From contig CAISJL010000110.1 of NCBI GenBank assembly GCA_903885665.1, forward strand, positions 1 through 64,000: a stretch of DNA of 64,000 nt, given 5' to 3'. The translations under genes and the position numbers were made by a program. Source of the stretch: an uncultured beta proteobacterium (GTDB lineage: Bacteria; Pseudomonadota; Gammaproteobacteria; Burkholderiales; SG8-41). Below are positions 1 to 64,000 of this stretch, piece after piece. The notes under the pieces are model-generated. The model made no database searches and was not told where the DNA came from. It worked only from the letters and a program-made list of their open reading frames with translations. Position 1 is the first letter of the stretch; each line of letters starts with the position of its first letter.

Positions 1-4
1 TGCC

Positions 5-730
5 GTGACTAATCTCAACGAATCACCGCTTTCTATACTGCAGTTCTACACCACTGCACCGTATCCGTGTAGCTATTTACCGGAACGCATGGCTTGCTCA
101 GAGGTAGCCACACCTAGTCACCGCATAGATACTGCGGTCTACGCCGAACTAGTACGCGCCGGATTTCGGCGCAGTGGCAGTTTTACCTACAGACCTAAAT
201 GTAGTTATTGCACCGCTTGCGTACCCATACGCGTGTTGACCCAACAATTTAGAGCCAATCGTAGCCAGCGCCGTGCTGCCAAACTACACGCCAACCTAGT
301 GGTACGTGAGTTAGCTTTAGATTTCGATGCCGAGCACTACGCCTTGTATTTGCGTTACCAATCCCGACGCCATCCCGGTGGCGGCATGGATCTCGATAAC
401 GAAGAGCAATACCGTCATTTTTTGTTGCAAAGTCATGTACGCTCGAGCTTGCTCGAGTTTCGGGATGGCGCAGATCTGCGGATGGTGAGTGTGATTGACC
501 ACCTCGCCGATGGTCTGTCTGCGGTCTATACATTTTTCGACCCCGACCTACCCGGCACGAGCTTTGGGATTTACAACATTCTGTGGCAAATCAACCATTG
601 CCAACGCTTAGGTCTACCCTATCTGTATCTGGGCTACTGGATTACCGAGAGCCCGAAGATGTCCTACAAAGCTCAATTCCAACCCACTGAGGGTCTCACC
701 GGCATGCGTTGGCAAGCGCTCGGTAATTAG
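5..730 (+). CDS. bpt: Aspartate/glutamate leucyltransferase (Bpt, ATE family)
   Basis: Transfers leucine from leucyl-tRNA to proteins with N-terminal Asp or Glu, marking them for ClpS/ClpAP degradation (family knowledge). The 241-residue product has the ATE layout. The N-terminal part carries [10 protein letters not shown] at about 21-30 and a Cys cluster KCSYCTAC at 65-72; the acyltransferase-fold C-terminal half includes [17 protein letters not shown]. The GTG at base 5 gives an N-terminus of the usual family form, so the gene looks complete although it starts four bases from the edge. In related genomes aat lies upstream and pyrD downstream; here a two-component pair separates bpt from pyrD. 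The gap to the next gene is 13 bp, so they are probably co-transcribed. Confidence 0.93.
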
Positions 731-743
731 ACATAACCATCCT

Positions 744-1424
744 ATGCGTATCCTGATTATTGAAGACGACACCACGATCGCAGCCAATCTTTATGATTTC
801 TTGCAAAACCTGGGCCATGTGGTTGATGCCGCTGCCGATGGTCATAGCGGCCTACACCTAGCACTCAACGAAACCTTTGATGCGATCGTACTCGACTTAG
901 GGCTGCCAGGCATGAGCGGGCTCACCCTGATGCAAAAACTTCGCCAAGAGTCTTATATTGAGACGCCGATTCTGATCTTAAGTGCACGCGACACGCTAGA
1001 GGACAAACTCGAAGGTTTTAACCATGGCGCTGATGATTACTTAGTCAAACCCTATTCACTCAAAGAAGTCGCCGCGCGTCTAATCGCGCTCCACAAACGC
1101 AGCACTGGCCGCATCACGAATCGCACCCTACAGGTGGGCACGCTCACCTTAGACCCCAAAACCAAAGCGGTGTATTACGTCGGCGAACTGGTGAGGCTAC
1201 CTCCCAAATGCTTGGGCATTCTCGAATTATTAATGCGTGAACCAGGCCAAGTGGTAAGTCGCGCCGACATCGAACACGCAGTCTGGGGCGAGGCGCAGGA
1301 GACCAGTGATACCCTACGCAGCCATCTTCACATGCTAAGGCGCACCCTCACGGCGATGGGCGGTCAAGACCCCATCGAAACGCTACCTGGCGTCGGTTAC
1401 CGACTACTGGCGCATGCGCCATGA
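744..1424 (+). CDS. OmpR-family response regulator
   Basis: DNA-binding response regulator of 226 residues. The receiver domain (about 1-115) shows the acidic pair D8/D9, the phospho-acceptor Asp at about 51 in VLDLGLPGMSG, the switch Ser in LILSARD and the conserved Lys at 102 in LVKPYS. The C-terminal winged helix (about 125-222) ends with the family's ETLPGVGYRL motif. Its stop overlaps the start of the kinase gene (ATGA), the usual sign of a cognate pair. The overall type resembles QseB/PmrA-like regulators, but the target genes and signal cannot be read from the sequence. Confidence 0.95.
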   Translation: MRILIIEDDTTIAANLYDFLQNLGHVVDAAADGHSGLHLALNETFDAIVLDLGLPGMSGLTLMQKLRQESYIETPILILSARDTLEDKLEGFNHGADDYLVKPYSLKEVAARLIALHKRSTGRITNRTLQVGTLTLDPKTKAVYYVGELVRLPPKCLGILELLMREPGQVVSRADIEHAVWGEAQETSDTLRSHLHMLRRTLTAMGGQDPIETLPGVGYRLLAHAP

Positions 1425-2707
1425 AGGCACTCAATCTTAGGCTCAGAGTCGCGGCTGTGGTTGCACTCACCTGCCTCACGGTGGTGGGGCTTCTGGCTTG
1501 GACACTGTATGACGCATCGATTGCATTAGAAAACACACTAGTTGAACAAATCGTCAACGAAGAGATGACCTTTCTCATCCACCAACATCAAAGTCAAGCC
1601 GACATCTTTCGCGAACCTGGCCCCAATGTGCAGTATTACATCGTGCGCAGCAGTAATGATCGGGAGCGCTTACCACTAGCGCTACGTGACCTCAGTGCCG
1701 GCGAATACAATATTGGCAAAAACAAACAAGCGCTTCATGTCAGCGTGCGCTTAGTCGATGGCTTACTCTTAATCGTCGCCTATGACTCAGGCCAACACGA
1801 AGAGCGCCGCCAGCAATTTAAAGAGTTACTGTTAATTGCACTGACCACCATCATCTTTACTGCCGCAGGGCTAGGCTATTGGCTAGCAGGCATCATCACC
1901 CACCAAATCACCAACCTAGCCACTCAAGTCGCCGCCCTTGACCCACGTGCCGCACACGAACCGCTGGCACATCGCGGTCAAGATCTAGAGGTTGCCACAC
2001 TGGCCCGCGCCTTCGACCAGTATCAAGAGCGGATCCGCGATCTGATTGCACGCGAACAAGAGTTCACTGGCAATGCTAGCCACGAATTACGCACACCACT
2101 GACCGCAATTCGCACCAGCTGTGAATTACTCGAAACCGAAATTGGTCTATCCAACAAAGCGCTATTACGGGTTCAAGGCATTGCCAGCGCAGCTGAACGC
2201 ATGACCAGTCAACTTGAAACTCTGCTATTCCTCGCCCGCGACTTAGCACTGGATCGTAATGATCGGGTAGCGCTAGCTGAATGTGTAAACCTCGCGATCG
2301 CGCCATGGCAGAGCGTGATTGAACAAAAAGGCTTGCGCTTTAGCAATCACATCGCCACCAACATTAGCATTGACATCAACCATCAAGCGCTAAATTTAGT
2401 GCTTGCGAACATACTTCGCAATGCCGTGCAATACACCGAACACGGCCAGATCGAAGTGCAATGGCAAGCGCCCATACTGAGCATCCGAGATACTGGCCCT
2501 GGCATTTCCCAACAACACCAACAACGCGTCTTCGATCGCCGCTACCGCGCTCATAACGACAATGATGGCTATGGCCTAGGTCTGGCCATCGTCAAGCGCG
2601 CTTGTGACCACTGTGGCTGGCCAATTCAAATGCATAGCGCCAGCGGCGGTGGCACTCAATTTGAAATCACCTTGCCACTGGTCACGCCATTGCCCATGCA
2701 CACCTAG
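1421..2707 (+). CDS. Two-component sensor histidine kinase
   Basis: Inner-membrane sensor kinase of 428 residues, partner of the preceding regulator (4-bp ATGA overlap). It has a membrane segment at about 10-30, a periplasmic stretch of roughly 100 residues without a recognised sensor domain, and a second membrane segment at about 137-158. A HAMP-like linker follows, then the HisKA phospho-acceptor at H221 in NASHELRTPLTAIR. The HATPase domain has the N box (LANILRNAVQYTE), the G1 box (DTGPGIS) and the G2 box (GYGLGLAIV). The short periplasmic domain is consistent with sensing ions, pH or peptides, but this is a guess. The next gene, pyrD, has its own 134-bp leader, so the operon probably ends here. 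Confidence 0.94.
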   Translation: MKALNLRLRVAAVVALTCLTVVGLLAWTLYDASIALENTLVEQIVNEEMTFLIHQHQSQADIFREPGPNVQYYIVRSSNDRERLPLALRDLSAGEYNIGKNKQALHVSVRLVDGLLLIVAYDSGQHEERRQQFKELLLIALTTIIFTAAGLGYWLAGIITHQITNLATQVAALDPRAAHEPLAHRGQDLEVATLARAFDQYQERIRDLIAREQEFTGNASHELRTPLTAIRTSCELLETEIGLSNKALLRVQGIASAAERMTSQLETLLFLARDLALDRNDRVALAECVNLAIAPWQSVIEQKGLRFSNHIATNISIDINHQALNLVLANILRNAVQYTEHGQIEVQWQAPILSIRDTGPGISQQHQQRVFDRRYRAHNDNDGYGLGLAIVKRACDHCGWPIQMHSASGGGTQFEITLPLVTPLPMHT

Positions 2708-2841
2708 GCTGCCAGATCACTAGCATCAGCAACGCTCAAACCCTATAAATTCAATAACCACATGATTTTTATAGCTATTTTATAAGGTGTTACAATCTGA
2801 CTTAGCCTTACCCTTTAATAACCACCCTCACTAATCCGACT

Positions 2842-3879
2842 ATGTATACACTGGTTCGCCCCATACTCTTTGCTCTAGATGCCGAGAAAGCCCATTACCT
2901 CACCCTCGAGAGCCTGAACTGGGCCTATCAATTAGGCCTCATCACCCCCAAGCACAACGCGGCGCCTGAGCAATCCGTTCAAGTCATGGGTTTAAATTTC
3001 CCCAATGCCGTGGGCTTAGCTGCCGGATTAGATAAAAACGGGTCTTATATTGACGCCCTCAGTTGCTTAGGCTTTGGTCATATCGAGATTGGCACGATCA
3101 CCCCTAGGCCCCAGCCCGGCAATCCACTCCCCAGAATGTTTCGACTACCCCAAGCACGCGCCCTCATCAATCGTATGGGCTTTAATAATCACGGTGTTCA
3201 GGCCTTAATTGAAAACGTCAAGCGCGCCCACTACAGCGGTATTTTAGGGATTAACATCGGCAAGAACTTTGATACACCAATAGACCAAGCCGCCGAGGAC
3301 TATCTGATTTGCCTACGCGCGGTCTACTCCCACGCCCACTACGTCACTGTTAACATTTCCTCACCCAACACTCAAAACCTCCGGCAACTCCAACACAGCG
3401 ACGAGCTGGGCATATTGCTCTCAGCAATCCAAGCTGAACGCCAACGTCTGAGCGATCAGCATGGGCGAGCGCTACCGATTGCCGTAAAAATTGCGCCCGA
3501 CCTAGACTCACAACAAATTCATGCGATTGCCGATCTATTAGTCACCCATAAAATCGATGCCGTCATCGCCACCAATACCACCATCGCACGCGATGCCGTC
3601 AGTGGGCTGACGCACGCTCACGAGGCTGGTGGTTTAAGCGGTGCACCGTTAAAAGTCGCTGCCCAATCGGTCACAACCCAACTCGCGCAAATACTACAAG
3701 GCGCACTACCCATCATTGGCGTGGGTGGTATTCAAACCGGCCCAGATGCCACCGAACGAATTAACGCTGGTGCCCAGCTGATTCAGGTCTATACCGGTTT
3801 AATCTACCGCGGCCCGGCCTTGATCGACGATTGCGTGCAGGCGATTGCGCGCGAACACGCCAGCACATCACGCCACTAA
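2842..3879 (+). CDS. pyrD: Dihydroorotate dehydrogenase, class 2 (quinone)
   Basis: Oxidises dihydroorotate to orotate in pyrimidine synthesis, passing electrons to the quinone pool at the inner face of the membrane. The 345-residue length and amphipathic N-terminus ([19 protein letters not shown]) are typical of class 2. FMN-barrel motifs are [10 protein letters not shown] (about 58-67), NRMGFNNHG (110-118) and NISSPNT (171-177), the last with the catalytic Ser of class 2 enzymes. Later motifs are KIAPDLD, ATNTT and the phosphate-binding IGVGGIQTG. The AT-rich leader (2708-2841) probably holds its promoter. The downstream ferredoxin gene starts 23 bp after the stop. Confidence 0.97.
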
Positions 3880-3902
3880 GCAAGCTTGCAACCGCGCCAC
3901 CC

Positions 3903-4532
3903 ATGGACAGCGCCGCCATCAATGCCTGCTTACCGCAGACCCAATGTCAGCAATGCGGCTTTGCCGGATGTCAGCCCTATGCTGCTGCGATTGCAACCGG
4001 TGAGGCTACCATCGACCAATGCCCGCCCGGTGGCCGCGCACTAGTGATTGAACTCGCACAGCTATTGAATATCGCAGCGCCACCCGAGTCACCCAAGATC
4101 AGCGACGCGCCCCCAGTGCTCATGGCACACATTGACCCACAAACCTGTATAGGCTGCGCATTGTGCTTACCCGCATGCCCTGTCGATGCCATTATCGGCG
4201 CACGCCAATGGCTACACGTAGTGTTAACGCGTCAGTGCACAGGCTGTGGCTTATGCCTGCCACCTTGCCCGGTGAACTGCATCAGTCTCCACCCGACTGG
4301 TGCCAGCCAAGAGCGTCAGAGCCAACGCCAACGTGCACCTCAACTCGAACAACGCTACCGCATCCACCAACAACGCCAGCTCACCCGCAAGACGGAGCGC
4401 ACGGCAAGCCCTGCACCGACTGCACGCCAAGCGCACAAACAAGCAATGGTGAGTGCCGCACTCGCACAAGCACAGCAACGACTGGCCGCACGTGGCACCC
4501 AGCACGCCAAACCTAAATCATTCAAACCTTAA
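3903..4532 (+). CDS. RnfB-like iron-sulfur protein (orphan)
   Basis: A 209-residue Fe-S protein. Residues 15-40 form the RnfB-type 4Fe-4S module (C15, C18, C23, C40 in TQCQQCGFAGC...QCPPGG). Residues 82-92 and 112-122 are two CxxCxxCxxxCP ferredoxin clusters. The tail of about 75 residues is rich in Gln, Arg and Ala and looks disordered. The frame is open from 3831, but the ATG at 3903 is chosen because it avoids overlap with pyrD and begins at the RnfB domain. It lacks the membrane anchor of true RnfB, and no other Rnf subunit is present. In betaproteobacteria such genes commonly sit next to nth, as here. A role supplying electrons or clusters to endonuclease III is a possible inference only. 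Confidence 0.85.
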   Translation: MDSAAINACLPQTQCQQCGFAGCQPYAAAIATGEATIDQCPPGGRALVIELAQLLNIAAPPESPKISDAPPVLMAHIDPQTCIGCALCLPACPVDAIIGARQWLHVVLTRQCTGCGLCLPPCPVNCISLHPTGASQERQSQRQRAPQLEQRYRIHQQRQLTRKTERTASPAPTARQAHKQAMVSAALAQAQQRLAARGTQHAKPKSFKP

Positions 4533-4562
4533 ATCGATTGCCCTCAAGCACGCATTACAACC

Positions 4563-5207
4563 ATGAACCCTGCCAAGCGACACGCCATATTTGAACGTTT
4601 CTACCAAGCCAATCCCGAGCCACGCGGTGAACTTGAATTCAATAGCAGCTTCGAACTCTTAATTGCGGTGATTTTGTCAGCACAAGCCACCGACATCAGC
4701 GTCAACCGTGCTACCCGCGGTCTGTATAAAAAAGCCAACACCCCAAAAGCCATACTCAAACTCGGGGTGGCACGACTCGAAACCCACATTAAAACCATTG
4801 GCCTGTACCGTACTAAGGCGCGCAATATCATCGCTACTTGCCAGCAACTCCTGAGCGAGCACGACGGCCAAGTGCCCCATGACCGCGCAGCCCTAGAGGC
4901 CTTACCTGGAGTGGGACGCAAGACTGCCAATGTGGTGCTCAACATTGCGTTTGGTGAACCTACTATTGCAGTTGACACCCATTTGTTTCGAATCGCTAAT
5001 CGTACCGGACTCGCCCCCGGTAAAACACCCTTAGCGGTCGAACAAAAACTGCTTAAAGTCGTACCCAAAGCATATCTACAACACGCCCATCATTGGTTAA
5101 TTTTGCATGGCCGCTATGTCTGTATGGCACGTAAGCCTCTGTGCGCGAACTGTGTGATTGAGCGCTTGTGCGAATATCGCCACAAAACACCCCAGTTAGT
5201 ATCATAA
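4563..5207 (+). CDS. nth: Endonuclease III
   Basis: Base-excision DNA glycosylase/AP lyase for oxidised pyrimidines. The 214-residue product matches the family length. The helix-hairpin-helix is LPGVGRKTANVVLN (114-127) with catalytic Lys K120, and the catalytic Asp is D138 in VDTHLFR. The C-terminal 4Fe-4S loop has C187, C194, C197 and C203 in the canonical Cx6Cx2Cx5C spacing. It lies 30 bp after the RnfB-like gene on the same strand and is followed at once by a strong hairpin terminator that overlaps its stop codon, so it is the last gene of the pyrD-rnfB-nth run. Confidence 0.98.
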   Translation: MNPAKRHAIFERFYQANPEPRGELEFNSSFELLIAVILSAQATDISVNRATRGLYKKANTPKAILKLGVARLETHIKTIGLYRTKARNIIATCQQLLSEHDGQVPHDRAALEALPGVGRKTANVVLNIAFGEPTIAVDTHLFRIANRTGLAPGKTPLAVEQKLLKVVPKAYLQHAHHWLILHGRYVCMARKPLCANCVIERLCEYRHKTPQLVS

Positions 5208-5235
5208 AAAAACGCCGAATCATCGGCGTTTTTTT
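5206..5235. terminator. Bidirectional intrinsic terminator after nth
   Basis: Perfect stem CGCCGA/TCGGCG with ATCA loop (5213-5228), flanked by seven A on the left and seven T on the right. It therefore works as a Rho-independent terminator on both strands. It ends the nth transcript and, 144 bp downstream on the minus strand, the cytochrome c pair. Confidence 0.93.
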
Positions 5236-5277
5236 GATCAGGCAACCAGAAAATATATTTCTGATTTTATTGGATAT

Positions 5278-5385
5278 TTACTAAGGTGCTTATTAAGGTA
5301 TTTACTCAGGTAATTACTAACGGACTTACTAAGATACTTACTATCGTACTTACTAAGCTATTTACTCAATCAATTAATATTAATA
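5278..5385. repeat. Degenerate 12-bp tandem repeat, nine units
   Basis: Starting at 5278, consecutive 12-mers read TTACTAAGGTGC, TTATTAAGGTAT, TTACTCAGGTAA, TTACTAACGGAC, TTACTAAGATAC, TTACTATCGTAC, TTACTAAGCTAT, TTACTCAATCAA, TTAATATTAATA. The first five bases are nearly fixed, the rest varies, and no unit has gained or lost a base. The array lies between the nth terminator and the 3' end of the downstream cytochrome gene (minus strand), overlapping its last 6 bases. A 62-codon frame that crosses it simply translates the repeat and is not taken as a gene. Confidence 0.9.
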
Positions 5386-5700
5386 TTTCACACTTAAACC
5401 GGTTTGGTGAGCATAAAACGCCGCCAAGTCTTCAATATCTTTTTGCGACAAATTCGCGGCATTACCATTCATAATTGCATTTTTACGCTCACCCGATTTG
5501 TAGTCAGACAGGGCTTTGACTAAGTATCTGTAATTCTGACCTGCCAAACGTGGAAAATCGGGTGCTGTGCTATTACCATCAGCGCCATGACAAGCGGCAC
5601 AAGTTTTTGACTTCTCTTTAGCTGCATCCATATTCGAAGCTTGCGAGAGGCTACCAAGTAGCAAGCCGGCAAGCGCCAACGCGACCATCATTGTTCTCAT
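5380..5700 (-). CDS. Mono-haem class I cytochrome c
   Basis: Periplasmic electron carrier of 106 residues. It has an N-terminal signal peptide (hydrophobic MMVALALAGLLLGSLSQAS), a covalent haem site CAACH at 34-38 and a likely distal Met ligand at about 77 in NAIMNGNA. The fold is of the c553/c4-domain type. The ATG is preceded by a GAGGAGAAGAAT-type ribosome site. It lies 19 bp downstream of another cytochrome of the same kind, so the two form one operon and together resemble the halves of di-haem cytochrome c4 made as separate chains. The redox partner is unknown. Confidence 0.9.
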   Translation of the reverse strand: MRTMMVALALAGLLLGSLSQASNMDAAKEKSKTCAACHGADGNSTAPDFPRLAGQNYRYLVKALSDYKSGERKNAIMNGNAANLSQKDIEDLAAFYAHQTGLSVKY

Positions 5701-5719
5701 ATTCTTCTCCTCAATTCGG

Positions 5720-6091
5720 TTAATGCGCAGCTGACTGCACTGCAGCCGAACTGTAATAGGCTGCTAAGTCAGCCATATCCTGATCACTCAGACCAGTCGC
5801 AATAGCATGCATCGTGGCATTTTTGCGGTCACCAACGCGATAAGCCTGCAAGGCTTTCACAATATAGCTGGCATGCTGACCACCGAGCTTAGGCACTTCA
5901 TAAGTCACCGGAAACGCCACTTTGTATCCGGGTATACCGTGACAGCCTGCGCACATCGCTGTTTTGGTCTTGCCTGCTGCTGCATTGCCTTCAGCAGCCA
6001 CGGCTAAGCTGCTCCCTACAGAACCACACAGCATGGCTAACACGCTCCATTGAACCAGCTGCCGTTGCAATTTATACACGCTCGATTTCAT
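5720..6091 (-). CDS. Mono-haem class I cytochrome c
   Basis: First gene of the two-cytochrome operon; 123 residues. The N-terminus (about 1-33) is a signal sequence with a long n-region and ends in LAVAAEG. The haem motif CAGCH is at 47-51 and the probable axial Met at about 94 in KNATMHAIATG, the same layout as in the next gene (KNAIMNGNAANL). This suggests the pair arose by duplication. It is divergently oriented from the SulP gene across a 128-bp gap, which must carry both promoters. Confidence 0.9.
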   Translation of the reverse strand: MKSSVYKLQRQLVQWSVLAMLCGSVGSSLAVAAEGNAAAGKTKTAMCAGCHGIPGYKVAFPVTYEVPKLGGQHASYIVKALQAYRVGDRKNATMHAIATGLSDQDMADLAAYYSSAAVQSAAH

Positions 6092-6219
6092 GACAGTACG
6101 CTTCCCTGTTTAACAATCCAGGACGTTATTGTAGCGCAAAGCGCCTAGCAATCTGCTGAAAATTGCCGATTAACCCCGGAATAGTCGATAATCGAATCAC
6201 CTGAACAAGGAATTTATAG

Positions 6220-8022
6220 TTGAAGCCGCTTGCTCGTCCCGCCACTGCCTGGTCAAAACTCGCTGATCGCCTACTGCCATTTTTAAAGTGGTGGCCCATG
6301 GTTGACCGTCAGACCCTACGCGCCGATGCCATTGCCGGCCTGACTGGCGCGCTAGTCGTATTACCACAAGGCGTGGCTTTTGCCACGATCGCCGGTCTAC
6401 CACCAGAATATGGATTGTTTTGCGCAATGATTCCGCCAATCATCGCTGGACTCTTCGGTTCCAGCTGGCACTTAGTCTCCGGTCCCACCACGGCCATTTC
6501 CATTGTCATTTACGCGACCATGAGCGGGGTCGCTCAACCCGACACCACTGCCTATGTTCAACTGGTGCTCGCGGTCACGCTACTCACTGGTCTATTCCAA
6601 TTGGCTATGGGTTTGGCGCGCATGGGTGCATTAGTAAATTTTATTTCACACACGGTAGTCATAGGCTTTACCGCTGGTGCCGGACTATTAATTATCAGCA
6701 CCCAAATTAGCCACTTCTTTGGCATTCCCATGCCACGCGGCATCTCGTTTGCCCAAACCATGCAATACACGCTATGGGGTATTCATGAGATAAATCCTTA
6801 TATTCTGGCAGTGAGTATGGTCACACTCATCACCGGCATCAGTTGCAAGCGCTTAGCCCCCCGCACGCCCTACATGATTATTGCAATGGTGAGTGGTAGC
6901 GCATTTACGTTGCTACTCAATCACCTACCGCAACTTGATGCCGCAGGACAAATTCAAACTGTCAAAGCCTTAAGCGTGTTGTTGCCACCATTTGCTGTGC
7001 CTGACTTATCACTAGAGCATCTGCGTCTATCCGCTTCAATCGCTGTTGCCATTACCTTATTAGGCCTCACCGAGGCCACCTCGATTGCCAAAGCCATTGC
7101 CGTGCGCTCAGGACAAACACTCAACGGTAATCAAGAATTTATCGGTCAAGGTCTGGCTAATATCATTGGTAGCTGCTTCTCCGCCTATGCCTGTAGCGGC
7201 TCTTTTAATCGTAGTGGTTTGAACTACGAGGCAGGCGCTCGCACTCCACTGGCCGCGGTGTTATCTGCGGTGTTTTTAGTTTTCATCCTGCTACTAGTCT
7301 CACCCTTAGTCCAATACCTACCGATTCCAACTATGGCTGCCATCCTATTTATGGTGGCCTATGGCTTGATTGATCTCGCGCAAATTAAACGCATACTTCG
7401 TACCAGCACCGCCGAGAGCGCGGTATTAGTAGTCACCTTGGGCGCAACATTATTTGTGCAGCTTGAGTTTGCTATTTACATCGGCGTTTTACTCTCATTG
7501 ATGCTTTATTTAAAACGTACTTCCCACCCCTGGATTCGCGATGTTAAGCCGGACCCGGCACCTGGTAGCTATCACTTTTCAGCGGACACCGGACTGCCTG
7601 ACTGTCCACAATTAAAATGCGTGCGCATTAATGGCTCCTTGTTTTTTGGCGCGGTCGATCACACCCAACACATTTTGCAAGCGATTGGTGAGGACACGCC
7701 GCAAAAGCATTTACTGATTGCAGCCAGCGGCATTAACTTTATTGACATCGCAGGCGCTGAACTGCTTGCCCGTGAGGCGCAACGACGCCAACAAATGGGC
7801 GGCGGCTTGTATTTCTATCGACTAAAAGATGAAGCGCTGGCCATACTCGAGCGCGGCGGACAGTTAGCGCAAATCGGTGCCGATTGTCTGTTCCCGGTAA
7901 GATCAGACCCCATCGCCACGATTTATCCCAAATTGGACCAGGGCATTTGCAGTAATTGCCCCTTACGCATCTTTAATCGCTGTCAGACACACTTACCCGA
8001 TGGCAGTCCGAGACCGCATTGA
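6220..8022 (+). CDS. SulP/SLC26 family anion transporter with STAS domain
   Basis: Inner-membrane anion permease of 600 residues. Residues about 30-440 carry 10-14 hydrophobic segments with the SulP signature (DAIAGLTGALVVLPQGVAFA near the start, then PPEYGLF). The C-terminal 130 residues form a cytoplasmic STAS domain (CVRINGSLFFGAVD; INFIDIAGAELLARE). The last 30 residues hold CSNCPLRIFNRC, an extra Cys-rich tail that some SulP proteins share. The start is the TTG at 6220, supported by AAGGA about 10 bp upstream; an ATG at 6298 is the alternative. Sulfate or bicarbonate is the usual substrate, but the sequence does not decide which. Confidence 0.9.
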   Translation: MKPLARPATAWSKLADRLLPFLKWWPMVDRQTLRADAIAGLTGALVVLPQGVAFATIAGLPPEYGLFCAMIPPIIAGLFGSSWHLVSGPTTAISIVIYATMSGVAQPDTTAYVQLVLAVTLLTGLFQLAMGLARMGALVNFISHTVVIGFTAGAGLLIISTQISHFFGIPMPRGISFAQTMQYTLWGIHEINPYILAVSMVTLITGISCKRLAPRTPYMIIAMVSGSAFTLLLNHLPQLDAAGQIQTVKALSVLLPPFAVPDLSLEHLRLSASIAVAITLLGLTEATSIAKAIAVRSGQTLNGNQEFIGQGLANIIGSCFSAYACSGSFNRSGLNYEAGARTPLAAVLSAVFLVFILLLVSPLVQYLPIPTMAAILFMVAYGLIDLAQIKRILRTSTAESAVLVVTLGATLFVQLEFAIYIGVLLSLMLYLKRTSHPWIRDVKPDPAPGSYHFSADTGLPDCPQLKCVRINGSLFFGAVDHTQHILQAIGEDTPQKHLLIAASGINFIDIAGAELLAREAQRRQQMGGGLYFYRLKDEALAILERGGQLAQIGADCLFPVRSDPIATIYPKLDQGICSNCPLRIFNRCQTHLPDGSPRPH

Positions 8023-8055
8023 ATTTGAATCTATTTTCATTTTATTCATCATCTT

Positions 8056-8085
8056 AACTTAACTTAACCCAACCCAACCTAACCA
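8056..8085. repeat. Degenerate 5-bp tandem repeat
   Basis: Six in-phase pentamers: AACTT, AACTT, AACCC, AACCC, AACCT, AACCA. They lie in the 84-bp gap between the SulP gene and the cobalamin adenosyltransferase gene, 21 bp ahead of the latter's start, where a ribosome site would be expected; no clear Shine-Dalgarno sequence is visible there. Confidence 0.8.
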
Positions 8086-8106
8086 ATACTGAAACCACGC
8101 AAACTA

Positions 8107-8661
8107 ATGGCAAATAGACTTTCTAAAATAGTGACCCGCACCGGTGATGATGGCACTACCGGACTCGCATCTGGCGACCGAGTTGCAAAACACCGCACCC
8201 GTGTCGCGGCTATGGGCGACGTTGACGAACTCAATAGCAGCTTAGGTCTCTTACTGAGTGAGCCGATCGCTCACGACCTTAGAGGCAGCCTGCTAGACAT
8301 ACAACATGATTTATTTGATCTCGGTGGTGAATTAAGTCTGCCAGGACACACCTTAATTAGCCTCGCGCATCTCGAGCGCTTAGATGGTTTGATCGCGCAA
8401 TTTAATTCTGAGCTACCACCGTTGCGCGACTTCATTCTGCCAGGCGGCAGTCGCCCTGCAGCGCTTGCGCACATGGCTAGAACCATCTGCAGACGTGCCG
8501 AACGCACGGTAGTTGCTCTGTCCAGCGAAGAGCCAATTGCGCCACTCACTGGACAATACCTTAACCGACTCTCTGATTTATTATTTGTGATTGCTAGGCT
8601 ATTAAATCGCGATACCGACCATGGTGACGTATTGTGGCAACAGGGCAGAAACGGAACTTAA
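8107..8661 (+). CDS. Cob(I)alamin adenosyltransferase, PduO/MMAB type
   Basis: Converts cob(I)alamin and ATP to adenosylcobalamin in the cytoplasm. The 184-residue protein has the N-terminal ATP-binding motif TRTGDDGTTGL (10-20), followed by DVDELNSSLG. The C-terminal signature RTICRRAERTVV and NRLSDLLFVIARLLN form the trimeric helical-bundle interface. A convergent BtuF-like gene follows 54 bp later, so two B12 functions are neighbours on opposite strands. No cobalamin riboswitch is visible upstream. Confidence 0.95.
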   Translation: MANRLSKIVTRTGDDGTTGLASGDRVAKHRTRVAAMGDVDELNSSLGLLLSEPIAHDLRGSLLDIQHDLFDLGGELSLPGHTLISLAHLERLDGLIAQFNSELPPLRDFILPGGSRPAALAHMARTICRRAERTVVALSSEEPIAPLTGQYLNRLSDLLFVIARLLNRDTDHGDVLWQQGRNGT

Positions 8662-8715
8662 TGATCAATTGCTGGTTAAACGACTGGCAATACAGCGGTC
8701 TGCTGCTGCCACGCG

Positions 8716-9630
8716 TTAAGAAGCACCTGGCGTAGCCGTCAGCGTGCGGTTGCTACGCACTGCATCTAAGTGCTGACACAACTCTTTAGCAGCCAAGGCT
8801 AATCTCGGTGTCGGGCGCTGTAACCAATCCGCATTTAGGGCAAACACCGGGAGTTGCGATAGCGGTGACGGATAACGCTGCCAGCGGGTTGCCAGAGCAG
8901 TGTCCGTAGTATCGCTGTGCGTGCCTACAACGACTTGGGGCTTCCTCGACAATAGCGCTTCTAGTGAGACTTGTGCTGTTAATGTCGGCATACTGGCAAA
9001 CACATTCGACCCACCACATAGCGCAATGACTTCGCTCACCCAATGCCCGCCATTGATGGTCATTAACGGTTGATGCCACAACGCATAGAACACTCGTAGC
9101 GGTGGCTCAGACTTGATTCGGGCACGTAAAGACTGCAGCGTGCCAGCCCAATTTGTACGTGCAGCTGCACTGTGCGCCAGAGTGCCCGCGCGCGTTGCAA
9201 TCAACTCTAAAGCGCCACTAATATCATCTATCTGCGTAGTCTCTACAACCAACACCGTGAGGCCTAAGCGTTCCAGCCTAGCGATAACATGTGCCGGCGT
9301 ACCACTCTTCCAAGCCAGCACCAAATCTGGTCGAAGCGCTAATAAGCGCTCCCAATTGATTTGCATGGCATCACCAACAATCGGTAGCTGGCGCGCTGCG
9401 ACAGGGTAGTCACTAAAACGCGCCACGCCCACCAGTTTGTGTTCGGCCGAAACCGCATAAACCAACTCAGTCAAGTGGGGACTTAAGGTGACAATGCGCT
9501 GTGCAGTGGACGTAAAAGCAGGAGCGGGGGTAACAGTAGCACCGATACCTGCAGGTGCAGCCCAACACTGGACCACCAGCATGACCAAACACATGAAAAA
9601 CCCTCTCATCATCTGAGGTGCAAAGACCAT
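8716..9630 (-). CDS. BtuF-like periplasmic cobalamin-binding protein
   Basis: Substrate-binding protein of the helical-backbone ABC class (COG0614), 304 residues. An N-terminal signal peptide (MRGFFMCLVMLVVQCWAAP, if translation starts at the internal Met at 9609) is followed by RIVTLSPHLTELVYAV, the standard BtuF opening. Then come VGVARFSDYP, LLALRPDLVLAWKSG and LERLGLTVLVVE. The GGSNVFAS stretch begins the C-terminal lobe. No permease or ATPase gene lies beside it, so its BtuCD partner must be elsewhere. Vitamin B12 is the most likely ligand given the neighbouring adenosyltransferase; a ferric siderophore is the alternative. Confidence 0.83.
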   Translation of the reverse strand: MVFAPQMMRGFFMCLVMLVVQCWAAPAGIGATVTPAPAFTSTAQRIVTLSPHLTELVYAVSAEHKLVGVARFSDYPVAARQLPIVGDAMQINWERLLALRPDLVLAWKSGTPAHVIARLERLGLTVLVVETTQIDDISGALELIATRAGTLAHSAAARTNWAGTLQSLRARIKSEPPLRVFYALWHQPLMTINGGHWVSEVIALCGGSNVFASMPTLTAQVSLEALLSRKPQVVVGTHSDTTDTALATRWQRYPSPLSQLPVFALNADWLQRPTPRLALAAKELCQHLDAVRSNRTLTATPGAS

Positions 9631-9661
9631 TGATGCGAGAGGGCTTGGTTGAGCGGCCGTA

Positions 9662-10732
9662 TTAATCGGCGGCTACCGCCTTTAGGCGACGCTGACGAAC
9701 CCCTTCAGCCAGACCCTCGAGCAGCGTTACACTCTCTTCCCAACCAATACAACCATCGGTAATGCTCACACCATAGAGTAATGGTTTGCCTGGCACCAAA
9801 TCTTGGCGACCTGCCTGTAGGTGACTCTCAACCATCACACCAAAAATACGACCGTCTCCGGCTGCAATTTGTCCCGCCACATCCTCACCCACATTAACTT
9901 GGCGTGCCGGCTGTTTGCTACTATTGCTATGGCTAAAGTCAATCATAATGCGGCCTGGTAACCCAGCCTCAGCCAAGCCCTTAGCGGTGATCTCAATGCT
10001 CGCGGCATCGTAATTGGGGTTCTTGCCGCCGCGCAAAATCACATGGCAGTCTTCGTTACCGGTTGTCGAGACAATCGCTGAACGCCCCTCTTTAGTGACT
10101 GACAAAAAGTGGTGCGGTGCTTGCGCTGCACGCATTGCGTCAATCGCAATCTTGATATTACCGTCGGTGCCATTTTTAAAGCCCACCGGACAGGACAAAC
10201 CAGAGGCTAACTCACGATGGATTTGCGACTCTGTAGTGCGCGCACCAATTGCCCCCCAAGCAACTAAGTCGGCAATATATTGCGGAGTAATCATATCTAG
10301 AAACTCACAGCCAACTGGCATGCCACCAGCATTGAGCTCTAGCAAGAGTTGCCGCGCCACTTGCAGTCCCTCGTTGATACGAAAACTTCCGTCAAGATGA
10401 GGGTCATTGATCAAGCCCTTCCAACCGACAGTGGTGCGGGGCTTTTCAAAATAAACGCGCATGACGACCAACAACTCTGAGGCAAAGTGTTGACGCGCGG
10501 TCATTAAGCGCTGAGCATATTCTTTTGCCGCTTTCACATCATGTACCGAGCAAGGTCCGATAATCACCAAGAGTCGATCATCAGCGCCATGCAATATACG
10601 ATGAATCTCTTGACGGGCCGCAGCTGTAGTAGCGGCGGCCACTTCGCTCAACGGTAACTCTTGCATCAAGTGCGCAGGAGTGACCAGTTCTTTTATTTCT
10701 TTAATCCGCAAATCGTCCGTTTGATGCCCCAT
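9662..10732 (-). CDS. aroG: 3-deoxy-7-phosphoheptulonate synthase, class I (AroG type)
   Basis: Joins phosphoenolpyruvate and erythrose 4-phosphate in the first step of the shikimate pathway. The 356 residues match the class I enzymes. Visible motifs are IIGPCSVHD (57-65), RVYFEKPRTTVGWKGLINDP (about 92-111), GARTTESQIHRELASG, GFKNGTDG, ILRGGKNPNYD and IDFSHSNSSKQ, with metal and PEP ligands in their normal places. The feedback type (Phe, Tyr or Trp) cannot be told from the sequence. It ends the minus-strand run yhdP-nitrilase-tldD-aroG, separated from tldD by 77 bp, so it may have its own promoter. Confidence 0.96.
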   Translation of the reverse strand: MGHQTDDLRIKEIKELVTPAHLMQELPLSEVAAATTAAARQEIHRILHGADDRLLVIIGPCSVHDVKAAKEYAQRLMTARQHFASELLVVMRVYFEKPRTTVGWKGLINDPHLDGSFRINEGLQVARQLLLELNAGGMPVGCEFLDMITPQYIADLVAWGAIGARTTESQIHRELASGLSCPVGFKNGTDGNIKIAIDAMRAAQAPHHFLSVTKEGRSAIVSTTGNEDCHVILRGGKNPNYDAASIEITAKGLAEAGLPGRIMIDFSHSNSSKQPARQVNVGEDVAGQIAAGDGRIFGVMVESHLQAGRQDLVPGKPLLYGVSITDGCIGWEESVTLLEGLAEGVRQRRLKAVAAD

Positions 10733-10809
10733 CTCAATCCTATCATTTCATAAAATTAGCAAATTAATCAATAAATTACGGCAGTTATTATAAACGATTA
10801 CCGACGCTA

Positions 10810-12264
10810 TTAAACGGTGCCGCCCACAGTCAAGCCATCGATGCGCAGCGTCGGCTGACCAACCCCCACCGGCACACTCTGGCCCTCTTTCCCACAGGTG
10901 CCCACACCTGAATCTAAGCGCATATCATTGCCAATCAAGGCCACTCGGGTTAAGGCATCCGGACCGTTGCCAATTAAAGTCGCACCTCGCACGGGGTATG
11001 TGACTTTACCATTCTCAATCATATAGGCCTCGGAGGCAGAAAACACAAACTTGCCACTCGTAATATCGACCTGACCGCCACCGAAATTCACTGCATACAA
11101 ACCATGCTCCACGGAGGCAATAATCTCTGCTGGGTCGCGCTCGCCATTCAGCATATAGGTATTAGTCATCCGCGGCATTGGCACATGGGCATAAGATTCG
11201 CGCCGACCATTCCCGGTTGCGGCAACCCCCATTAAACGGGCATTCAGGCTATCTTGCAAATAACCCTTGAGAATCCCATCCTCAATGAGCACATTGCGCT
11301 GCGTGACATGACCCTCATCATCCACATTTAGCGAGCCGCGCCGCTGCGCAATGGTGCCATCATCCACCACAGTGACTCCAGGGGCAGCCACTCGCTCTCC
11401 AACCCGTCCGCTAAATGCCGAAGTGCCTTTGCGGTTGAAATCACCCTCTAAGCCATGACCAACAGCTTCGTGTAACAAAATACCCGGCCAGCCCGCACCC
11501 AAAACCACTGTCATCGTGCCGGCAGGTGCTGGTCGAGCATCAACATTTACTAAAGCCTGATGCACAGCTTTTTCAGCGTAATCTTTTAATATCGCATCGG
11601 TAAAGTAAGCGTAATCAAATCGACCACCACCGCCCGCACTACCTTGCTCACGGCGACCATCAGACTCGACAATCACTTGCAATGACAATCGCACCAGTGG
11701 TCGCACATCTGCGGCCTGCAAGCCATCACTACGCATCACCAACACCACTTCATACTCTGCCGCTAACGCCGCCATGACTTGGGTGACACGTGGGTCAATC
11801 TGCCGCGCCATGCGCTCCAAGCACTCGAGCAACGCTACTTTATCGGTAGCGCTCAAGCTGGCTAAAGGGTCTTGATCACCATATAAATTTAATGCAGTGG
11901 CACGCCGCGCCACTGCGGTGCTTGTGCTCTGTCCTTGCCGGCCAATCGCTCGGGTCGCTTGAGCTGCAGCTTCAAGTGCTGCGACACTAATCTCATCGGA
12001 ATAAGCAAAAGCCGTTTTCTCGCCGCTGAGCGCGCGGACACCTACCCCTTGATCGATGTTAAAACTACCAGACTTCACGATCCCCTCTTCAAGACTCCAC
12101 GACTCACTGCGCGAATATTGAAAATACAAATCAGCGGCATCCACTTGATGCGTCATGATTTGCCCAAAAATCGCATCTAAGTGCCTGGAATCTAAATGGT
12201 ATGGATCTAATAACAAGCGCTGTGCTACTTCAAAATGATTTACCGCGATCATATAATTACTCAA
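10810..12264 (-). CDS. tldD: Metalloprotease TldD
   Basis: TldD forms a heterodimer with TldE/PmbA that trims peptides in the cytoplasm (microcin B17 maturation, CcdA turnover in E. coli). The 484-residue product has the zinc site [11 protein letters not shown] (HExxxH) in the middle, followed by [13 protein letters not shown], and the C-terminal signature [16 protein letters not shown]. The partner tldE is not in this window, as is common. The gene follows the nitrilase on the same strand after 58 bp, in the order known from other betaproteobacteria. Confidence 0.96.
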
Positions 12265-12322
12265 TTATTTCAATAAGTTAGGTTAAAATTTCAATATCCA
12301 ATCAGACCTCAAACTACTGCAA

Positions 12323-13192
12323 TCACAACCCCGGCGTGCGATGTGCCAAGGCCGGTAAACTTTGGCGAAGACGCGCAATGAGCGCCCGGTCCAAGCGCCC
12401 CAACACCACACCCGCATCCTGCGGCAAACGAGCCAAAACCTGACCCCATGGATCAATCAACATCGAGTCTCCATGCGTCTGCCGACCATTCACATGATAA
12501 CCGCCTTGGGCCGGTGCTAGCACATAGGCTAAATTTTCTATGGCACGCGCCCGCAACAAGGTCTCCCAATGCGCCCGTCCGGTGGTTGCAGTAAAGGCTG
12601 CCGGCACTAGAATTAAATCTACCTCCCCCATGGCCCGATACAACTCGGGAAACCGCAAGTCATAGCAAATCGACAAACCAATCCGCGCAAAGGGCGTATC
12701 AAAAGCCACCACCTGCTGACCATGCTCAATTGTCAGCGCCTCAGCATAGCGCTCGTCACCCATCTCAAACCCAAACAAATGAATTTTGTCATAGCGTGCA
12801 ACACATTCACCACTTGGGTTATAGACCAAGGTGGTATTCATGACTTTATCGGGCACACTAGCGACTAAAGGCACAGTACCTCCCACCAACCAAATTCTAT
12901 GACGCTGCGCAGTGTGCGCTAAAAACGTCTGAATGGGGCCGCTGCCAAAAGGTTCACGCACTGCCACCTTATCAGTATCCGTCATCCCCAGAATTGCGAA
13001 ATACTCAGGCAAGGCCACTAATTGCGCCCCACCCTCAGCTGCCTCGGCGATCAATTGCGCAGCCTGCGCTAGATTCGCAGCCACTTCAGGACCAGACACC
13101 ATCTGCACCGCTGCGACACAAATACTCCCTGCAGACGCAGGCGATTGGTCAATCTGGCTTTGAGCAACCTTATCTTCTGTCATATTGTCCAC
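12323..13192 (-). CDS. Carbon-nitrogen hydrolase (Nit1/deaminated-glutathione amidase-like)
   Basis: Nitrilase-superfamily amidase of 289 residues with the complete catalytic triad: E63 in LPEYFAI, K136 in RYDKIHLFG and C176 in SICYDLRFPELYR. These motifs fit the Nit1 branch, which hydrolyses deaminated glutathione as metabolite repair. The N-terminus (about 23 residues) before SICVAAVQMVSG is longer than usual, so a downstream start is possible, but no better Met with a ribosome site is seen. It lies between yhdP and tldD, a conserved betaproteobacterial position. Confidence 0.9.
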   Translation of the reverse strand: MDNMTEDKVAQSQIDQSPASAGSICVAAVQMVSGPEVAANLAQAAQLIAEAAEGGAQLVALPEYFAILGMTDTDKVAVREPFGSGPIQTFLAHTAQRHRIWLVGGTVPLVASVPDKVMNTTLVYNPSGECVARYDKIHLFGFEMGDERYAEALTIEHGQQVVAFDTPFARIGLSICYDLRFPELYRAMGEVDLILVPAAFTATTGRAHWETLLRARAIENLAYVLAPAQGGYHVNGRQTHGDSMLIDPWGQVLARLPQDAGVVLGRLDRALIARLRQSLPALAHRTPGL

Positions 13193-13285
13193 ACTCCGGT
13201 TTGCACTCTAGTTGACACTCCAGCAGATACTCCAAGACCCGACTCGATCCCCAATAGATGTTAGTTATACTGCATTGTTAGCTGC

Positions 13286-13353
13286 TCTGAGTAGCTCGTT
13301 ATTCTGAGTAGCTCGTTATTCTGAGCAGCCCGTCATTCTGAGCGGTCAGCCAT
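13286..13353. repeat. 17-bp tandem repeat, four units
   Basis: TCTGAGTAGCTCGTTAT occurs twice identically (13286, 13303), then TCTGAGCAGCCCGTCAT (13320) and TCTGAGCGGTCAGCCAT (13337), all exactly 17 bp. The array lies in the 237-bp gap between the nitrilase gene and the small exported-protein gene. The two identical copies suggest recent growth. Confidence 0.9.
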
Positions 13354-13429
13354 ACCATGCATCTAATCAAGAGCCAGATTCTAAACGATTCACTGACGGC
13401 TATTAAATGGAATCACCGCCCGCCATCAC

Positions 13430-13762
13430 TCAGCGTCCATCAATTAATTCTACGCGCAATTGCTTCAGCTCCCCATCTACACGCAATTGCAGACGCCGCC
13501 CATCCACTCCTAAGGCCAGCAACCAAGCCCGCAACTCCTCGGCCTGATGGGTCATCTCTGCACTGGCACCATGCGCAATCACTAATTGGGACTGCGCGCG
13601 CCCCAAATGCGTCAATACAATCTTGCGCAGCACAGGTAAAGCCATCACTGCCTGGGCAGAGCGCGGTCTATCCCACAACTCGAGTGGAATGTCTTGCGCC
13701 ATCAAACCTGCAACAGGCCATAGCACGCATAAAAGCACCCCCAACCGGAGAGTGCGGATCAT
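13430..13762 (-). CDS. Small exported protein of unknown function
   Basis: Product of 110 residues, not matched to a named family. A signal peptide (about 1-22, hydrophobic LRLGVLLCVLWPVAGLMAQ) precedes a mature part of about 88 residues. This includes QSQLVIAHGASAEMTHQAEELRAWL in two pieces and a C-terminal pattern of alternating hydrophobic and charged residues (RLQLRVDGELKQLRVEL) suggesting paired beta strands. Its start overlaps the yhdP stop by 4 bp, so it is translated with yhdP, and its export fits an envelope role next to that protein. The 237 bp downstream contain only the 17-bp repeat. Confidence 0.7.
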   Translation of the reverse strand: MIRTLRLGVLLCVLWPVAGLMAQDIPLELWDRPRSAQAVMALPVLRKIVLTHLGRAQSQLVIAHGASAEMTHQAEELRAWLLALGVDGRRLQLRVDGELKQLRVELIDGR

Positions 13763-16700
13763 GGAGAAGCCTGGGTAGCTGGACTACGTTCAACTTTAGC
13801 AACCAGAGGGTCCGTCCAAGTACCACTCACATCAAACTCATGGGCAATTAATTGTCCAAACGGATCGCGCAATAATTTCTGCGCCAAATAAGCTGCTACC
13901 CCAGCTACAGGTCCAGCGAGCAAAGCTCCAGCAACCGCCATGGAGTCCGAGACTTGGGGGGTTACCTTCACTCGCAATGCCTGGGTCTCTTTCGCTAAAT
14001 CAACCTGCCCCGACATAACGACTCGTGCCGACGGGCCGACCAACTTCCAATTATCTGTAGACGCTATACCTTTATTCACGGTCACAGCTGCGCTAATTTC
14101 ATCAAACGCCAAACCTTCACTGAAAATATCTCTAAAATCTAAAGATAATCGTCGCGGCAAAGATTGCAAACTCAAGACGCCCAGTAATTTACCAATCCCC
14201 GGGTCAAGTTTTTCAAACTGCCCCCGGTTAGCTTCTAAATTGAACTCGCCAGATAGCGTTGGATAATCTAACTGTTGGGGCGAACCCAGCCAAGCCAACT
14301 GGCCATTGAGTTTGGCATTGCCACGCCGCACCCCGCCCGCAAAACCCATACGCGTCAACCAAGCACCCACATCAGCGACCTCTAAGTGCACATTGGCTTG
14401 AACTCGCGGGCGGGTCAACCATGACTGCCAGTAACCATCCATCCGGAACTGGCTCTCTGGTGTCGTCATCTCAAGTCGCTCAATCCGCCAATCCCGTTGC
14501 TGTGATTTCGCCATCAAGGTCAACCGTCCCAAGGGGTGACCGCCCAGACGCATCTCATCAACAACCACATCCAAACTGGGCCAATTCGCACTTGTGCTCT
14601 CCAGATTGGGAACACCATCTACGGGACGCGATTCAGCCACCGCACCCGATTGTACGTGCGGTGTCTTTGCTGGCCAATTAAATCGCCGGAACCGTGCGAC
14701 CAATTGATTGGGTGTGGCCGCCATATTCGTGAACCCAGCACTACCTGACCGCCAAGTCAGACTACCCTCGAGATCGCGCCCACGAAGGGCAGCCAAATAA
14801 ACTCCGCCCTGTTGAGCGCTTAACTTGACACCCATATCTGCCAACATTCGATCGGCAACCCACAGTTCACCAATACGTACATCCACTGCTGATAAGGTAA
14901 AACTACTAGTGTTTGAGCTAGCGCCAGCTTTGCTCATACCCAGATGATATTGATCGTGCCAACTGAGCCACTCCGCCACATCGATGGATTTGAGCGCACC
15001 AGTAATCGATAGCCCTGGGCGCTCTGGCTCGGGCGCTACACCAGGGCCAACCCGTATAGCTATACGATCAACCGTAGCCGCAGGCGCTGGTGAGGTGGCC
15101 GCAGTGGCTGTAGTGGCTGTAGTCGTTGTGTTAGCAAGCGCGTTTACAGCTGCGCCAGTACGCCGCAACATGACCGCACTCAACCATTGCCCAAGTGACA
15201 ATGTCATTCGCTCTTGCTGCGCGCCGGTATAGCGTCGCTCCAGATGCAGCGGCAAAATTTCATTCGCCACCTTGCTAAATGGCTGAGGCCCTTGAATCAC
15301 CAAGCCTTGTAGCGTCGAATCCACAATCAAATCCGCACGGCGGTTGCGCACAACCAAGCTACCCCGCCAATCCGTAGCACCGCGCGCCCAGTTCAACCAC
15401 TCCAAGCCACCAGCACGACGTACCGCATCGGCATTAATACGACCTTGAAATTGCACATTAACTGCAGCGTCCGTTTGAGTGCCCGCACTCATGGTAAGCG
15501 GCCCCCCGAGAAACTGGGCTGTGAGTTGCGGCACTCGCACACTGCTTTCATTAAACTCTAGACGGCCATTGACTTGCTCAAGAGCTGGCCATCCCGAATC
15601 TAACAGCACTTGATTGTTCAACCATTGATACTGACCTTGCACCTTGCTATTGCGTAAATTACGGAGCGGTAAAGTCAAATTTAACTCCAAACGCCCTCGC
15701 CCTTGGGCTTGCATGCTCTCGGTAAAGCCATTGATCATACGATCTACCGGACTGTTGGTAATAAAGTTCAGAAACTCACTAGTCGCTGCCTCTCCTTCAC
15801 CGCTGACTTGCAAAATCTCATCACGATGTAGCGCATCAGGGATCAGCGCTTTAATTTTAGTCAACAACACGCGCCCGCTATACGCCTGTTTCGCTAACAC
15901 CTGAACTTTTTGATTCGACATTAAAAAGTCACCCTCAATGCCTGTCAGCTGAGGCCAACTCGGACCATACTCCAAGGTGCCACCTTTAATCTGACTCGAC
16001 ACCTCAAACAACCCTTGGCGCTCCTCTGCAAATGGGAAATCCTTCAAATTCCCTTTGACCCGAAACTTTAAATCACGCGCTTGCCCTGCAACCAAACCAC
16101 GACTCAACCAAGCGAATGCATCTTTAGACATCATCTTCGGTAAATACGCGGGCACACGTGGAATCGCAATCGCATTGAGTTGCGCACTCAAGTCCATTAC
16201 CCCGGGCCCCTCTTTAGCCGTCTTGTACTGACCAGACACAGTAGCTGAGAAATCCGGATTGGACAGATTCAATTGGTTCAAACGTAACTCGATCAAGCCA
16301 AGATGATTAATCCAAGACAGCTGCCCGGCGAGCCGACTAAAAACTAAAGTCTCCCGAAATACTGTGGGCAACTCAAGATTACCCTTGGTGACATTTAAAT
16401 TGACAATGCCACCTTTGTCACTGCCATCAATATGCCCACTGAGACCTGAGAAGCCTGGCATTCGCCCTTGCGTTTTCAGCGCCAAGTTAGCAACCTGCGC
16501 GCGCACTGTATAACGCTCCAACTGCGGCCAATTACCTTGCCAGCTCAAAGCCATATCTTGCACCGTGCCACTTGGACTTAAATCAACTAAGCGCTGCCGT
16601 AACTCGGTTGCCAAAGGTAAGTGATCCACTAACTCTATTAGCGGGGCAATCTCCAAATGACTTACTTTGATCTCGCCTGATATACGCTCAGGACTATTGA

Positions 16701-17745
16701 TCTGCGACAACCTTAAATTCAAATCAAACGGTGGCAACTGCGCTCGCCTTCCTTGCACCAACTGCAGTTGCTTTGTTGTTAACTCAAAGCCCTCGGTTGA
16801 GCGTTGCCACGAAAACCGCCCCTCCAACAGACGTAAATCTAACTGCGGCAAATGACTGGCTAAACGAGTTTGCACATCGCTTAACTTAACATCGGCAATC
16901 ACTCCATTTAAATGATCATGGTCAAAATTCAACCACGCCCGCACACCACCCTTGCCACGTGGAAAATGAATCGGAAAATCCAACCATTGCTGCCACGCTG
17001 CAATATTTGTTTCAGCCAGATCAACAAAAATCTTGCCTTGTAAGCTAGCGGCTAGACGATCTAAATTTTCACCTTCGAGATCGGCACGGATATCTACAGG
17101 GGACGACAATGCTACAGGTGGCTCCGCACGCAAGCCCAGGCGATGACGCTGACCACGATTCATCAACCGAAACTGTAAATTCTCGAGAACTAACTGCGGC
17201 GCAGCACGGCTCTGATCCTCCCAAACCACCCGAGCGCCATGAATCTCAATATCGCGCTGAGCAAGTATCCAACGCGCGAACCCATCATCGTGGCGCTCCT
17301 GCATATTCAGTAATACACCACCCACCGTAATCGCCCCCTGCGTATCACGGCGCACATTAAGCACTGGCTGATAAATATCCAGCGCATGAAAGTCAACGCG
17401 CTGTTGTATAAGCGACTGCCAAGATAAGGTAGCAGCTACTCGGGGCAATTCAAGCGCGGGCTGCTGGGCTTGATCGAGCATAACAACCTCGGTGAGAATT
17501 AAGCGCGGTCTCAAACCATCCCAACTGCCACGCAAATCACCAATCGTAATTTGATGTCCAGTCGCCTCACTCAACATCTGCACAATCTCACCACGATACA
17601 CGGCTACATTGGGCAATATCCAATAGCGCAGGGCAAGAATAGTCGAGGCGAACACCAACCCGGCCATTAAAATGATCCATGTCAGTATTCGATACAGTTG
17701 CACAGTACCGCTAAAGACCCAGTGCTTAAAAAAACGATGCGCCAT
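13759..17745 (-). CDS. yhdP: YhdP family AsmA-like envelope protein
   Basis: Very large (1328 residues) inner-membrane-anchored periplasmic protein. YhdP of E. coli helps carry phospholipid to the outer membrane (family knowledge). A single transmembrane segment at about 18-42 is followed by beta-rich sequence throughout, with the AsmA-like start VAVYRGEIVQMLSEATGHQI. The C-terminal domain contains LLGVLSLQSLPRRLSLDFRD and GPSARVVMSGQVDL, typical of the family. A low-complexity Ala/Thr/Pro insert (about residues 870-895, ANTTTTATTATAATSPAPAA) interrupts the middle and looks like a linker. It is divergent from glnE across 225 bp. Confidence 0.94.
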   Translation of the reverse strand: MAHRFFKHWVFSGTVQLYRILTWIILMAGLVFASTILALRYWILPNVAVYRGEIVQMLSEATGHQITIGDLRGSWDGLRPRLILTEVVMLDQAQQPALELPRVAATLSWQSLIQQRVDFHALDIYQPVLNVRRDTQGAITVGGVLLNMQERHDDGFARWILAQRDIEIHGARVVWEDQSRAAPQLVLENLQFRLMNRGQRHRLGLRAEPPVALSSPVDIRADLEGENLDRLAASLQGKIFVDLAETNIAAWQQWLDFPIHFPRGKGGVRAWLNFDHDHLNGVIADVKLSDVQTRLASHLPQLDLRLLEGRFSWQRSTEGFELTTKQLQLVQGRRAQLPPFDLNLRLSQINSPERISGEIKVSHLEIAPLIELVDHLPLATELRQRLVDLSPSGTVQDMALSWQGNWPQLERYTVRAQVANLALKTQGRMPGFSGLSGHIDGSDKGGIVNLNVTKGNLELPTVFRETLVFSRLAGQLSWINHLGLIELRLNQLNLSNPDFSATVSGQYKTAKEGPGVMDLSAQLNAIAIPRVPAYLPKMMSKDAFAWLSRGLVAGQARDLKFRVKGNLKDFPFAEERQGLFEVSSQIKGGTLEYGPSWPQLTGIEGDFLMSNQKVQVLAKQAYSGRVLLTKIKALIPDALHRDEILQVSGEGEAATSEFLNFITNSPVDRMINGFTESMQAQGRGRLELNLTLPLRNLRNSKVQGQYQWLNNQVLLDSGWPALEQVNGRLEFNESSVRVPQLTAQFLGGPLTMSAGTQTDAAVNVQFQGRINADAVRRAGGLEWLNWARGATDWRGSLVVRNRRADLIVDSTLQGLVIQGPQPFSKVANEILPLHLERRYTGAQQERMTLSLGQWLSAVMLRRTGAAVNALANTTTTATTATAATSPAPAATVDRIAIRVGPGVAPEPERPGLSITGALKSIDVAEWLSWHDQYHLGMSKAGASSNTSSFTLSAVDVRIGELWVADRMLADMGVKLSAQQGGVYLAALRGRDLEGSLTWRSGSAGFTNMAATPNQLVARFRRFNWPAKTPHVQSGAVAESRPVDGVPNLESTSANWPSLDVVVDEMRLGGHPLGRLTLMAKSQQRDWRIERLEMTTPESQFRMDGYWQSWLTRPRVQANVHLEVADVGAWLTRMGFAGGVRRGNAKLNGQLAWLGSPQQLDYPTLSGEFNLEANRGQFEKLDPGIGKLLGVLSLQSLPRRLSLDFRDIFSEGLAFDEISAAVTVNKGIASTDNWKLVGPSARVVMSGQVDLAKETQALRVKVTPQVSDSMAVAGALLAGPVAGVAAYLAQKLLRDPFGQLIAHEFDVSGTWTDPLVAKVERSPATQASP

Positions 17746-17884
17746 AAACCTCTTTGCTCGACGTCACAATACGTGTCAACACGCGAATTAACTCTTCAAT
17801 AAGAGGGCTCAATTGTTTAACTACGCCCACAAAACTCATCCCCATTACCAACCTTCATCTACACCTGCAGCCCAAAAAATAAAA

Positions 17885-17911
17885 TTGATAATAAAATCAG
17901 ATACTTATAAT
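17885..17911 (+). promoter_or_regulatory. Candidate sigma-70 promoter for glnE
   Basis: TTGATA at 17885-17890 and a perfect TATAAT at 17906-17911, separated by 15 bp, lie 60 bp ahead of the glnE start. The spacing is short of the 17-bp ideal. Chosen by eye only. Confidence 0.4.
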
Positions 17912-17970
17912 ATGTAGCTCACTGCAACTTCACTAAAAGATTGGCACCCCCATTTTAACGCGATCTGGAC

Positions 17971-20706
17971 ATGGAATCGAACCCTCAACAAAACAAACCC
18001 AGTAGCGCAAGCCCGATCCCCCAGGCAATTAGCTACAGTCGGTATTTAGAACGACTCTGCCAAGCGCACGCCGGGCTATCAAATCATTTACGCTTAGATC
18101 AGTGGTCACAGCCCTTTTTAGCTGCAGATATGCGTCAATACTTGGATGCGGCCACAGTCAACGACAGCCACAGCCTAGGGATTAGACTGCGCGAATTACG
18201 CCAACAGGTGATGGCGCGACTGATCGTGCGCGACCTGAGTAATCTTGCCAGCTTAGATGAGGTGGTGACCACAATCACCATCTTCGCTGAGATTGCCATT
18301 CAAAGCGCACTCCACCGCTTGCAACAGGAATTAAGCCTACTGCATGGTCAACCGCGCGGACTGAGCGCAGGCGAGCCGCAACAACTGCACGTGATTGCTA
18401 TGGGCAAACTGGGCGGTTCAGAACTCAACGTCTCCTCAGACATTGATTTGGTGTTTATTTACCCCGAAGACGGCGACACCGATGGTGCTCGATCCATCAG
18501 CAACCACGAATATTTCAATCGCTTGGCTCGACAACTCATCGGCATGCTCAGCGAACGCACTGCCCAGGATTATGTATTTCGGGTAGATACCCGCTTAAGA
18601 CCCTACGGTGATAGCGGCCCGTTGGTAGCGAGCTTCGATATGCTAGAAAATTACTTCATCACTCAAGGCCGCACTTGGGAGCGCTACGCCTGGATTAAAG
18701 CCCGACCTTTGAGTGGCGATCAACAAGCCACTTTACTCAACATTATCAAACCGTTTGTTTATAGACGTCACCTCGATTACGCCGGCATTGCCGCGATTCG
18801 CACCCTACATCAGCAAATACGCGATGAAGTCAAACGCCACGATCGCTATGACCATATCAAACTCGGCCCAGGTGGCATCCGTGAAATTGAATTTATTGTA
18901 CAAGTGTTTCAACTCATCCGCGGTGGTCACGAACGACAACTCCAAGTCTATGGCACACGTCCTATGCTTGACATCATCGCTGAGCGACAACTCCTACCCG
19001 AAACGAATTGTAGAGCACTGCAATCTGCCTATTTATTTCTACGTCAAGTCGAGCATCGCTTGCAATACCGCGATGATCAACAAACCCACAGTCTGCCGAC
19101 CAATACCGATGAACTAGACCGCCTCGCACAGAGCCTAGGGTTTGACACCGCCACTGCATTTAAACAAACGCTAGATACGCATCGCGATCAAGTCACGCAA
19201 CAATTCAATGCCATCTTTGCCGATACCGATGAAGCACCTCACCCCTTAGCCTTTTTATGGACAGAACCAATCGCCGATACTGCTACAGCGACTGCAACCT
19301 TGAATCAATTAGGGTTTAGGGAAAGCGCTGAGTTGTGGCGTCAAATCAGCACCTTGCGCCAAAGTAGTCGCTATCGTCAATTACCGGCCAGCAGTCAACA
19401 TCGTCTCGATCACTTAATACCTGTCGCAATTGCTACGGCTGCAACTTGCGCAAACCCTGACCGCACTGCCGAGCGCCTGCTCAATTTATTCGAACAAATC
19501 AGCCGCCGCGAAGCATATCTCGCGCTGCTGCACGAATATCCGCAGGCATTAGCACGAGTCGCCGACCTGATGAGCGCGAGCGCGTGGGTCGCACAATACA
19601 TCTCGCGCTATCCTATACTGCTAGACGAACTGCTCGATGGCCGCACCTTAATGCAAGCGCCAGACTGGCAGTCGCTGGGTGATCACCTGAAGATGGAACT
19701 CCATGCAGCCGAGAATGATATCGAGCGTCAAATGGATGTGTTACGCCATTTCAAACATACCCAAACTCTCCACTGTGTTGCACAAGATCTAGCCGGTACA
19801 CTATCTCTTGAAACACTCAGTGATCAGCTCTCTGACCTCGCCCACACCATCCTAAAAATTGTGCTCGAACAGGCATGGCAAGGACTAGCCCAAACACATC
19901 GGCCGGATCCGCAGTTTGCGATTGTGGCCTACGGCAAGCTTGGTGGAAAAGAGTTGGGATACGCCTCAGACCTTGACTTAGTGTTTATCTATCAAGATGA
20001 CCATCCCGATGCGCCTGAGCGCTACGCCAGACTGACGCAACGGATCAATAATTGGCTCAGTAACACCACCGCCGCCGGTGTGCTCTATGAGACTGACTTG
20101 CGACTACGGCCAGAGGGTAATAGTGGTTTACTGGTCAGCAGCCTTGCGTCATTTGAACAATACCAATTACATCAAGCTTGGACCTGGGAGCACCAAGCCC
20201 TGACCCGCGCTCGTGCCGTCGCGGGTGAGGCCGCGATTTGCCAACGCTTCGAAGTGCTACGTAGCCAAATCCTGCGCCAACAACGCGAGCTTCCAACCTT
20301 GCGCACACAAATTCTCGAGATGCGTACCACCATTCATAAAGCCCACCCTAACACGAGTGGCTTATTCGATCTCAAACATGACTCAGGTGGCATTATTGAT
20401 GTCGAATTTATCGTCCAATTCTTAATATTAGGCTATAGCTGGCAATATCCCGAGCTCACCCGCAACGCTGGCAATATTGCATTGTTACGGATTGGAGCGA
20501 GCACAGGGCTGATCGCCCCCGAACTGGCGAGCCAGGTTGCCAATGCCTATCGTCAATACCGCCAATGCCAGCACCAATGTCGCTTGGCCGGCGACCGCTA
20601 CGCCCGCACTGCAGCATCCCCTTTGGCAACAGCCATCAACGCAGTGCAAACGCTGTGGCAAGTGCTACTTCAGCCCTCAAACACGGCCAACAAAAAGGAA
20701 ATCTAA
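17971..20706 (+). CDS. glnE: Bifunctional glutamine synthetase adenylyltransferase/adenylyl-removing enzyme
   Basis: Controls glutamine synthetase by attaching and removing AMP in response to PII and glutamine. The 911 residues contain two nucleotidyltransferase domains. The N-terminal adenylyl-removing half has GKLGGSELNVSSDIDLVF at about 145-162. The C-terminal adenylylating half has GKLGGKELGYASDLDLVF at about 655-672. Each keeps the paired Asp residues (DIDL/DLDL) that bind metal, and each is followed by its REIEFIVQ or DVEFIVQF motif. Length and order are normal. It is divergent from yhdP, and ilvE follows on the same strand. Confidence 0.97.
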   Translation: MESNPQQNKPSSASPIPQAISYSRYLERLCQAHAGLSNHLRLDQWSQPFLAADMRQYLDAATVNDSHSLGIRLRELRQQVMARLIVRDLSNLASLDEVVTTITIFAEIAIQSALHRLQQELSLLHGQPRGLSAGEPQQLHVIAMGKLGGSELNVSSDIDLVFIYPEDGDTDGARSISNHEYFNRLARQLIGMLSERTAQDYVFRVDTRLRPYGDSGPLVASFDMLENYFITQGRTWERYAWIKARPLSGDQQATLLNIIKPFVYRRHLDYAGIAAIRTLHQQIRDEVKRHDRYDHIKLGPGGIREIEFIVQVFQLIRGGHERQLQVYGTRPMLDIIAERQLLPETNCRALQSAYLFLRQVEHRLQYRDDQQTHSLPTNTDELDRLAQSLGFDTATAFKQTLDTHRDQVTQQFNAIFADTDEAPHPLAFLWTEPIADTATATATLNQLGFRESAELWRQISTLRQSSRYRQLPASSQHRLDHLIPVAIATAATCANPDRTAERLLNLFEQISRREAYLALLHEYPQALARVADLMSASAWVAQYISRYPILLDELLDGRTLMQAPDWQSLGDHLKMELHAAENDIERQMDVLRHFKHTQTLHCVAQDLAGTLSLETLSDQLSDLAHTILKIVLEQAWQGLAQTHRPDPQFAIVAYGKLGGKELGYASDLDLVFIYQDDHPDAPERYARLTQRINNWLSNTTAAGVLYETDLRLRPEGNSGLLVSSLASFEQYQLHQAWTWEHQALTRARAVAGEAAICQRFEVLRSQILRQQRELPTLRTQILEMRTTIHKAHPNTSGLFDLKHDSGGIIDVEFIVQFLILGYSWQYPELTRNAGNIALLRIGASTGLIAPELASQVANAYRQYRQCQHQCRLAGDRYARTAASPLATAINAVQTLWQVLLQPSNTANKKEI

Positions 20707-20780
20707 GCGGACCGAGGACGGCAACACTCAAATCAGCTAAACTATCGTCTTTAAACGGGTGAATCCACCTACTTTCAAGC

Positions 20781-20834
20781 CTATTTTTGGATTATTTATA
20801 TTTTTTCGATTATTTAAATTTTTTCGATTATTTA
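20781..20834. repeat. 18-bp tandem repeat, three units
   Basis: Units CTATTTTTGGATTATTTA, TATTTTTTCGATTATTTA and AATTTTTTCGATTATTTA follow each other with strict 18-bp spacing, ending 32 bp ahead of the ilvE ATG. Because 18 is a multiple of three, the ilvE frame stays open through the array and falsely extends the gene upstream. Confidence 0.9.
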
Positions 20835-20866
20835 CACTAATTGCATTTTTTGAGGAGATTTCCAGC

Positions 20867-21793
20867 ATGTCTATGGCTGATCGTGACGGGCAAATTTGGT
20901 ACGACGGTAAATTAGTACCTTGGCGGGATGCAACAACCCACGTCCTCACTCACTCACTTCACTATGGCCTAGCCGTGTTTGAGGGCGTGCGCGCCTACAA
21001 CACCGATATTGGCACAGCTATTTTTAAGCTTAAAGACCATACCGACCGGCTGTTTAATTCGGCCCATATCTACATGATGAAAATCCCCTACAGCCGTGAT
21101 GAGTTAATGGCTGCGCAAAAAGAAGTGGTACGCGTTAACAATCTCGAATCTTGCTATATCCGTCCGATTGCTTTTTTTGGTTCGGAAAAAATGGGGGTCT
21201 CACCCAAAGGCGCTAGCGTACATGTGGCTATTGCCGCCTGGCCGTGGGGCGCTTATCTCGGACCTGAAGCCATTGAAAAAGGTATTCGGGTAAAAACCTC
21301 ATCCTTTGCCAGACACCATGTCAATGTCTCGATGTGTCGTGCTAAATACTCGGGCACTTATGCCAATTCGATCTTAGCCAATCTTGAAGCCACAGAGCAT
21401 GGCTATGATGAAGGGCTATTACTCGACGTTGATGGCTTTGTCGCTGAAGGCTCTGGCGAGAACTTATTCATGGTCAAAAATGGTAAGTTATACGAGCCTG
21501 AACTCACCAGCGCCTTGATGGGCATTACGCGTGACTCCATCATCACCCTAGCTAAAGAAATGGGCTACGAAGTGGGTTCACGCCGCATCACTCGCGACGA
21601 CTTGTATATTGCAGACGAGGCCTTCTTTACTGGAACAGCCGCAGAGGTCACACCGATTCGCGAAGTCGATGGCCGCACCATTGGTAGCGGTGAGCGCGGG
21701 CCAATTACTGCACGCCTCCAGAAGAAATTTTTTGAATGCGTCAACGCGCAAGCCCCTGAGCACTTAGACTGGCTCTCTCCTGTGAATAGCTAA
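20867..21793 (+). CDS. ilvE: Branched-chain amino acid aminotransferase
   Basis: PLP enzyme (fold type IV) for the last step of Leu, Ile and Val synthesis. With the start at 20867 the protein has 308 residues and begins MSMADRDGQIWYDGKLVPW, as in the family. GAGGAGAT 8-15 bp upstream supports this start; the 36 codons before it are low-complexity repeat translation. The PLP Lys is K160 in MCRAKYSGTYANS. Further motifs are EGVRAYNT, GFVAEGSGENLFMV, and EAFFTGTAAEVTPIREVDGR. The zinc-finger gene starts 6 bp after the stop, so they are one operon. Confidence 0.96.
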   Translation: MSMADRDGQIWYDGKLVPWRDATTHVLTHSLHYGLAVFEGVRAYNTDIGTAIFKLKDHTDRLFNSAHIYMMKIPYSRDELMAAQKEVVRVNNLESCYIRPIAFFGSEKMGVSPKGASVHVAIAAWPWGAYLGPEAIEKGIRVKTSSFARHHVNVSMCRAKYSGTYANSILANLEATEHGYDEGLLLDVDGFVAEGSGENLFMVKNGKLYEPELTSALMGITRDSIITLAKEMGYEVGSRRITRDDLYIADEAFFTGTAAEVTPIREVDGRTIGSGERGPITARLQKKFFECVNAQAPEHLDWLSPVNS

Positions 21794-21799
21794 ACCATC

Positions 21800-22003
21800 A
21801 TGACCGAACCAACAACCAATCGCTCCCGCCTCGTCGAAATTACTGCCGATGAGTTACCACTACATTGCCCCACACCCGAGATGATGATTTGGAACACCCA
21901 CCCGCGGGTGTTCTTACCCATCGAAAAAACTGGTAACGCTTTGTGCCCCTACTGTGGAACACGCTACCTGCTCACTGGTGGTGCAGTTGCCGGTCACCAC
22001 TAA
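21800..22003 (+). CDS. CHCC-type zinc-finger protein
   Basis: Small protein of 67 residues with a CHCC zinc site: C23, H34, C49 and C52 (LHCP...NTHPRVF...CPYCGTRYLL). This is the zf-CHCC domain also found in the NDUFS6 subunit of complex I. The ilvE-zf-waaF order is conserved in Burkholderiales. The function is unknown. Translation may be coupled to ilvE (6-bp gap). Confidence 0.88.
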   Translation: MTEPTTNRSRLVEITADELPLHCPTPEMMIWNTHPRVFLPIEKTGNALCPYCGTRYLLTGGAVAGHH

Positions 22004-22050
22004 GCAGCACCAGGTCGAGTCTTGATTCACTGTCAACTCCACCTCGCAGC

Positions 22051-23064
22051 ATGAACGTACTTGTTGTTGGCCCCTCTTGGGTGGGTGATACCTTAATTGC
22101 CCAACCCTTATTTCAACTGCTCAAACAAAACCATCCCAAGGTGGAAATCGATGTCCTTGCACCGCCCTGGACACAAGCACTTCTAGCACGCATGCCTGAA
22201 GTGCGACAAAGCATCGTCAATCCCTTCGGTCATGGCAGTTTACAACTGTCAGCCAGACGACAATTGGGGCTGCGTTTGCGTCATCAATATCAACAAGCCA
22301 TTGTGCTACCCAATTCTTGGAAGTCAGCACTACTGCCATGGCACGCCAACATTGCCTTGCGCACAGGCTACACTGGTGAAGCTCGCTGGGGACTGCTGAA
22401 CGATCGCCGCCAACTAGACTCACTCACCCATCCACAGTTAGTCGAACGCTACGCTGCACTTGCACTGCCTGCAAGCGCGAGTCTGCCATCCCGGCTACCA
22501 TTACCAGCACTTATTAGCCGACCTGAGCAGCAACAGCAGATTGTCCAACGCTTGAATCTGGACCTATCCAAACCAGTGATTGCACTTTGCCCTGGCGCTG
22601 AGTATGGCACTGCAAAACGCTGGCCTGCCAAGCACTTTGCTACGCTCGCCCAAGCGCTTCACGCCCGGGGTGCTACGGTCTGGTTAATCGGCTCAGGCAA
22701 AGACCAAGCACTCGCCCAACACATTATGAGCGAGAGTCAAAATACCTGCATCAATCTGTGCGGCCTGACGAATATTGCTGAGGCTGTTGACCTGCTAGCC
22801 ATTGCCCGATTAATCATTACCAACGACTCTGGGCTCATGCATGTGAGCGCCGCAGTAGGTCGCCCTTTAATCGCAATCTACGGCTCGAGCTCACCGCTAT
22901 TCACGCCGCCACTGAGCCCTCAAGCCACCCTGGTGAATTTAAAATTACCCTGTAGCCCGTGCTTCAAGCGCGAGTGCCCACTAGGACACTTGAATTGCTT
23001 ACATCAAATCACCCCAGAACACCTCATCAGTCAAATCGATTTTGATACCCTAAAGCTGAGCTAA
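22051..23064 (+). CDS. waaF: ADP-heptose:LPS heptosyltransferase II
   Basis: Adds the second heptose to the lipopolysaccharide inner core at the cytoplasmic face of the inner membrane. The frame is open from 21943, but the ATG at 22051 gives the family's N-terminus MNVLVVGPSWVGDTLIAQPL and a normal length of 337 residues. GT9 motifs are CPGAEYGTAKRWP and TNDSGLMHVSAAVGRP (nucleotide-sugar site), then IYGSSSPLFTPP. Near the end, CSPCFKRECPLGHLNC holds four Cys, as in many WaaF proteins. It lies 47 bp after the zinc-finger gene. Confidence 0.94.
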   Translation: MNVLVVGPSWVGDTLIAQPLFQLLKQNHPKVEIDVLAPPWTQALLARMPEVRQSIVNPFGHGSLQLSARRQLGLRLRHQYQQAIVLPNSWKSALLPWHANIALRTGYTGEARWGLLNDRRQLDSLTHPQLVERYAALALPASASLPSRLPLPALISRPEQQQQIVQRLNLDLSKPVIALCPGAEYGTAKRWPAKHFATLAQALHARGATVWLIGSGKDQALAQHIMSESQNTCINLCGLTNIAEAVDLLAIARLIITNDSGLMHVSAAVGRPLIAIYGSSSPLFTPPLSPQATLVNLKLPCSPCFKRECPLGHLNCLHQITPEHLISQIDFDTLKLS

Positions 23065-23083
23065 ACCGCATGAGGAGTGCATT

Positions 23084-23527
23084 TTGAATAACACACTATT
23101 TGCTACCCCGCTAGACGCTGAAATGGCTTTCTATCGAGCATTTGCGCATCGTGACCTCGAGGCCATGATGGCCGTGTGGTCTGATGATGATGAGAATTAC
23201 TGCATACACCCCAACGGCATACGCCTATCTGGACTGATGGCCATTCGAGAGTCTTGGCGTGCCCTATTTGCAACGAATACCAAATTACAATTTATGCTCA
23301 GTCAACGCCAAGTGATTCACTCAGGCATGCTTGCAGTTCACAATCTTTACGAACAAATTACTATCATCGGTCAGACCAGCACACCCCAACCCTTGTTAGC
23401 AACCAATATTTACTTACGCGGTAATTTAGGTTGGCGCATGGTCGCTCACCATGCCGCGCCGGCAATCAGCATTGATACCACCCAAGCGGCCCCTGATCGT
23501 AAGCCCCCATCCACAACGCTACATTAA
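23084..23527 (+). CDS. NTF2/SnoaL-like protein
   Basis: Small protein of 147 residues with the NTF2-like cone-fold pattern: an N-terminal helix AEMAFYRAFAHRDLEAMMAVW, then EDEN/CIHPNG and RESWRALF, and late strands (NIYLRGNLGWRMVAHHAAPA). Such proteins resemble the SgcJ/calcium-kinase-associated group; a specific reaction cannot be named. The start is the TTG at 23084, with GAGGAG about 8 bp upstream. It follows waaF by 19 bp, the usual place for this gene in Burkholderiales, and probably ends the ilvE operon. Confidence 0.8.
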   Translation: MNNTLFATPLDAEMAFYRAFAHRDLEAMMAVWSDDDENYCIHPNGIRLSGLMAIRESWRALFATNTKLQFMLSQRQVIHSGMLAVHNLYEQITIIGQTSTPQPLLATNIYLRGNLGWRMVAHHAAPAISIDTTQAAPDRKPPSTTLH

Positions 23528-23735
23528 AGTACAACAATGCAGACTGCACCCTGAAATCAGAGCTGCCCATCAATCATGATTTTCTCGATATCAGCCCAAA
23601 TATTCCAGCATATGAGAATCGACAACCGAACACGGTCATTCAAAGCGTAAAATCTTTCACTGGTTAATTAACATTCTTAGATCCTTAGATCCCTACCCCC
23701 AGCGCTCCCCTAATAAACTCTCGGAGGATATTTTT

Positions 23736-24512
23736 ATGAACGCACCAGCCATCCATCTCAATAAACCAGTACGCGAGGCCGTCAGCCCAGCAGAGTGGGA
23801 AGCACGTGTTAATTTGGCCGCATGCTATCGACTCATGGCGCAATTCGGCATGGTCGAAATGATTGCCAATCATATTTCGGTGCGAGTCCCAGACACAGAA
23901 GATCAATTCTTAATTAACCCATACGGCTTGCTCTACGAAGAAATGAATGCATCGTCGATGATTAAAATTGACATCAATGGCAAGGTCATTTTTAATGCGA
24001 CTGATTATGACGTCAATGAGGCGGGGTTTGTCATTCATAGTGCAATCCATGCTGCACGTCACGACGCAAACTGTGTCATTCACACCCATACCCTAGCTGG
24101 TATGGCAGTGTCTGCAATGAAATGCGGTATTCTACCGATCGCTCAATCCTCGATGCGCTTTTTAGATATTGCTTATCACGACTACGAGGGTATTGCTTTA
24201 CGGCTTGAGGAGCGCGAGCAACTCGTCAAAAATCTAGGTCATCGCGAAGCCATGGTCTTGCGTAACCACGGCCTACTCACTGTAGGCCCAAGCATTGCCG
24301 AATGCTTTAATAACATGTATCGACTTGAGCGCGCCTGTGAATTACAAGTCATGGCACTGTCTTGTAACACCGAACTACAACTACCACCGACTGAAGTTGT
24401 GAAATACAGCAACGAAAAAATGCTCCCTGGTGTGCGCCGCCGTTTCGGTGTGTTGGAATGGCCCGCCATGCTACGCAAACTAGACCGCGTCGATACCTCA
24501 TATAAACAATAA
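23736..24512 (+). CDS. Class II aldolase/adducin family protein
   Basis: Zinc-dependent aldolase-fold protein of 258 residues. Visible motifs are NHISVRVP, FLINPYGLLYEE, then the metal site VIHTHTLAGMAVSA, and RNHGLLTVG holding the third His. The family includes fuculose-1-phosphate aldolase and many decarboxylases/hydratases of unknown substrate; none can be chosen here. A strong ribosome site (GGAGGA) precedes the ATG. A LigI-like amidohydrolase lies 243 bp downstream on the same strand, separated by a 14-bp repeat array, so the two may serve one organic-acid pathway. Confidence 0.88.
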   Translation: MNAPAIHLNKPVREAVSPAEWEARVNLAACYRLMAQFGMVEMIANHISVRVPDTEDQFLINPYGLLYEEMNASSMIKIDINGKVIFNATDYDVNEAGFVIHSAIHAARHDANCVIHTHTLAGMAVSAMKCGILPIAQSSMRFLDIAYHDYEGIALRLEEREQLVKNLGHREAMVLRNHGLLTVGPSIAECFNNMYRLERACELQVMALSCNTELQLPPTEVVKYSNEKMLPGVRRRFGVLEWPAMLRKLDRVDTSYKQ

Positions 24513-24586
24513 TACCCCTCTTTTTTGTATAGCATCCACCATACTCAGACGACCGTGGCATCGTATGGTGGATAGCTCACGCTTGC

Positions 24587-24712
24587 CGTTTTAGGTATTT
24601 CGTTTTAGATATTTCGTTTTAGATATTTCATTTCATGTGTTCCGTATTAATTATTTTGCCTTAGGTATTCCGTCTTCGATATTTCGTCTTACGTATTCCG
24701 ACTTAAACCTCA
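24587..24712. repeat. Degenerate 14-bp tandem repeat, nine units
   Basis: Nine consecutive 14-mers from 24587: CGTTTTAGGTATTT, CGTTTTAGATATTT (twice), CATTTCATGTGTTC, CGTATTAATTATTT, TGCCTTAGGTATTC, CGTCTTCGATATTT, CGTCTTACGTATTC, CGACTTAAACCTCA. Phase is kept exactly although up to half the bases differ. It fills most of the gap between the aldolase and the LigI-like gene and stops 43 bp before the latter's ATG. Confidence 0.93.
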
Positions 24713-24755
24713 AAGTTTCTCTCTTTATTCTTAACCTCAATACAAATGGTATCGC

Positions 24756-25634
24756 ATGCAAGCTCCTGTCTGCCCTGGTCCTGACCCACGCCCTCGCACC
24801 CCACGTCACACCATTCCTAAAGGGGTTGTTGACTGCCACTGTCACGTCTTTCCGGATCCACAGCGCTACCCACTCAGCCCTAATCGTAGCTACACACCAG
24901 CGCTGACCACATTGGATGATTATCTCGCCATGTGCGCGGTAGTCGGCATTGAGCGTACCATCCAAGTAAACGCCAGCACGTATGGCACAGACAACTCTGT
25001 GTCCTTAGACGTGATTAAAGCACTAGGGCTTGCACGAGCTCGGGGCGTTGCGGGTGTCGCACCCGACGTCTCGGCGCAAGACTTACGCACTCTCCATGAC
25101 GGAGGCATGCGTGGCGTTCGCCTCTCGACCAAAGTCAAAGGCTATGGCGGCACCGAGCTCATACAAACACTGGCACCAAAAATTAAGCCCTATGGATGGC
25201 ATGTGCAATTACATGTTGAAAATATCCAAGAGTTAGTCGCACTAGAGTCCGAGTTACTGCACTGTCCAGCACCGCTTGTCTTCGACCATCAAGGTCGAGT
25301 GCGTGGTGATCAAGGTGTCAGCAGCCCCGGCTTTCAAGCGCTGTTACGCATAATCAGCGCACGCAATGACTGTTGGGTGAAGTTATCTAGTTGGTATCGT
25401 TTATCCGGCACTGGATTGCCTGATTGCGTCGATATGAAACCAATTATCCAAGCGCTAGTAGCCACTCGCCCCGATCGGCTGGTGTGGGGCACCAACTGGC
25501 CCCATCCCTTGTGGCATGGTTTAATGCCCAATGATGGCGGGTTGATTGATCAGCTATGTGATTGGGTAACTGATCCAAACATTCAACAACAGATTTTGGT
25601 GAGCAACCCCGAACAACTCTACGGCTTCGTCTAA
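24756..25634 (+). CDS. LigI-like amidohydrolase (COG3618 lactonase type)
   Basis: TIM-barrel hydrolase of 292 residues, similar along its whole length to 2-pyrone-4,6-dicarboxylate lactonase LigI. Shared motifs are KGVVDCHCHVFPDPQRYPLS (about 22-41), QVNASTYGTDN, GGMRGVRLS, GWHVQLHVEN and VFDHQGR. The strand-8 motif reads WGTNWPHP. In LigI this is WGTDWPHP with a catalytic Asp, so the catalytic position here is Asn. That may mean another mechanism or substrate, or loss of activity. A lactone or related dicarboxylic acid is a reasonable substrate class, not a firm one. No convincing ribosome site precedes the ATG. Confidence 0.85.
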   Translation: MQAPVCPGPDPRPRTPRHTIPKGVVDCHCHVFPDPQRYPLSPNRSYTPALTTLDDYLAMCAVVGIERTIQVNASTYGTDNSVSLDVIKALGLARARGVAGVAPDVSAQDLRTLHDGGMRGVRLSTKVKGYGGTELIQTLAPKIKPYGWHVQLHVENIQELVALESELLHCPAPLVFDHQGRVRGDQGVSSPGFQALLRIISARNDCWVKLSSWYRLSGTGLPDCVDMKPIIQALVATRPDRLVWGTNWPHPLWHGLMPNDGGLIDQLCDWVTDPNIQQQILVSNPEQLYGFV

Positions 25635-25659
25635 TTCATTTCTGTCTAATTCATATCGG
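25630..25659. repeat. 15-bp tandem duplication
   Basis: TCTAATTCATTTCTG (25630) is followed directly by TCTAATTCATATCGG (25645); 12 of 15 bases agree. The first copy contains the stop codon of the LigI-like gene. Confidence 0.7.
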
Positions 25660-25746
25660 TAAATCAGTGCTGACTTTTGCGATCAACCATTCTGCACTAC
25701 ACACCTTGATGCAAATCTTGTCAATGCAGTTGGGCCCGCACAAGCC

Positions 25747-26721
25747 ATGATCATGCCGCCCTATGAGTCACCTTTTTGGTTACCTAATGGGCATTGCCAG
25801 ACCCTCTATGCAGCTTTATGCAGCCCCAAAGCGCCACTGTATTTTCGACGCGAGCGCTGGAATACCCCCGATGGTGATTTTATTGATCTCGATTGGACCA
25901 CTCCTGAATTACGGGCACCGCGCCCACTACTCGTGCTGTTTCATGGCCTAGAAGGCAGCTCTGAGAGTCGTTACGCCCGCGCCTTGATGCAAGCTGCAAT
26001 CGCACAACAATGGCAAGGCGTAGTGGTGCACTTTCGGGGCTGTAGTGGAGAGGAGAATCGTCAGCCTCGGGCATATCATTCTGGAGATAGCGTAGAGCTA
26101 GACTGGATTCTACAGCGCTTACATGCACAACAAGCTGGCGCCCCACTCTATGCGGTTGGAGTATCTCTTGGCGGCAATGCCCTACTCAAGTGGCTAGGCG
26201 AGCAAGGCAGGCGCGCTGCAACATACATGAGTGCGGCTGCGGCAATTTCTGCACCTTTTGATCTGGCTGCAGCGGGGGACTACTTGGCCCAGGGTTTTAA
26301 TCAACGCTATACCCAACATTTTTTACGGTCTATGAAACGTAAGGCTATATTGAAGCTTGCTCTCTACCCCCATCTATTCGACCGAGAACGCATGCTCAAA
26401 GCCCAAAATCTACGGCAATTCGATGATACAGTTACAGCGCCGCTCCATGGCTTCAGCAGTGTCGACGACTACTGGAGCCGTGCTAGTAGCAAACCTTATC
26501 TAGCCCATATTGCAATCCCAACGCTGCTACTCAACGCTCGCAACGATCCCTTTTTACCGCAGAGCGCCTTGCCCACTGCAGGTGAGATGTCAGCCAGCGT
26601 CACTGCTGTATTTTCTGAGACCGGTGGCCACGTCGGCTTTGTCAGTGGCGCACCGCTAGCCAATTGGTCGTGGCTGACTCAAACCGTTGTACAATTCCTG
26701 CAACAAGCACGCTCAAATTAA
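25747..26721 (+). CDS. YheT-type alpha/beta hydrolase
   Basis: Cytoplasmic alpha/beta-fold hydrolase of 324 residues (COG0429). The N-terminal signature is PFWLPNGHCQTLY. The oxyanion region is LVLFHGLEGSSESRYA, the nucleophile Ser is S140 in GVSLGGNALLKWLGE, the acid is in NARNDPF and the His in GGHVGFV. The ATG at 25753 is an equally good start. YheT relatives are probable carboxylesterases with no settled substrate. It stands alone: 112 bp after the amidohydrolase and 53 bp before the hexomutase. Confidence 0.9.
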   Translation: MIMPPYESPFWLPNGHCQTLYAALCSPKAPLYFRRERWNTPDGDFIDLDWTTPELRAPRPLLVLFHGLEGSSESRYARALMQAAIAQQWQGVVVHFRGCSGEENRQPRAYHSGDSVELDWILQRLHAQQAGAPLYAVGVSLGGNALLKWLGEQGRRAATYMSAAAAISAPFDLAAAGDYLAQGFNQRYTQHFLRSMKRKAILKLALYPHLFDRERMLKAQNLRQFDDTVTAPLHGFSSVDDYWSRASSKPYLAHIAIPTLLLNARNDPFLPQSALPTAGEMSASVTAVFSETGGHVGFVSGAPLANWSWLTQTVVQFLQQARSN

Positions 26722-26774
26722 TTCATCAGCCAAATCGATAACTTACTGATTTTATTGGATATTTTATTTCTCTT

Positions 26775-28160
26775 ATGCCTAATCACTCGCTACCGCCTAG
26801 CGCCATATTCAAAGCCTACGACATCCGTGGCATTGTTGGCACCACATTAACAACTGCCGGCACTGAAGCTATCGGACATGCCATCGGTAGCGAAGCGATT
26901 GATCGCGGGGTCTCTAGCGTAGTCATTGGTCGCGATGGCCGCCTTTCTGGCCCAGACCTGAGTGCAGCACTCGCTCGGGGCCTACAAGCCAGCGGGGTGA
27001 ATGTAATTGATGTGGGCATGGTGGCAACCCCCATACTGTATTTTGCTGCGCATGCATTGGATTCATTCTCTGGAGTGATGGTGACCGGCTCGCACAACCC
27101 ACCCGCTTACAATGGCCTCAAAATGATGTTGGCTGGCGATACCTTATCTGGGGATGTCATCCAGGCGTTGCGCACCCGCTTAGTCCAGCAGCAACTTCAT
27201 CATGGCGCCGGACAATATAGTGAGCACGATATTCGGCCCGCCTATTTAGAACGTATTGTGCAATCGATTCATCTAGCACGACCCATGCACATTGCTGTTG
27301 ATAGTGGCAATGGTATTGCTGGGGCAACTGCCCCAGAGCTGTATCGCCAGCTGGGATGCACAGTAGACGAATTGTTTTGCGAGGTCGATGGCACGTTCCC
27401 CAACCATCATCCAGACCCCTCACAACCCGACAATTTACGCGACCTGATTCATCAACTCGCGCTTGGAAAAGCCGAACTTGGGCTAGCATTTGATGGTGAT
27501 GGCGATCGCCTAGGCGTAGTCACTCCTTCTGGCAGAATCATTTACCCAGACCGCCAATTAATGTTATTTGCAGAAGAAGTGCTGTCACGTCACCCAGGTG
27601 CTGAAATTATTTTTGACGTCAAATGCACTCGCCATTTATTTAGCTGGATCCGCAACCGCGGCGGCATCCCCCTAATGTGGAAAACCGGTCACTCTTTTAT
27701 TAAACAAAAACTCAAACAAACCGGTGCGCCATTAGCTGGCGAGATGAGCGGGCACATCTTCTTTAAAGATCGTTGGTATGGTTTTGATGATGGGATTTAC
27801 GCTGGAGCAAGACTACTGGAGATTCTCAGCCGCAGTGCAAACCCTGGGGCCATACTGGAGGCGCTGCCCGAGGCCGTCAGCACACCTGAACTACAATGGG
27901 AACTAAGCGAAGGCGAGAACTACAGTCTCATGAATACGCTACAAAGCAACGCCAAATTCCCAACAGCACAAGAGATCATTACGATTGATGGCCTGCGCGT
28001 TGAATACGCCGATGGGTTTGGTTTAGCGAGACCTTCGAATACCACCCCAATCATTGTGCTACGCTTTGAAGCAGACAACCAAGCAGCCCTTGAGCGTATC
28101 CAAGCTGATTTTAGAGTCGCACTGATCGCACTCAAACCAGGCGCGACATTACCGTTCTAG
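26775..28160 (+). CDS. Phosphomannomutase/phosphoglucomutase (AlgC type)
   Basis: Interconverts hexose 1- and 6-phosphates for LPS and exopolysaccharide sugars. The 461 residues carry the four alpha-D-phosphohexomutase sites: phosphoserine S106 in VTGSHNPPAYNGLK, the metal loop DGDGDR at 240-245, the sugar loop GEMSGHIFF and the phosphate-binding ARPSNTTPIIVLRFEA near the end. The GEMSGH loop fits the dual-specificity AlgC/ManB group. It is convergent with alaS (22-bp gap). Confidence 0.94.
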   Translation: MPNHSLPPSAIFKAYDIRGIVGTTLTTAGTEAIGHAIGSEAIDRGVSSVVIGRDGRLSGPDLSAALARGLQASGVNVIDVGMVATPILYFAAHALDSFSGVMVTGSHNPPAYNGLKMMLAGDTLSGDVIQALRTRLVQQQLHHGAGQYSEHDIRPAYLERIVQSIHLARPMHIAVDSGNGIAGATAPELYRQLGCTVDELFCEVDGTFPNHHPDPSQPDNLRDLIHQLALGKAELGLAFDGDGDRLGVVTPSGRIIYPDRQLMLFAEEVLSRHPGAEIIFDVKCTRHLFSWIRNRGGIPLMWKTGHSFIKQKLKQTGAPLAGEMSGHIFFKDRWYGFDDGIYAGARLLEILSRSANPGAILEALPEAVSTPELQWELSEGENYSLMNTLQSNAKFPTAQEIITIDGLRVEYADGFGLARPSNTTPIIVLRFEADNQAALERIQADFRVALIALKPGATLPF

Positions 28161-28182
28161 ACAGCCCCATAGGGAGCTCTGT

Positions 28183-28185
<3 letters not shown>
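28158..28185. terminator. Inverted repeat between convergent genes, possible terminator
   Basis: TAGACAG (28158-28164) pairs with CTGTCTA (28179-28185), with CCC/GGG available inside the loop. It includes the stop codons of both the hexomutase and alaS. There is no T run, so termination by this hairpin alone is uncertain. Confidence 0.4.
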
Positions 28186-30807
<2,622 letters not shown>

Positions 30808-31012
30808 TTACGTAAGATTCAGATTTTAAACCAGTTTTGAGTTGGTTTTTGAGTCTTTATTCCAATCCACAAGCATTCTTAGCCAAATCAAGTCAAAATT
30901 AGCGGCTGAAATGCACAATACATCACTGAAATTCACACAATCTGGTATCTTCTGCCTATAAGAGCCCAACTAGATAACCAAACTAGACGACACCCAATAG
31001 CACTCCAATCAC

Positions 31013-31855
31013 ATGTCTCACGCGATCAGTCTCTCCCAACTTGTTACAGAATTGACTACCGTTGCAGATCGGTGGACAGAACGCTGGCCAGGGCTACCGA
31101 GCATTTTGAATATGTGTCTAAAACGGCTAGAACTCAATGCAGACACGACACTAGCACCACGCACACAAGCGATTGCTAATTGCTTGCTCGATCTCTGTGA
31201 ATGGATCGAAAAAAATGGTCAAAGCCAAGCGACTAGAAATCAAGAGCCCGCTTATCATAATCGCTTGCACTTTGCCGATACCATGATATCGCTCAGTTAT
31301 CTGCTGATTGCCCAACGGCAATGGCAAACGCTGAGTCAATCACCTCTATCAGAAAGCCATATAGAATGGGTTAGCTTATTGAGCATGCTAGCCCATGACC
31401 TGATGCATGACGGGAAAACCAATCGCTATCCCCAAGAGCTCGAGCAACGCTCAGTCAATCACCTCAAACCGTTTATGAACAATCACAGCCTTGATCAAGC
31501 CGATCAGGTATTGATCACGCAACTCATTTTGCATACTGATGCGAACTCGATCATCGCTAATCATGCGCGCATCAAAATCCGCGCATTCGACTTAAACGAT
31601 CCGGATTGCTTAACTATTTTAATCACAGAATCTGACATCTTAGCGAGCTGCCTTAGCGCAACGCAAACCGTACGCACCCAAAATTTATATCAAGAATGGT
31701 TGTTGCTTTATCCAGAACAGGCACAACAACTATTACAGCCTAAGAATCGGTTACTCTTCCTAGAGCGTATCGCCCTGTTTTCCAGCCCTGCAAGCAAGCT
31801 GTTAACCATCGATCAAGATCGACAAGCCCAGATTGACGCTATCCAAACCAAATAG
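31013..31855 (+). CDS. HD-domain phosphohydrolase with class I PDE-like metal motifs
   Basis: Protein of 280 residues, almost entirely helical. YHNRLHFADTM (81-91) and LAHDLMHDGKTN (126-137) reproduce the HNxxHAxD and HDxxHxGxxN motifs of cyclic-nucleotide phosphodiesterases of the eukaryotic class I type, with H82, H86, H128, D129 and H132. A later ITESDILAS (about 205-213) could supply the last metal Asp. There is no sensor or membrane segment. The substrate could be a cyclic or linear nucleotide; it is not determinable. It stands alone between alaS (divergent) and recX (convergent). Confidence 0.72.
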   Translation: MSHAISLSQLVTELTTVADRWTERWPGLPSILNMCLKRLELNADTTLAPRTQAIANCLLDLCEWIEKNGQSQATRNQEPAYHNRLHFADTMISLSYLLIAQRQWQTLSQSPLSESHIEWVSLLSMLAHDLMHDGKTNRYPQELEQRSVNHLKPFMNNHSLDQADQVLITQLILHTDANSIIANHARIKIRAFDLNDPDCLTILITESDILASCLSATQTVRTQNLYQEWLLLYPEQAQQLLQPKNRLLFLERIALFSSPASKLLTIDQDRQAQIDAIQTK

Positions 31856-31881
31856 TTGCAGACTAATTGCATAGCAATACC

Positions 31882-31999
31882 ATGACGTTTTCACGCTCAC
31901 TTGCAGATCAGTATTTAGTCATGTCTCGCGACGAGATGATTAAACGTGCAATCGACTTACCTGGATGCCGATCAAATTAAATCTTTGATTGAAATTTGA
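31882..31999 (+). pseudogene. Short frameshifted coding remnant
   Basis: An ATG at 31882 opens a 32-codon frame (MTFSRSLADQYLVMSRDEMI, then KRAIDLPGCRSN) ending at 31980. If the frame shifts by one base near 31960, reading continues as YLDADQIKSLIEI to a stop at 31997-31999. The two pieces join into a plausible helical stretch, which suggests a small gene broken by a one-base change. The parent family was not recognised. Weak evidence. Confidence 0.35.
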
Positions 32000-32039
32000 T
32001 TTTATTTTTCTGTTATAGGGTTACTTGAGCGCTATATTC

Positions 32040-32546
32040 TTATCGATCAGACTCTGCATGAGCACTTAACTCTCGCAACAGTTGGTTCACAACAGCCATG
32101 TTAAAACCGCGCCCCAAGAGAAATCGCATTTGTTTCTGCCGCTCCCCCGTAGACTGTGGTGCTTGTTGATATTTACGTTGCCAAACCTGCTTCGCGGCAT
32201 CGGCTTCGCTGTGCTTCAAGTTGGCCAAGGTGGCAACAACAGCTTCCTCTGGCACGCCCTTTAATTGCATATCACGGCGAATCCGCATCTCACCATAGCG
32301 GCTGCGTCTAGCATGTGCTATCTGCTCAGCTGCGCGCGTATCGGATAACCAACCCTTAACAGTAAACTCCTCAACAATCAGCTCTACTGCAGCCGGCGAC
32401 TCGGCATAGGGTATCAGTTTTTGGGTCAACTCATAGGTCGTATGCTCACGCCGCGACAAATGCCGCAAAGCCAATGTTTTTAGGCTGGGCGGATTTGTCG
32501 CATCAAATGGCTCTTTATTACGCTTAGCTAACCTTGGACTACGCAT
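32040..32546 (-). CDS. recX: Regulatory protein RecX
   Basis: Inhibits RecA filament activity. The 168-residue protein is made of RecX three-helix repeats: LALRHLSRREHTTYELTQKL, then VEEFTVKGWLSDTRAAEQIA, RSRYGEMRIRRDMQLKGV and the C-terminal MRFLLGRGFNMAVVNQLL. It lies 40 bp downstream of recA on the same strand, so it is expected to be made from recA read-through and to share LexA control. Confidence 0.93.
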   Translation of the reverse strand: MRSPRLAKRNKEPFDATNPPSLKTLALRHLSRREHTTYELTQKLIPYAESPAAVELIVEEFTVKGWLSDTRAAEQIAHARRSRYGEMRIRRDMQLKGVPEEAVVATLANLKHSEADAAKQVWQRKYQQAPQSTGERQKQMRFLLGRGFNMAVVNQLLRELSAHAESDR

Positions 32547-32586
32547 GAGTGGTGCAATCCATTTAATTTGTTAAACAGTAGTGTAT

Positions 32587-33666
32587 TTAGCTAGCAGCCT
32601 TTTTCTTTGTAATATCGGCATCAACGACTTCCAGTGTTTGCTTCTTCGCTGGCACAGGAGCTAATACCGGACCACCATTCACACCAACAGCCACTCGGAT
32701 GCGCGCTTCAATTTCATCAGCCATTGCTGGGTTTTCGCGTAAATACTCGCGCGTATTGTCTTTACCCTGGCCAATACGATCCTTGCCATAAGAATACCAA
32801 GCCCCAGACTTTTCAATAATATTGTGAATTACGCCCAATTCAATAATTTCACCTTCGCGCGAGATGCCTTCGCCGTAGAGAATGTCAAATTCTGCCTGAC
32901 GAAATGGTGGAGCAACTTTATTTTTTACGATTTTAGCGCGAGTCTCCGAACCAATCACCTCGTCGCCTTTCTTAATCGAGCCAATACGCCGAATATCAAT
33001 ACGCACCGAAGCGTAGAATTTTAAAGCGTTACCACCGGTCGTAGTCTCTGGGCTACCAAACATCACACCAATTTTCATGCGAATTTGATTAATGAAAATT
33101 ACCAAGGTATTTGAACGCTTAATATTCGCAGTGAGTTTACGCAAAGCCTGCGACATCAAACGTGCTTGCAAGCCCATCTGTGGCTCACCCATTTCGCCTT
33201 CAATTTCAGCGCGTGGCACCAAAGCGGCAACCGAGTCCACTACCACCACGTCGACCGAACCTGAACGCACCAACATATCAGCGATCTCAAGAGCTTGCTC
33301 ACCATTATCTGGCTGAGAAATAATTAAATCTTCCACCTTGACGCCAAGCTTGCCGGCATATTGCGGATCTAGTGCATGCTCTGCGTCAATAAACGCCGCT
33401 GTGCCACCCAGCTTTTGCATCTGCGCAATCACCGATAGCGTCAGTGTTGTTTTACCCGACGATTCTGGACCGTAAATTTCTACTACACGACCACGTGGTA
33501 GCCCGCCAATGCCTAGCCCAATATCTAAGCCCAACGAACCAGTAGAGACTGCTTGAATGTCCTTAGCAATGTCTGACTCACCCATACGCATGACTGAGCC
33601 TTTACCAAACTGCTTCTCGATTTGCGATAGCGCTGCTGCTAGGGCCTTACTTTTATTGTCGTCCAT
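32587..33666 (-). CDS. recA: Recombinase RecA
   Basis: Central recombinase and SOS co-protease, 359 residues. The start [20 protein letters not shown] is canonical. Walker A is GPESSGKTT at about 67-75. The MAW-like loop and L1 region ([20 protein letters not shown]) and L2 ([20 protein letters not shown]) are intact. The transcript leader is about 170 bases long if it starts near the LexA box at 33839-33854, and contains a 12-bp repeat. recX follows, and pncC-pgpA-thiL lie upstream on the same strand. Confidence 0.99.
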
Positions 33667-33697
33667 AGTGTCCTCTTCGTTCAGGGTAGTGCGTTAA

Positions 33698-33733
33698 TAA
33701 GGGGTATTTCAAGGTGTATTTAAGGGGGTATTT
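33698..33733. repeat. 12-bp tandem repeat in the recA leader, three units
   Basis: TAAGGGGTATTT, CAAGGTGTATTT and AAGGGGGTATTT (plus strand) are spaced exactly 12 bp. They lie 32-67 bp upstream of the recA start, inside the expected recA mRNA leader, where the minus strand reads AAATACCCCC-like units. Confidence 0.85.
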
Positions 33734-33838
33734 GCAATCAACGCTAATAGTTTACGGTGCCACTCACTTCAACACTATTGCCGCCATTGCTTCAACTGCT
33801 TCCACGGGATGCATTATGACATATTTTTAAACGAATGG

Positions 33839-33854
33839 CTGTAATTTTATACAG
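33839..33854. promoter_or_regulatory. LexA (SOS) box of recA
   Basis: CTGTAATTTTATACAG matches the CTGT-N8-ACAG LexA consensus used by beta- and gammaproteobacteria. It is 173 bp upstream of the recA ATG and 58 bp beyond the 3' end of... the neighbouring pncC gene is on the upstream side (ends at 33912). On the minus strand a CATAAT hexamer lies about 20 bp after the box and could be the -10 element. It probably controls recA and, by read-through, recX. Confidence 0.85.
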
Positions 33855-33911
33855 TAGTGGTTAAATACCCAGATAAAATAAATTATACAAATAAAATCAG
33901 TGGGTTATATA

Positions 33912-34409
33912 TCATTTTGATACTGGTAACAGCCGCATCACTCCCATAATCGCCATATGAACGGCCGCATGGCGCACAGCTTCGCGGTCTCCAGAGAAGC
34001 AATGCGTTAGGCTTTTGGGTTCGCCATTTTTAATCCCCCAAGCAAAGCAAACTGTGCCCACAGGCTTATCAGGTGAGCCACCATCCGGTCCAGCAACACC
34101 GCTAATCGCCAAGGCAACTTGGGCATGGCTATTAGCCAACGCACCCTGAACCATTTCACATACCGTTGCCTCTGAGACTGCGCCGTGAGCATCCAAGGTT
34201 TGCGCGCTCACACCTAACATCTCTCGCTTTGCAGAATTGCTATAAGTGACAAACCCACGGTCAAACCAACCAGAGCTCCCCGCTACCGCAGTCACGACTT
34301 GAGACACCCACCCCCCTGTGCACGATTCAGCAGTTGCCAACAGCAAGCCCTGCGCCTTCAGCGCCTGTCCCATTTTTTGTGACATTTCTAATAGTGACTG
34401 ATCTGACAT
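33912..34409 (-). CDS. pncC: Nicotinamide-nucleotide amidase (CinA C-terminal domain)
   Basis: Deamidates nicotinamide mononucleotide in NAD recycling. The 165-residue protein is the stand-alone CinA C-terminal domain: LLLATAESCTGGWVSQVVT (about 21-39) with the catalytic Ser-Cys region, FVTYSNSAKREMLGV, and SGVAGPDGGSPDKPVGTVCF. It follows pgpA by 21 bp on the same strand and precedes recA, the usual betaproteobacterial order thiL-pgpA-pncC-recA. Confidence 0.94.
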   Translation of the reverse strand: MSDQSLLEMSQKMGQALKAQGLLLATAESCTGGWVSQVVTAVAGSSGWFDRGFVTYSNSAKREMLGVSAQTLDAHGAVSEATVCEMVQGALANSHAQVALAISGVAGPDGGSPDKPVGTVCFAWGIKNGEPKSLTHCFSGDREAVRHAAVHMAIMGVMRLLPVSK

Positions 34410-34430
34410 CTGGATACGCCCCTTTGCGAT

Positions 34431-34976
34431 TTAACTCCACCAACGATAACAAATAGCAACCACCAATACCGTATATCCAGCGGCGAGAATATCATCCCAC
34501 ATCACCCCAAATCCATGTTTCATCGTACGGTCATAATGGCGTATTGGCGGTGGCTTCACGATATCAAAAAAACGAAATACGGCAAATGCATATACCTGCC
34601 AAAAAAAATCTAACGGCACAAAAAACAACACTAATAAAAAAGCTACGACCTCATCCCACACCATACCGCCGTGATCAGACACCCCCAGGGCGCGACCAGT
34701 CACTGTGCTTGCCCACACGCCTAACATAAAAAGCATCACTAGCAAGCTAAAGTAAGCGGGTGCAGACAAGAGCGGTTGGAATATATCGAACAACGGCACT
34801 GCTAACAAAGTGCCGCAAGTACCCGGTGCTGGTAACAATCCAACACCACCACCAAAGGCAATAAAGTGCGCTGGGTGTTGACGTACGAATCGCCAGTCTG
34901 GCAGTCTTGGGTTGGATGCAGAATCAATCAAAATGATCAAAGCCTTGCTGTTTTGTCGGTACAGGCAGTCCAGCAC
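34431..34976 (-). CDS. pgpA: Phosphatidylglycerophosphatase A
   Basis: Inner-membrane phosphatase making phosphatidylglycerol. The family core runs from DWRFVRQHPAHFIAFGGGVG and LPAPGTCGTL to WDEVVAF, FRFFDIVKPPPIRHYDR and HGFGVMWDDILA, with several membrane segments. The listed ATG gives 181 residues and a 53-bp overlap with thiL. The family normally starts close to the DWRF motif, so a TTG at 34931 (166 residues, 8-bp overlap with the thiL stop) is at least as likely as the true start. Confidence 0.9.
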   Translation of the reverse strand: MLDCLYRQNSKALIILIDSASNPRLPDWRFVRQHPAHFIAFGGGVGLLPAPGTCGTLLAVPLFDIFQPLLSAPAYFSLLVMLFMLGVWASTVTGRALGVSDHGGMVWDEVVAFLLVLFFVPLDFFWQVYAFAVFRFFDIVKPPPIRHYDRTMKHGFGVMWDDILAAGYTVLVVAICYRWWS

Positions 34977-35892
34977 GATCCACCAATACCGGATGATAGA
35001 TGCCCGAGGGTGCAGTAATCATGTGACCCACTCGAGTGAGTTCGACTCGCGACTCCACAGCAATACGCGCTAGCGCGGTGCGTTTTGATCTGGCAGCAGT
35101 AAAGCACAATTCATAATCATCTCCACCAGCAATCTGTGCAGTGCGCGCCGCCGGATGATGGTGATAGCGGCGCAGCAAAGCTGAAGTGGGCAACTGATCC
35201 CATTGCACCACAGCTGCCAATAATGAACGCTCGCAAATATGTCCAAGATCAGCTAACAAACCATCGGAGACGTCAATCGCACTGCGAGCCACACCGCGCA
35301 AAGCCAAGCCCAGTGCAACCCGCGGCTGCGGCTGATCTAAGCGGCGCTGAGCTCGGGCCAAATCGGCCGCTGAGAGTTTGATTCGGCCTTGGCGTGCCGC
35401 CACTGCCAGGGCAGCATCTCCGAGCGTACCCGAGACCCAAATATCATCTCCCACCCGAGCACCATCGCGACGCAAAGCCTGACGCAAAGGTAGCTCTCCA
35501 ATAATTTGCACGCATATATTTAATGGCCCGCGCGTGGTGTCACCACCAATGAGCTCAACACCAAACTGCCGCGCAAGCCGCATAAAACCCTTAGAAAAAT
35601 CTGCAACCCACTGAGCGTCTGCTCGTGGCAGCGCTATACCCATCGTGGCCCAACGCGGTTGCGCACCCATCGCGGCCATATCCGATAAGTTCACAGCCAA
35701 GGCCTTATGCCCAATCGACTGAGCAGAAGCATCCTTAAAAAAATGGCGACCTTGGACCAACATATCAGCAGCAATCGCCAGCACTTTGCCAGGACTTGCA
35801 CGCACCAAGGCAGCATCGTCACCCACGCCTAGCAGCACGCGATCTACTGGGTGGGTAAAATACCGTTTAATCAACTCAAATTCAGTCGCCAT
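34924..35892 (-). CDS. thiL: Thiamine-monophosphate kinase
   Basis: Phosphorylates thiamine monophosphate to thiamine pyrophosphate. The 322 residues match the family: start EFELIKRYF, then LLGVGDDAALV (about 20-30), the metal site IAADMLVQGRHF, LAVNLSDMAAMGAQPRWA, GGDTTRGPL and AIDVSDGLLADLGHI. It heads the thiL-pgpA-pncC-recA-recX strand run and overlaps pgpA. The 248-bp region upstream (35893-36140) shows no gene; the malic-enzyme gene often found there in relatives is absent. Confidence 0.95.
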   Translation of the reverse strand: MATEFELIKRYFTHPVDRVLLGVGDDAALVRASPGKVLAIAADMLVQGRHFFKDASAQSIGHKALAVNLSDMAAMGAQPRWATMGIALPRADAQWVADFSKGFMRLARQFGVELIGGDTTRGPLNICVQIIGELPLRQALRRDGARVGDDIWVSGTLGDAALAVAARQGRIKLSAADLARAQRRLDQPQPRVALGLALRGVARSAIDVSDGLLADLGHICERSLLAAVVQWDQLPTSALLRRYHHHPAARTAQIAGGDDYELCFTAARSKRTALARIAVESRVELTRVGHMITAPSGIYHPVLVDRAGLPVPTKQQGFDHFD

Positions 35893-36140
35893 CGTCTCTC
35901 AGTTTTATTCTGCTCGACTACCCACAAATCACGCGTTAATACCATTAATTGATCCACTACAAACAGATACGCCACCCAGATCATCATCAAAACGCCAATT
36001 TCAAAATAGCGATCTCTGTCTCTACATAAGGAAGACATCGATAACAAGGTATGGGCGGTTTATTAAAAGTGTAATTGAAGCATTGTACGGCCAGTCAAAG
36101 CTATTGGACTCAAGGCTGAATAAAGCAGCACTGATTGAAC

Positions 36141-36476
36141 TTAGGCAACCGGTTTTGAGTCATCCGCGGCAGGCTGAATTACTGACTGAGGTAAAGACTG
36201 GGATGCGGGCTGAGATACGCACTGAGATGCGGACTGAGGTACAGGCTGCACTGGTGACGCTTGCGCTAACAACGCCTGCTGCTCCTCATACTTTTTCTTC
36301 AAATGCTTAGGAAACCAAAAATCAACCATAGCAAAACCAAAGAAAAATAGCATCATCGTCTTGCGCGTGGCGGGCTCTAGTTCACCACCAGCCATTACCA
36401 CCCAGATACCCAATACTAAGTTAAAAGCGCCTGCAAAATAAAACATATAAATCCGCTTGCGCAACTGTTTATCCAT
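36141..36476 (-). CDS. Small two-helix membrane protein with tetrapeptide-repeat tail
   Basis: Protein of 111 residues without a recognised family. Two membrane segments (about 9-28 and 40-57: YFAGAFNLVLGIWVVMAGG and MMLFFFGFAMVDFWF) are followed by a charged stretch KHLKKKYEEQQ. The tail of about 40 residues is built from tetrapeptides of the type (A/V/L)-(S/P)-Q-(S/P/C), encoded by a 12-bp DNA repeat. The membrane part is clean, so the gene is probably real; the tail looks like a recent low-complexity extension. It lies 30 bp after nusB on the same strand and may be the last gene of that operon. Confidence 0.7.
   Translation of the reverse strand: MDKQLRKRIYMFYFAGAFNLVLGIWVVMAGGELEPATRKTMMLFFFGFAMVDFWFPKHLKKKYEEQQALLAQASPVQPVPQSASQCVSQPASQSLPQSVIQPAADDSKPVA
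36179..36250. repeat. 12-bp tandem repeat inside a coding sequence, six units
   Basis: From 36179: TTACTGACTGAG, GTAAAGACTGGG, ATGCGGGCTGAG, ATACGCACTGAG, ATGCGGACTGAG, GTACAGGCTGCA. Strict 12-bp phase keeps the minus-strand frame open and yields the tetrapeptide tail of the small membrane protein. The core ACTGAGGTA resembles ACTAAGGTG of the array at 5278. Confidence 0.9.
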
Positions 36477-36506
36477 TGCTCTCTCCGCTCTCTACTCAAT
36501 TACACA

Positions 36507-36947
36507 TTACAATCGACCGGCTTGGAACTCAGCCAATCGCAACTGGGCTGCCATTTTATCTAACACGCCATTGACATACTTATGCCCATCGGGTCCTCCA
36601 AATGACTTAGCCAGTTCTATGGCTTCATTGATGATTACCCGATAAGGCACCTCAGGACATTGGATAAATTCAAATCCAGCAATCAACAAAATAGAACGCT
36701 CTACTGGGGACAAACTCTTATAAGCACGGTCTAGCAATGGTGTAATTAACAACTCCATATTCATAGCCCCTGCTACTGCACCTGAGAGCAATAATTCGAA
36801 ATACGCTACATCAATCTTAGTAAAGTCTTCGGTCTCACTAAATTGCGCCACAATCATTTGGGGCGCAGTTCCTGCCAATTGCCACTGATACAACCCTTGC
36901 AAGGCACACTCACGCGATCTGCGCCGACTTGTTTTCATAGTTTTCAT
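36507..36947 (-). CDS. nusB: Transcription antitermination factor NusB
   Basis: Binds boxA RNA with NusE in rRNA antitermination. The 146-residue protein has the NusB fold: RRRSRECALQGLYQWQLAG at the N-terminus (Arg-rich boxA-binding helix), then LSPVERSILLIAGFEF, VPYRVIINEAIELAKSFGG and KYVNGVLDKMA. It follows ribH by 39 bp on the same strand, the standard ribH-nusB pairing. Confidence 0.97.
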   Translation of the reverse strand: MKTMKTSRRRSRECALQGLYQWQLAGTAPQMIVAQFSETEDFTKIDVAYFELLLSGAVAGAMNMELLITPLLDRAYKSLSPVERSILLIAGFEFIQCPEVPYRVIINEAIELAKSFGGPDGHKYVNGVLDKMAAQLRLAEFQAGRL

Positions 36948-36986
36948 GTAACGGAGCTATCCAACCTCTAAAAATAATCAATAATA

Positions 36987-37484
36987 TCAAGTAGTTATAT
37001 CTTCTTCGTCGTCCACATCAAAACGCATCAAGATATGGCACATTTCAATCGCTGCGAGCGCGCAATCTTCACCTTTTTGCGCCACACGCGCCAATGCCTG
37101 GGCATCATTTTCAGTGGTCAAAATGCCATTAGCAATTGGGCAACCGGTCTCTAATTGCACCTGGGTAATACCACGGGCCGACTCATTAGAGACAATCTCA
37201 AAATGATAGGTCTCACCACGAATCACTGCACCTAAAGCAATCAATGCATCAAACTGGCCACTTAGCGCCATGACCTTCAAGGTCAAAGGGATTTCTAGTG
37301 CACCAGCAACTGGCACTACACAGATATCCGAAGCGCTCACACCATGCTTACGCAATGCTGCTGTACAAGAGGCCAGCAAGCCGTTGCCAATTTCCGCATT
37401 AAACCGCCCCATGACAATACCGATACGCAAGTCGGTAGCGTCATGCTGCGGGCTTAATATTTCCATACCATCGTACTGAGTCAT
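36987..37484 (-). CDS. ribH: 6,7-dimethyl-8-ribityllumazine synthase
   Basis: Condenses the RibB product with the ribitylaminouracil intermediate in the fourth stage of riboflavin synthesis. The 165 residues contain RIGIVMGRFNAEIGNGLL, the substrate loop VPVAGALEIPLTLKV, ALGAVIRGETYHFEIVSNES with the catalytic His, and PIANGILTTENDAQALAR. It lies 36 bp after ribBA, so ribBA-ribH-nusB are still one operon although ribE and ribD are now 5 kb upstream. Confidence 0.97.
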   Translation of the reverse strand: MTQYDGMEILSPQHDATDLRIGIVMGRFNAEIGNGLLASCTAALRKHGVSASDICVVPVAGALEIPLTLKVMALSGQFDALIALGAVIRGETYHFEIVSNESARGITQVQLETGCPIANGILTTENDAQALARVAQKGEDCALAAIEMCHILMRFDVDDEEDITT

Positions 37485-37520
37485 CGCAATCCTTCTTCCT
37501 ATGATTAATCTATAAATTGT

Positions 37521-38657
37521 CTAAGATACTTTATTGGATTTTGACTGATTTGGTGGCTGCAAATACTCAGTCACCTCCAAATCAAAGCCAGCCATACTCG
37601 GCATCCGCAAGGGTTGCGTCATGACGCGCATCTTCTTAACACCCAAGTCACGTAAAATTTGCGCACCAATACCATAATTGCGCAACACCATATTGTGCGG
37701 ACGACTACCTTGCTGTGGCTGCGCACGCGCCAATAACTCAGCAGCAGTCTCTGGACGATGCAACAGCACAATCACACCACTACCTGCCTTAGCAACTGCA
37801 GACATGGCATCATTCAAATTCCACGAATGTCGAGTGCCGCGAATATCCAAAACATCGATGAGTGATACCGGCTCATGCACCCGCACCAGCACTGCATCAT
37901 TAGCACTAAAATGGCCCTTGACTAACGCCAAATGCGTATGTTGACCTGCTGTTTCGGTATAAGCCACCAAGCGAAACGAGCCATGAGAAGTCTCAATATC
38001 ACGCTCAGTTGCGCGACTCACTAAAGACTCATGACTACTGCGATACTGAATCAAATCAGTAATCGTGCCAATTTTTAACTGATGATGCGCCGCAAATGGC
38101 ACCAGATCAGGCAAGCGCGCCATCTCGCCGTCATCTTTGAGAATTTCACAAATCACCGCAGCCGGCATCACGCCAGCTAATCTCGCCAAGTCGCACCCAG
38201 CCTCAGTATGCCCAGCGCGCACTAAGGTGCCGCCATTTTGAGCCATCAACGGGAAAATATGCCCTGGTTGAATAATATCTGCGGGGCCTGCTGCAGGACG
38301 AATAGCTGCCTGCACTGTACGCGCTCGATCTGCCGCAGAAATACCGGTGGTCACACCTTCAGCCGCCTCAATCGACAGGGTAAAGTTTGTGCCCATTGGT
38401 GAACGATTATTGCTAACCATTAAGGGCAAATTTAGCTGCCGGCAACGCTCCTCGGTTAAGGTTAAACAAATCAACCCACGACCAAAGCGAGCCATAAAAT
38501 TAATCACCTCTGGAGTTGCGAACTCCGCGGCAACGACCAAATCCCCCTCGTTTTCGCGATCCTCCTCGTCGACCAATACCACCATGCGGCCAGCACGTAG
38601 CTCAGCGATAATCTCCACGGTTGGACTGATTGCCAAATCGACGCTACTGTTATTCAA
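37521..38657 (-). CDS. ribBA: RibBA-type 3,4-dihydroxy-2-butanone 4-phosphate synthase with degenerate second domain
   Basis: The N-terminal half (about 1-205) is an intact Rib[53 protein letters not shown]. The C-terminal half aligns with GTP cyclohydrolase II ([20 protein letters not shown]) but lacks the CxxxxxxxxxxCxC zinc cysteines and much of the active site. It is thus expected to be inactive as RibA, as in many betaproteobacteria. The start is a TTG at 38657, supported by CAGGAGGGG about 10 bp upstream. No FMN riboswitch is visible in the 800-bp upstream gap. Confidence 0.93.
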
Positions 38658-38927
38658 GGCTCTAACCCCTCCTGTTTAATCGAAATAGGATACTCATTAC
38701 AAATCGGCACCTATGCTGGTCACATATACTCGAAGACTACAGATCACAATCATCAATCAACTTAAGGGTTCTATCATCATTGCCTGATTGATCTACAAAC
38801 GTTGTCAGCCGTGTATTGTCGCAGAACCACACTCGCTAATCCAATGGCGACAGTCTAAATTTCAATAAATAGGCTAAAAATAGTCCTGAAATACGAAAAC
38901 AACGCCACAAAACATACCTAAAGGATG

Positions 38928-38943
38928 ACCAATTCCAATTGGT
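38928..38943. promoter_or_regulatory. 16-bp palindrome, possible operator
   Basis: ACCAATTCCAATTGGT: perfect 7-bp arms around CC. It is 271 bp upstream of ribBA and 520 bp upstream of the amidohydrolase gene, in a gap that must contain divergent promoters. No regulator gene is adjacent, so the assignment is weak. Confidence 0.35.
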
Positions 38944-39102
38944 GATAGCGATTGACCAAACAACTAGAATACAAACAAACAGAAAAAGCAATAACGATAT
39001 ATCATCGATATCTAAACTGTGCGGTATACCATTTCATAAAAAAATCCTCAAACCAAAACTAAAAACATTATCATTTTGAATTTCAATACTCATAGCATAC
39101 AC

Positions 39103-39228
39103 ATAAAAATTGTAGACGCGCCCTATAGAGGGAATGGTCAGACGCTTGGTGACCTAATTAGCGGTGGCTTGACTATGCGCTTTATAGTTCAGGGCACGGC
39201 CAATTCTGACATCAATGGCGACAGATGA
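39103..39228 (+). pseudogene. Remnant of a Bug-family (TctC) solute receptor gene
   Basis: The frame from 39103 to the stop at 39226-39228 reads IKIVDAPYRGNGQTLGDLIS and then GGLTMRFIVQGTANSD. This matches the conserved Bug segment IKVVxVPYKGGGPALxxLxxG; the intact Bug protein of this window has GIKVVSVPYKGGGPALMGVL. Neither the N-terminal signal and beta domain nor the C-terminal third is present nearby. So about 42 codons of a 320-codon gene remain, on the plus strand just ahead of the amidohydrolase gene, suggesting a decayed receptor from the same cassette. Confidence 0.72.
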
Positions 39229-39462
39229 CGTGCTATTACACAAGCTGCCATCAAATGCGCTTACCCTGCCTAACATCATTGCCCAATATCGCGTTCAATC
39301 GACAAGCGTCTCATACCAAGCCATATTGCAAACCTCTAGACCTAACCAATATCAAATAAAAAATAACCAGCAACTAATAACTCATAATCAATCACATCTT
39401 TACAACAATCATCAAAAAACTCATTATTCATTTATCCAAACCTAAGACATGAAAGAAAAATC

Positions 39463-40512
39463 ATGAGCGCAAACTATACCTTTCAAGGTAATGCTTATCG
39501 CAAAATCGAACCAATGCAAGAGTGGACTAATCAACGACACGAATCCGCATTAGAGCCCGCACTTGCAATCATTGACCCGCATCACCACGCATGGGACGAC
39601 AGTCGCGGTCGATACTTAATGCACGAGCTTGCCGCAGATACCAATAGCGGACACAATATTGTTGCCACAGTCTATATAGAAGCAGGCTCTATGTACCGAG
39701 CAGACACTAGCGAAGCAATGTCTCCCGTAGGCGAAATAGAATTCGCAAATGGTATTGCAGCAATGAGCGCAAGCGGCGCTTTTGGCAATACTCGACACTG
39801 TGCAGGTATTATTGGCCATGCTGACCTCATGCTAGGTCATCAAGTTAAACCAGTTCTCGAAGCTATGATCGCTGCTGGTAATGGTCGATTCCGCGGCATT
39901 CGTCATAGTGTAGTTTGGGACACCGGTAACGCCGCACGCTTTGGTCGCAGACAATCACCACGCCATCAATTATTAGACCCCACCTATCGTCAAGGATTCG
40001 CACAACTACAACCTCTGGGGTTATCTTTTGAAGCGTGGCTATTCCATCCACAACTATCTGAGCTCGCAAATCTTCTAGAAGCCTTCCCTCAGACCAATGT
40101 CATCCTCAATCATGTGGGCGGTCTACTTGGCATCCCCCCACACGATGGCAATCGTGATGAAGTATTCGCTATTTGGAAAAACAATCTCCAACAACTTACG
40201 AAGTTTCCCAATTTAACAGTCAAAGTTGGTGGTCTGGGTATGCTTTATTGCGGATGGGATTTTCATCTCCGTGACTTACCACCTACCTCCTTAGATTTAG
40301 CCCAAGCTTGGAAACCTTATGTTGAGGCCTGCATAGAAATTTTTGGTGTTGATCGCTGCATGATGGAGAGTAACTTCCCGGTGGATAAACAGTCCTGTGG
40401 TTATGAAATACTTTGGAATGCGCTCAAGCGAATCACCACTCACTACTCTGAGCAAGAAAAAAAATCACTGTACCATGACACCGCTGCACGCGTGTATCGG
40501 ATCAATATTTAA
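39463..40512 (+). CDS. Amidohydrolase family protein (COG3618)
   Basis: TIM-barrel metal-dependent hydrolase of 349 residues. Metal-site motifs are AIIDPHHHAWDD (about 36-46), GIIGHADLMLG, FRGIRHSVVWD, LNHVGGLLG and the strand-8 motif CMMESNFPVDK. This last motif, with Asn in place of the usual catalytic Asp, is common in one branch of the family. The substrate is unknown; the neighbouring MmgE/PrpD and Bug genes suggest an organic acid or lactone. It is the first intact plus-strand gene of the cassette splitting the riboflavin operon. Confidence 0.88.
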   Translation: MSANYTFQGNAYRKIEPMQEWTNQRHESALEPALAIIDPHHHAWDDSRGRYLMHELAADTNSGHNIVATVYIEAGSMYRADTSEAMSPVGEIEFANGIAAMSASGAFGNTRHCAGIIGHADLMLGHQVKPVLEAMIAAGNGRFRGIRHSVVWDTGNAARFGRRQSPRHQLLDPTYRQGFAQLQPLGLSFEAWLFHPQLSELANLLEAFPQTNVILNHVGGLLGIPPHDGNRDEVFAIWKNNLQQLTKFPNLTVKVGGLGMLYCGWDFHLRDLPPTSLDLAQAWKPYVEACIEIFGVDRCMMESNFPVDKQSCGYEILWNALKRITTHYSEQEKKSLYHDTAARVYRINI

Positions 40513-40542
40513 CAGATCGCCATGAAATCACTTATTCTGACT

Positions 40543-40612
40543 GAATTAGCCTTCATGACTTAGCTTTTATGAATTAACCTCTATTAATTAATCTACATTG
40601 ATTTATCTAGAA
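40543..40612. repeat. Degenerate 14-bp tandem repeat, five units
   Basis: GAATTAGCCTTCAT, GACTTAGCTTTTAT, GAATTAACCTCTAT, TAATTAATCTACAT, TGATTTATCTAGAA in exact 14-bp phase. It fills the 108-bp gap between the amidohydrolase and MmgE/PrpD genes up to 8 bp before the ATG, leaving no recognisable ribosome site. Confidence 0.88.
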
Positions 40613-40620
40613 AGCATCTT

Positions 40621-42021
40621 ATGCCATCACTAAGCCGAACGTTATCTGAGTGGATTGTCAACCTACGCTTCGAAGATCTTCCACCTGATGTTATTGATAG
40701 AGCGAAGGGCCTCACACTACATGCAATCAGCTCCATCTTAATTGGCTCTCAAACACCTGCTGGTAAAGAAGCAATCGCGCTATTTGTCGAAGAAGAGCAA
40801 GGCGTTCGCAATGGGGCTACCATATTGGTGAGTGGTCAAAAGGTCACCAAAGGTGGGGCAGCCTTTGCCAACTCTGAGATGTGTTACTCCGGAGGCAAAT
40901 GGGATACATTTCGCATGCTCACCCACCCTGGCACCAGCATTATTCCAGCGGCATTAACGGGTAGCGAATTGACTTCAGCAAGCGGCAAAGATTACATCAC
41001 TGCAATTGTTGCTGCCTACGAGGTCATGGAGCGCATGGCGGCAGAATTTATTCCTACGGTAATGACACGAGGTTTTCATGCAAGTCCGGTATTCGGGATA
41101 TTTGGCGCCGGCATCGCTACCGCTAAATTAATGGGTTTTAATGTGGAGCAAATGAATAGCACTATTGCACTGTGTGCAAGTCTAGCCTCAGGCAATCTCG
41201 AAGGGCAACGCAGTGGCGGCAAGGCATTGCGCGAGGGTGCGGCAGTACGGAATGCCATGCTTGCGGTCGATTTAGCAAAACGCGGCCATCCCGGTGGCGA
41301 AACTGTGTTAGAAGGCGCCGCCGGCTTCTATCATGCTTACACCGGAAATAATCTTGGTAAATTGACTTATAGCTTCACAGGCAAAACATCTACTAATCTC
41401 GATGAAATTACTGCAAACCTTGGGCAGGAGTGGCTATTTTTAGAAACTTTATATCGGATTTATTCGACTGCTGGCTACAATATTGCGCATGTTGATATTA
41501 CTGCACAACTGTGCAAACAACACGGCATCAAATATCAAGACATCTTAAAAATTGAAGCTGTAGTCAATTGGCTAGAAACACAATATCCTAGCCCAGCATT
41601 CACTAGCCGCAGAGAAGATATCGGCACCGCAAAACCCGCCGGCACCGCCTACTACACTGCCTTCGGTGCAGTCGCTGGTGGCTTTCCAGAAACTCGCGGC
41701 ATCGGCGCCAACCCTATCGACACCGACACCCCCAAAGAAGTGCTTGATTTAATGCACAAAGTGACACTAATCCCTTCACACACCATGACTTTATTTGGCC
41801 CCCGCATCACCATTTTCACAAACGATGGTAAAAGCTATACCCAACAAGGTACTGGGCGCGAATTCGTCTGGGACTACAATGAAGAAGTGCGACGAATTCT
41901 TAAAGCAAAGTCTAGCTTCCCAATTTCAGAGGAGGCCTTCATGTGCATCGTTGACTTCTGTAAAGATCTAGACAAAAAGGATTTGGCAAAAGACTTGATT
42001 GCGCTAACACTCACGCATTAG
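40621..42021 (+). CDS. MmgE/PrpD family protein
   Basis: Member of the 2-methylcitrate dehydratase/aconitate decarboxylase superfamily, 466 residues. It has the all-helical N-terminal part (TLSEWIVNLRFEDLPPDVID; HAISSILIGS) and motifs HPGTSIIPAAL, RGFHASPVFGIFGAGIATAK and RSGGKALREGAAVRNAMLAV. The later TAGYNIAHVDITAQL is part of the lid domain. There is no prpC or prpB nearby, so methylcitrate is not implied; many members act on unknown hydroxy or unsaturated dicarboxylates. It probably works with the amidohydrolase upstream. Confidence 0.9.
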   Translation: MPSLSRTLSEWIVNLRFEDLPPDVIDRAKGLTLHAISSILIGSQTPAGKEAIALFVEEEQGVRNGATILVSGQKVTKGGAAFANSEMCYSGGKWDTFRMLTHPGTSIIPAALTGSELTSASGKDYITAIVAAYEVMERMAAEFIPTVMTRGFHASPVFGIFGAGIATAKLMGFNVEQMNSTIALCASLASGNLEGQRSGGKALREGAAVRNAMLAVDLAKRGHPGGETVLEGAAGFYHAYTGNNLGKLTYSFTGKTSTNLDEITANLGQEWLFLETLYRIYSTAGYNIAHVDITAQLCKQHGIKYQDILKIEAVVNWLETQYPSPAFTSRREDIGTAKPAGTAYYTAFGAVAGGFPETRGIGANPIDTDTPKEVLDLMHKVTLIPSHTMTLFGPRITIFTNDGKSYTQQGTGREFVWDYNEEVRRILKAKSSFPISEEAFMCIVDFCKDLDKKDLAKDLIALTLTH

Positions 42022-42022
42022 T

Positions 42023-42042
42023 TGATTGATTGATTGATTGAT
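42023..42042. repeat. TGAT microsatellite, five units
   Basis: TGAT repeated five times directly after the MmgE/PrpD stop codon, followed by eight T. The flanks GTTGATTGAT (42021-42030) and ATCATTCAAC (42055-42064) can pair with one mismatch, so a weak terminator is possible. Confidence 0.75.
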
Positions 42043-42115
42043 TTTTTTTAATTGATCATTCAACTGATTAATAAAAGCATCAGGGGATTGATGTTGAAAA
42101 GATATAGGCAATTTA

Positions 42116-43075
42116 TTAATCAATCTTAGCACCAGATGCTTTCACTAAGGGTGTCCATTTATCTATTTCAGTCTTAATAAAAATTCGATAGGCAGTAGGA
42201 CTACTTGCCAGCACGTCCATAGCCAAAGCATTTAATTTGTCTTTCACTTCTCGATTGAGCAGGATTTGACTGGTCTCAGCATTTAATTGCCGAACAATAT
42301 TGATCGGTGTTTTTAATGGCGCATGTAGGCCATGAAAGTTAAGCGCCTCGTAGCCCGGCACAATTGTTGACACTGGCGGTGCCGCTGGGTAGCTTGCGGC
42401 AGGTAGTGCACTAGTCACTGCCAGTATGCGCATCTTGCCACTGCTGACTTGCGCTAACGCCGTGGGCAAGGCAACCATTGAGTAGTCGACTTCGCCAACC
42501 AACACCCCCATCAAAGCTGGACCACCGCCCTTGTAAGGAACACTGACCACCTTAATCCCTGATTTGACGTTCATTAACTCTGCAAATACGTGGGCAGAAG
42601 TACCTAAACCTTGAGAACCATAACGTAACTCACCTGGTTTGGTTTTGGCATAGTCGATCAATTGTTTTAAGCTCATCATTGACGAACTGCTGGGCACAAC
42701 CAATGCCAGTGGGAATGTCACCCAAAGACCAATAGCCTCAAAGTCATTTAACGGATCATAAGGCAACTGTGGGTACATCGCCTTGGCAACACCAATAGTG
42801 GCTATGGAACCAATGAGTAATGTATAGCCATCAGGACGTGCTTTTGCTACCAAATTTGCTGCAGTAGTGCCCCCTGCCCCTGGACGATTATCAATAATCA
42901 CTGGCTGACCCCATCGCTCTGTAAGTTGCTGACCCACCACTCTAGCCATCACATCCATAGAACCAACCGGTGCGGCAGGCACTACAATACGGACCGGTCT
43001 TAGCGGATATATCTCAGCCCAAGATGATAGACAACTCAATATAAACATGCTTACGACCAGCAACAATCTGCACAT
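42116..43075 (-). CDS. Bug-family (TctC) periplasmic solute-binding protein
   Basis: Extracytoplasmic receptor of tripartite tricarboxylate transporters, 319 residues from the chosen start. The frame is open to 43195, but the ATG at 43075 is preceded by AAGGA at the right distance and begins a clear signal peptide (MCRLLLVVSMFILSCLSSWA). Mature motifs are YPLRPVRIVVPAAPVG, IIDNRPGAGGTTAANLVAKA, DGYTLLIG, LRYGSQGLGTSAHVFAELM and VPYKGGGPALMGVLVGEVDY. No tctA or tctB is intact in the window. It is convergent with the MmgE/PrpD gene. Confidence 0.93.
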   Translation of the reverse strand: MCRLLLVVSMFILSCLSSWAEIYPLRPVRIVVPAAPVGSMDVMARVVGQQLTERWGQPVIIDNRPGAGGTTAANLVAKARPDGYTLLIGSIATIGVAKAMYPQLPYDPLNDFEAIGLWVTFPLALVVPSSSSMMSLKQLIDYAKTKPGELRYGSQGLGTSAHVFAELMNVKSGIKVVSVPYKGGGPALMGVLVGEVDYSMVALPTALAQVSSGKMRILAVTSALPAASYPAAPPVSTIVPGYEALNFHGLHAPLKTPINIVRQLNAETSQILLNREVKDKLNALAMDVLASSPTAYRIFIKTEIDKWTPLVKASGAKID

Positions 43076-43355
43076 ATCAATCCTTAAGAAGGAATTACAA
43101 AAGTGGATCATATAAAATACTACTCTACTCCCTGTAGCTGCCGCGCAGCGCTCTACCCAACCGCCATCAATGCCCGCCATGATTAAATTAGACAAGATTA
43201 ACCTGCATAACCAGTAGCGCAGAATTTGCAGGGTTTATAACTTTCGAAACAACCATATGGCTCAAAGTTGTCAAAAAGTAGGCATTAAATAATACTAAAC
43301 ACTAAAAAGCTGAAATACAATTCCCGTATTAAAGCAGGCACCATCAATTACGCGC

Positions 43356-43964
43356 TTAGGTGTATTTTAAAGTATCTCCAGAAACCGCTAACATCCGCTC
43401 CACATACCGCGCAATTTGATCAACTTCTATATTGACTGTGGCGCCTGGGTGCAAATATTGCAAGGTAGTGGCTTTAATAGTATGCGGTATTAAGTTAATC
43501 TCAAAGTCAGCACCTTCAACTGCATTCACAGTCAAACTGACACCTTGCACGGTTACCGAACCTTTGCGTGAGAAATACCGAGCTAAGTCCTGTGGTGCAC
43601 GGATACGCAATAGCATTGACTCTCCAACAGCGCGAAACTCTAACACCTCAGCTACTGCATCAACATGTCCTGAGACCAAATGCCCACCCAAACGATCAGC
43701 TAAACGCAATGCCTTTTCCAAATTCACCGCAGCACCCTGAGTAAAGCCTGTAATCGCATCTAAACTAGCTTGAGAAACTACCACATCAAAACTGGACTCT
43801 GTCAGACTAACCACAGTTAAGCACACACCATTAACTGCAATGCTATCCCCAACAATGACGTCAGACATCTCCAAACCACCAGTACCAATTCGAAGATGAA
43901 CGCCACCAGGTGCAGCATCAACCTGATTAATACAACCTATAGCCGCAACAATTCCAGTAAACAC
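43356..43964 (-). CDS. ribE: Riboflavin synthase (alpha chain)
   Basis: Dismutates lumazine to riboflavin. The start is set at the GTG at 43964, six bases after a perfect AGGAGG (43971-43976), giving the canonical MFTGIV and 202 residues. The GTG at 43970 would touch the ribosome site. Two lumazine-binding barrels are visible: IVGDSIAVNGVCLTVV with DVVVSQ, and LGGHLVSGHVDAVAEV with VTVQGVSLTVNAVEGA. It follows ribD by 19 bp. Downstream, where ribBA is expected, comes the inserted catabolic cassette. Confidence 0.95.
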   Translation of the reverse strand: MFTGIVAAIGCINQVDAAPGGVHLRIGTGGLEMSDVIVGDSIAVNGVCLTVVSLTESSFDVVVSQASLDAITGFTQGAAVNLEKALRLADRLGGHLVSGHVDAVAEVLEFRAVGESMLLRIRAPQDLARYFSRKGSVTVQGVSLTVNAVEGADFEINLIPHTIKATTLQYLHPGATVNIEVDQIARYVERMLAVSGDTLKYT

Positions 43965-43983
43965 AACCACCCTCCTTTATGCG

Positions 43984-45066
43984 TTAAATTCTAGCCAAGA
44001 TTCGTAAATCTTCTCCGATTTTCTGAACATCTTCAATTTTAAATTGTTGACGTGCGCTCAACTCCATTAACGGCGGCAATTGAAACATGCCATGCGCTGT
44101 ATCCCCCAGCACACAAGGCGCAAAATAAATGAGTAGCTCATCAACCACACCAGCCGCTAATAGTGAACCATTCAATCGATAACCAGCTTCAACGTGGACT
44201 TCATTACATCCGCGTCGCGCCAGCTCTTGCAATATTGCCAGCACATCAACTTGTCCATTCTGAGCAGGCATTACCATGACCTCGGCACCCAAGGCCCGTA
44301 TAGCGACAGTTCTATGTACATCCACACCAGCTGCAGCAACTAAACACCCAGGACCAAGAACGCGCGCATCTAGGGGGATTTGCAAACGACTATCAACAAC
44401 CACACGCAGGGGTTGCCGATCAGTCATCACTTCGCGTGCAGTAAGCTGTGGATTATCATGTTTAATGGTGCCTAGACCCGTCAATATGGCGCACGCTCTA
44501 GCACGCCAGCGATGCCCATCTTGACGTGCTGCTTCACCAGTAATCCATTGACTCTCGCCGTCAGCCAGTGCAGTGCGGCCATCTAGGCTAGCGGCGACTT
44601 TCAGTCTAACCCAGGGCCGATCACGCGTCATACGCGATATAAAACCAATATTTAGTTCTCGCGCCTGCCTCTCTAGAACTCCAACTTCAACCTCAATACC
44701 TGCAGCACGTAATTGATCAACTCCCTGACCAGTAGTGGATGGATTAGGATCAATCATCGCTATCACTACTCGCGCCGGTCGCGCTTGTAGCAAGGCATTG
44801 ACACAAGGCGGGGTACGTCCAGAATGGGCACAAGGCTCTAGTGTAACGTATACAGTTGAACCTATGGTTTTTGTACCGGCCATTTGCAAGGCATGCACTT
44901 CAGCGTGAGGACCTCCCGCCTTCTGGTGATAACCCTCACCCACAACAGTATCGCCATTTACAATCACACAGCCAACTCGAGGGTTAGGACTCGTTGTATA
45001 CATACCTAAGCCCGCCAGATCGAGTGCTCTTTGCATAAACTGCTGATCGCGCTCAGTCATTAGCAT
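43984..45066 (-). CDS. ribD: Bifunctional riboflavin deaminase/reductase RibD
   Basis: Deaminates and reduces the pyrimidine intermediate in riboflavin synthesis. The 360 residues contain the deaminase zinc site HAEV (54-57) with C79 and C88 in LEPCAHSGRTPPC, then the reductase domain from RPWVRLKVAASLDGRTALAD, DGESQWITG, ILTGLGTIKHDNPQLT and HVEAGYRLNGSLL. In many homologues that motif is EGG, so the Ala may be a variant. It lies 94 bp downstream of nrdR on the same strand. Confidence 0.95.
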   Translation of the reverse strand: MLMTERDQQFMQRALDLAGLGMYTTSPNPRVGCVIVNGDTVVGEGYHQKAGGPHAEVHALQMAGTKTIGSTVYVTLEPCAHSGRTPPCVNALLQARPARVVIAMIDPNPSTTGQGVDQLRAAGIEVEVGVLERQARELNIGFISRMTRDRPWVRLKVAASLDGRTALADGESQWITGEAARQDGHRWRARACAILTGLGTIKHDNPQLTAREVMTDRQPLRVVVDSRLQIPLDARVLGPGCLVAAAGVDVHRTVAIRALGAEVMVMPAQNGQVDVLAILQELARRGCNEVHVEAGYRLNGSLLAAGVVDELLIYFAPCVLGDTAHGMFQLPPLMELSARQQFKIEDVQKIGEDLRILARI

Positions 45067-45160
45067 TGCTCTTTCATGTCAGATATTTAATACGCCAACC
45101 ACCCCACGTCCAGACTAAAACATTTCAATTTGACTGAATGTTAGATTCAGTTACAGTCGC

Positions 45161-45625
45161 TTAGGTCTTTCGCACCGGCTTACGCGCCTCTTTGATTGCA
45201 GTAGTAAAATCGTCAACATCTTGGAAGCTACGGTATACTGAGGCAAAGCGAATATAAGCAACCTCGTCGAGTCGATGCAATTCACGCATAACCATATCAC
45301 CAACACGTCGTGCAGGCACCTCACGCACACCCAGTGCAAGCAGCTCATTACTCACTGCAGCAATTGCACCATCAACCATTGAGGTAGGCACCGGTCTTTT
45401 ATGGAGCGCTCTTAAAAAACTTGTGCGTAATTTATTCGCATCAAATTCAGCGCGACTACCATCTTGCTTAACCAGTTGCGGCATCCGCAGCTCGACAGTT
45501 TCATATGTTGTAAAACGCTTATTGCAAGCAATGCACTTACGCCGTCTTCTAATACTGTCACCGTCATCGCTCTCGCGAGAATCAATGACTTGCGTTTCAA
45601 CAGATTTACAAAAAGGACAGCGCAT
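45161..45625 (-). CDS. nrdR: Transcriptional repressor NrdR
   Basis: Zinc-ribbon/ATP-cone repressor of ribonucleotide reductase genes, 154 residues. The ribbon is MRCPFCKS...CIACNKRF (C3, C6, C31, C34), with the Arg-rich DSIRRRRK between. The ATP-cone begins at [14 protein letters not shown]. The glyA-nrdR-rib order is conserved in Burkholderiales; the gap to glyA is 21 bp. Confidence 0.97.
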
Positions 45626-45646
45626 CGCTTATCAGTCTTCAGTTTT

Positions 45647-46900
45647 TTAATGATTTTGATACACCGGAAAACGATCGCACAACACTTTAACAGCAGCGCG
45701 TACTCGCTCATTGACGGCTAAATCATCTGGCGCATCTAATATATCTGCAATCAACCCGCCCAGCTCTACTGCCTCGGCGGTTTTAAAGCCTCGGGTTGTC
45801 ATCGCAGGCGATCCAATACGAATACCACTCGTGACTGTAGGGGGGCGGGTATCATTTGGCACTGCATTTTTATTCACTGTAATATTTGCACAACCCAAGG
45901 CTTGCTCTGCAGCCATCCCGGTTACAGGCTTTTCTCGCAAATCCAATAAAAATAAATGACAATCAGTTCGTCCTGACACAATTCGATAGCCCCTATCCTG
46001 CATGACTTTTGCCATTGTTTGCGCATTGATCAACACTTGTTGCTGATACTCACGAAACTCTGGCGACATCGCTTCTTGAAATGCTACAGCCTTGGCTGCA
46101 ATCACATGCATCAATGGCCCACCTTGCAAACCAGGAAATACCGCAGAATTCAGACTCTTCTCATGGACTGCGCTTGCTAAAATTAAGCCTCCACGTGGGC
46201 CACGCAATGTTTTGTGAGTTGTCGTGGTGACAAAATCTGCAATTCCAACTGGACTTGGATAGACTCCAGCCGCCACTAAACCAGCATAATGTGCCATATC
46301 AGCCATTAATAAAGCACCAACTGAGTCAGCGATGACTCGAAAACGTTTCCAATCTATGACTAAGGAGTATGCCGAGGCACCTGCAACGATCAACTGCGGT
46401 CGGTGCGCTAAGGCTAAACGCTCCACTTCATCATAATCAATCTCCTGCGTCTGTGGATTAAGCCCATAAGAATATGCAGTGTAATATTTACCGCTGATAT
46501 TAAATTTAGCACCATGGGTTAAATGGCCACCATCAGACAGACGCATGCCCAATACCGTTCCACCGGGCTTGAGTGCGGCAAAGAACACAGCAGCATTGGC
46601 TTGAGCGCCAGAGTGGGGCTGCACATTTGCGTACTCTGATTTAAAGAGCGCACATGCACGATCAATCGCCAACTGCTCAGCCATATCCACATACTCACAA
46701 CCACCGTAATAGCGCTTACCCGGATAACCTTCAGCATATTTATTGGTCAACACTGAGCCTTGTGCAGCTAGCACCGCCAGACTGACATAGTTTTCAGATG
46801 CAATTAATTCAATGTGATCCTCTTGACGCTGGGCTTCTTGTTGAAGAATATGAGAAATTTGAGGATCAATACTTGCTAATGTTTGCGTAAAGATAGGCAT
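45647..46900 (-). CDS. glyA: Serine hydroxymethyltransferase
   Basis: PLP enzyme converting serine and tetrahydrofolate to glycine and methylene-THF. The 417 residues are normal. Motifs are [61 protein letters not shown] and the PLP-Lys site [14 protein letters not shown]. It heads the minus-strand transcript with nrdR, ribD and ribE. The 278-bp region upstream (46901-47178) carries its promoter and a 16-bp palindrome but no gene. Confidence 0.98.
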
Positions 46901-47105
46901 GATGTGTGGTTTACAGTGTAAATAGTTAATGAATATCGATTAAAAATTGGCTAAATACCTCAGCCCCTAAAGGCATCATGTGACAGCGACAATAAACTCA
47001 TTATCGATAACTCTTCATTGATGCTGCTACGTCCACATTTTATCACGCATCAATAGTCGCACTTTAGCGTAATAGACTACTCCAGCTTCAAATACACCTA
47101 TAGAA

Positions 47106-47121
47106 ATGATTACTTAATCAT
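47106..47121. promoter_or_regulatory. 16-bp palindrome downstream of the MFS gene
   Basis: ATGATTACTTAATCAT, perfect 7-bp arms around CT, in an AT-rich tract between glyA and the 3' end of the MFS gene. It could be an operator or a factor-dependent termination site; no partner is evident. Confidence 0.25.
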
Positions 47122-47178
47122 ATAACTTATTGATTTATATTAAATTAATTAAAAATCAACAGTTAAACATTGGTCCTG

Positions 47179-48345
47179 TTATCGTTGCGCACGCGCCAAC
47201 AATACGCCACCTACCATAATACCCGACATCATCCAAAACACGCCAGCCAACCCTAGCGCAGTGCCTAATGCTCCAAAAATCATAGGGCCACCCATTCGAA
47301 CTAAATTGTTGGCCGTTAAGCGCATCCCTAAAATCTGACCCGCCCGACCCGCAACAGAGTCCTCATACATCATAATCACCGTCAGTGGTATACCGATTCC
47401 CATACCCAAACCAAAGAGCACTGCAATCAAAAACAAGCTTAAACCACTGGTCGCAAAAGGCATGATTCCGTAACACATCGCACCAATAGAAAAAACGATG
47501 CTGAGCAATGTTAAGCCAGTCATGCGTCGCACCAACCAAGCTAAAAATAGCCTCACCAATAAAGCAGCGCCAGCTAATGCCGCCATTGTGCTGCCAATTG
47601 CAGATGCTGATAAATTTAAATTGTGTCCCTTGATTGGCAAGTAGAATTGAAATACATCGTATCCCAATTGCACCATTCCACTAGTGAGCAACATGACCCA
47701 GACACCTTTATCCATCCAATCTAGCGGCTTACTAGACTTTGAGTGTATCTGGGACTGCGCTTTAGGTAAGAGCCCGCCATAACAGAACAACAACACTAAA
47801 ACTACAATCGACAACGTAGCTGTAAACAAACAAGTTATTGGAAAGCCAAGGTGATCAATTAAGAGACCAGCCAGCATTGGCCCTACAAAACCTGTCAGCG
47901 AGCCAACCACACTAAAATTAGCGAAATTTTTGGCGCGATCATCGGACGTGCTATGCGCACCCACCAAGGCTTGTAGCGTCACATGAAAAAATGACAGCGC
48001 TAAACCATTGAGTGCCGCCGCAAAATAAAACATCTGAATACTTGGTGAAAAATAGATGAGCAGCAGTGATAAGCACGCTAAGCTAGCGCCAAGGCTCAGC
48101 AAGCCTACCGCTCCTTTGCGGTCAACCAAAGCACCAACTACCCATGAGAGTAACAATGGGAATAAAAACAAAAGTCCACCTAATATGCCTACTACCGTGG
48201 CGCTCGCACCCAACTTCAATGCATATAAAGTCAACAGCATACGCATGGCATTGGCTGCAACAAAATTAAATATCGTTAATATAAATACAAAATTAATGAC
48301 TTTAATTCGACGAGGACTCTCTCCCATGTCATCTAACATCAACAC
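47179..48345 (-). CDS. MFS transporter
   Basis: Inner-membrane secondary carrier of 388 residues with twelve hydrophobic segments in two halves. The loop 2-3 motif reads VGALVDRKGAVG, and the central cytoplasmic loop is LPKAQSQIHSKSSK. Helix 5 has VVGSLTGFVGPMLAGLLID. The substrate cannot be assigned. The next two minus-strand genes upstream (oxidoreductases) may belong to the same catabolic group; the 126-bp gap to them allows a shared transcript. Confidence 0.85.
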   Translation of the reverse strand: MLMLDDMGESPRRIKVINFVFILTIFNFVAANAMRMLLTLYALKLGASATVVGILGGLLFLFPLLLSWVVGALVDRKGAVGLLSLGASLACLSLLLIYFSPSIQMFYFAAALNGLALSFFHVTLQALVGAHSTSDDRAKNFANFSVVGSLTGFVGPMLAGLLIDHLGFPITCLFTATLSIVVLVLLFCYGGLLPKAQSQIHSKSSKPLDWMDKGVWVMLLTSGMVQLGYDVFQFYLPIKGHNLNLSASAIGSTMAALAGAALLVRLFLAWLVRRMTGLTLLSIVFSIGAMCYGIMPFATSGLSLFLIAVLFGLGMGIGIPLTVIMMYEDSVAGRAGQILGMRLTANNLVRMGGPMIFGALGTALGLAGVFWMMSGIMVGGVLLARAQR

Positions 48346-48471
48346 TCCAAACCGTCACACCTAGACTGACAACCAAGCATTAAATACCCTTCTAGTTACC
48401 CGATAAAATCTCACGACTCATTCAATCAAAAAGGCTTCACAAAAATGCCTCACAAACAGGCCATCTAAAAA

Positions 48472-49524
48472 CTACCAACCTTCGACCAAAGTCGAACTTG
48501 CTTGCACTTCACCACGCTCTACCCGTTTGACGAGTTCATTCATTTTGGCATGCAAGGGCGCAGCGACTCCAATGTACGCACCACGCTCAGCAATATAGCC
48601 ATTCAGAAATTCTGTTTCCGTACGTCGCCCTTTGAACATATCTTGCGCCATGGAAGGCCTTTGCTCTTCGGATCTATTCTTAGCACCTGCAGTCAACACT
48701 GCATTGATCTCAGCTAAGGCATCTTGATGTCCCTCTCCTGCAAGCGCCAACAACTCCGGCTGCATACCCAACATCCGTTCTAACGAGTATCCTAAAGCTT
48801 GGCCTACTCTCACCCCTTGCGACCCCAGTCGAATAGATAACCAACGTGTCGAATCGTTTGCATCACGCTGATTACCAGACATAGCAGTTGCAGCACACAA
48901 TCCATTACGCATAGCATTAACTACCAACTTAGACCAACGCTCCCCCCATAAATTAGTGGTCACCTTGGCACTATCCGCCGAACGTAATAGCTCAGTAATC
49001 TCCTCTACTCTGGGCGTAATCCGACCATGGGGCTCACCCACACGAAACACTGTGTGTGTATCACCACCTAGTGCCACGGTACGCTTAATTCGACCTGGCG
49101 CATACAATTCAGCCGCAACCAAACTGGCAATACATCCCAAAGTCTTTCCCCAACCAACTATCGCAGCAATTCGTTCCTCATTAATACAATTCTGCAAAGA
49201 TACGCAATAGCCATCTGGCGCCAAGTAAGGCTTAATCAAATGGGTTGCCCATTCAGTGTCATAAGACTTAACACAAATAAATGCAATATCAATAGGACGC
49301 TCTTTGCAAAAACCCTGCACTTCGGTCAGATGTAGAATGCGAGGTTTCACAATATGCGTCTCCTCTGGTGTCAAACCAGATAGATGCAAACCCTGGGAAC
49401 GTATCGTTTCTACATGCTCAGGCCACGGATCAATCATGGTCACATCATGCCCGGCACGCGCCATATGGCCACCCGCAATCCCACCGATTGCTCCTGCACC
49501 AACAACAACAATTCGCTTACCCAT
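48472..49524 (-). CDS. Ketopantoate reductase-like (ApbA/PanE family) oxidoreductase
   Basis: NAD(P)-dependent 2-oxoacid reductase-fold protein of 350 residues. The Rossmann motif is VVVGAGAIGGIAGGHMARAG (5-24). Then come FICVKSYDTEWA, CVSLQNCINEERI and the C-terminal catalytic-domain helix SKLVVNAMRNGLCAATAM with the family Lys. It is about 40 residues longer than housekeeping PanE, and its position next to a dehydrogenase and transporter remnants suggests a catabolic 2-hydroxy/2-oxoacid role rather than pantothenate synthesis. Confidence 0.85.
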   Translation of the reverse strand: MGKRIVVVGAGAIGGIAGGHMARAGHDVTMIDPWPEHVETIRSQGLHLSGLTPEETHIVKPRILHLTEVQGFCKERPIDIAFICVKSYDTEWATHLIKPYLAPDGYCVSLQNCINEERIAAIVGWGKTLGCIASLVAAELYAPGRIKRTVALGGDTHTVFRVGEPHGRITPRVEEITELLRSADSAKVTTNLWGERWSKLVVNAMRNGLCAATAMSGNQRDANDSTRWLSIRLGSQGVRVGQALGYSLERMLGMQPELLALAGEGHQDALAEINAVLTAGAKNRSEEQRPSMAQDMFKGRRTETEFLNGYIAERGAYIGVAAPLHAKMNELVKRVERGEVQASSTLVEGW

Positions 49525-49571
49525 TTCCCCACCTTTCCATATGATCTTTGATGCGCATTACAGAATTAACA

Positions 49572-50621
49572 TTACAGATTTTCGATGACCGCCGCAGTAA
49601 AGCGTTCCGTCCCGGATTGACCACCCAGGTCGCGAGTCACATATTTATTGGCAGCAAGCACTCGAGTCAATGCGGACTCAATCCGATCTGCAACAACAGC
49701 TTGATCAATATGCCGCAACAGCAATACGCCTGAGAGTATCATCGCCATCGGATTAGCGATATCTTTGCCAGCAATATCGGGCGCCGACCCATGCACAGCC
49801 TCAAACATTGCACAATCATCGCCTATATTTGCACCAGGAGCCACACCCAGGCCACCCACCAAGCCAGCCGCCAAATCAGAAACAATATCGCCAAACAAGT
49901 TTGCCAACAATAAACCATCAAATGATTCAGGCTTAATCACCAACTCCATGCAAAGCGCATCAATCACTCGAGCATCGCACACGATGTCCGGGTAGTCTTT
50001 TGCAACATCCTGACTAGCGCGCAAAAATAGACCATCCGTCATTTTCATAACATTTGCTTTGTGTGCAATCGTCAACTTCTTGCGACCGGTCTTGCGCAAA
50101 TACTCAAACCCATAACGAGCAGCGCGCTCGGTCGCGCCGCGGGTAATAATTTTTATCGCTTCGGCAGTATTGTCATCAATCATCCGCTCAGCACCGACGT
50201 ACAAATCTTCACTATTTTCACGAAAAATCACCAGATTCACATTACTATAGCGTGAAGTAACGCCTGGATAATTCTTAATTGGACGCACATTTACAAATAA
50301 CTTTAATTCTTTTCGCAATGCAATTGCGATGCTCGGATAGTCCCTATCCAAAGCTTCACCGGTAGCGCTTTTACGTTTCAAACGTATGCGATAATCTCCA
50401 CCAAATGGCGTTTGCGTTGGCCCTTTTAAGGCCAAACGATTACGCTCAATCGACTCGATTACGCTAAGAGGTAGCGCCGTACCAAGCTCGTGCTCAGCAC
50501 GTAAACCGGCCACCACCTCCTCAAATTCAACTTGCGCACCTGCAGCTTTAATGATTGCACAAGTCGCCCCCACCACCTCGGGTCCGATACCATCTCCTGG
50601 CACAACAGTTACTCTACGCAA
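49572..50621 (-). CDS. Isocitrate/isopropylmalate dehydrogenase family protein
   Basis: NAD-dependent beta-decarboxylating dehydrogenase of 349 residues. It shows TVVPGDGIGPEVV (5-17), ALKGPTQTPFGG, the substrate motif FRENSEDLYVGAE, the Lys motif TIAHKANVMKMTDGLFL, NLFGDIVSDLAAGLVGGLG and FEAVHGSAPDIAGK. Compared with common NAD-isocitrate dehydrogenases it has about 15 extra residues after GGDYR (IRLKRKSATGEALDRDYP). The nearby aconitases fit isocitrate or a homologue as substrate, but tartrate or isopropylmalate types cannot be excluded. It lies 47 bp upstream of the reductase gene on the same strand. Confidence 0.85.
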   Translation of the reverse strand: MRRVTVVPGDGIGPEVVGATCAIIKAAGAQVEFEEVVAGLRAEHELGTALPLSVIESIERNRLALKGPTQTPFGGDYRIRLKRKSATGEALDRDYPSIAIALRKELKLFVNVRPIKNYPGVTSRYSNVNLVIFRENSEDLYVGAERMIDDNTAEAIKIITRGATERAARYGFEYLRKTGRKKLTIAHKANVMKMTDGLFLRASQDVAKDYPDIVCDARVIDALCMELVIKPESFDGLLLANLFGDIVSDLAAGLVGGLGVAPGANIGDDCAMFEAVHGSAPDIAGKDIANPMAMILSGVLLLRHIDQAVVADRIESALTRVLAANKYVTRDLGGQSGTERFTAAVIENL

Positions 50622-50695
50622 TTAAAAATCTCCAATCGTTTGATCAATACAAATAATAAAAAGGTCTAACTGTTATCAACATTACCACCCAAGCA

Positions 50696-50947
50696 TCACT
50701 GCCGTAGCACCACTGACCGGCATTCCCACTTTAGAAGCGGCACCAATGCCCCAGCTGTATCTAAATTATTCGCATACCCAGGGTCAGCAACCTTTTCAAT
50801 AGCGCCTTGGCTAAACTCTTGGGGATATTTAGACAATCGTTTTTCGGTGACATAAGACATGATCGAAGCAATAGTACCGCCAGCACCAAGCAATAAACCG
50901 ATTAAGAAATCAATAATACCACCACGCCAAATCGAACCCGTTGAACG
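50696..50947 (-). pseudogene. Remnant of tctA (TTT permease large subunit)
   Basis: The frame reads GSIWRGGIIDFLIGLLLGAG, then GTIASIMSYVTEKRLSKYPQ, EFSQGAIEKVADPGYANNLD and TAGALVPLL. This is the conserved TctA core (GLLPGAGGTIASFxSYxxEKRLSK; NNAxxGGALVPLLxLGIPG). After TAGALVPLL the sequence turns into unrelated WECRSVVLRQ and stops, so the essential GIPGS motif and the remaining 350 or so residues are missing. About 80 codons of a 500-codon gene are left. Confidence 0.85.
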
Positions 50948-51127
50948 TCACCTACTCTCACAATCAACCACAAGAGCCAAATATAGAGATGGGTAGAGAT
51001 AACTCTGCCAATCACGGCCTATTTCCAAATATTTCTTTAATAACTTGACCCATAATCTTAAATCTTAACCGAGATCATAGAAACTAGTGGTAACAACAAA
51101 ATTCTCAATCTTTATGAGGATCGCATT

Positions 51128-51229
51128 ATGGACGTCCGCATCAACAATTATCCTGTTGGTTATTTCAGACCCCGTGGTTTTGCAATGCTTCTGCGCTTCG
51201 ATTCAGCTTTAGAGATTTGGATTGAATAA
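51128..51229 (+). CDS. Possible 33-residue small ORF
   Basis: MDVRINNYPVGYFRPRGFAM followed by LLRFDSALEIWIE. A TGAGGA sequence about 8 bp ahead of the ATG could serve as ribosome site. No family was recognised; it may be chance or the remains of a longer gene. Confidence 0.2.
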   Translation: MDVRINNYPVGYFRPRGFAMLLRFDSALEIWIE

Positions 51230-51424
51230 AGCACAATAAGCCCCGCAATAATTGGACTAATTTGCTACCATTGTCCTATTGAAAATCACAAAATATCTTC
51301 CTTAATAAACCAATCATGTTTCAGTGATAAGATATACACAACCTCTGTAACCGCGGCACTTAACAAACTTCCGTTCAGTATCCACGGTTTATTTCTATAA
51401 CTATCTGATTCTAAAGAGTGAACT

Positions 51425-54115
51425 ATGACATACGATCCGTTCAAAGCAATTCGTGAATTCAAACTCAAATCTGGCAAGACTGGCAAAATGTATTCGCTTG
51501 CAGCACTCGAGGAGGCCGGCTTGGGTAAAGTGTCGCGCCTACCTGTAAGCCTGCGCGTCGTGCTTGAATCTATCTTACGGAATTGCGACGGACAACGGAT
51601 CGGGGAAAATGCTGTACGTGAGCTTGCCGGCTGGCAACCCAATGGCGAACGCACGCAAGAGTTACCCTTCGTGCTCGCACGCATTATGCTGCAGGATATG
51701 GCTGGTTTTCCTGCACTAAACGACTTCGCAGCCATGCGCGCTGAAGCTAAACGCCAGAATTTTGATCCCAACCGCATCGAGCCCCTCGTACCGGTAGACC
51801 TAGTGGTTGATCACTCGGTTGTCATCGATGTGCATAACTCAACCGACGCGCTTCGTAAGAATATGGAGATTGAATTTGAGCGTAACGGCGAACGTTACAC
51901 CTTCCTGAAGTGGGCTAAACAAGCGTTCTCCGGCATCCGTGTAGTACCTCCCGGTAACGGCATCTGTCATCAGGTCAATCTCGAATACCTGTCACGCGGC
52001 GTTTGGGAGAAAAATGGTGTCTACTACCCCGACTCAGCCGTCGGCACTGACTCACACACTACGATGGTTAACGCCATCGGCGTGCTAGCTTGGGGCGTTG
52101 GCGGCATCGAAGCTGAAGCCGGTATGCTCGGTCAGCCATATTACTTTCTCACACCAGATGTAGTGGGTGTGCACATGAGCGGCAAACTAAACCCCGGTGT
52201 CACAGCCACCGACCTCGTATTAACCGTGACTGAACTATTACGCAAAACCAAGGTGGTCAATAAGTTCGTCGAATATTTCGGCGAAGGTGCAGCATCACTG
52301 TCACCAACCGACCGCGCTACAGTAGCCAATATGTCACCCGACTATGGTGCGACCTGTGGATTCTTTCCCATCGATGAGAAAACGCTAGAGTATTACCGCA
52401 TGTCTGGCCGCGAAGAGCACTGCGATGCCATCGAGTCCTATCTGAAAGCGCAAGGTATGTTCGGTATTTCCAAAAAAGGGGAAATTGATTACTCGCAAGT
52501 GGTTGAGCTCGACTTATCCACCGTTCGCCCCAGTGTCTCTGGACCGAAGCAGCCCGAAGACCGTATCAACCTTGAGGATATCAAGGCGCGCTTTACTGAG
52601 CTGTTCTCCAAGCCCATCTCTGAAAGCGGCTACAATAAACCTGCTGCAGATATGGGCAATCGTTTTCCAGTCACTACCTCTGGTATTGGCGACGTGGGTC
52701 ATGGCGATATTGGTATTGCCGCGATTACATCTTGCACCAACACTTCTAATCCTTGGGTTTTACTTGCTGCCGGTCTGCTCGCCAAAAAAGCAGTTGAAAA
52801 AGGCATGAAGCCACACCCACGGGTCAAGACCTCAATGGCCCCCGGTTCCAAGGTGGTCACGGCCTATCTGAAAAACGCTGGCCTATTGCCCTACCTCGAG
52901 CAACTAGGCTTTCATGTCGTTGCCTACGGCTGCACGACCTGCATGGGCCTTGCTGGCCCGCTGGATAAAGACTTGGAAGATGTCATCGTAAAGAACGATA
53001 TCATCTCAGCCGCAGTGCTATCTGGTAACCGTAATTTCGAAGCACGAGTGCATCAATCACTTAAAGCCAACTTCTTAATGAGTCCTCCGCTAGTGGTGGC
53101 ATTTGCACTTGCAGGTACGGTATTGAAAAACGTGGATACCGATCCGCTTGGCAACGACAAAAATGGCCAACCAGTGTTCCTAAAGGATCTGTGGCCGACA
53201 CCCGAGGAGGTGGAGTCTGTCATGAAATTCGCTACCGACAGCAATAACTTCAAACGTGAGTATGGCAACCTCGATGGTGCAAAAGATCTTTGGGATGCTA
53301 TCCCAGAAGCCAAAGGTGCGTTGTTCCAGTGGGATCCTAAGTCCACTTACATGCTCGAGCCACCGCTGTTCGAAGGGTTCAAGCCCGAAAAGCCGAAAGT
53401 CACCGACGTCCAAGGCGGCCGTGCATTAGGCTTATTCGGTAACAAACTCACCACCGATCATATCAGCCCTGTGGCGCCAATCCGCAAGGGCACACTCGCT
53501 GGTGACTGGCTGATTGCAGCAGGCAGCACCGATTTGTCGAGCTTCGGGTCGCGCCGTACCAATCATGAGGTTATGGTCCGTGGTGCATTCGCCAACCCGC
53601 GCATCAAGAATCTAATGGTACCGGGCACCGAGGGTGGCGTCACCATTCATCAACCAAGCGGCGACAAGATGACTATATACGAAGCATCGATGCGCTATCA
53701 GAACGTCGACAAAGTCCCGCTCTTTGTGTTTGGCGGTGAGGAATACGGCACTGGCTCTTCGCGAGATTGGGCAGCTAAGGGTACGCAAATGCTGGGTATC
53801 AAGGTAGTTGTCGCGCGCGGCTATGAGCGTATTCACCGCTCAAACCTAGTCGGTATGGGCGTATTACCCTGTCAATTCAAGGGTAACGACAGCATACAGT
53901 CCCTGAATATTACAGGTGCAGAGTCGTATGACCTACTGGGGGTAGAAGGTGGCAACATAAAACCACTGCAGGACGTGACCTTGGTCATCCATCGTCAGGA
54001 CGGCACCTCCCAAAATGTGGCTGTTACACTACGAGTGGATTCGCCGATCGAAGTGGAATATTTGAAAAATGGCGGGATTCTACCGTTTGTGTTGCGTGAG
54101 CTGATGGCGTCTTAA
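51425..54115 (+). CDS. acnA: Aconitate hydratase, AcnA type (first copy)
   Basis: Fe-S dehydratase interconverting citrate and isocitrate, 896 residues. Cluster ligands are the Cys in SCTNTSNPWVL (about 437) and the pair in YGCTTCMG (about 503 and 506). Other motifs are LVPVDLVVDHSV, GTDSHTTMVNAIGVLAWGVG, and GSSRDWAAKGTQMLG in the swivel domain. The segment VVPPGNGICHQVNLEYL has Asn where many AcnA have Thr. A second full-length copy follows 183 bp downstream; by eye about two thirds of residues agree in the aligned N-terminal part. No prpC or acnD-type context is seen. Confidence 0.95.
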   Translation: MTYDPFKAIREFKLKSGKTGKMYSLAALEEAGLGKVSRLPVSLRVVLESILRNCDGQRIGENAVRELAGWQPNGERTQELPFVLARIMLQDMAGFPALNDFAAMRAEAKRQNFDPNRIEPLVPVDLVVDHSVVIDVHNSTDALRKNMEIEFERNGERYTFLKWAKQAFSGIRVVPPGNGICHQVNLEYLSRGVWEKNGVYYPDSAVGTDSHTTMVNAIGVLAWGVGGIEAEAGMLGQPYYFLTPDVVGVHMSGKLNPGVTATDLVLTVTELLRKTKVVNKFVEYFGEGAASLSPTDRATVANMSPDYGATCGFFPIDEKTLEYYRMSGREEHCDAIESYLKAQGMFGISKKGEIDYSQVVELDLSTVRPSVSGPKQPEDRINLEDIKARFTELFSKPISESGYNKPAADMGNRFPVTTSGIGDVGHGDIGIAAITSCTNTSNPWVLLAAGLLAKKAVEKGMKPHPRVKTSMAPGSKVVTAYLKNAGLLPYLEQLGFHVVAYGCTTCMGLAGPLDKDLEDVIVKNDIISAAVLSGNRNFEARVHQSLKANFLMSPPLVVAFALAGTVLKNVDTDPLGNDKNGQPVFLKDLWPTPEEVESVMKFATDSNNFKREYGNLDGAKDLWDAIPEAKGALFQWDPKSTYMLEPPLFEGFKPEKPKVTDVQGGRALGLFGNKLTTDHISPVAPIRKGTLAGDWLIAAGSTDLSSFGSRRTNHEVMVRGAFANPRIKNLMVPGTEGGVTIHQPSGDKMTIYEASMRYQNVDKVPLFVFGGEEYGTGSSRDWAAKGTQMLGIKVVVARGYERIHRSNLVGMGVLPCQFKGNDSIQSLNITGAESYDLLGVEGGNIKPLQDVTLVIHRQDGTSQNVAVTLRVDSPIEVEYLKNGGILPFVLRELMAS

Positions 54116-54185
54116 AAAGCAGGCGCACCACTATAGTAATTTCATAATCCTCTGGAATATGATTATGATGGGGGTGGGGTCGTAA

Positions 54186-54257
54186 ATGCTTATGCTTATG
54201 CTTATCTTACCAATACAGCCCCCTCATCCAACTCTACCCTCCCCTTCAAGGGGGGGG
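54186..54257. repeat. 6-bp repeat and C/G-rich hairpin between the aconitase genes
   Basis: ATGCTT three times (54186-54203), then a C-rich run ending in the hairpin CCCTCCCC/GGGGGGGG (54237-54244 and 54250-54257, TTCAA loop). The CCCCTCATCC...CCCCTTCAAGGGG form resembles short intergenic palindromic elements widespread in proteobacteria. It lies 41 bp ahead of the second aconitase ATG. A second inverted repeat, CATAATC/GATTATG, is at 54143-54167. Confidence 0.65.
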
Positions 54258-54298
54258 CGTTTCATTGGCTATTTATTAACGACATTTGGAGCACAACG

Positions 54299-56998
54299 AT
54301 GGCACAAGACACCTTCAAAACCCTGCGTGAATTCACCCCCTCTCTCGGTATGTCCGGCAAATACCATTCGCTGGCTGCACTCGAAGCTGCTGGCCTAGGC
54401 AAGATTTCGCGCCTTCCTCGTTCTATCCGTGTGGTGCTCGAAGCACTCGTTCGCCACTGCGATGGCAAGCGCGTTAACGAAGAGCATGTTAAAGCACTAG
54501 CCGGATGGCAACCCAATGCCACCCGTACCGCTGAGATTCCTTTCATCGTAGTACGCATTGTGCTCCAAGATCTGATTGGTTTCGGCACGTTGAATGACTT
54601 ATCAGCCATGCGTGCCGCAGCAGAGCGCCTTGGCGTATCTCCAGGAAACATTGAGCCATTAGTACCAGTCGATGTGGTGGTGGATCACTCGGTGGAAATC
54701 GACGTCTTTAACCGTCCCGACGCAGTACAACGCAATCAAGAAATCGAATTCAAGCGCAACGCTGAGCGCTATCAATTCGTGAAATGGGCGCAGGGCGCAT
54801 TCAAGACTGTAAGAGTAGTGCCACCCGGGAACGGTATCATTCACCAGATCAACATGGAACATTTGTCTCGTGGTGTATTTGAAAAGGACGGCGTCTGGTT
54901 TCCCGACACTGTATTTGGAACTGACTCACACACCACCATGGTCAATGGTATTGGGATTGTCGCCTGGGGAGTCGGCGGTATCGAGGCCGAAGCAGGCATG
55001 CTGGGTCAGCCAAATGCGTTTCTCACCCCTGACGTCGTGGGCTGCCACGTCACCGGCAAATTACGTGAAGGCGTAACCGCAACAGACCTTGCGCTAACTG
55101 TCACTGAACTCATGCGTAAGACCAAAGTCGTAGGTAAATTCGTAGAATTTTTCGGCGAAGGCGCAGCAGCACTCACCGCCGCAGATCGCTGCACCGTGGC
55201 AAATATGGCGCCAGAATACGGCGCGACCATGGGTTACTTTCCAGTTGACGAAAAAACCATCGACTATTTCCGCACTACAGGCCGCGAGCCAGAGCAGGTC
55301 GCGGCTATCGAGGAATACTTCAAGGCGCAAGGCATGTTTGGCATGCCCAAAGCTAACGAGATCGATTACAGTCAGACTGTTGAACTCGATTTAGATTCTA
55401 TCGTGCCCTGCCTGTCTGGTCCAAAACGTCCCCAGGATCGCGTCAGCCTGCCTGATCTTGGCAGCAATTTTGACATGCTGTTCTCAGCCCCAACTGATAA
55501 GAATGGCTACGCGCGCCCTGCCGCAGATTTAAATCGTCGCGAAGCAACTGGTCACGACTTCGATGTTGGTCATGGTGATGTGCTCATTGCATCAATCACC
55601 TCATGCACAAACACATCCAACCCAGCCTTGTTGATTGCGGCTGGATTGTTCGCTAAGCGCGCGGTTGAAAAAGGCTTGATGCCACATCCACGCATTAAGA
55701 CTTCACTAGCACCTGGTTCCAAGGTTGTCACTGCGTATCTACGTGACGCAGGTCTGCTCGAGCCACTGGAAAAACTCGGTTTCGGTGTCGTGGCTTATGG
55801 GTGCACTACCTGCATGGGCGCTGCCGGTCCACTTGATGCAAAAATCGAAGAGTCGGTAGTTTCAAAAGATCTCGTCACCTGCGCTGTCCTCTCGGGCAAT
55901 CGCAATTTCGAAGCACGTGTTCACCCCAACTTGCGCGCGAATTACCTCGCCAGCCCAGCACTGGTGGTTGCCTATGCATTAGCAGGCAGCGTCCGCACAG
56001 ATTTGACCAAAGACCCGTTGGGCAATGATAAAGACGGTACACCGGTGTATCTCAAGGACCTCTGGCCTACCGACGCCGAAGTCACTTCACTACTCAAGTT
56101 CGCCGCCAATGCGGAACACTTCCGCCGCGAATATGGCGATCTGTCCGGTAATAAAGCACTCTGGGATGCCATTCCCACTGTCGAAGGCGCAGTATACAAG
56201 TGGAATCCCAATTCCACCTTCATTAAGGAGCCCCCATTTTTCGACGGCGTCACCCATACACCAGACAAGGTCACCGACATCGTCGGCGCGCGAGCGCTAG
56301 CGATACTCGGCGATTCGATCACCACCGATCACATCAGCCCTTCCACCAAAATTCGCCCAGGCACCCCTGCTGGCAAATGGCTAGAGCCCTTCAAGGATCA
56401 CCCACCCTCAGAGTGGGGGCACTTCGGCGTACGCCGCTGTAATCACGAACTAATGGTGCGCGGCACCTTCGCCAACGTTCGCCTGCGTAACATGGTTGCA
56501 CCCGGCACCGAAGGCCCCATCACTAAGGTACAACCTACCGGTGAACAATTAACTATTTTTGAAGCCAGTGAAATCTACCATGCAAATAAAACACCACTGG
56601 TGATTTTCGGCGGCGACGACTATGGTATGGGTTCATCTCGCGACTGGGCTGCTAAGGGGGTACAGCTTTTAGGCGTAAAAGCCGTCATCGTCAAGAGTTT
56701 CGAACGCATACATCGCGCCAACCTGATCGGCATGGGAGTATTGCCTTTGCAATTCAAGCCAGGTGACAGCTCTCAATCACTCAATATAGATGGCACTGAA
56801 ACCTTTACTATCGAAGGTATCAATGGCGGGAATGTTAAACCATTACAGGACGTTGCTATGGTGATTACGCGTACCAATGGCTCAACGCAGCGAGTACCCC
56901 TCACACTGCGCATTGACACCGGTATCGAAGTTGATTATCTGAAACACGGCGGTATTCTTCCCTATGTACTACGCGAGCTCATATCAGCCGCTAAATAA
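54299..56998 (+). CDS. acnA: Aconitate hydratase, AcnA type (second copy)
   Basis: Paralogue of the preceding gene, 899 residues. It is complete, with cluster Cys in SCTNTSNPALL (about 436) and YGCTTCMG (about 502 and 505), LVPVDVVVDHSV, GTDSHTTMVNGIGIVAWGVG and GSSRDWAAKGVQLLG. Like the first copy it has VVPPGNGIIHQINMEHL, so the two are closer to each other than to typical AcnA. Both reading frames are intact and all ligands are kept, which argues against simple redundancy. One may act on another tricarboxylate. A clear terminator follows at 57042. Confidence 0.95.
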   Translation: MAQDTFKTLREFTPSLGMSGKYHSLAALEAAGLGKISRLPRSIRVVLEALVRHCDGKRVNEEHVKALAGWQPNATRTAEIPFIVVRIVLQDLIGFGTLNDLSAMRAAAERLGVSPGNIEPLVPVDVVVDHSVEIDVFNRPDAVQRNQEIEFKRNAERYQFVKWAQGAFKTVRVVPPGNGIIHQINMEHLSRGVFEKDGVWFPDTVFGTDSHTTMVNGIGIVAWGVGGIEAEAGMLGQPNAFLTPDVVGCHVTGKLREGVTATDLALTVTELMRKTKVVGKFVEFFGEGAAALTAADRCTVANMAPEYGATMGYFPVDEKTIDYFRTTGREPEQVAAIEEYFKAQGMFGMPKANEIDYSQTVELDLDSIVPCLSGPKRPQDRVSLPDLGSNFDMLFSAPTDKNGYARPAADLNRREATGHDFDVGHGDVLIASITSCTNTSNPALLIAAGLFAKRAVEKGLMPHPRIKTSLAPGSKVVTAYLRDAGLLEPLEKLGFGVVAYGCTTCMGAAGPLDAKIEESVVSKDLVTCAVLSGNRNFEARVHPNLRANYLASPALVVAYALAGSVRTDLTKDPLGNDKDGTPVYLKDLWPTDAEVTSLLKFAANAEHFRREYGDLSGNKALWDAIPTVEGAVYKWNPNSTFIKEPPFFDGVTHTPDKVTDIVGARALAILGDSITTDHISPSTKIRPGTPAGKWLEPFKDHPPSEWGHFGVRRCNHELMVRGTFANVRLRNMVAPGTEGPITKVQPTGEQLTIFEASEIYHANKTPLVIFGGDDYGMGSSRDWAAKGVQLLGVKAVIVKSFERIHRANLIGMGVLPLQFKPGDSSQSLNIDGTETFTIEGINGGNVKPLQDVAMVITRTNGSTQRVPLTLRIDTGIEVDYLKHGGILPYVLRELISAAK

Positions 56999-57041
56999 TC
57001 AACAGCAACACAATTCGTTAATTTTCAACATGTAATATGAC

Positions 57042-57069
57042 CAGCATGACAAATGCTGGCCTTTTTTTG
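57042..57069 (+). terminator. Intrinsic terminator after the second aconitase
   Basis: CCAGCAT (57042-57048), loop GACAA, ATGCTGG (57054-57060), then CC and seven T. A clean Rho-independent terminator for the aconitase transcript. Confidence 0.9.
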
Positions 57070-57169
57070 TTACCAAATCACGTCAAACAGATACAATAGT
57101 TATCTTGTTGGAATCAGCGACACCTAGAAAAATACTGTAAATTATTAACCCTACTGTTTATTGTCTCCA

Positions 57170-58585
57170 ATGCTCATAAGCAATCTAATCCAAGATTTAC
57201 AAAAAATTGTCGGGGAAAACAATGTCCTCAGCGCGTATGAGGACTTAATACCTTTCATCAAAGACTGGCGAGGGATTTACCTCGGCGCCACTGCAGCCGT
57301 TGTGCGCCCCGCTAATACTCAAGAAGTAGCAGCAGTCATTCATTACTGCTCACAAAGGGGAATAGCAATAGTTCCTCAAGGTGGCAATACTGGCATGTGT
57401 GGCGCGGCGATTCCTAATCCCAACGGAGAGGAAATCGTTTTATCTTTGGCCCGAATGAATAAAATCCGATCAATCGATGCACTCAATAACACACTCACTG
57501 TGGATGCAGGATGCGTACTGGCGGCCATTCAGGGGACCGCTGCAGAAGTGGATCGACTGTTTCCTTTAAGCTTAGGCGCTGAAGGTAGTTGTCAGATTGG
57601 CGGCAATTTGTCTACAAATGCGGGGGGCGTTAATGTTCTGCGTTACGGCAACACTAGAGATTTGGTTTTGGGGTTGGAAGTTGTGCTGCCGGACGGACGC
57701 ATCTGGGATGGCTTACGTAGCTTGCGTAAAGACAATACTGGATACGATCTTAAACAACTCTTTATTGGGGCTGAGGGAACATTAGGCATCATTACTGGCG
57801 CCACTCTAAAACTATTCCCTAGACCAATTGCAAACGCCACAGCATGGATGGCAGTACCAAGCCCTGAGTCCGCCCTTCGCTTGCTTGCACTCATTCGACA
57901 ACATTGCGGCGAGCGCATATCTGCTTTTGAAATCATCTCTAGGCATAGTCTAGAACTGGTATGGCGTCACATTCCCAATACTCGTGACCCTCTAGACACC
58001 CCACATGAATGGCAAGTATTAACAGAGCTTGCTGACTCCGGGGATTTGGCTTCATTACGCGCCAACTTAGAACGCGCGCTAGAGTCTGCAATTAATGAAG
58101 GTTTAGTAGTCGATGCCATTGTTGCTGAGAACAGAAGCCAAGCGCAATCTCTATGGCATATGCGCGAATCTATTCCAGAAGGAGCTCGGCAAGAACCAGT
58201 GATGGTATATCGTCACGATATTGCAGTTGCGGTCAGTCGTATACCTGAGTTTATCGCCGAAGCAGGAGCAGCGCTGGAGGCTAGATTTCCAGGAGTTCGC
58301 TTGATCTGTTTTGGGCACCTTGGCGACGGCAATCTGCACTACAACGCCTACATACCTGAGAGGCTACGTAACGATCCTAAATCACGAAATGCCGACGACG
58401 TTACTCAAACCGTCTACGATATTGTTAGACAATATGGCGGCAGTTTTAGTGCTGAGCACGGCATTGGTCAGTCAAAAGTCAATGAGCTAGTACGATATAA
58501 AAGTTCCGTAGAGATGGACTTAATGCGCACCATTAAATCTGCACTCGACCCCAAGGGACTATTCAATCCGGGTAAAATTTTATAG
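57170..58585 (+). CDS. FAD-linked D-2-hydroxyacid dehydrogenase (GlcD/D2HGDH type)
   Basis: Flavoprotein of the vanillyl-alcohol-oxidase fold, 471 residues from the ATG at 57170 (a TTG three codons earlier is possible). FAD motifs are VVRPANTQEVAAVIHYC, VPQGGNTGMCGAAIPN and GAEGSCQIGGNLSTNAGGVN. The C-terminal catalytic part has CFGHLGDGNLHYN (metal His residues), GGSFSAEHGIGQSK and LDPKGLFNPGKIL. The lack of glcE/glcF and the sequence type favour D-2-hydroxyglutarate or D-lactate over glycolate. It comes right after the aconitases but has its own promoter region past a terminator. Confidence 0.92.
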   Translation: MLISNLIQDLQKIVGENNVLSAYEDLIPFIKDWRGIYLGATAAVVRPANTQEVAAVIHYCSQRGIAIVPQGGNTGMCGAAIPNPNGEEIVLSLARMNKIRSIDALNNTLTVDAGCVLAAIQGTAAEVDRLFPLSLGAEGSCQIGGNLSTNAGGVNVLRYGNTRDLVLGLEVVLPDGRIWDGLRSLRKDNTGYDLKQLFIGAEGTLGIITGATLKLFPRPIANATAWMAVPSPESALRLLALIRQHCGERISAFEIISRHSLELVWRHIPNTRDPLDTPHEWQVLTELADSGDLASLRANLERALESAINEGLVVDAIVAENRSQAQSLWHMRESIPEGARQEPVMVYRHDIAVAVSRIPEFIAEAGAALEARFPGVRLICFGHLGDGNLHYNAYIPERLRNDPKSRNADDVTQTVYDIVRQYGGSFSAEHGIGQSKVNELVRYKSSVEMDLMRTIKSALDPKGLFNPGKIL

Positions 58586-58596
58586 TCAACGCATAT

Positions 58597-58977
58597 TCAA
58601 CCTACTCGTGCGATCATAATAAATATATACACTACACAGATCAAAGCACCCAGCCAAAAAGCTGACCGCAATTTAGGCCAGTCAGCTATATACGCCCAAA
58701 TATAGAGCGCTCTGAAAGTAATAAACAACACTGCCAACTGATTAATCATCAATTGATCTACTTTAACAATATGGGCAATAATGATTGCCGATGCAAATAA
58801 GGGAAAAGCTTCAAACGCATTTAATTGCGCCCAATTTGCGCGCCTGTTCATTGGTGGCAATTGATCTAAACCTACACGCGGTTGCGCATTATCATAACTA
58901 CACCTCCATTTCGATATAATTGTTGCAACATACGGCATTAAACCTGCAATCAACACTGTCCAATATGCATAAGTCAC
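58597..58977 (-). CDS. MAPEG family membrane protein
   Basis: Inner-membrane protein of 126 residues with four hydrophobic segments (about 5-22, 54-75, 77-96 and 104-123). The MAPEG pattern RRANWAQLNAFEAFPLFASA and FRALYIWAYIADWPKLRSA is clear. Bacterial members are glutathione-related or of unknown function. It is convergent with the flavoprotein gene (11-bp gap) and divergent from msrB. Confidence 0.9.
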   Translation of the reverse strand: MTYAYWTVLIAGLMPYVATIISKWRCSYDNAQPRVGLDQLPPMNRRANWAQLNAFEAFPLFASAIIIAHIVKVDQLMINQLAVLFITFRALYIWAYIADWPKLRSAFWLGALICVVYIFIMIARVG

Positions 58978-59153
58978 GATTTAGCCCTCTGAATGATAAA
59001 ATATTCAATATTGGTAGATCATCTAAACAACCAAAATAGCCAACTCACTTTAAGACTACGCTGCTAATCATCAAAAAGTCACCTACAATCAGCACTTTCA
59101 AATTTGAAATAGATTAACATCGACTATATCGTATATTCTTACCAGGAGAGATC

Positions 59154-59549
59154 ATGACAAAAAAAATCGTCAAATCAAATGAAGAATGGCAAGCCAGTCT
59201 CCAGCCTGAAACTTTCGCGATTACTCGCCAAAAAGGCACTGAACATGCATTTACCGGACAATATTGGGATCATCACGACACTGGCACCTATCATTGCTCT
59301 TGTTGTGGTAGCTTGCTATTTAGCTCCAAAGAAAAATTTGACTCGGGGAGTGGCTGGCCAAGTTTTTGGGAACCAGCAGCCTCTAGTCATATCGCAACCG
59401 AAGACGATATCAGTCATCACATGCGCAGAACAGAAGTGCTATGTAATATTTGCGACGCTCACCTAGGTCATGTGTTTGAAGACGGCCCCCAACCCACTGG
59501 TTTGCGCTACTGTATAAATTCTGCTTCACTCAAGTTTACTAAAGCGTGA
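59154..59549 (+). CDS. msrB: Peptide-methionine (R)-S-oxide reductase
   Basis: Repairs methionine R-sulfoxide in the cytoplasm. The 131 residues carry the zinc pairs C48/C51 (HCSCCGS) and C97/C100 ([10 protein letters not shown]), the core [13 protein letters not shown] and the catalytic C120 in [13 protein letters not shown]. An AGGAGA ribosome site lies about 6 bp before the ATG. It starts a tight plus-strand operon with the orphan gene, yciB, a BolA gene and a parvulin gene. Confidence 0.97.
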
Positions 59550-60259
59550 ATAGAAAAACTAGACGAGCAATACTGCAAGCAAACGCAGCGCTAATTGCGT
59601 CGTTTAAAAACGCTGACCACCCCCCACAGCTAGAGGCCAATCCCACCGCTTTATGTAGTGTACTATTAGAGGTTATTGACGGATTTGAAAGTATAAGAAG
59701 CACAAGTCGCCCAATAGATGATCAACTTCAAGACGATATCAACGAGTTATCGATAGCATCATTAGAGTGTCTCACCGACTTGCATTATTGGGCATACCAA
59801 TTGTCGTGCAACGAACTATGCTTGTTCTACGAGAGTTGCGCTTTAGAATTTTCATATTGGATTACCAAACATCATGGCCAAATAACAGAGTATGAACTAC
59901 TAGCCAATTCAATAGCACACCTTGATCAAGATCATACTGATATAACTGAATATTCGAGAACCCTAAGAAATATTTTTTCTATTTTAAAAAAATCTATACC
60001 CGAAAATTTAGAATTAATAGATAACAGTCAAACAGCAGCATGGATTACCCTGCATATCAATTATGCTATTGTTGCGATACGCAGCCATGACATGATCCTA
60101 ATAAAAGATGCCTGTACAATATTAGAATCACGTATAGCAACAGAATGCAATAATTTCTATCATGAAGCAATAGAAATGACTTGTATCAAAAAATATCCTC
60201 TATCAATTATTGAATTTCTCCGCAAACGTCAAGATCACTGGAAAACTCAAACTCACTAA
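59546..60259 (+). CDS. Helical protein of unknown function
   Basis: Product of 237 residues that matches no family I recognise. It starts at a GTG overlapping the msrB stop (GTGA), so it is translationally coupled. There is no signal peptide or membrane segment; most of the protein should be helical, with several Cys and His ([25 protein letters not shown]). Codon use is more AT-rich than in neighbouring core genes. It sits between msrB and yciB, which are often near each other in Burkholderiales. The conserved reading frame and coupling make it a real gene; its role is open. Confidence 0.7.
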
Positions 60260-60274
60260 AATGACTCTCAAACT

Positions 60275-60817
60275 ATGAAAATTTTATTCGATATCCTACC
60301 CATTGCATTATTCTTTGCAGCATTCAAACTCTATGGAATCTATGCAGCAACAATTACTGCGATAGCTGCCACTGTACTTCAAATAGCATGGCTCAAACTA
60401 ACCAAACGTAAGGTTGAACCTATGCAATGGGCAAGCTTACTCATTATTGTTATTTTTGGTGGTGCCACGCTGTGGTTTAAAAGTGAAGCTTTCATTAAGT
60501 GGAAACCATCTATTTTGTATTGGTTTTTCGCTGTTTCGTTATTGTTTTACCAATTCATAATCAAGAAAAACATAATTAAATCGATGATGGGGCATCTTTT
60601 TAATGCTCCAGATCATGTTTGGAAAAAGATATGCCTCTACTGGATTGGATTTTTCACTTTGATGGGCGTAATAAATTTATACATTGCTTACCAATATTCA
60701 ACTGATACATGGGTTAATTTTAAGCTATTCGGTGGAATTGGCCTTATGATATTGTTTATGTCTGGTCAGATGTTTATATTGTCACCCTACATGATCAATA
60801 GCGACAAAGAATCTTAA
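60275..60817 (+). CDS. yciB: Inner-membrane septation protein A (YciB)
   Basis: Membrane protein of 180 residues with five hydrophobic segments, taking part in envelope biogenesis and septation. Family motifs are DILPIALFFAAFKLYGIYAAT at the start (here split by reading), FIKWKPSILYWFF, and the C-terminal NFKLFGGIGLMILFMSGQM. It is 15 bp after the orphan gene and 28 bp before the BolA gene. Confidence 0.94.
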   Translation: MKILFDILPIALFFAAFKLYGIYAATITAIAATVLQIAWLKLTKRKVEPMQWASLLIIVIFGGATLWFKSEAFIKWKPSILYWFFAVSLLFYQFIIKKNIIKSMMGHLFNAPDHVWKKICLYWIGFFTLMGVINLYIAYQYSTDTWVNFKLFGGIGLMILFMSGQMFILSPYMINSDKES

Positions 60818-60845
60818 ACACTATTAATTATTCGACCCACGACTT

Positions 60846-61109
60846 ATGGACGCTGCTAATACTCTATACCAAAGGCTTAAAATCCTAGACCCAGAATCTA
60901 TTGATATTGTAGATGAGTCTGGCGCTCATATTGGACATGCTGGTGCCGTTGGGGGCGGCAGCCACTTTCAATTAATTATTGTTTCAAGCGTGTTTAATGG
61001 ACACAGCCTTCAGTCAAGGCACCGCATGATTTATCAAGCTGCTGGCGATTTAATGGGACAATCAATACATGCGTTAGCAATTAAAGCTTACACACCTCAA
61101 GAAATCTAA
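60846..61109 (+). CDS. BolA family protein
   Basis: Small protein of 87 residues of the BolA/IbaG fold: LKILDPESIDIVDESGAHIG, then GGSHFQLIIVSSVFNGHSLQ and RHRMIYQAAGDLMGQSIHAL. It has the conserved RHR...Y motif and the C-terminal His (H75), where BolA proteins bind glutaredoxin-shared Fe-S clusters. The yciB-bolA-parvulin order is common in betaproteobacteria. Confidence 0.94.
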   Translation: MDAANTLYQRLKILDPESIDIVDESGAHIGHAGAVGGGSHFQLIIVSSVFNGHSLQSRHRMIYQAAGDLMGQSIHALAIKAYTPQEI

Positions 61110-61128
61110 CCCCTTTCAAGGAAAATCT

Positions 61129-61902
61129 ATGGAATACCGTTTCAAATTCACCCTTATAGTTTCTATGAGTGCCTTTGCTTTATCCATGGGCGCACTCGCA
61201 CAAGTTGCCAAAGTAAATGGCGTCACCATACCCCAGTCACGAGCAGATATCATGCTCAAAGAAGTGACTGCTCAAGGCAGACCTGACTCGGCAGAACTAC
61301 GTAGCATGATTAAAGAGCGTTTGATTGAGGGTGAGCTGCTTAGCCAAGACGCCATCAAAAAAGGCATTAATAAAAATCCACAGGTTGCAGCTGAAATCGA
61401 AATCGTTAGGCAAAAAATACTGGCCCAGGCATTGATTGCCGACCATTTAAAACGCAATCCACCAAATGACGACGCGTTAAAAAAAGCTTTTGAACAAGTA
61501 AAATCTAATCCAGCTGCGACTGAGTACAAAGCCCGTCACATATTAGTAAACTCGGAGAGTGACGCTAAAGAAATCATTGCACAAATCAGCAAGGGAGCCG
61601 ATTTTGCAAAGCTAGCCGCCGAGAAATCAACTGACGAAGGCAGCAAAGCACAAGGCGGTGAACTACCCTGGGGGTTAGCAATGGGCTATGTGCGACCATT
61701 TGGCGAGGCCTTAACAAAACTAAATAAAGGCCAGATGACTGAGCTTCCGGTGCAGACCAATTTTGGATGGCACATTATCTTACTGGATGACAAACGCCCA
61801 CCAACAATCGAGGCAATCAGACCACAACTCGTTCAAATGGTCGAAGGTGAAGCAGTGATGGCTCTATTAAAAACTTTGCGTAGCAAGGCTAAAGTGGAAT
61901 AA
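61129..61902 (+). CDS. Periplasmic peptidyl-prolyl isomerase (parvulin, PpiC/SurA-like)
   Basis: Folding helper of 257 residues. A signal peptide (about 1-25, LIVSMSAFALSMGALAQVA) is followed by an N-terminal chaperone-like helical domain (VNGVTIPQSRADIMLKEVTA; MIKERLIEGELLSQDAIKKG). The parvulin domain (about 135-230) has YKARHILVNSESDAKEII, GADFAKLAAEKSTDEGS, GGELPWGLA and NFGWHIILLDDKR. It ends the msrB operon, followed by a hairpin terminator at 61972. Confidence 0.93.
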   Translation: MEYRFKFTLIVSMSAFALSMGALAQVAKVNGVTIPQSRADIMLKEVTAQGRPDSAELRSMIKERLIEGELLSQDAIKKGINKNPQVAAEIEIVRQKILAQALIADHLKRNPPNDDALKKAFEQVKSNPAATEYKARHILVNSESDAKEIIAQISKGADFAKLAAEKSTDEGSKAQGGELPWGLAMGYVRPFGEALTKLNKGQMTELPVQTNFGWHIILLDDKRPPTIEAIRPQLVQMVEGEAVMALLKTLRSKAKVE

Positions 61903-61971
61903 TACTGTAACTAATAATTACTCTCTAATAAGTAATCAGTAATCAAAAAAATCAGTCTCTAGCGTAAACAA

Positions 61972-62001
61972 AATGCCCCCAAGAGTATTATTGGGGGCAT
62001 T
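61972..62001. terminator. Bidirectional hairpin between the parvulin gene and parC
   Basis: AATGCCCCCAA (61972-61982) pairs perfectly with TTGGGGGCATT (61991-62001) around an 8-base loop. The T tract is better on the minus strand (TTTTGTTT), so it probably ends the parC transcript and, less strongly, the parvulin operon. Confidence 0.85.
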
Positions 62002-62063
62002 AACTTTTAACCGACTTCAAAGCAAAAAAACTCATTCACCTATGATACAGAACTGGATTAACT

Positions 62064-64000
62064 TTATTTAATTCTCAGCGGCGTTAAGGAGCCCGGCAAC
62101 AAACAACCTTTGCGCGCACGATGGAGAATATGTTTTTTCAATTCAACACCACTAACGGTGACTAACTTTTCTTTTCCACTGCGACTTTTGCCGATGACGG
62201 TCACTGTTTTGCCGCTGGAGAATCCCGCTGCAGTCATTTTCTCATTTGCATCAAGACTCATTAATACCACTCCACGCCCTCTGGCCATTTCTTTAATTTC
62301 ATCAAGAGCGAATAACAGCATCCGCCCCTTCTCGGATAGAGCAACGACCATATCAACATAGCCCTGCATTAATACAGGCTGTAGAATAGATTCTCCATCC
62401 TGCACTGTCATAAATGCTTTTCCATGACGCACACGAGTGAGCATGTCTTCAACACTCACTATAAATCCATAGCCACTTGAATTGGCGACCAAATAACGCA
62501 TTGAGCCTTGCGCGTCCATCACATGTGCAATACGGGCACCAGGCGCAAGTTCAAGTAATGAGGTTAATGGCACCCCATCACCTTTACCTCCAGGAATCTC
62601 TGTAACTGGTATTCCAAAGCTTCGACCTGTGGAGTCAATCACTGCAATCTGATTAACGGAGCGCGTCTCAAATATCGCATATTCAGAATCACCCACTTTG
62701 TAATTAACCCCCGTTAAATCAAGACCATGACCCAATCTTGATCGAACCCAACCATTTTTAGAAACAATCACAGTCAATGCTTCATCAACTACTTGCCGTT
62801 CAACTACGGCACGCTCTGAAGTTTCGATTAATGTGCGACGATCATCACCATATTTCTTAGCATCTTCACGTATTTCTTTAACCACCAATTTCTTTAAAAG
62901 ACCATCGTCACCTAAGAGCTCTTTTAATGAGTGCCTCTCCATTCTAAGCGCCTGCAATTCTTGCTCAATCTTAATACCTTCTAGACGAGCTAGCTGGCGC
63001 AAACGAATCTCTAAAATATCCTCAGCTTGGGCATCGCTTAATTTAAACTCTGCAATTAACTCAGGCTTAGGCTCGTCTGCATTTCGAATCACCTTTATGA
63101 CTTTGTCAATGTTCAAAAAGACAATGTGACGGCCTTCAAGGATATGAATTCGCCGATCAACCTGGCCCAATCGATACTCAGTCCGCCGAACAACCGTTGA
63201 GAGGCGAAAATTAACCCACTCCTCGAGCATGATGCGCAGATTTTTTCGTTGTGGTCGACCATCCAATCCAATCACAACCATATTAATTGGAAAGTTTTCT
63301 TCAAGCGATGTATGGGCCATTAACAAGCGCATAAAATCTTCGGCATCAATTCTTGAGGATTTAGGTTCAAAAACTAAACGGACCCGATTGTTTTTATCTG
63401 ACTCATCATTAACCCGCTCCAAAGACGCCAAAATCAATTGCTTCAAATTGGCTTGATTAGGGGATATCTTACCGCCCTTCTCTTTAGGTTTTGGGTTGGT
63501 CAACTCTTCAAGCTCTTCCATGACTCGCATTGAAGAAGTGGTCGGCGGTAACTCATAAATAATTACCTGCCATTGGCCACGCGCTAAATTTTCAACCCGC
63601 CAACGACAACGCGCGCGCAATGAACCTCGACCACTTGAATAAGTTTCAAGAATAGCCTGGGACGCACTAATAATTTGACCACCGCCAGGAAAGTCGGGCC
63701 CCTTAATAATTCCAAGCAAAGACTCTAAAGTGATTGTAGGCTTATTGATAATGGCTATAGCAGCCTCTGCAACCTCTCGCAGATTGTGTGGTTGAAGCTC
63801 ACAAGCCATACCAACACCCACACCAGAGGCCCCATTCAATAAGAGCATCGGCAATCGTGCAGGCAACAACTCAGGCTCTTTTAATCTACCGTCATAATTG
63901 GCAGTGAAGTCAACAGTGTTTTGATCAATTTCACTGAGCAATAACTCAGCAATCGGTGTTAATCGAGCCTCTGTATAACGATAAGCAGCAGCAGAATCGC
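62064..64000 (-). CDS. parC: DNA topoisomerase IV subunit A (5'-truncated by window edge)
   Basis: Breakage-reunion subunit of topoisomerase IV, decatenating chromosomes. The frame is open to the right edge, so the N-terminal part is outside the window; a TTG at 63941 is not a real start. Just inside the edge is YRYTEARLTPIAELLL, with the active-site Tyr of the RYTE motif. Then come LLNGASGVGVGMACELQPHN, the coiled-coil gate (LEGIKIEQELQALRMERHSL) and the C-terminal beta-pinwheel (GDGVPLTSLLELAPGA; EIKEMARGRGVVLMSLDA). The pinwheel is short and lacks a gyrase GQRGGKG box, which supports ParC rather than GyrA. Confidence 0.95.
   Translation of the reverse strand, partial: DSAAAYRYTEARLTPIAELLLSEIDQNTVDFTANYDGRLKEPELLPARLPMLLLNGASGVGVGMACELQPHNLREVAEAAIAIINKPTITLESLLGIIKGPDFPGGGQIISASQAILETYSSGRGSLRARCRWRVENLARGQWQVIIYELPPTTSSMRVMEELEELTNPKPKEKGGKISPNQANLKQLILASLERVNDESDKNNRVRLVFEPKSSRIDAEDFMRLLMAHTSLEENFPINMVVIGLDGRPQRKNLRIMLEEWVNFRLSTVVRRTEYRLGQVDRRIHILEGRHIVFLNIDKVIKVIRNADEPKPELIAEFKLSDAQAEDILEIRLRQLARLEGIKIEQELQALRMERHSLKELLGDDGLLKKLVVKEIREDAKKYGDDRRTLIETSERAVVERQVVDEALTVIVSKNGWVRSRLGHGLDLTGVNYKVGDSEYAIFETRSVNQIAVIDSTGRSFGIPVTEIPGGKGDGVPLTSLLELAPGARIAHVMDAQGSMRYLVANSSGYGFIVSVEDMLTRVRHGKAFMTVQDGESILQPVLMQGYVDMVVALSEKGRMLLFALDEIKEMARGRGVVLMSLDANEKMTAAGFSSGKTVTVIGKSRSGKEKLVTVSGVELKKHILHRARKGCLLPGSLTPLRIK

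Follow-up and report, generated by a model that had tools for sequence, protein, structure and literature searches.

Bacterial satellites of 12, 14 and 16 nt built from 6- to 8-nt units have been described in Burkholderia mallei and Burkholderia pseudomallei, and a (GATAGRA)n satellite has been described in Chloroflexus (PMC6749651). In the portions of that source considered here, the origin given for short-repeat satellites is local DNA-duplication errors or heptamer and hexamer repeats, the latter being named as the source of some of the most abundant satellite families in bacteria (PMC6749651); going by these portions, satellites of 14 nt made from 7-nt units are an already known kind. Heptamers are also over-represented in bacteria according to the excerpted text of PMC4692102, which quotes polymerase slippage as a hypothesis. 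Here we describe an array of 14-bp units from the window, that is, the whole stretch of 64,000 nucleotides analyzed from an uncultured beta proteobacterium. We consider it likely that this array is a locally born satellite of the heptamer type, which was doubled to 14 bp, amplified and then decayed within a tolerant, probably transcribed spacer. No paper on this spacer or array was seen in the literature searched, and such papers may exist beyond it.

The array lies at positions 24587–24712 of the forward strand and consists of nine 14-bp units; it was characterized by lag-14 and lag-7 autocorrelation against shuffled sequences, by TRF, and by an alignment in heptamer columns. At lag 14, 76 of 112 positions are identical (0.68), whereas 2000 dinucleotide shuffles of the array gave a mean of 36.2 matches (sd 4.5, maximum 50), and across all lags between 5 and 42 no shuffle went above a fraction of 0.52. 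The repetition of the array is real. Moreover, the periodicity survives a treatment in which indels are allowed: TRF returned two main rows with 0% indels, one of period 14 (24587–24697, score 89) and one of period 28 (24586–24700, score 111), together with a third row that overlaps both (24660–24705, period 14, score 55, 11% indels). The first-pass annotation had described nine 14-mers in exact phase, and the phasing is borne out by the lag-14 identity, but the ninth unit is marginal, since the main TRF rows end at 24697 and 24700. It was right that some units share only about half their bases, as 11 of the 36 unit pairs agree at 7 or fewer of 14 positions, with a minimum of 4, while units 1–3 are nearly identical to one another. 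Across the 126 bp, 20 transitions and 8 transversions separate the units from their consensus, 28 substitutions in all, and there are no indels. Mean likeness between units is 8.5–9.6 of 14 at distances of one to seven units, and no gradient of likeness between neighboring units, which would be a sign of recent slippage, was seen over these first seven steps.

The period of 14 bp proved not to be primitive, as it rests on a 7-bp sub-period that the first-pass annotation had missed. Lag 7 gives 58 matches out of 119 in the array (shuffles: mean 38.3, sd 4.65, maximum 54), lags 21 (0.50) and 35 (0.44) exceed the general level of about 0.3, and lags 7, 14, 21, 28, 35 and 42 are all above background, placing the array among those with a multiple-of-7 period and a 7-bp sub-period. 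In the heptamer frame, 17 heptamers conform to NTTNNGT, with the two TT columns conserved in 17/17 and 16/17, and two types alternate, one parity being approximately YTTAGRT and the other ATTYCGT. Because of this sub-period, the 14-bp unit is best understood as a dimer whose two heptamers have diverged. Possible degenerate extensions in the same phase are found on the forward strand both upstream (24576–24586), where the in-phase heptamer CTCACGC scores highest in the upstream flank, and downstream (24713–24736), where the in-phase mean, taken over five heptamers only, is -2.7 versus -4.6 to -5.9 in the six other phases. Weak in-phase heptamers on both sides are no more than suggestive of an ancestral array that was somewhat longer.

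The array is intergenic, between open reading frames ending at 24512 and starting at 24756. Pfam identifies the upstream gene as a member of the class II aldolase/adducin family (PF00596, 23736–24512), the downstream gene as an amidohydrolase (PF04909, 24756–25634), which has no Shine-Dalgarno word before its start, and the third gene of the likely operon as an alpha/beta hydrolase (PF00561, 25747–26721), all on the forward strand. Rather than filling the gap between aldolase and amidohydrolase, as had been stated, the array takes up 126 bp of a spacer that runs for 243 bp from the aldolase stop (24512) to the amidohydrolase start, and the distance from its end to the ATG at 24756 is indeed 43 bp. 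An open reading frame overlapping the array (24637–24906) has no Pfam match, and a coding array was accordingly rejected, in agreement with the initial view that neither coding nor helical phasing causes the period. An inverted-repeat search found a perfect 11-bp inverted repeat with an 18-nt loop on the forward strand at 24534–24573, 21 nt past the aldolase stop; by eye, no T-run follows this hairpin, which therefore lacks the form of an intrinsic terminator. A scan of 24400–24900, covering loops of 3–8 only, found no intrinsic terminator, and no Rfam family of structured RNA reached its gathering score in 20000–29000. Since the aldolase, amidohydrolase and hydrolase genes are consecutive in eight other loci (L002/L124, L032, L033, L034, L040, L118, L120 and L121), the likeliest position of the array is in a transcribed spacer within an operon. 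In another relative, G042 (locus L031), the aldolase–amidohydrolase pair is present, and such a hydrolase was not found in its stretch.

Within its own genome (3,028,247 bases), the array has no second copy, the next best match having an E value of 0.36, and a dispersed repeat family of the REP-like, STRR-like or TAACTGA-like kind was rejected on this basis. The hairpin region likewise has no second copy there (best other match, E 0.40). As a type, however, arrays of this sort are common: 29 of 227 gaps in the own-genome sample have z ≥4 at some lag, versus 0 of 227 shuffled gaps (671,054 bases; gaps of 80–500 bp; lags 4 to 30; one shuffle per gap; gene limits set by a longest-ORF heuristic), and a smaller first sample gave 19 of 130. 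Periodic gaps were counted elsewhere in 5 of 73 gaps from same-genus relatives, in 3 of 23 from G022 (all at lag 7) and in 1 of 36 from genomes of other families; the same heuristic set the gene limits for these samples and for the intergenic arrays and GC values given below. The best lags of the 29 periodic gaps range from 4 to 18, with 14 the commonest (6), and this spread means that 7-bp slippage alone is insufficient to explain the class. Lag 7 or 14 is best in nine of the 29, giving p 0.02 against equally likely lags in a crude test that was chosen after the data were seen. The array has the third-highest TRF score of the 99 intergenic arrays in the sample; it belongs to a common class, as one of its stronger members rather than an exception. 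With roughly one sampled gap in eight being periodic (29/227), the presence of a conspicuous array next to a gene says little about whether the array regulates that gene.

Several other features of this genome were observed in passing. A second degenerate 14-bp array with a different word occupies the gap at 40513–40620 (lag-14 z 6.5, versus 6.0 for the array described above), and a degenerate 12-bp array of 7.4 copies with the consensus TTACTAAGGTAC and 0% indels lies between convergent genes at 5278–5366, with the highest autocorrelation z among the sampled gaps (7.7). No motif common to the 99 sampled intergenic arrays was found, the top words being AT-only; a hint of a non-AT-only word is AAGGTAT, present in five of the 99 versus 0.47 expected, which may be chance as many words were tested. 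The own-genome (G000) sample has a GC content of 46%, versus 60–65% in the sampled same-genus genomes G001, G005, G014 and G019, and its own intergenic GC outside arrays is 39%.

The orthologous spacers of relatives provide a further comparison. The aldolase search gave a match in 49 of 74 genomes, and loci were examined for 30 of the matches. Fourteen gaps were tested, including that of the window, with the duplicates L031/L117, L041/L111 and L002/L124 each counted once as the same gap by eye; L036–L038, in which aldolase and amidohydrolase are more than 2 kb apart, were left out, as were L116, L119, L125 and 18 loci of the same genus, whose stretches showed no amidohydrolase following the aldolase. 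A lag-7 z of at least 4 was obtained in five of the 14 gaps: the window (4.0, and 4.2 in another run), G042 (6.9), G043 (5.4), G022 (4.3) and G067 (4.0), the values of 4.0 for the window and G067 being at the threshold. For G067, the gap was taken as the 130 bases past the aldolase; an amidohydrolase-like start follows by eye, with none found there by tblastn. The G052 gap has a lag-14 z of 3.8, the G070 and G074 gaps have 8- or 9-bp signals (4.3 and 3.4), and autocorrelation revealed no periodicity in the gaps of G050, L032–L035 and L040. The first-pass annotation had named an orthologous gap lacking any 14-bp periodicity as a refuting outcome, and the gaps are divided on this point: four of the 13 other gaps are periodic at lag 7, three carry the other signals, and six carry none. 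The heptamer words in the relatives' gaps differ from those of the window. In the genome of G042, its spacer finds at least 56 matches at E ≤10, itself included, with 40 of 87 first-look candidates scored; on these matches, the heptamers there are dispersed, unlike the array of the window. Same-genus aldolases are 81–83% identical, and none of the 18 same-genus stretches examined yielded an amidohydrolase downstream of the aldolase; what inspection by eye shows in these loci, within about 120 nt past the aldolase, is a GC-rich hairpin with a T-run.

Other spacers at this place show features of their own. In L118 and L120, a GC-rich, terminator-like hairpin with a T-run is seen by eye about 20–30 bases before the amidohydrolase start, so near that a promoter could hardly fit in between; possibilities would be attenuation or a leaderless start. 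In L121 and L122, inverted arms made up of a roughly 9-bp word of the GCAAAG type are seen by eye, a different kind of short repeat in the same place. A conserved gene pair whose spacer carries differing 7-bp arrays in several relatives could serve for the study of satellite birth and decay.

A function for the array was weighed in several forms. It might be a U- and pyrimidine-rich, weakly structured leader that aids ribosome start on the amidohydrolase; ribosomal protein S1 or some other RNA-binding protein could, for example, mediate this, and the hairpin upstream would protect the aldolase message. Consistent with such a leader, 24587–24755 is 65% C+T, the amidohydrolase start lacks a Shine-Dalgarno word and has a predicted unpaired fraction of 0.67, the highest of four genes (others 0.59, 0.39 and 0.63), and a similar idea has been proposed for TAACTGA heptamers, as far as the cited portion of PMC4679880 goes. 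However, the word is likewise missing from the next two genes, neither of which is preceded by such an array, so that a missing Shine-Dalgarno word was rejected as the mark of an array-bearing gene; the fold of the spacer is ordinary (z -0.99), periodicity is absent from six of 13 other orthologous gaps, and the periodic gaps of this genome occur in all gene orientations, 4 of 29 being between convergent genes. A leader role is possible, nothing specific to such a role was found, and we rate this explanation as unlikely. An evolutionary variant, in which different heptamer arrays arise independently at a recurrent site and are retained for the help that a pyrimidine-rich leader with a 7-nt period gives to the translation of an amidohydrolase gene that has no Shine-Dalgarno word, seems to us very improbable. 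The array might instead gather several sites bound by a DNA-binding protein that regulates an internal promoter, a proposal to which the exact phasing of nine units and the TT conserved every 7 bp would lend some appeal. No sigma-70-like site was found in 24400–24900, however, the least similar units agree at only 4 of 14 bases, the array word with up to three mismatches occurs in the window 19 times versus 13.0 expected, 7 of these inside the array and the remainder at about chance level, and the conserved gene order suggests read-through transcription; we give this proposal the least credence of all. It follows from the scan and from the gene order kept in eight other loci that the original assertion that the array must lie in a leader or promoter was too strong.

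Common ancestry was also considered, in that the array could stem from a heptamer array in the relatives' common ancestor and have later drifted to an AT-rich composition. G042, G043, G022 and G067 do share its place and its 7-bp period, and words similar to the in-phase CTCACGC just upstream of the array occur in relatives' spacers. Against this, column permutation showed that many orders score as well as or better than the actual one (G022, 92/720; G042, 512/720; G043, 208/720; G067, 285/720; G052, 716/720), meaning that the likeness of the words is not special, and, with no amidohydrolase found past the aldolase in any of the 18 same-genus stretches, the set offers no near intermediate. Shared descent of the heptamer words is thus unsupported, and the common-ancestry explanation is quite unlikely.

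We therefore favor a locally born, later decayed heptamer satellite. A T-rich 7-bp word would have been duplicated in tandem, with replication slippage as the presumed generator; two variant heptamers would then have formed a 14-bp higher-order unit, which may have been amplified to about nine copies and subsequently decayed by point mutation. The spacer would tolerate changes in length and sequence, with the aldolase and amidohydrolase genes probably co-transcribed. The 7-bp sub-period beneath the 14-bp period, the alternating heptamer types, the single copy, the high base rate of periodic gaps in this genome, nine of the 29 being best at lag 7 or 14, the third rank by TRF score, the 20 transitions versus 8 transversions, the heptamer periodicity with other words in four of 13 other orthologous gaps and the published 14-nt satellites made from 7-nt units all count for this reading. 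Against it stand the spread of best lags over 4–18 in this genome, the absence of a simple neighbor-copying gradient and the 28 substitutions without an indel, the last a pattern more regular than free decay suggests, although 13 of the 26 long degenerate arrays in the own-genome sample also have 0% indels by TRF and in-phase arrays are preferentially found. Overall, the array appears to be an ordinary short tandem repeat in partial decay, of a type frequent in the intergenic regions of this bacterium and of some relatives, with no sign of a dedicated control element, and such a function is probably absent.

Among described systems, the TAACTGA repeats of Beggiatoaceae resemble the array in being intergenic heptamers before the start codon of a gene that has no clear Shine-Dalgarno word, and the composition of the array and the missing word would be compatible with a translational leader of that kind. 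As presented in the cited part of PMC4679880, however, they consist of one fixed word at many loci, within several nucleotides of the start, whereas here there is one locus, with a decayed word, 43 bp from the start. GGGAATC of Xanthomonas and GGGGA(C/T)T of Nostoc are likewise intergenic heptamer repeats that differ in length and sequence from one related genome to another; in the excerpts of PMC4692102 they are G-rich, quadruplex-forming and dispersed, unlike the array, which has neither G-tracts nor a second copy. The Burkholderia-type satellites share with the array a 14-nt period on a 7-nt unit. As described in PMC6749651, these satellites are CG-rich and occur in families, whereas the array of the window is T-rich, single-copy and much more decayed.
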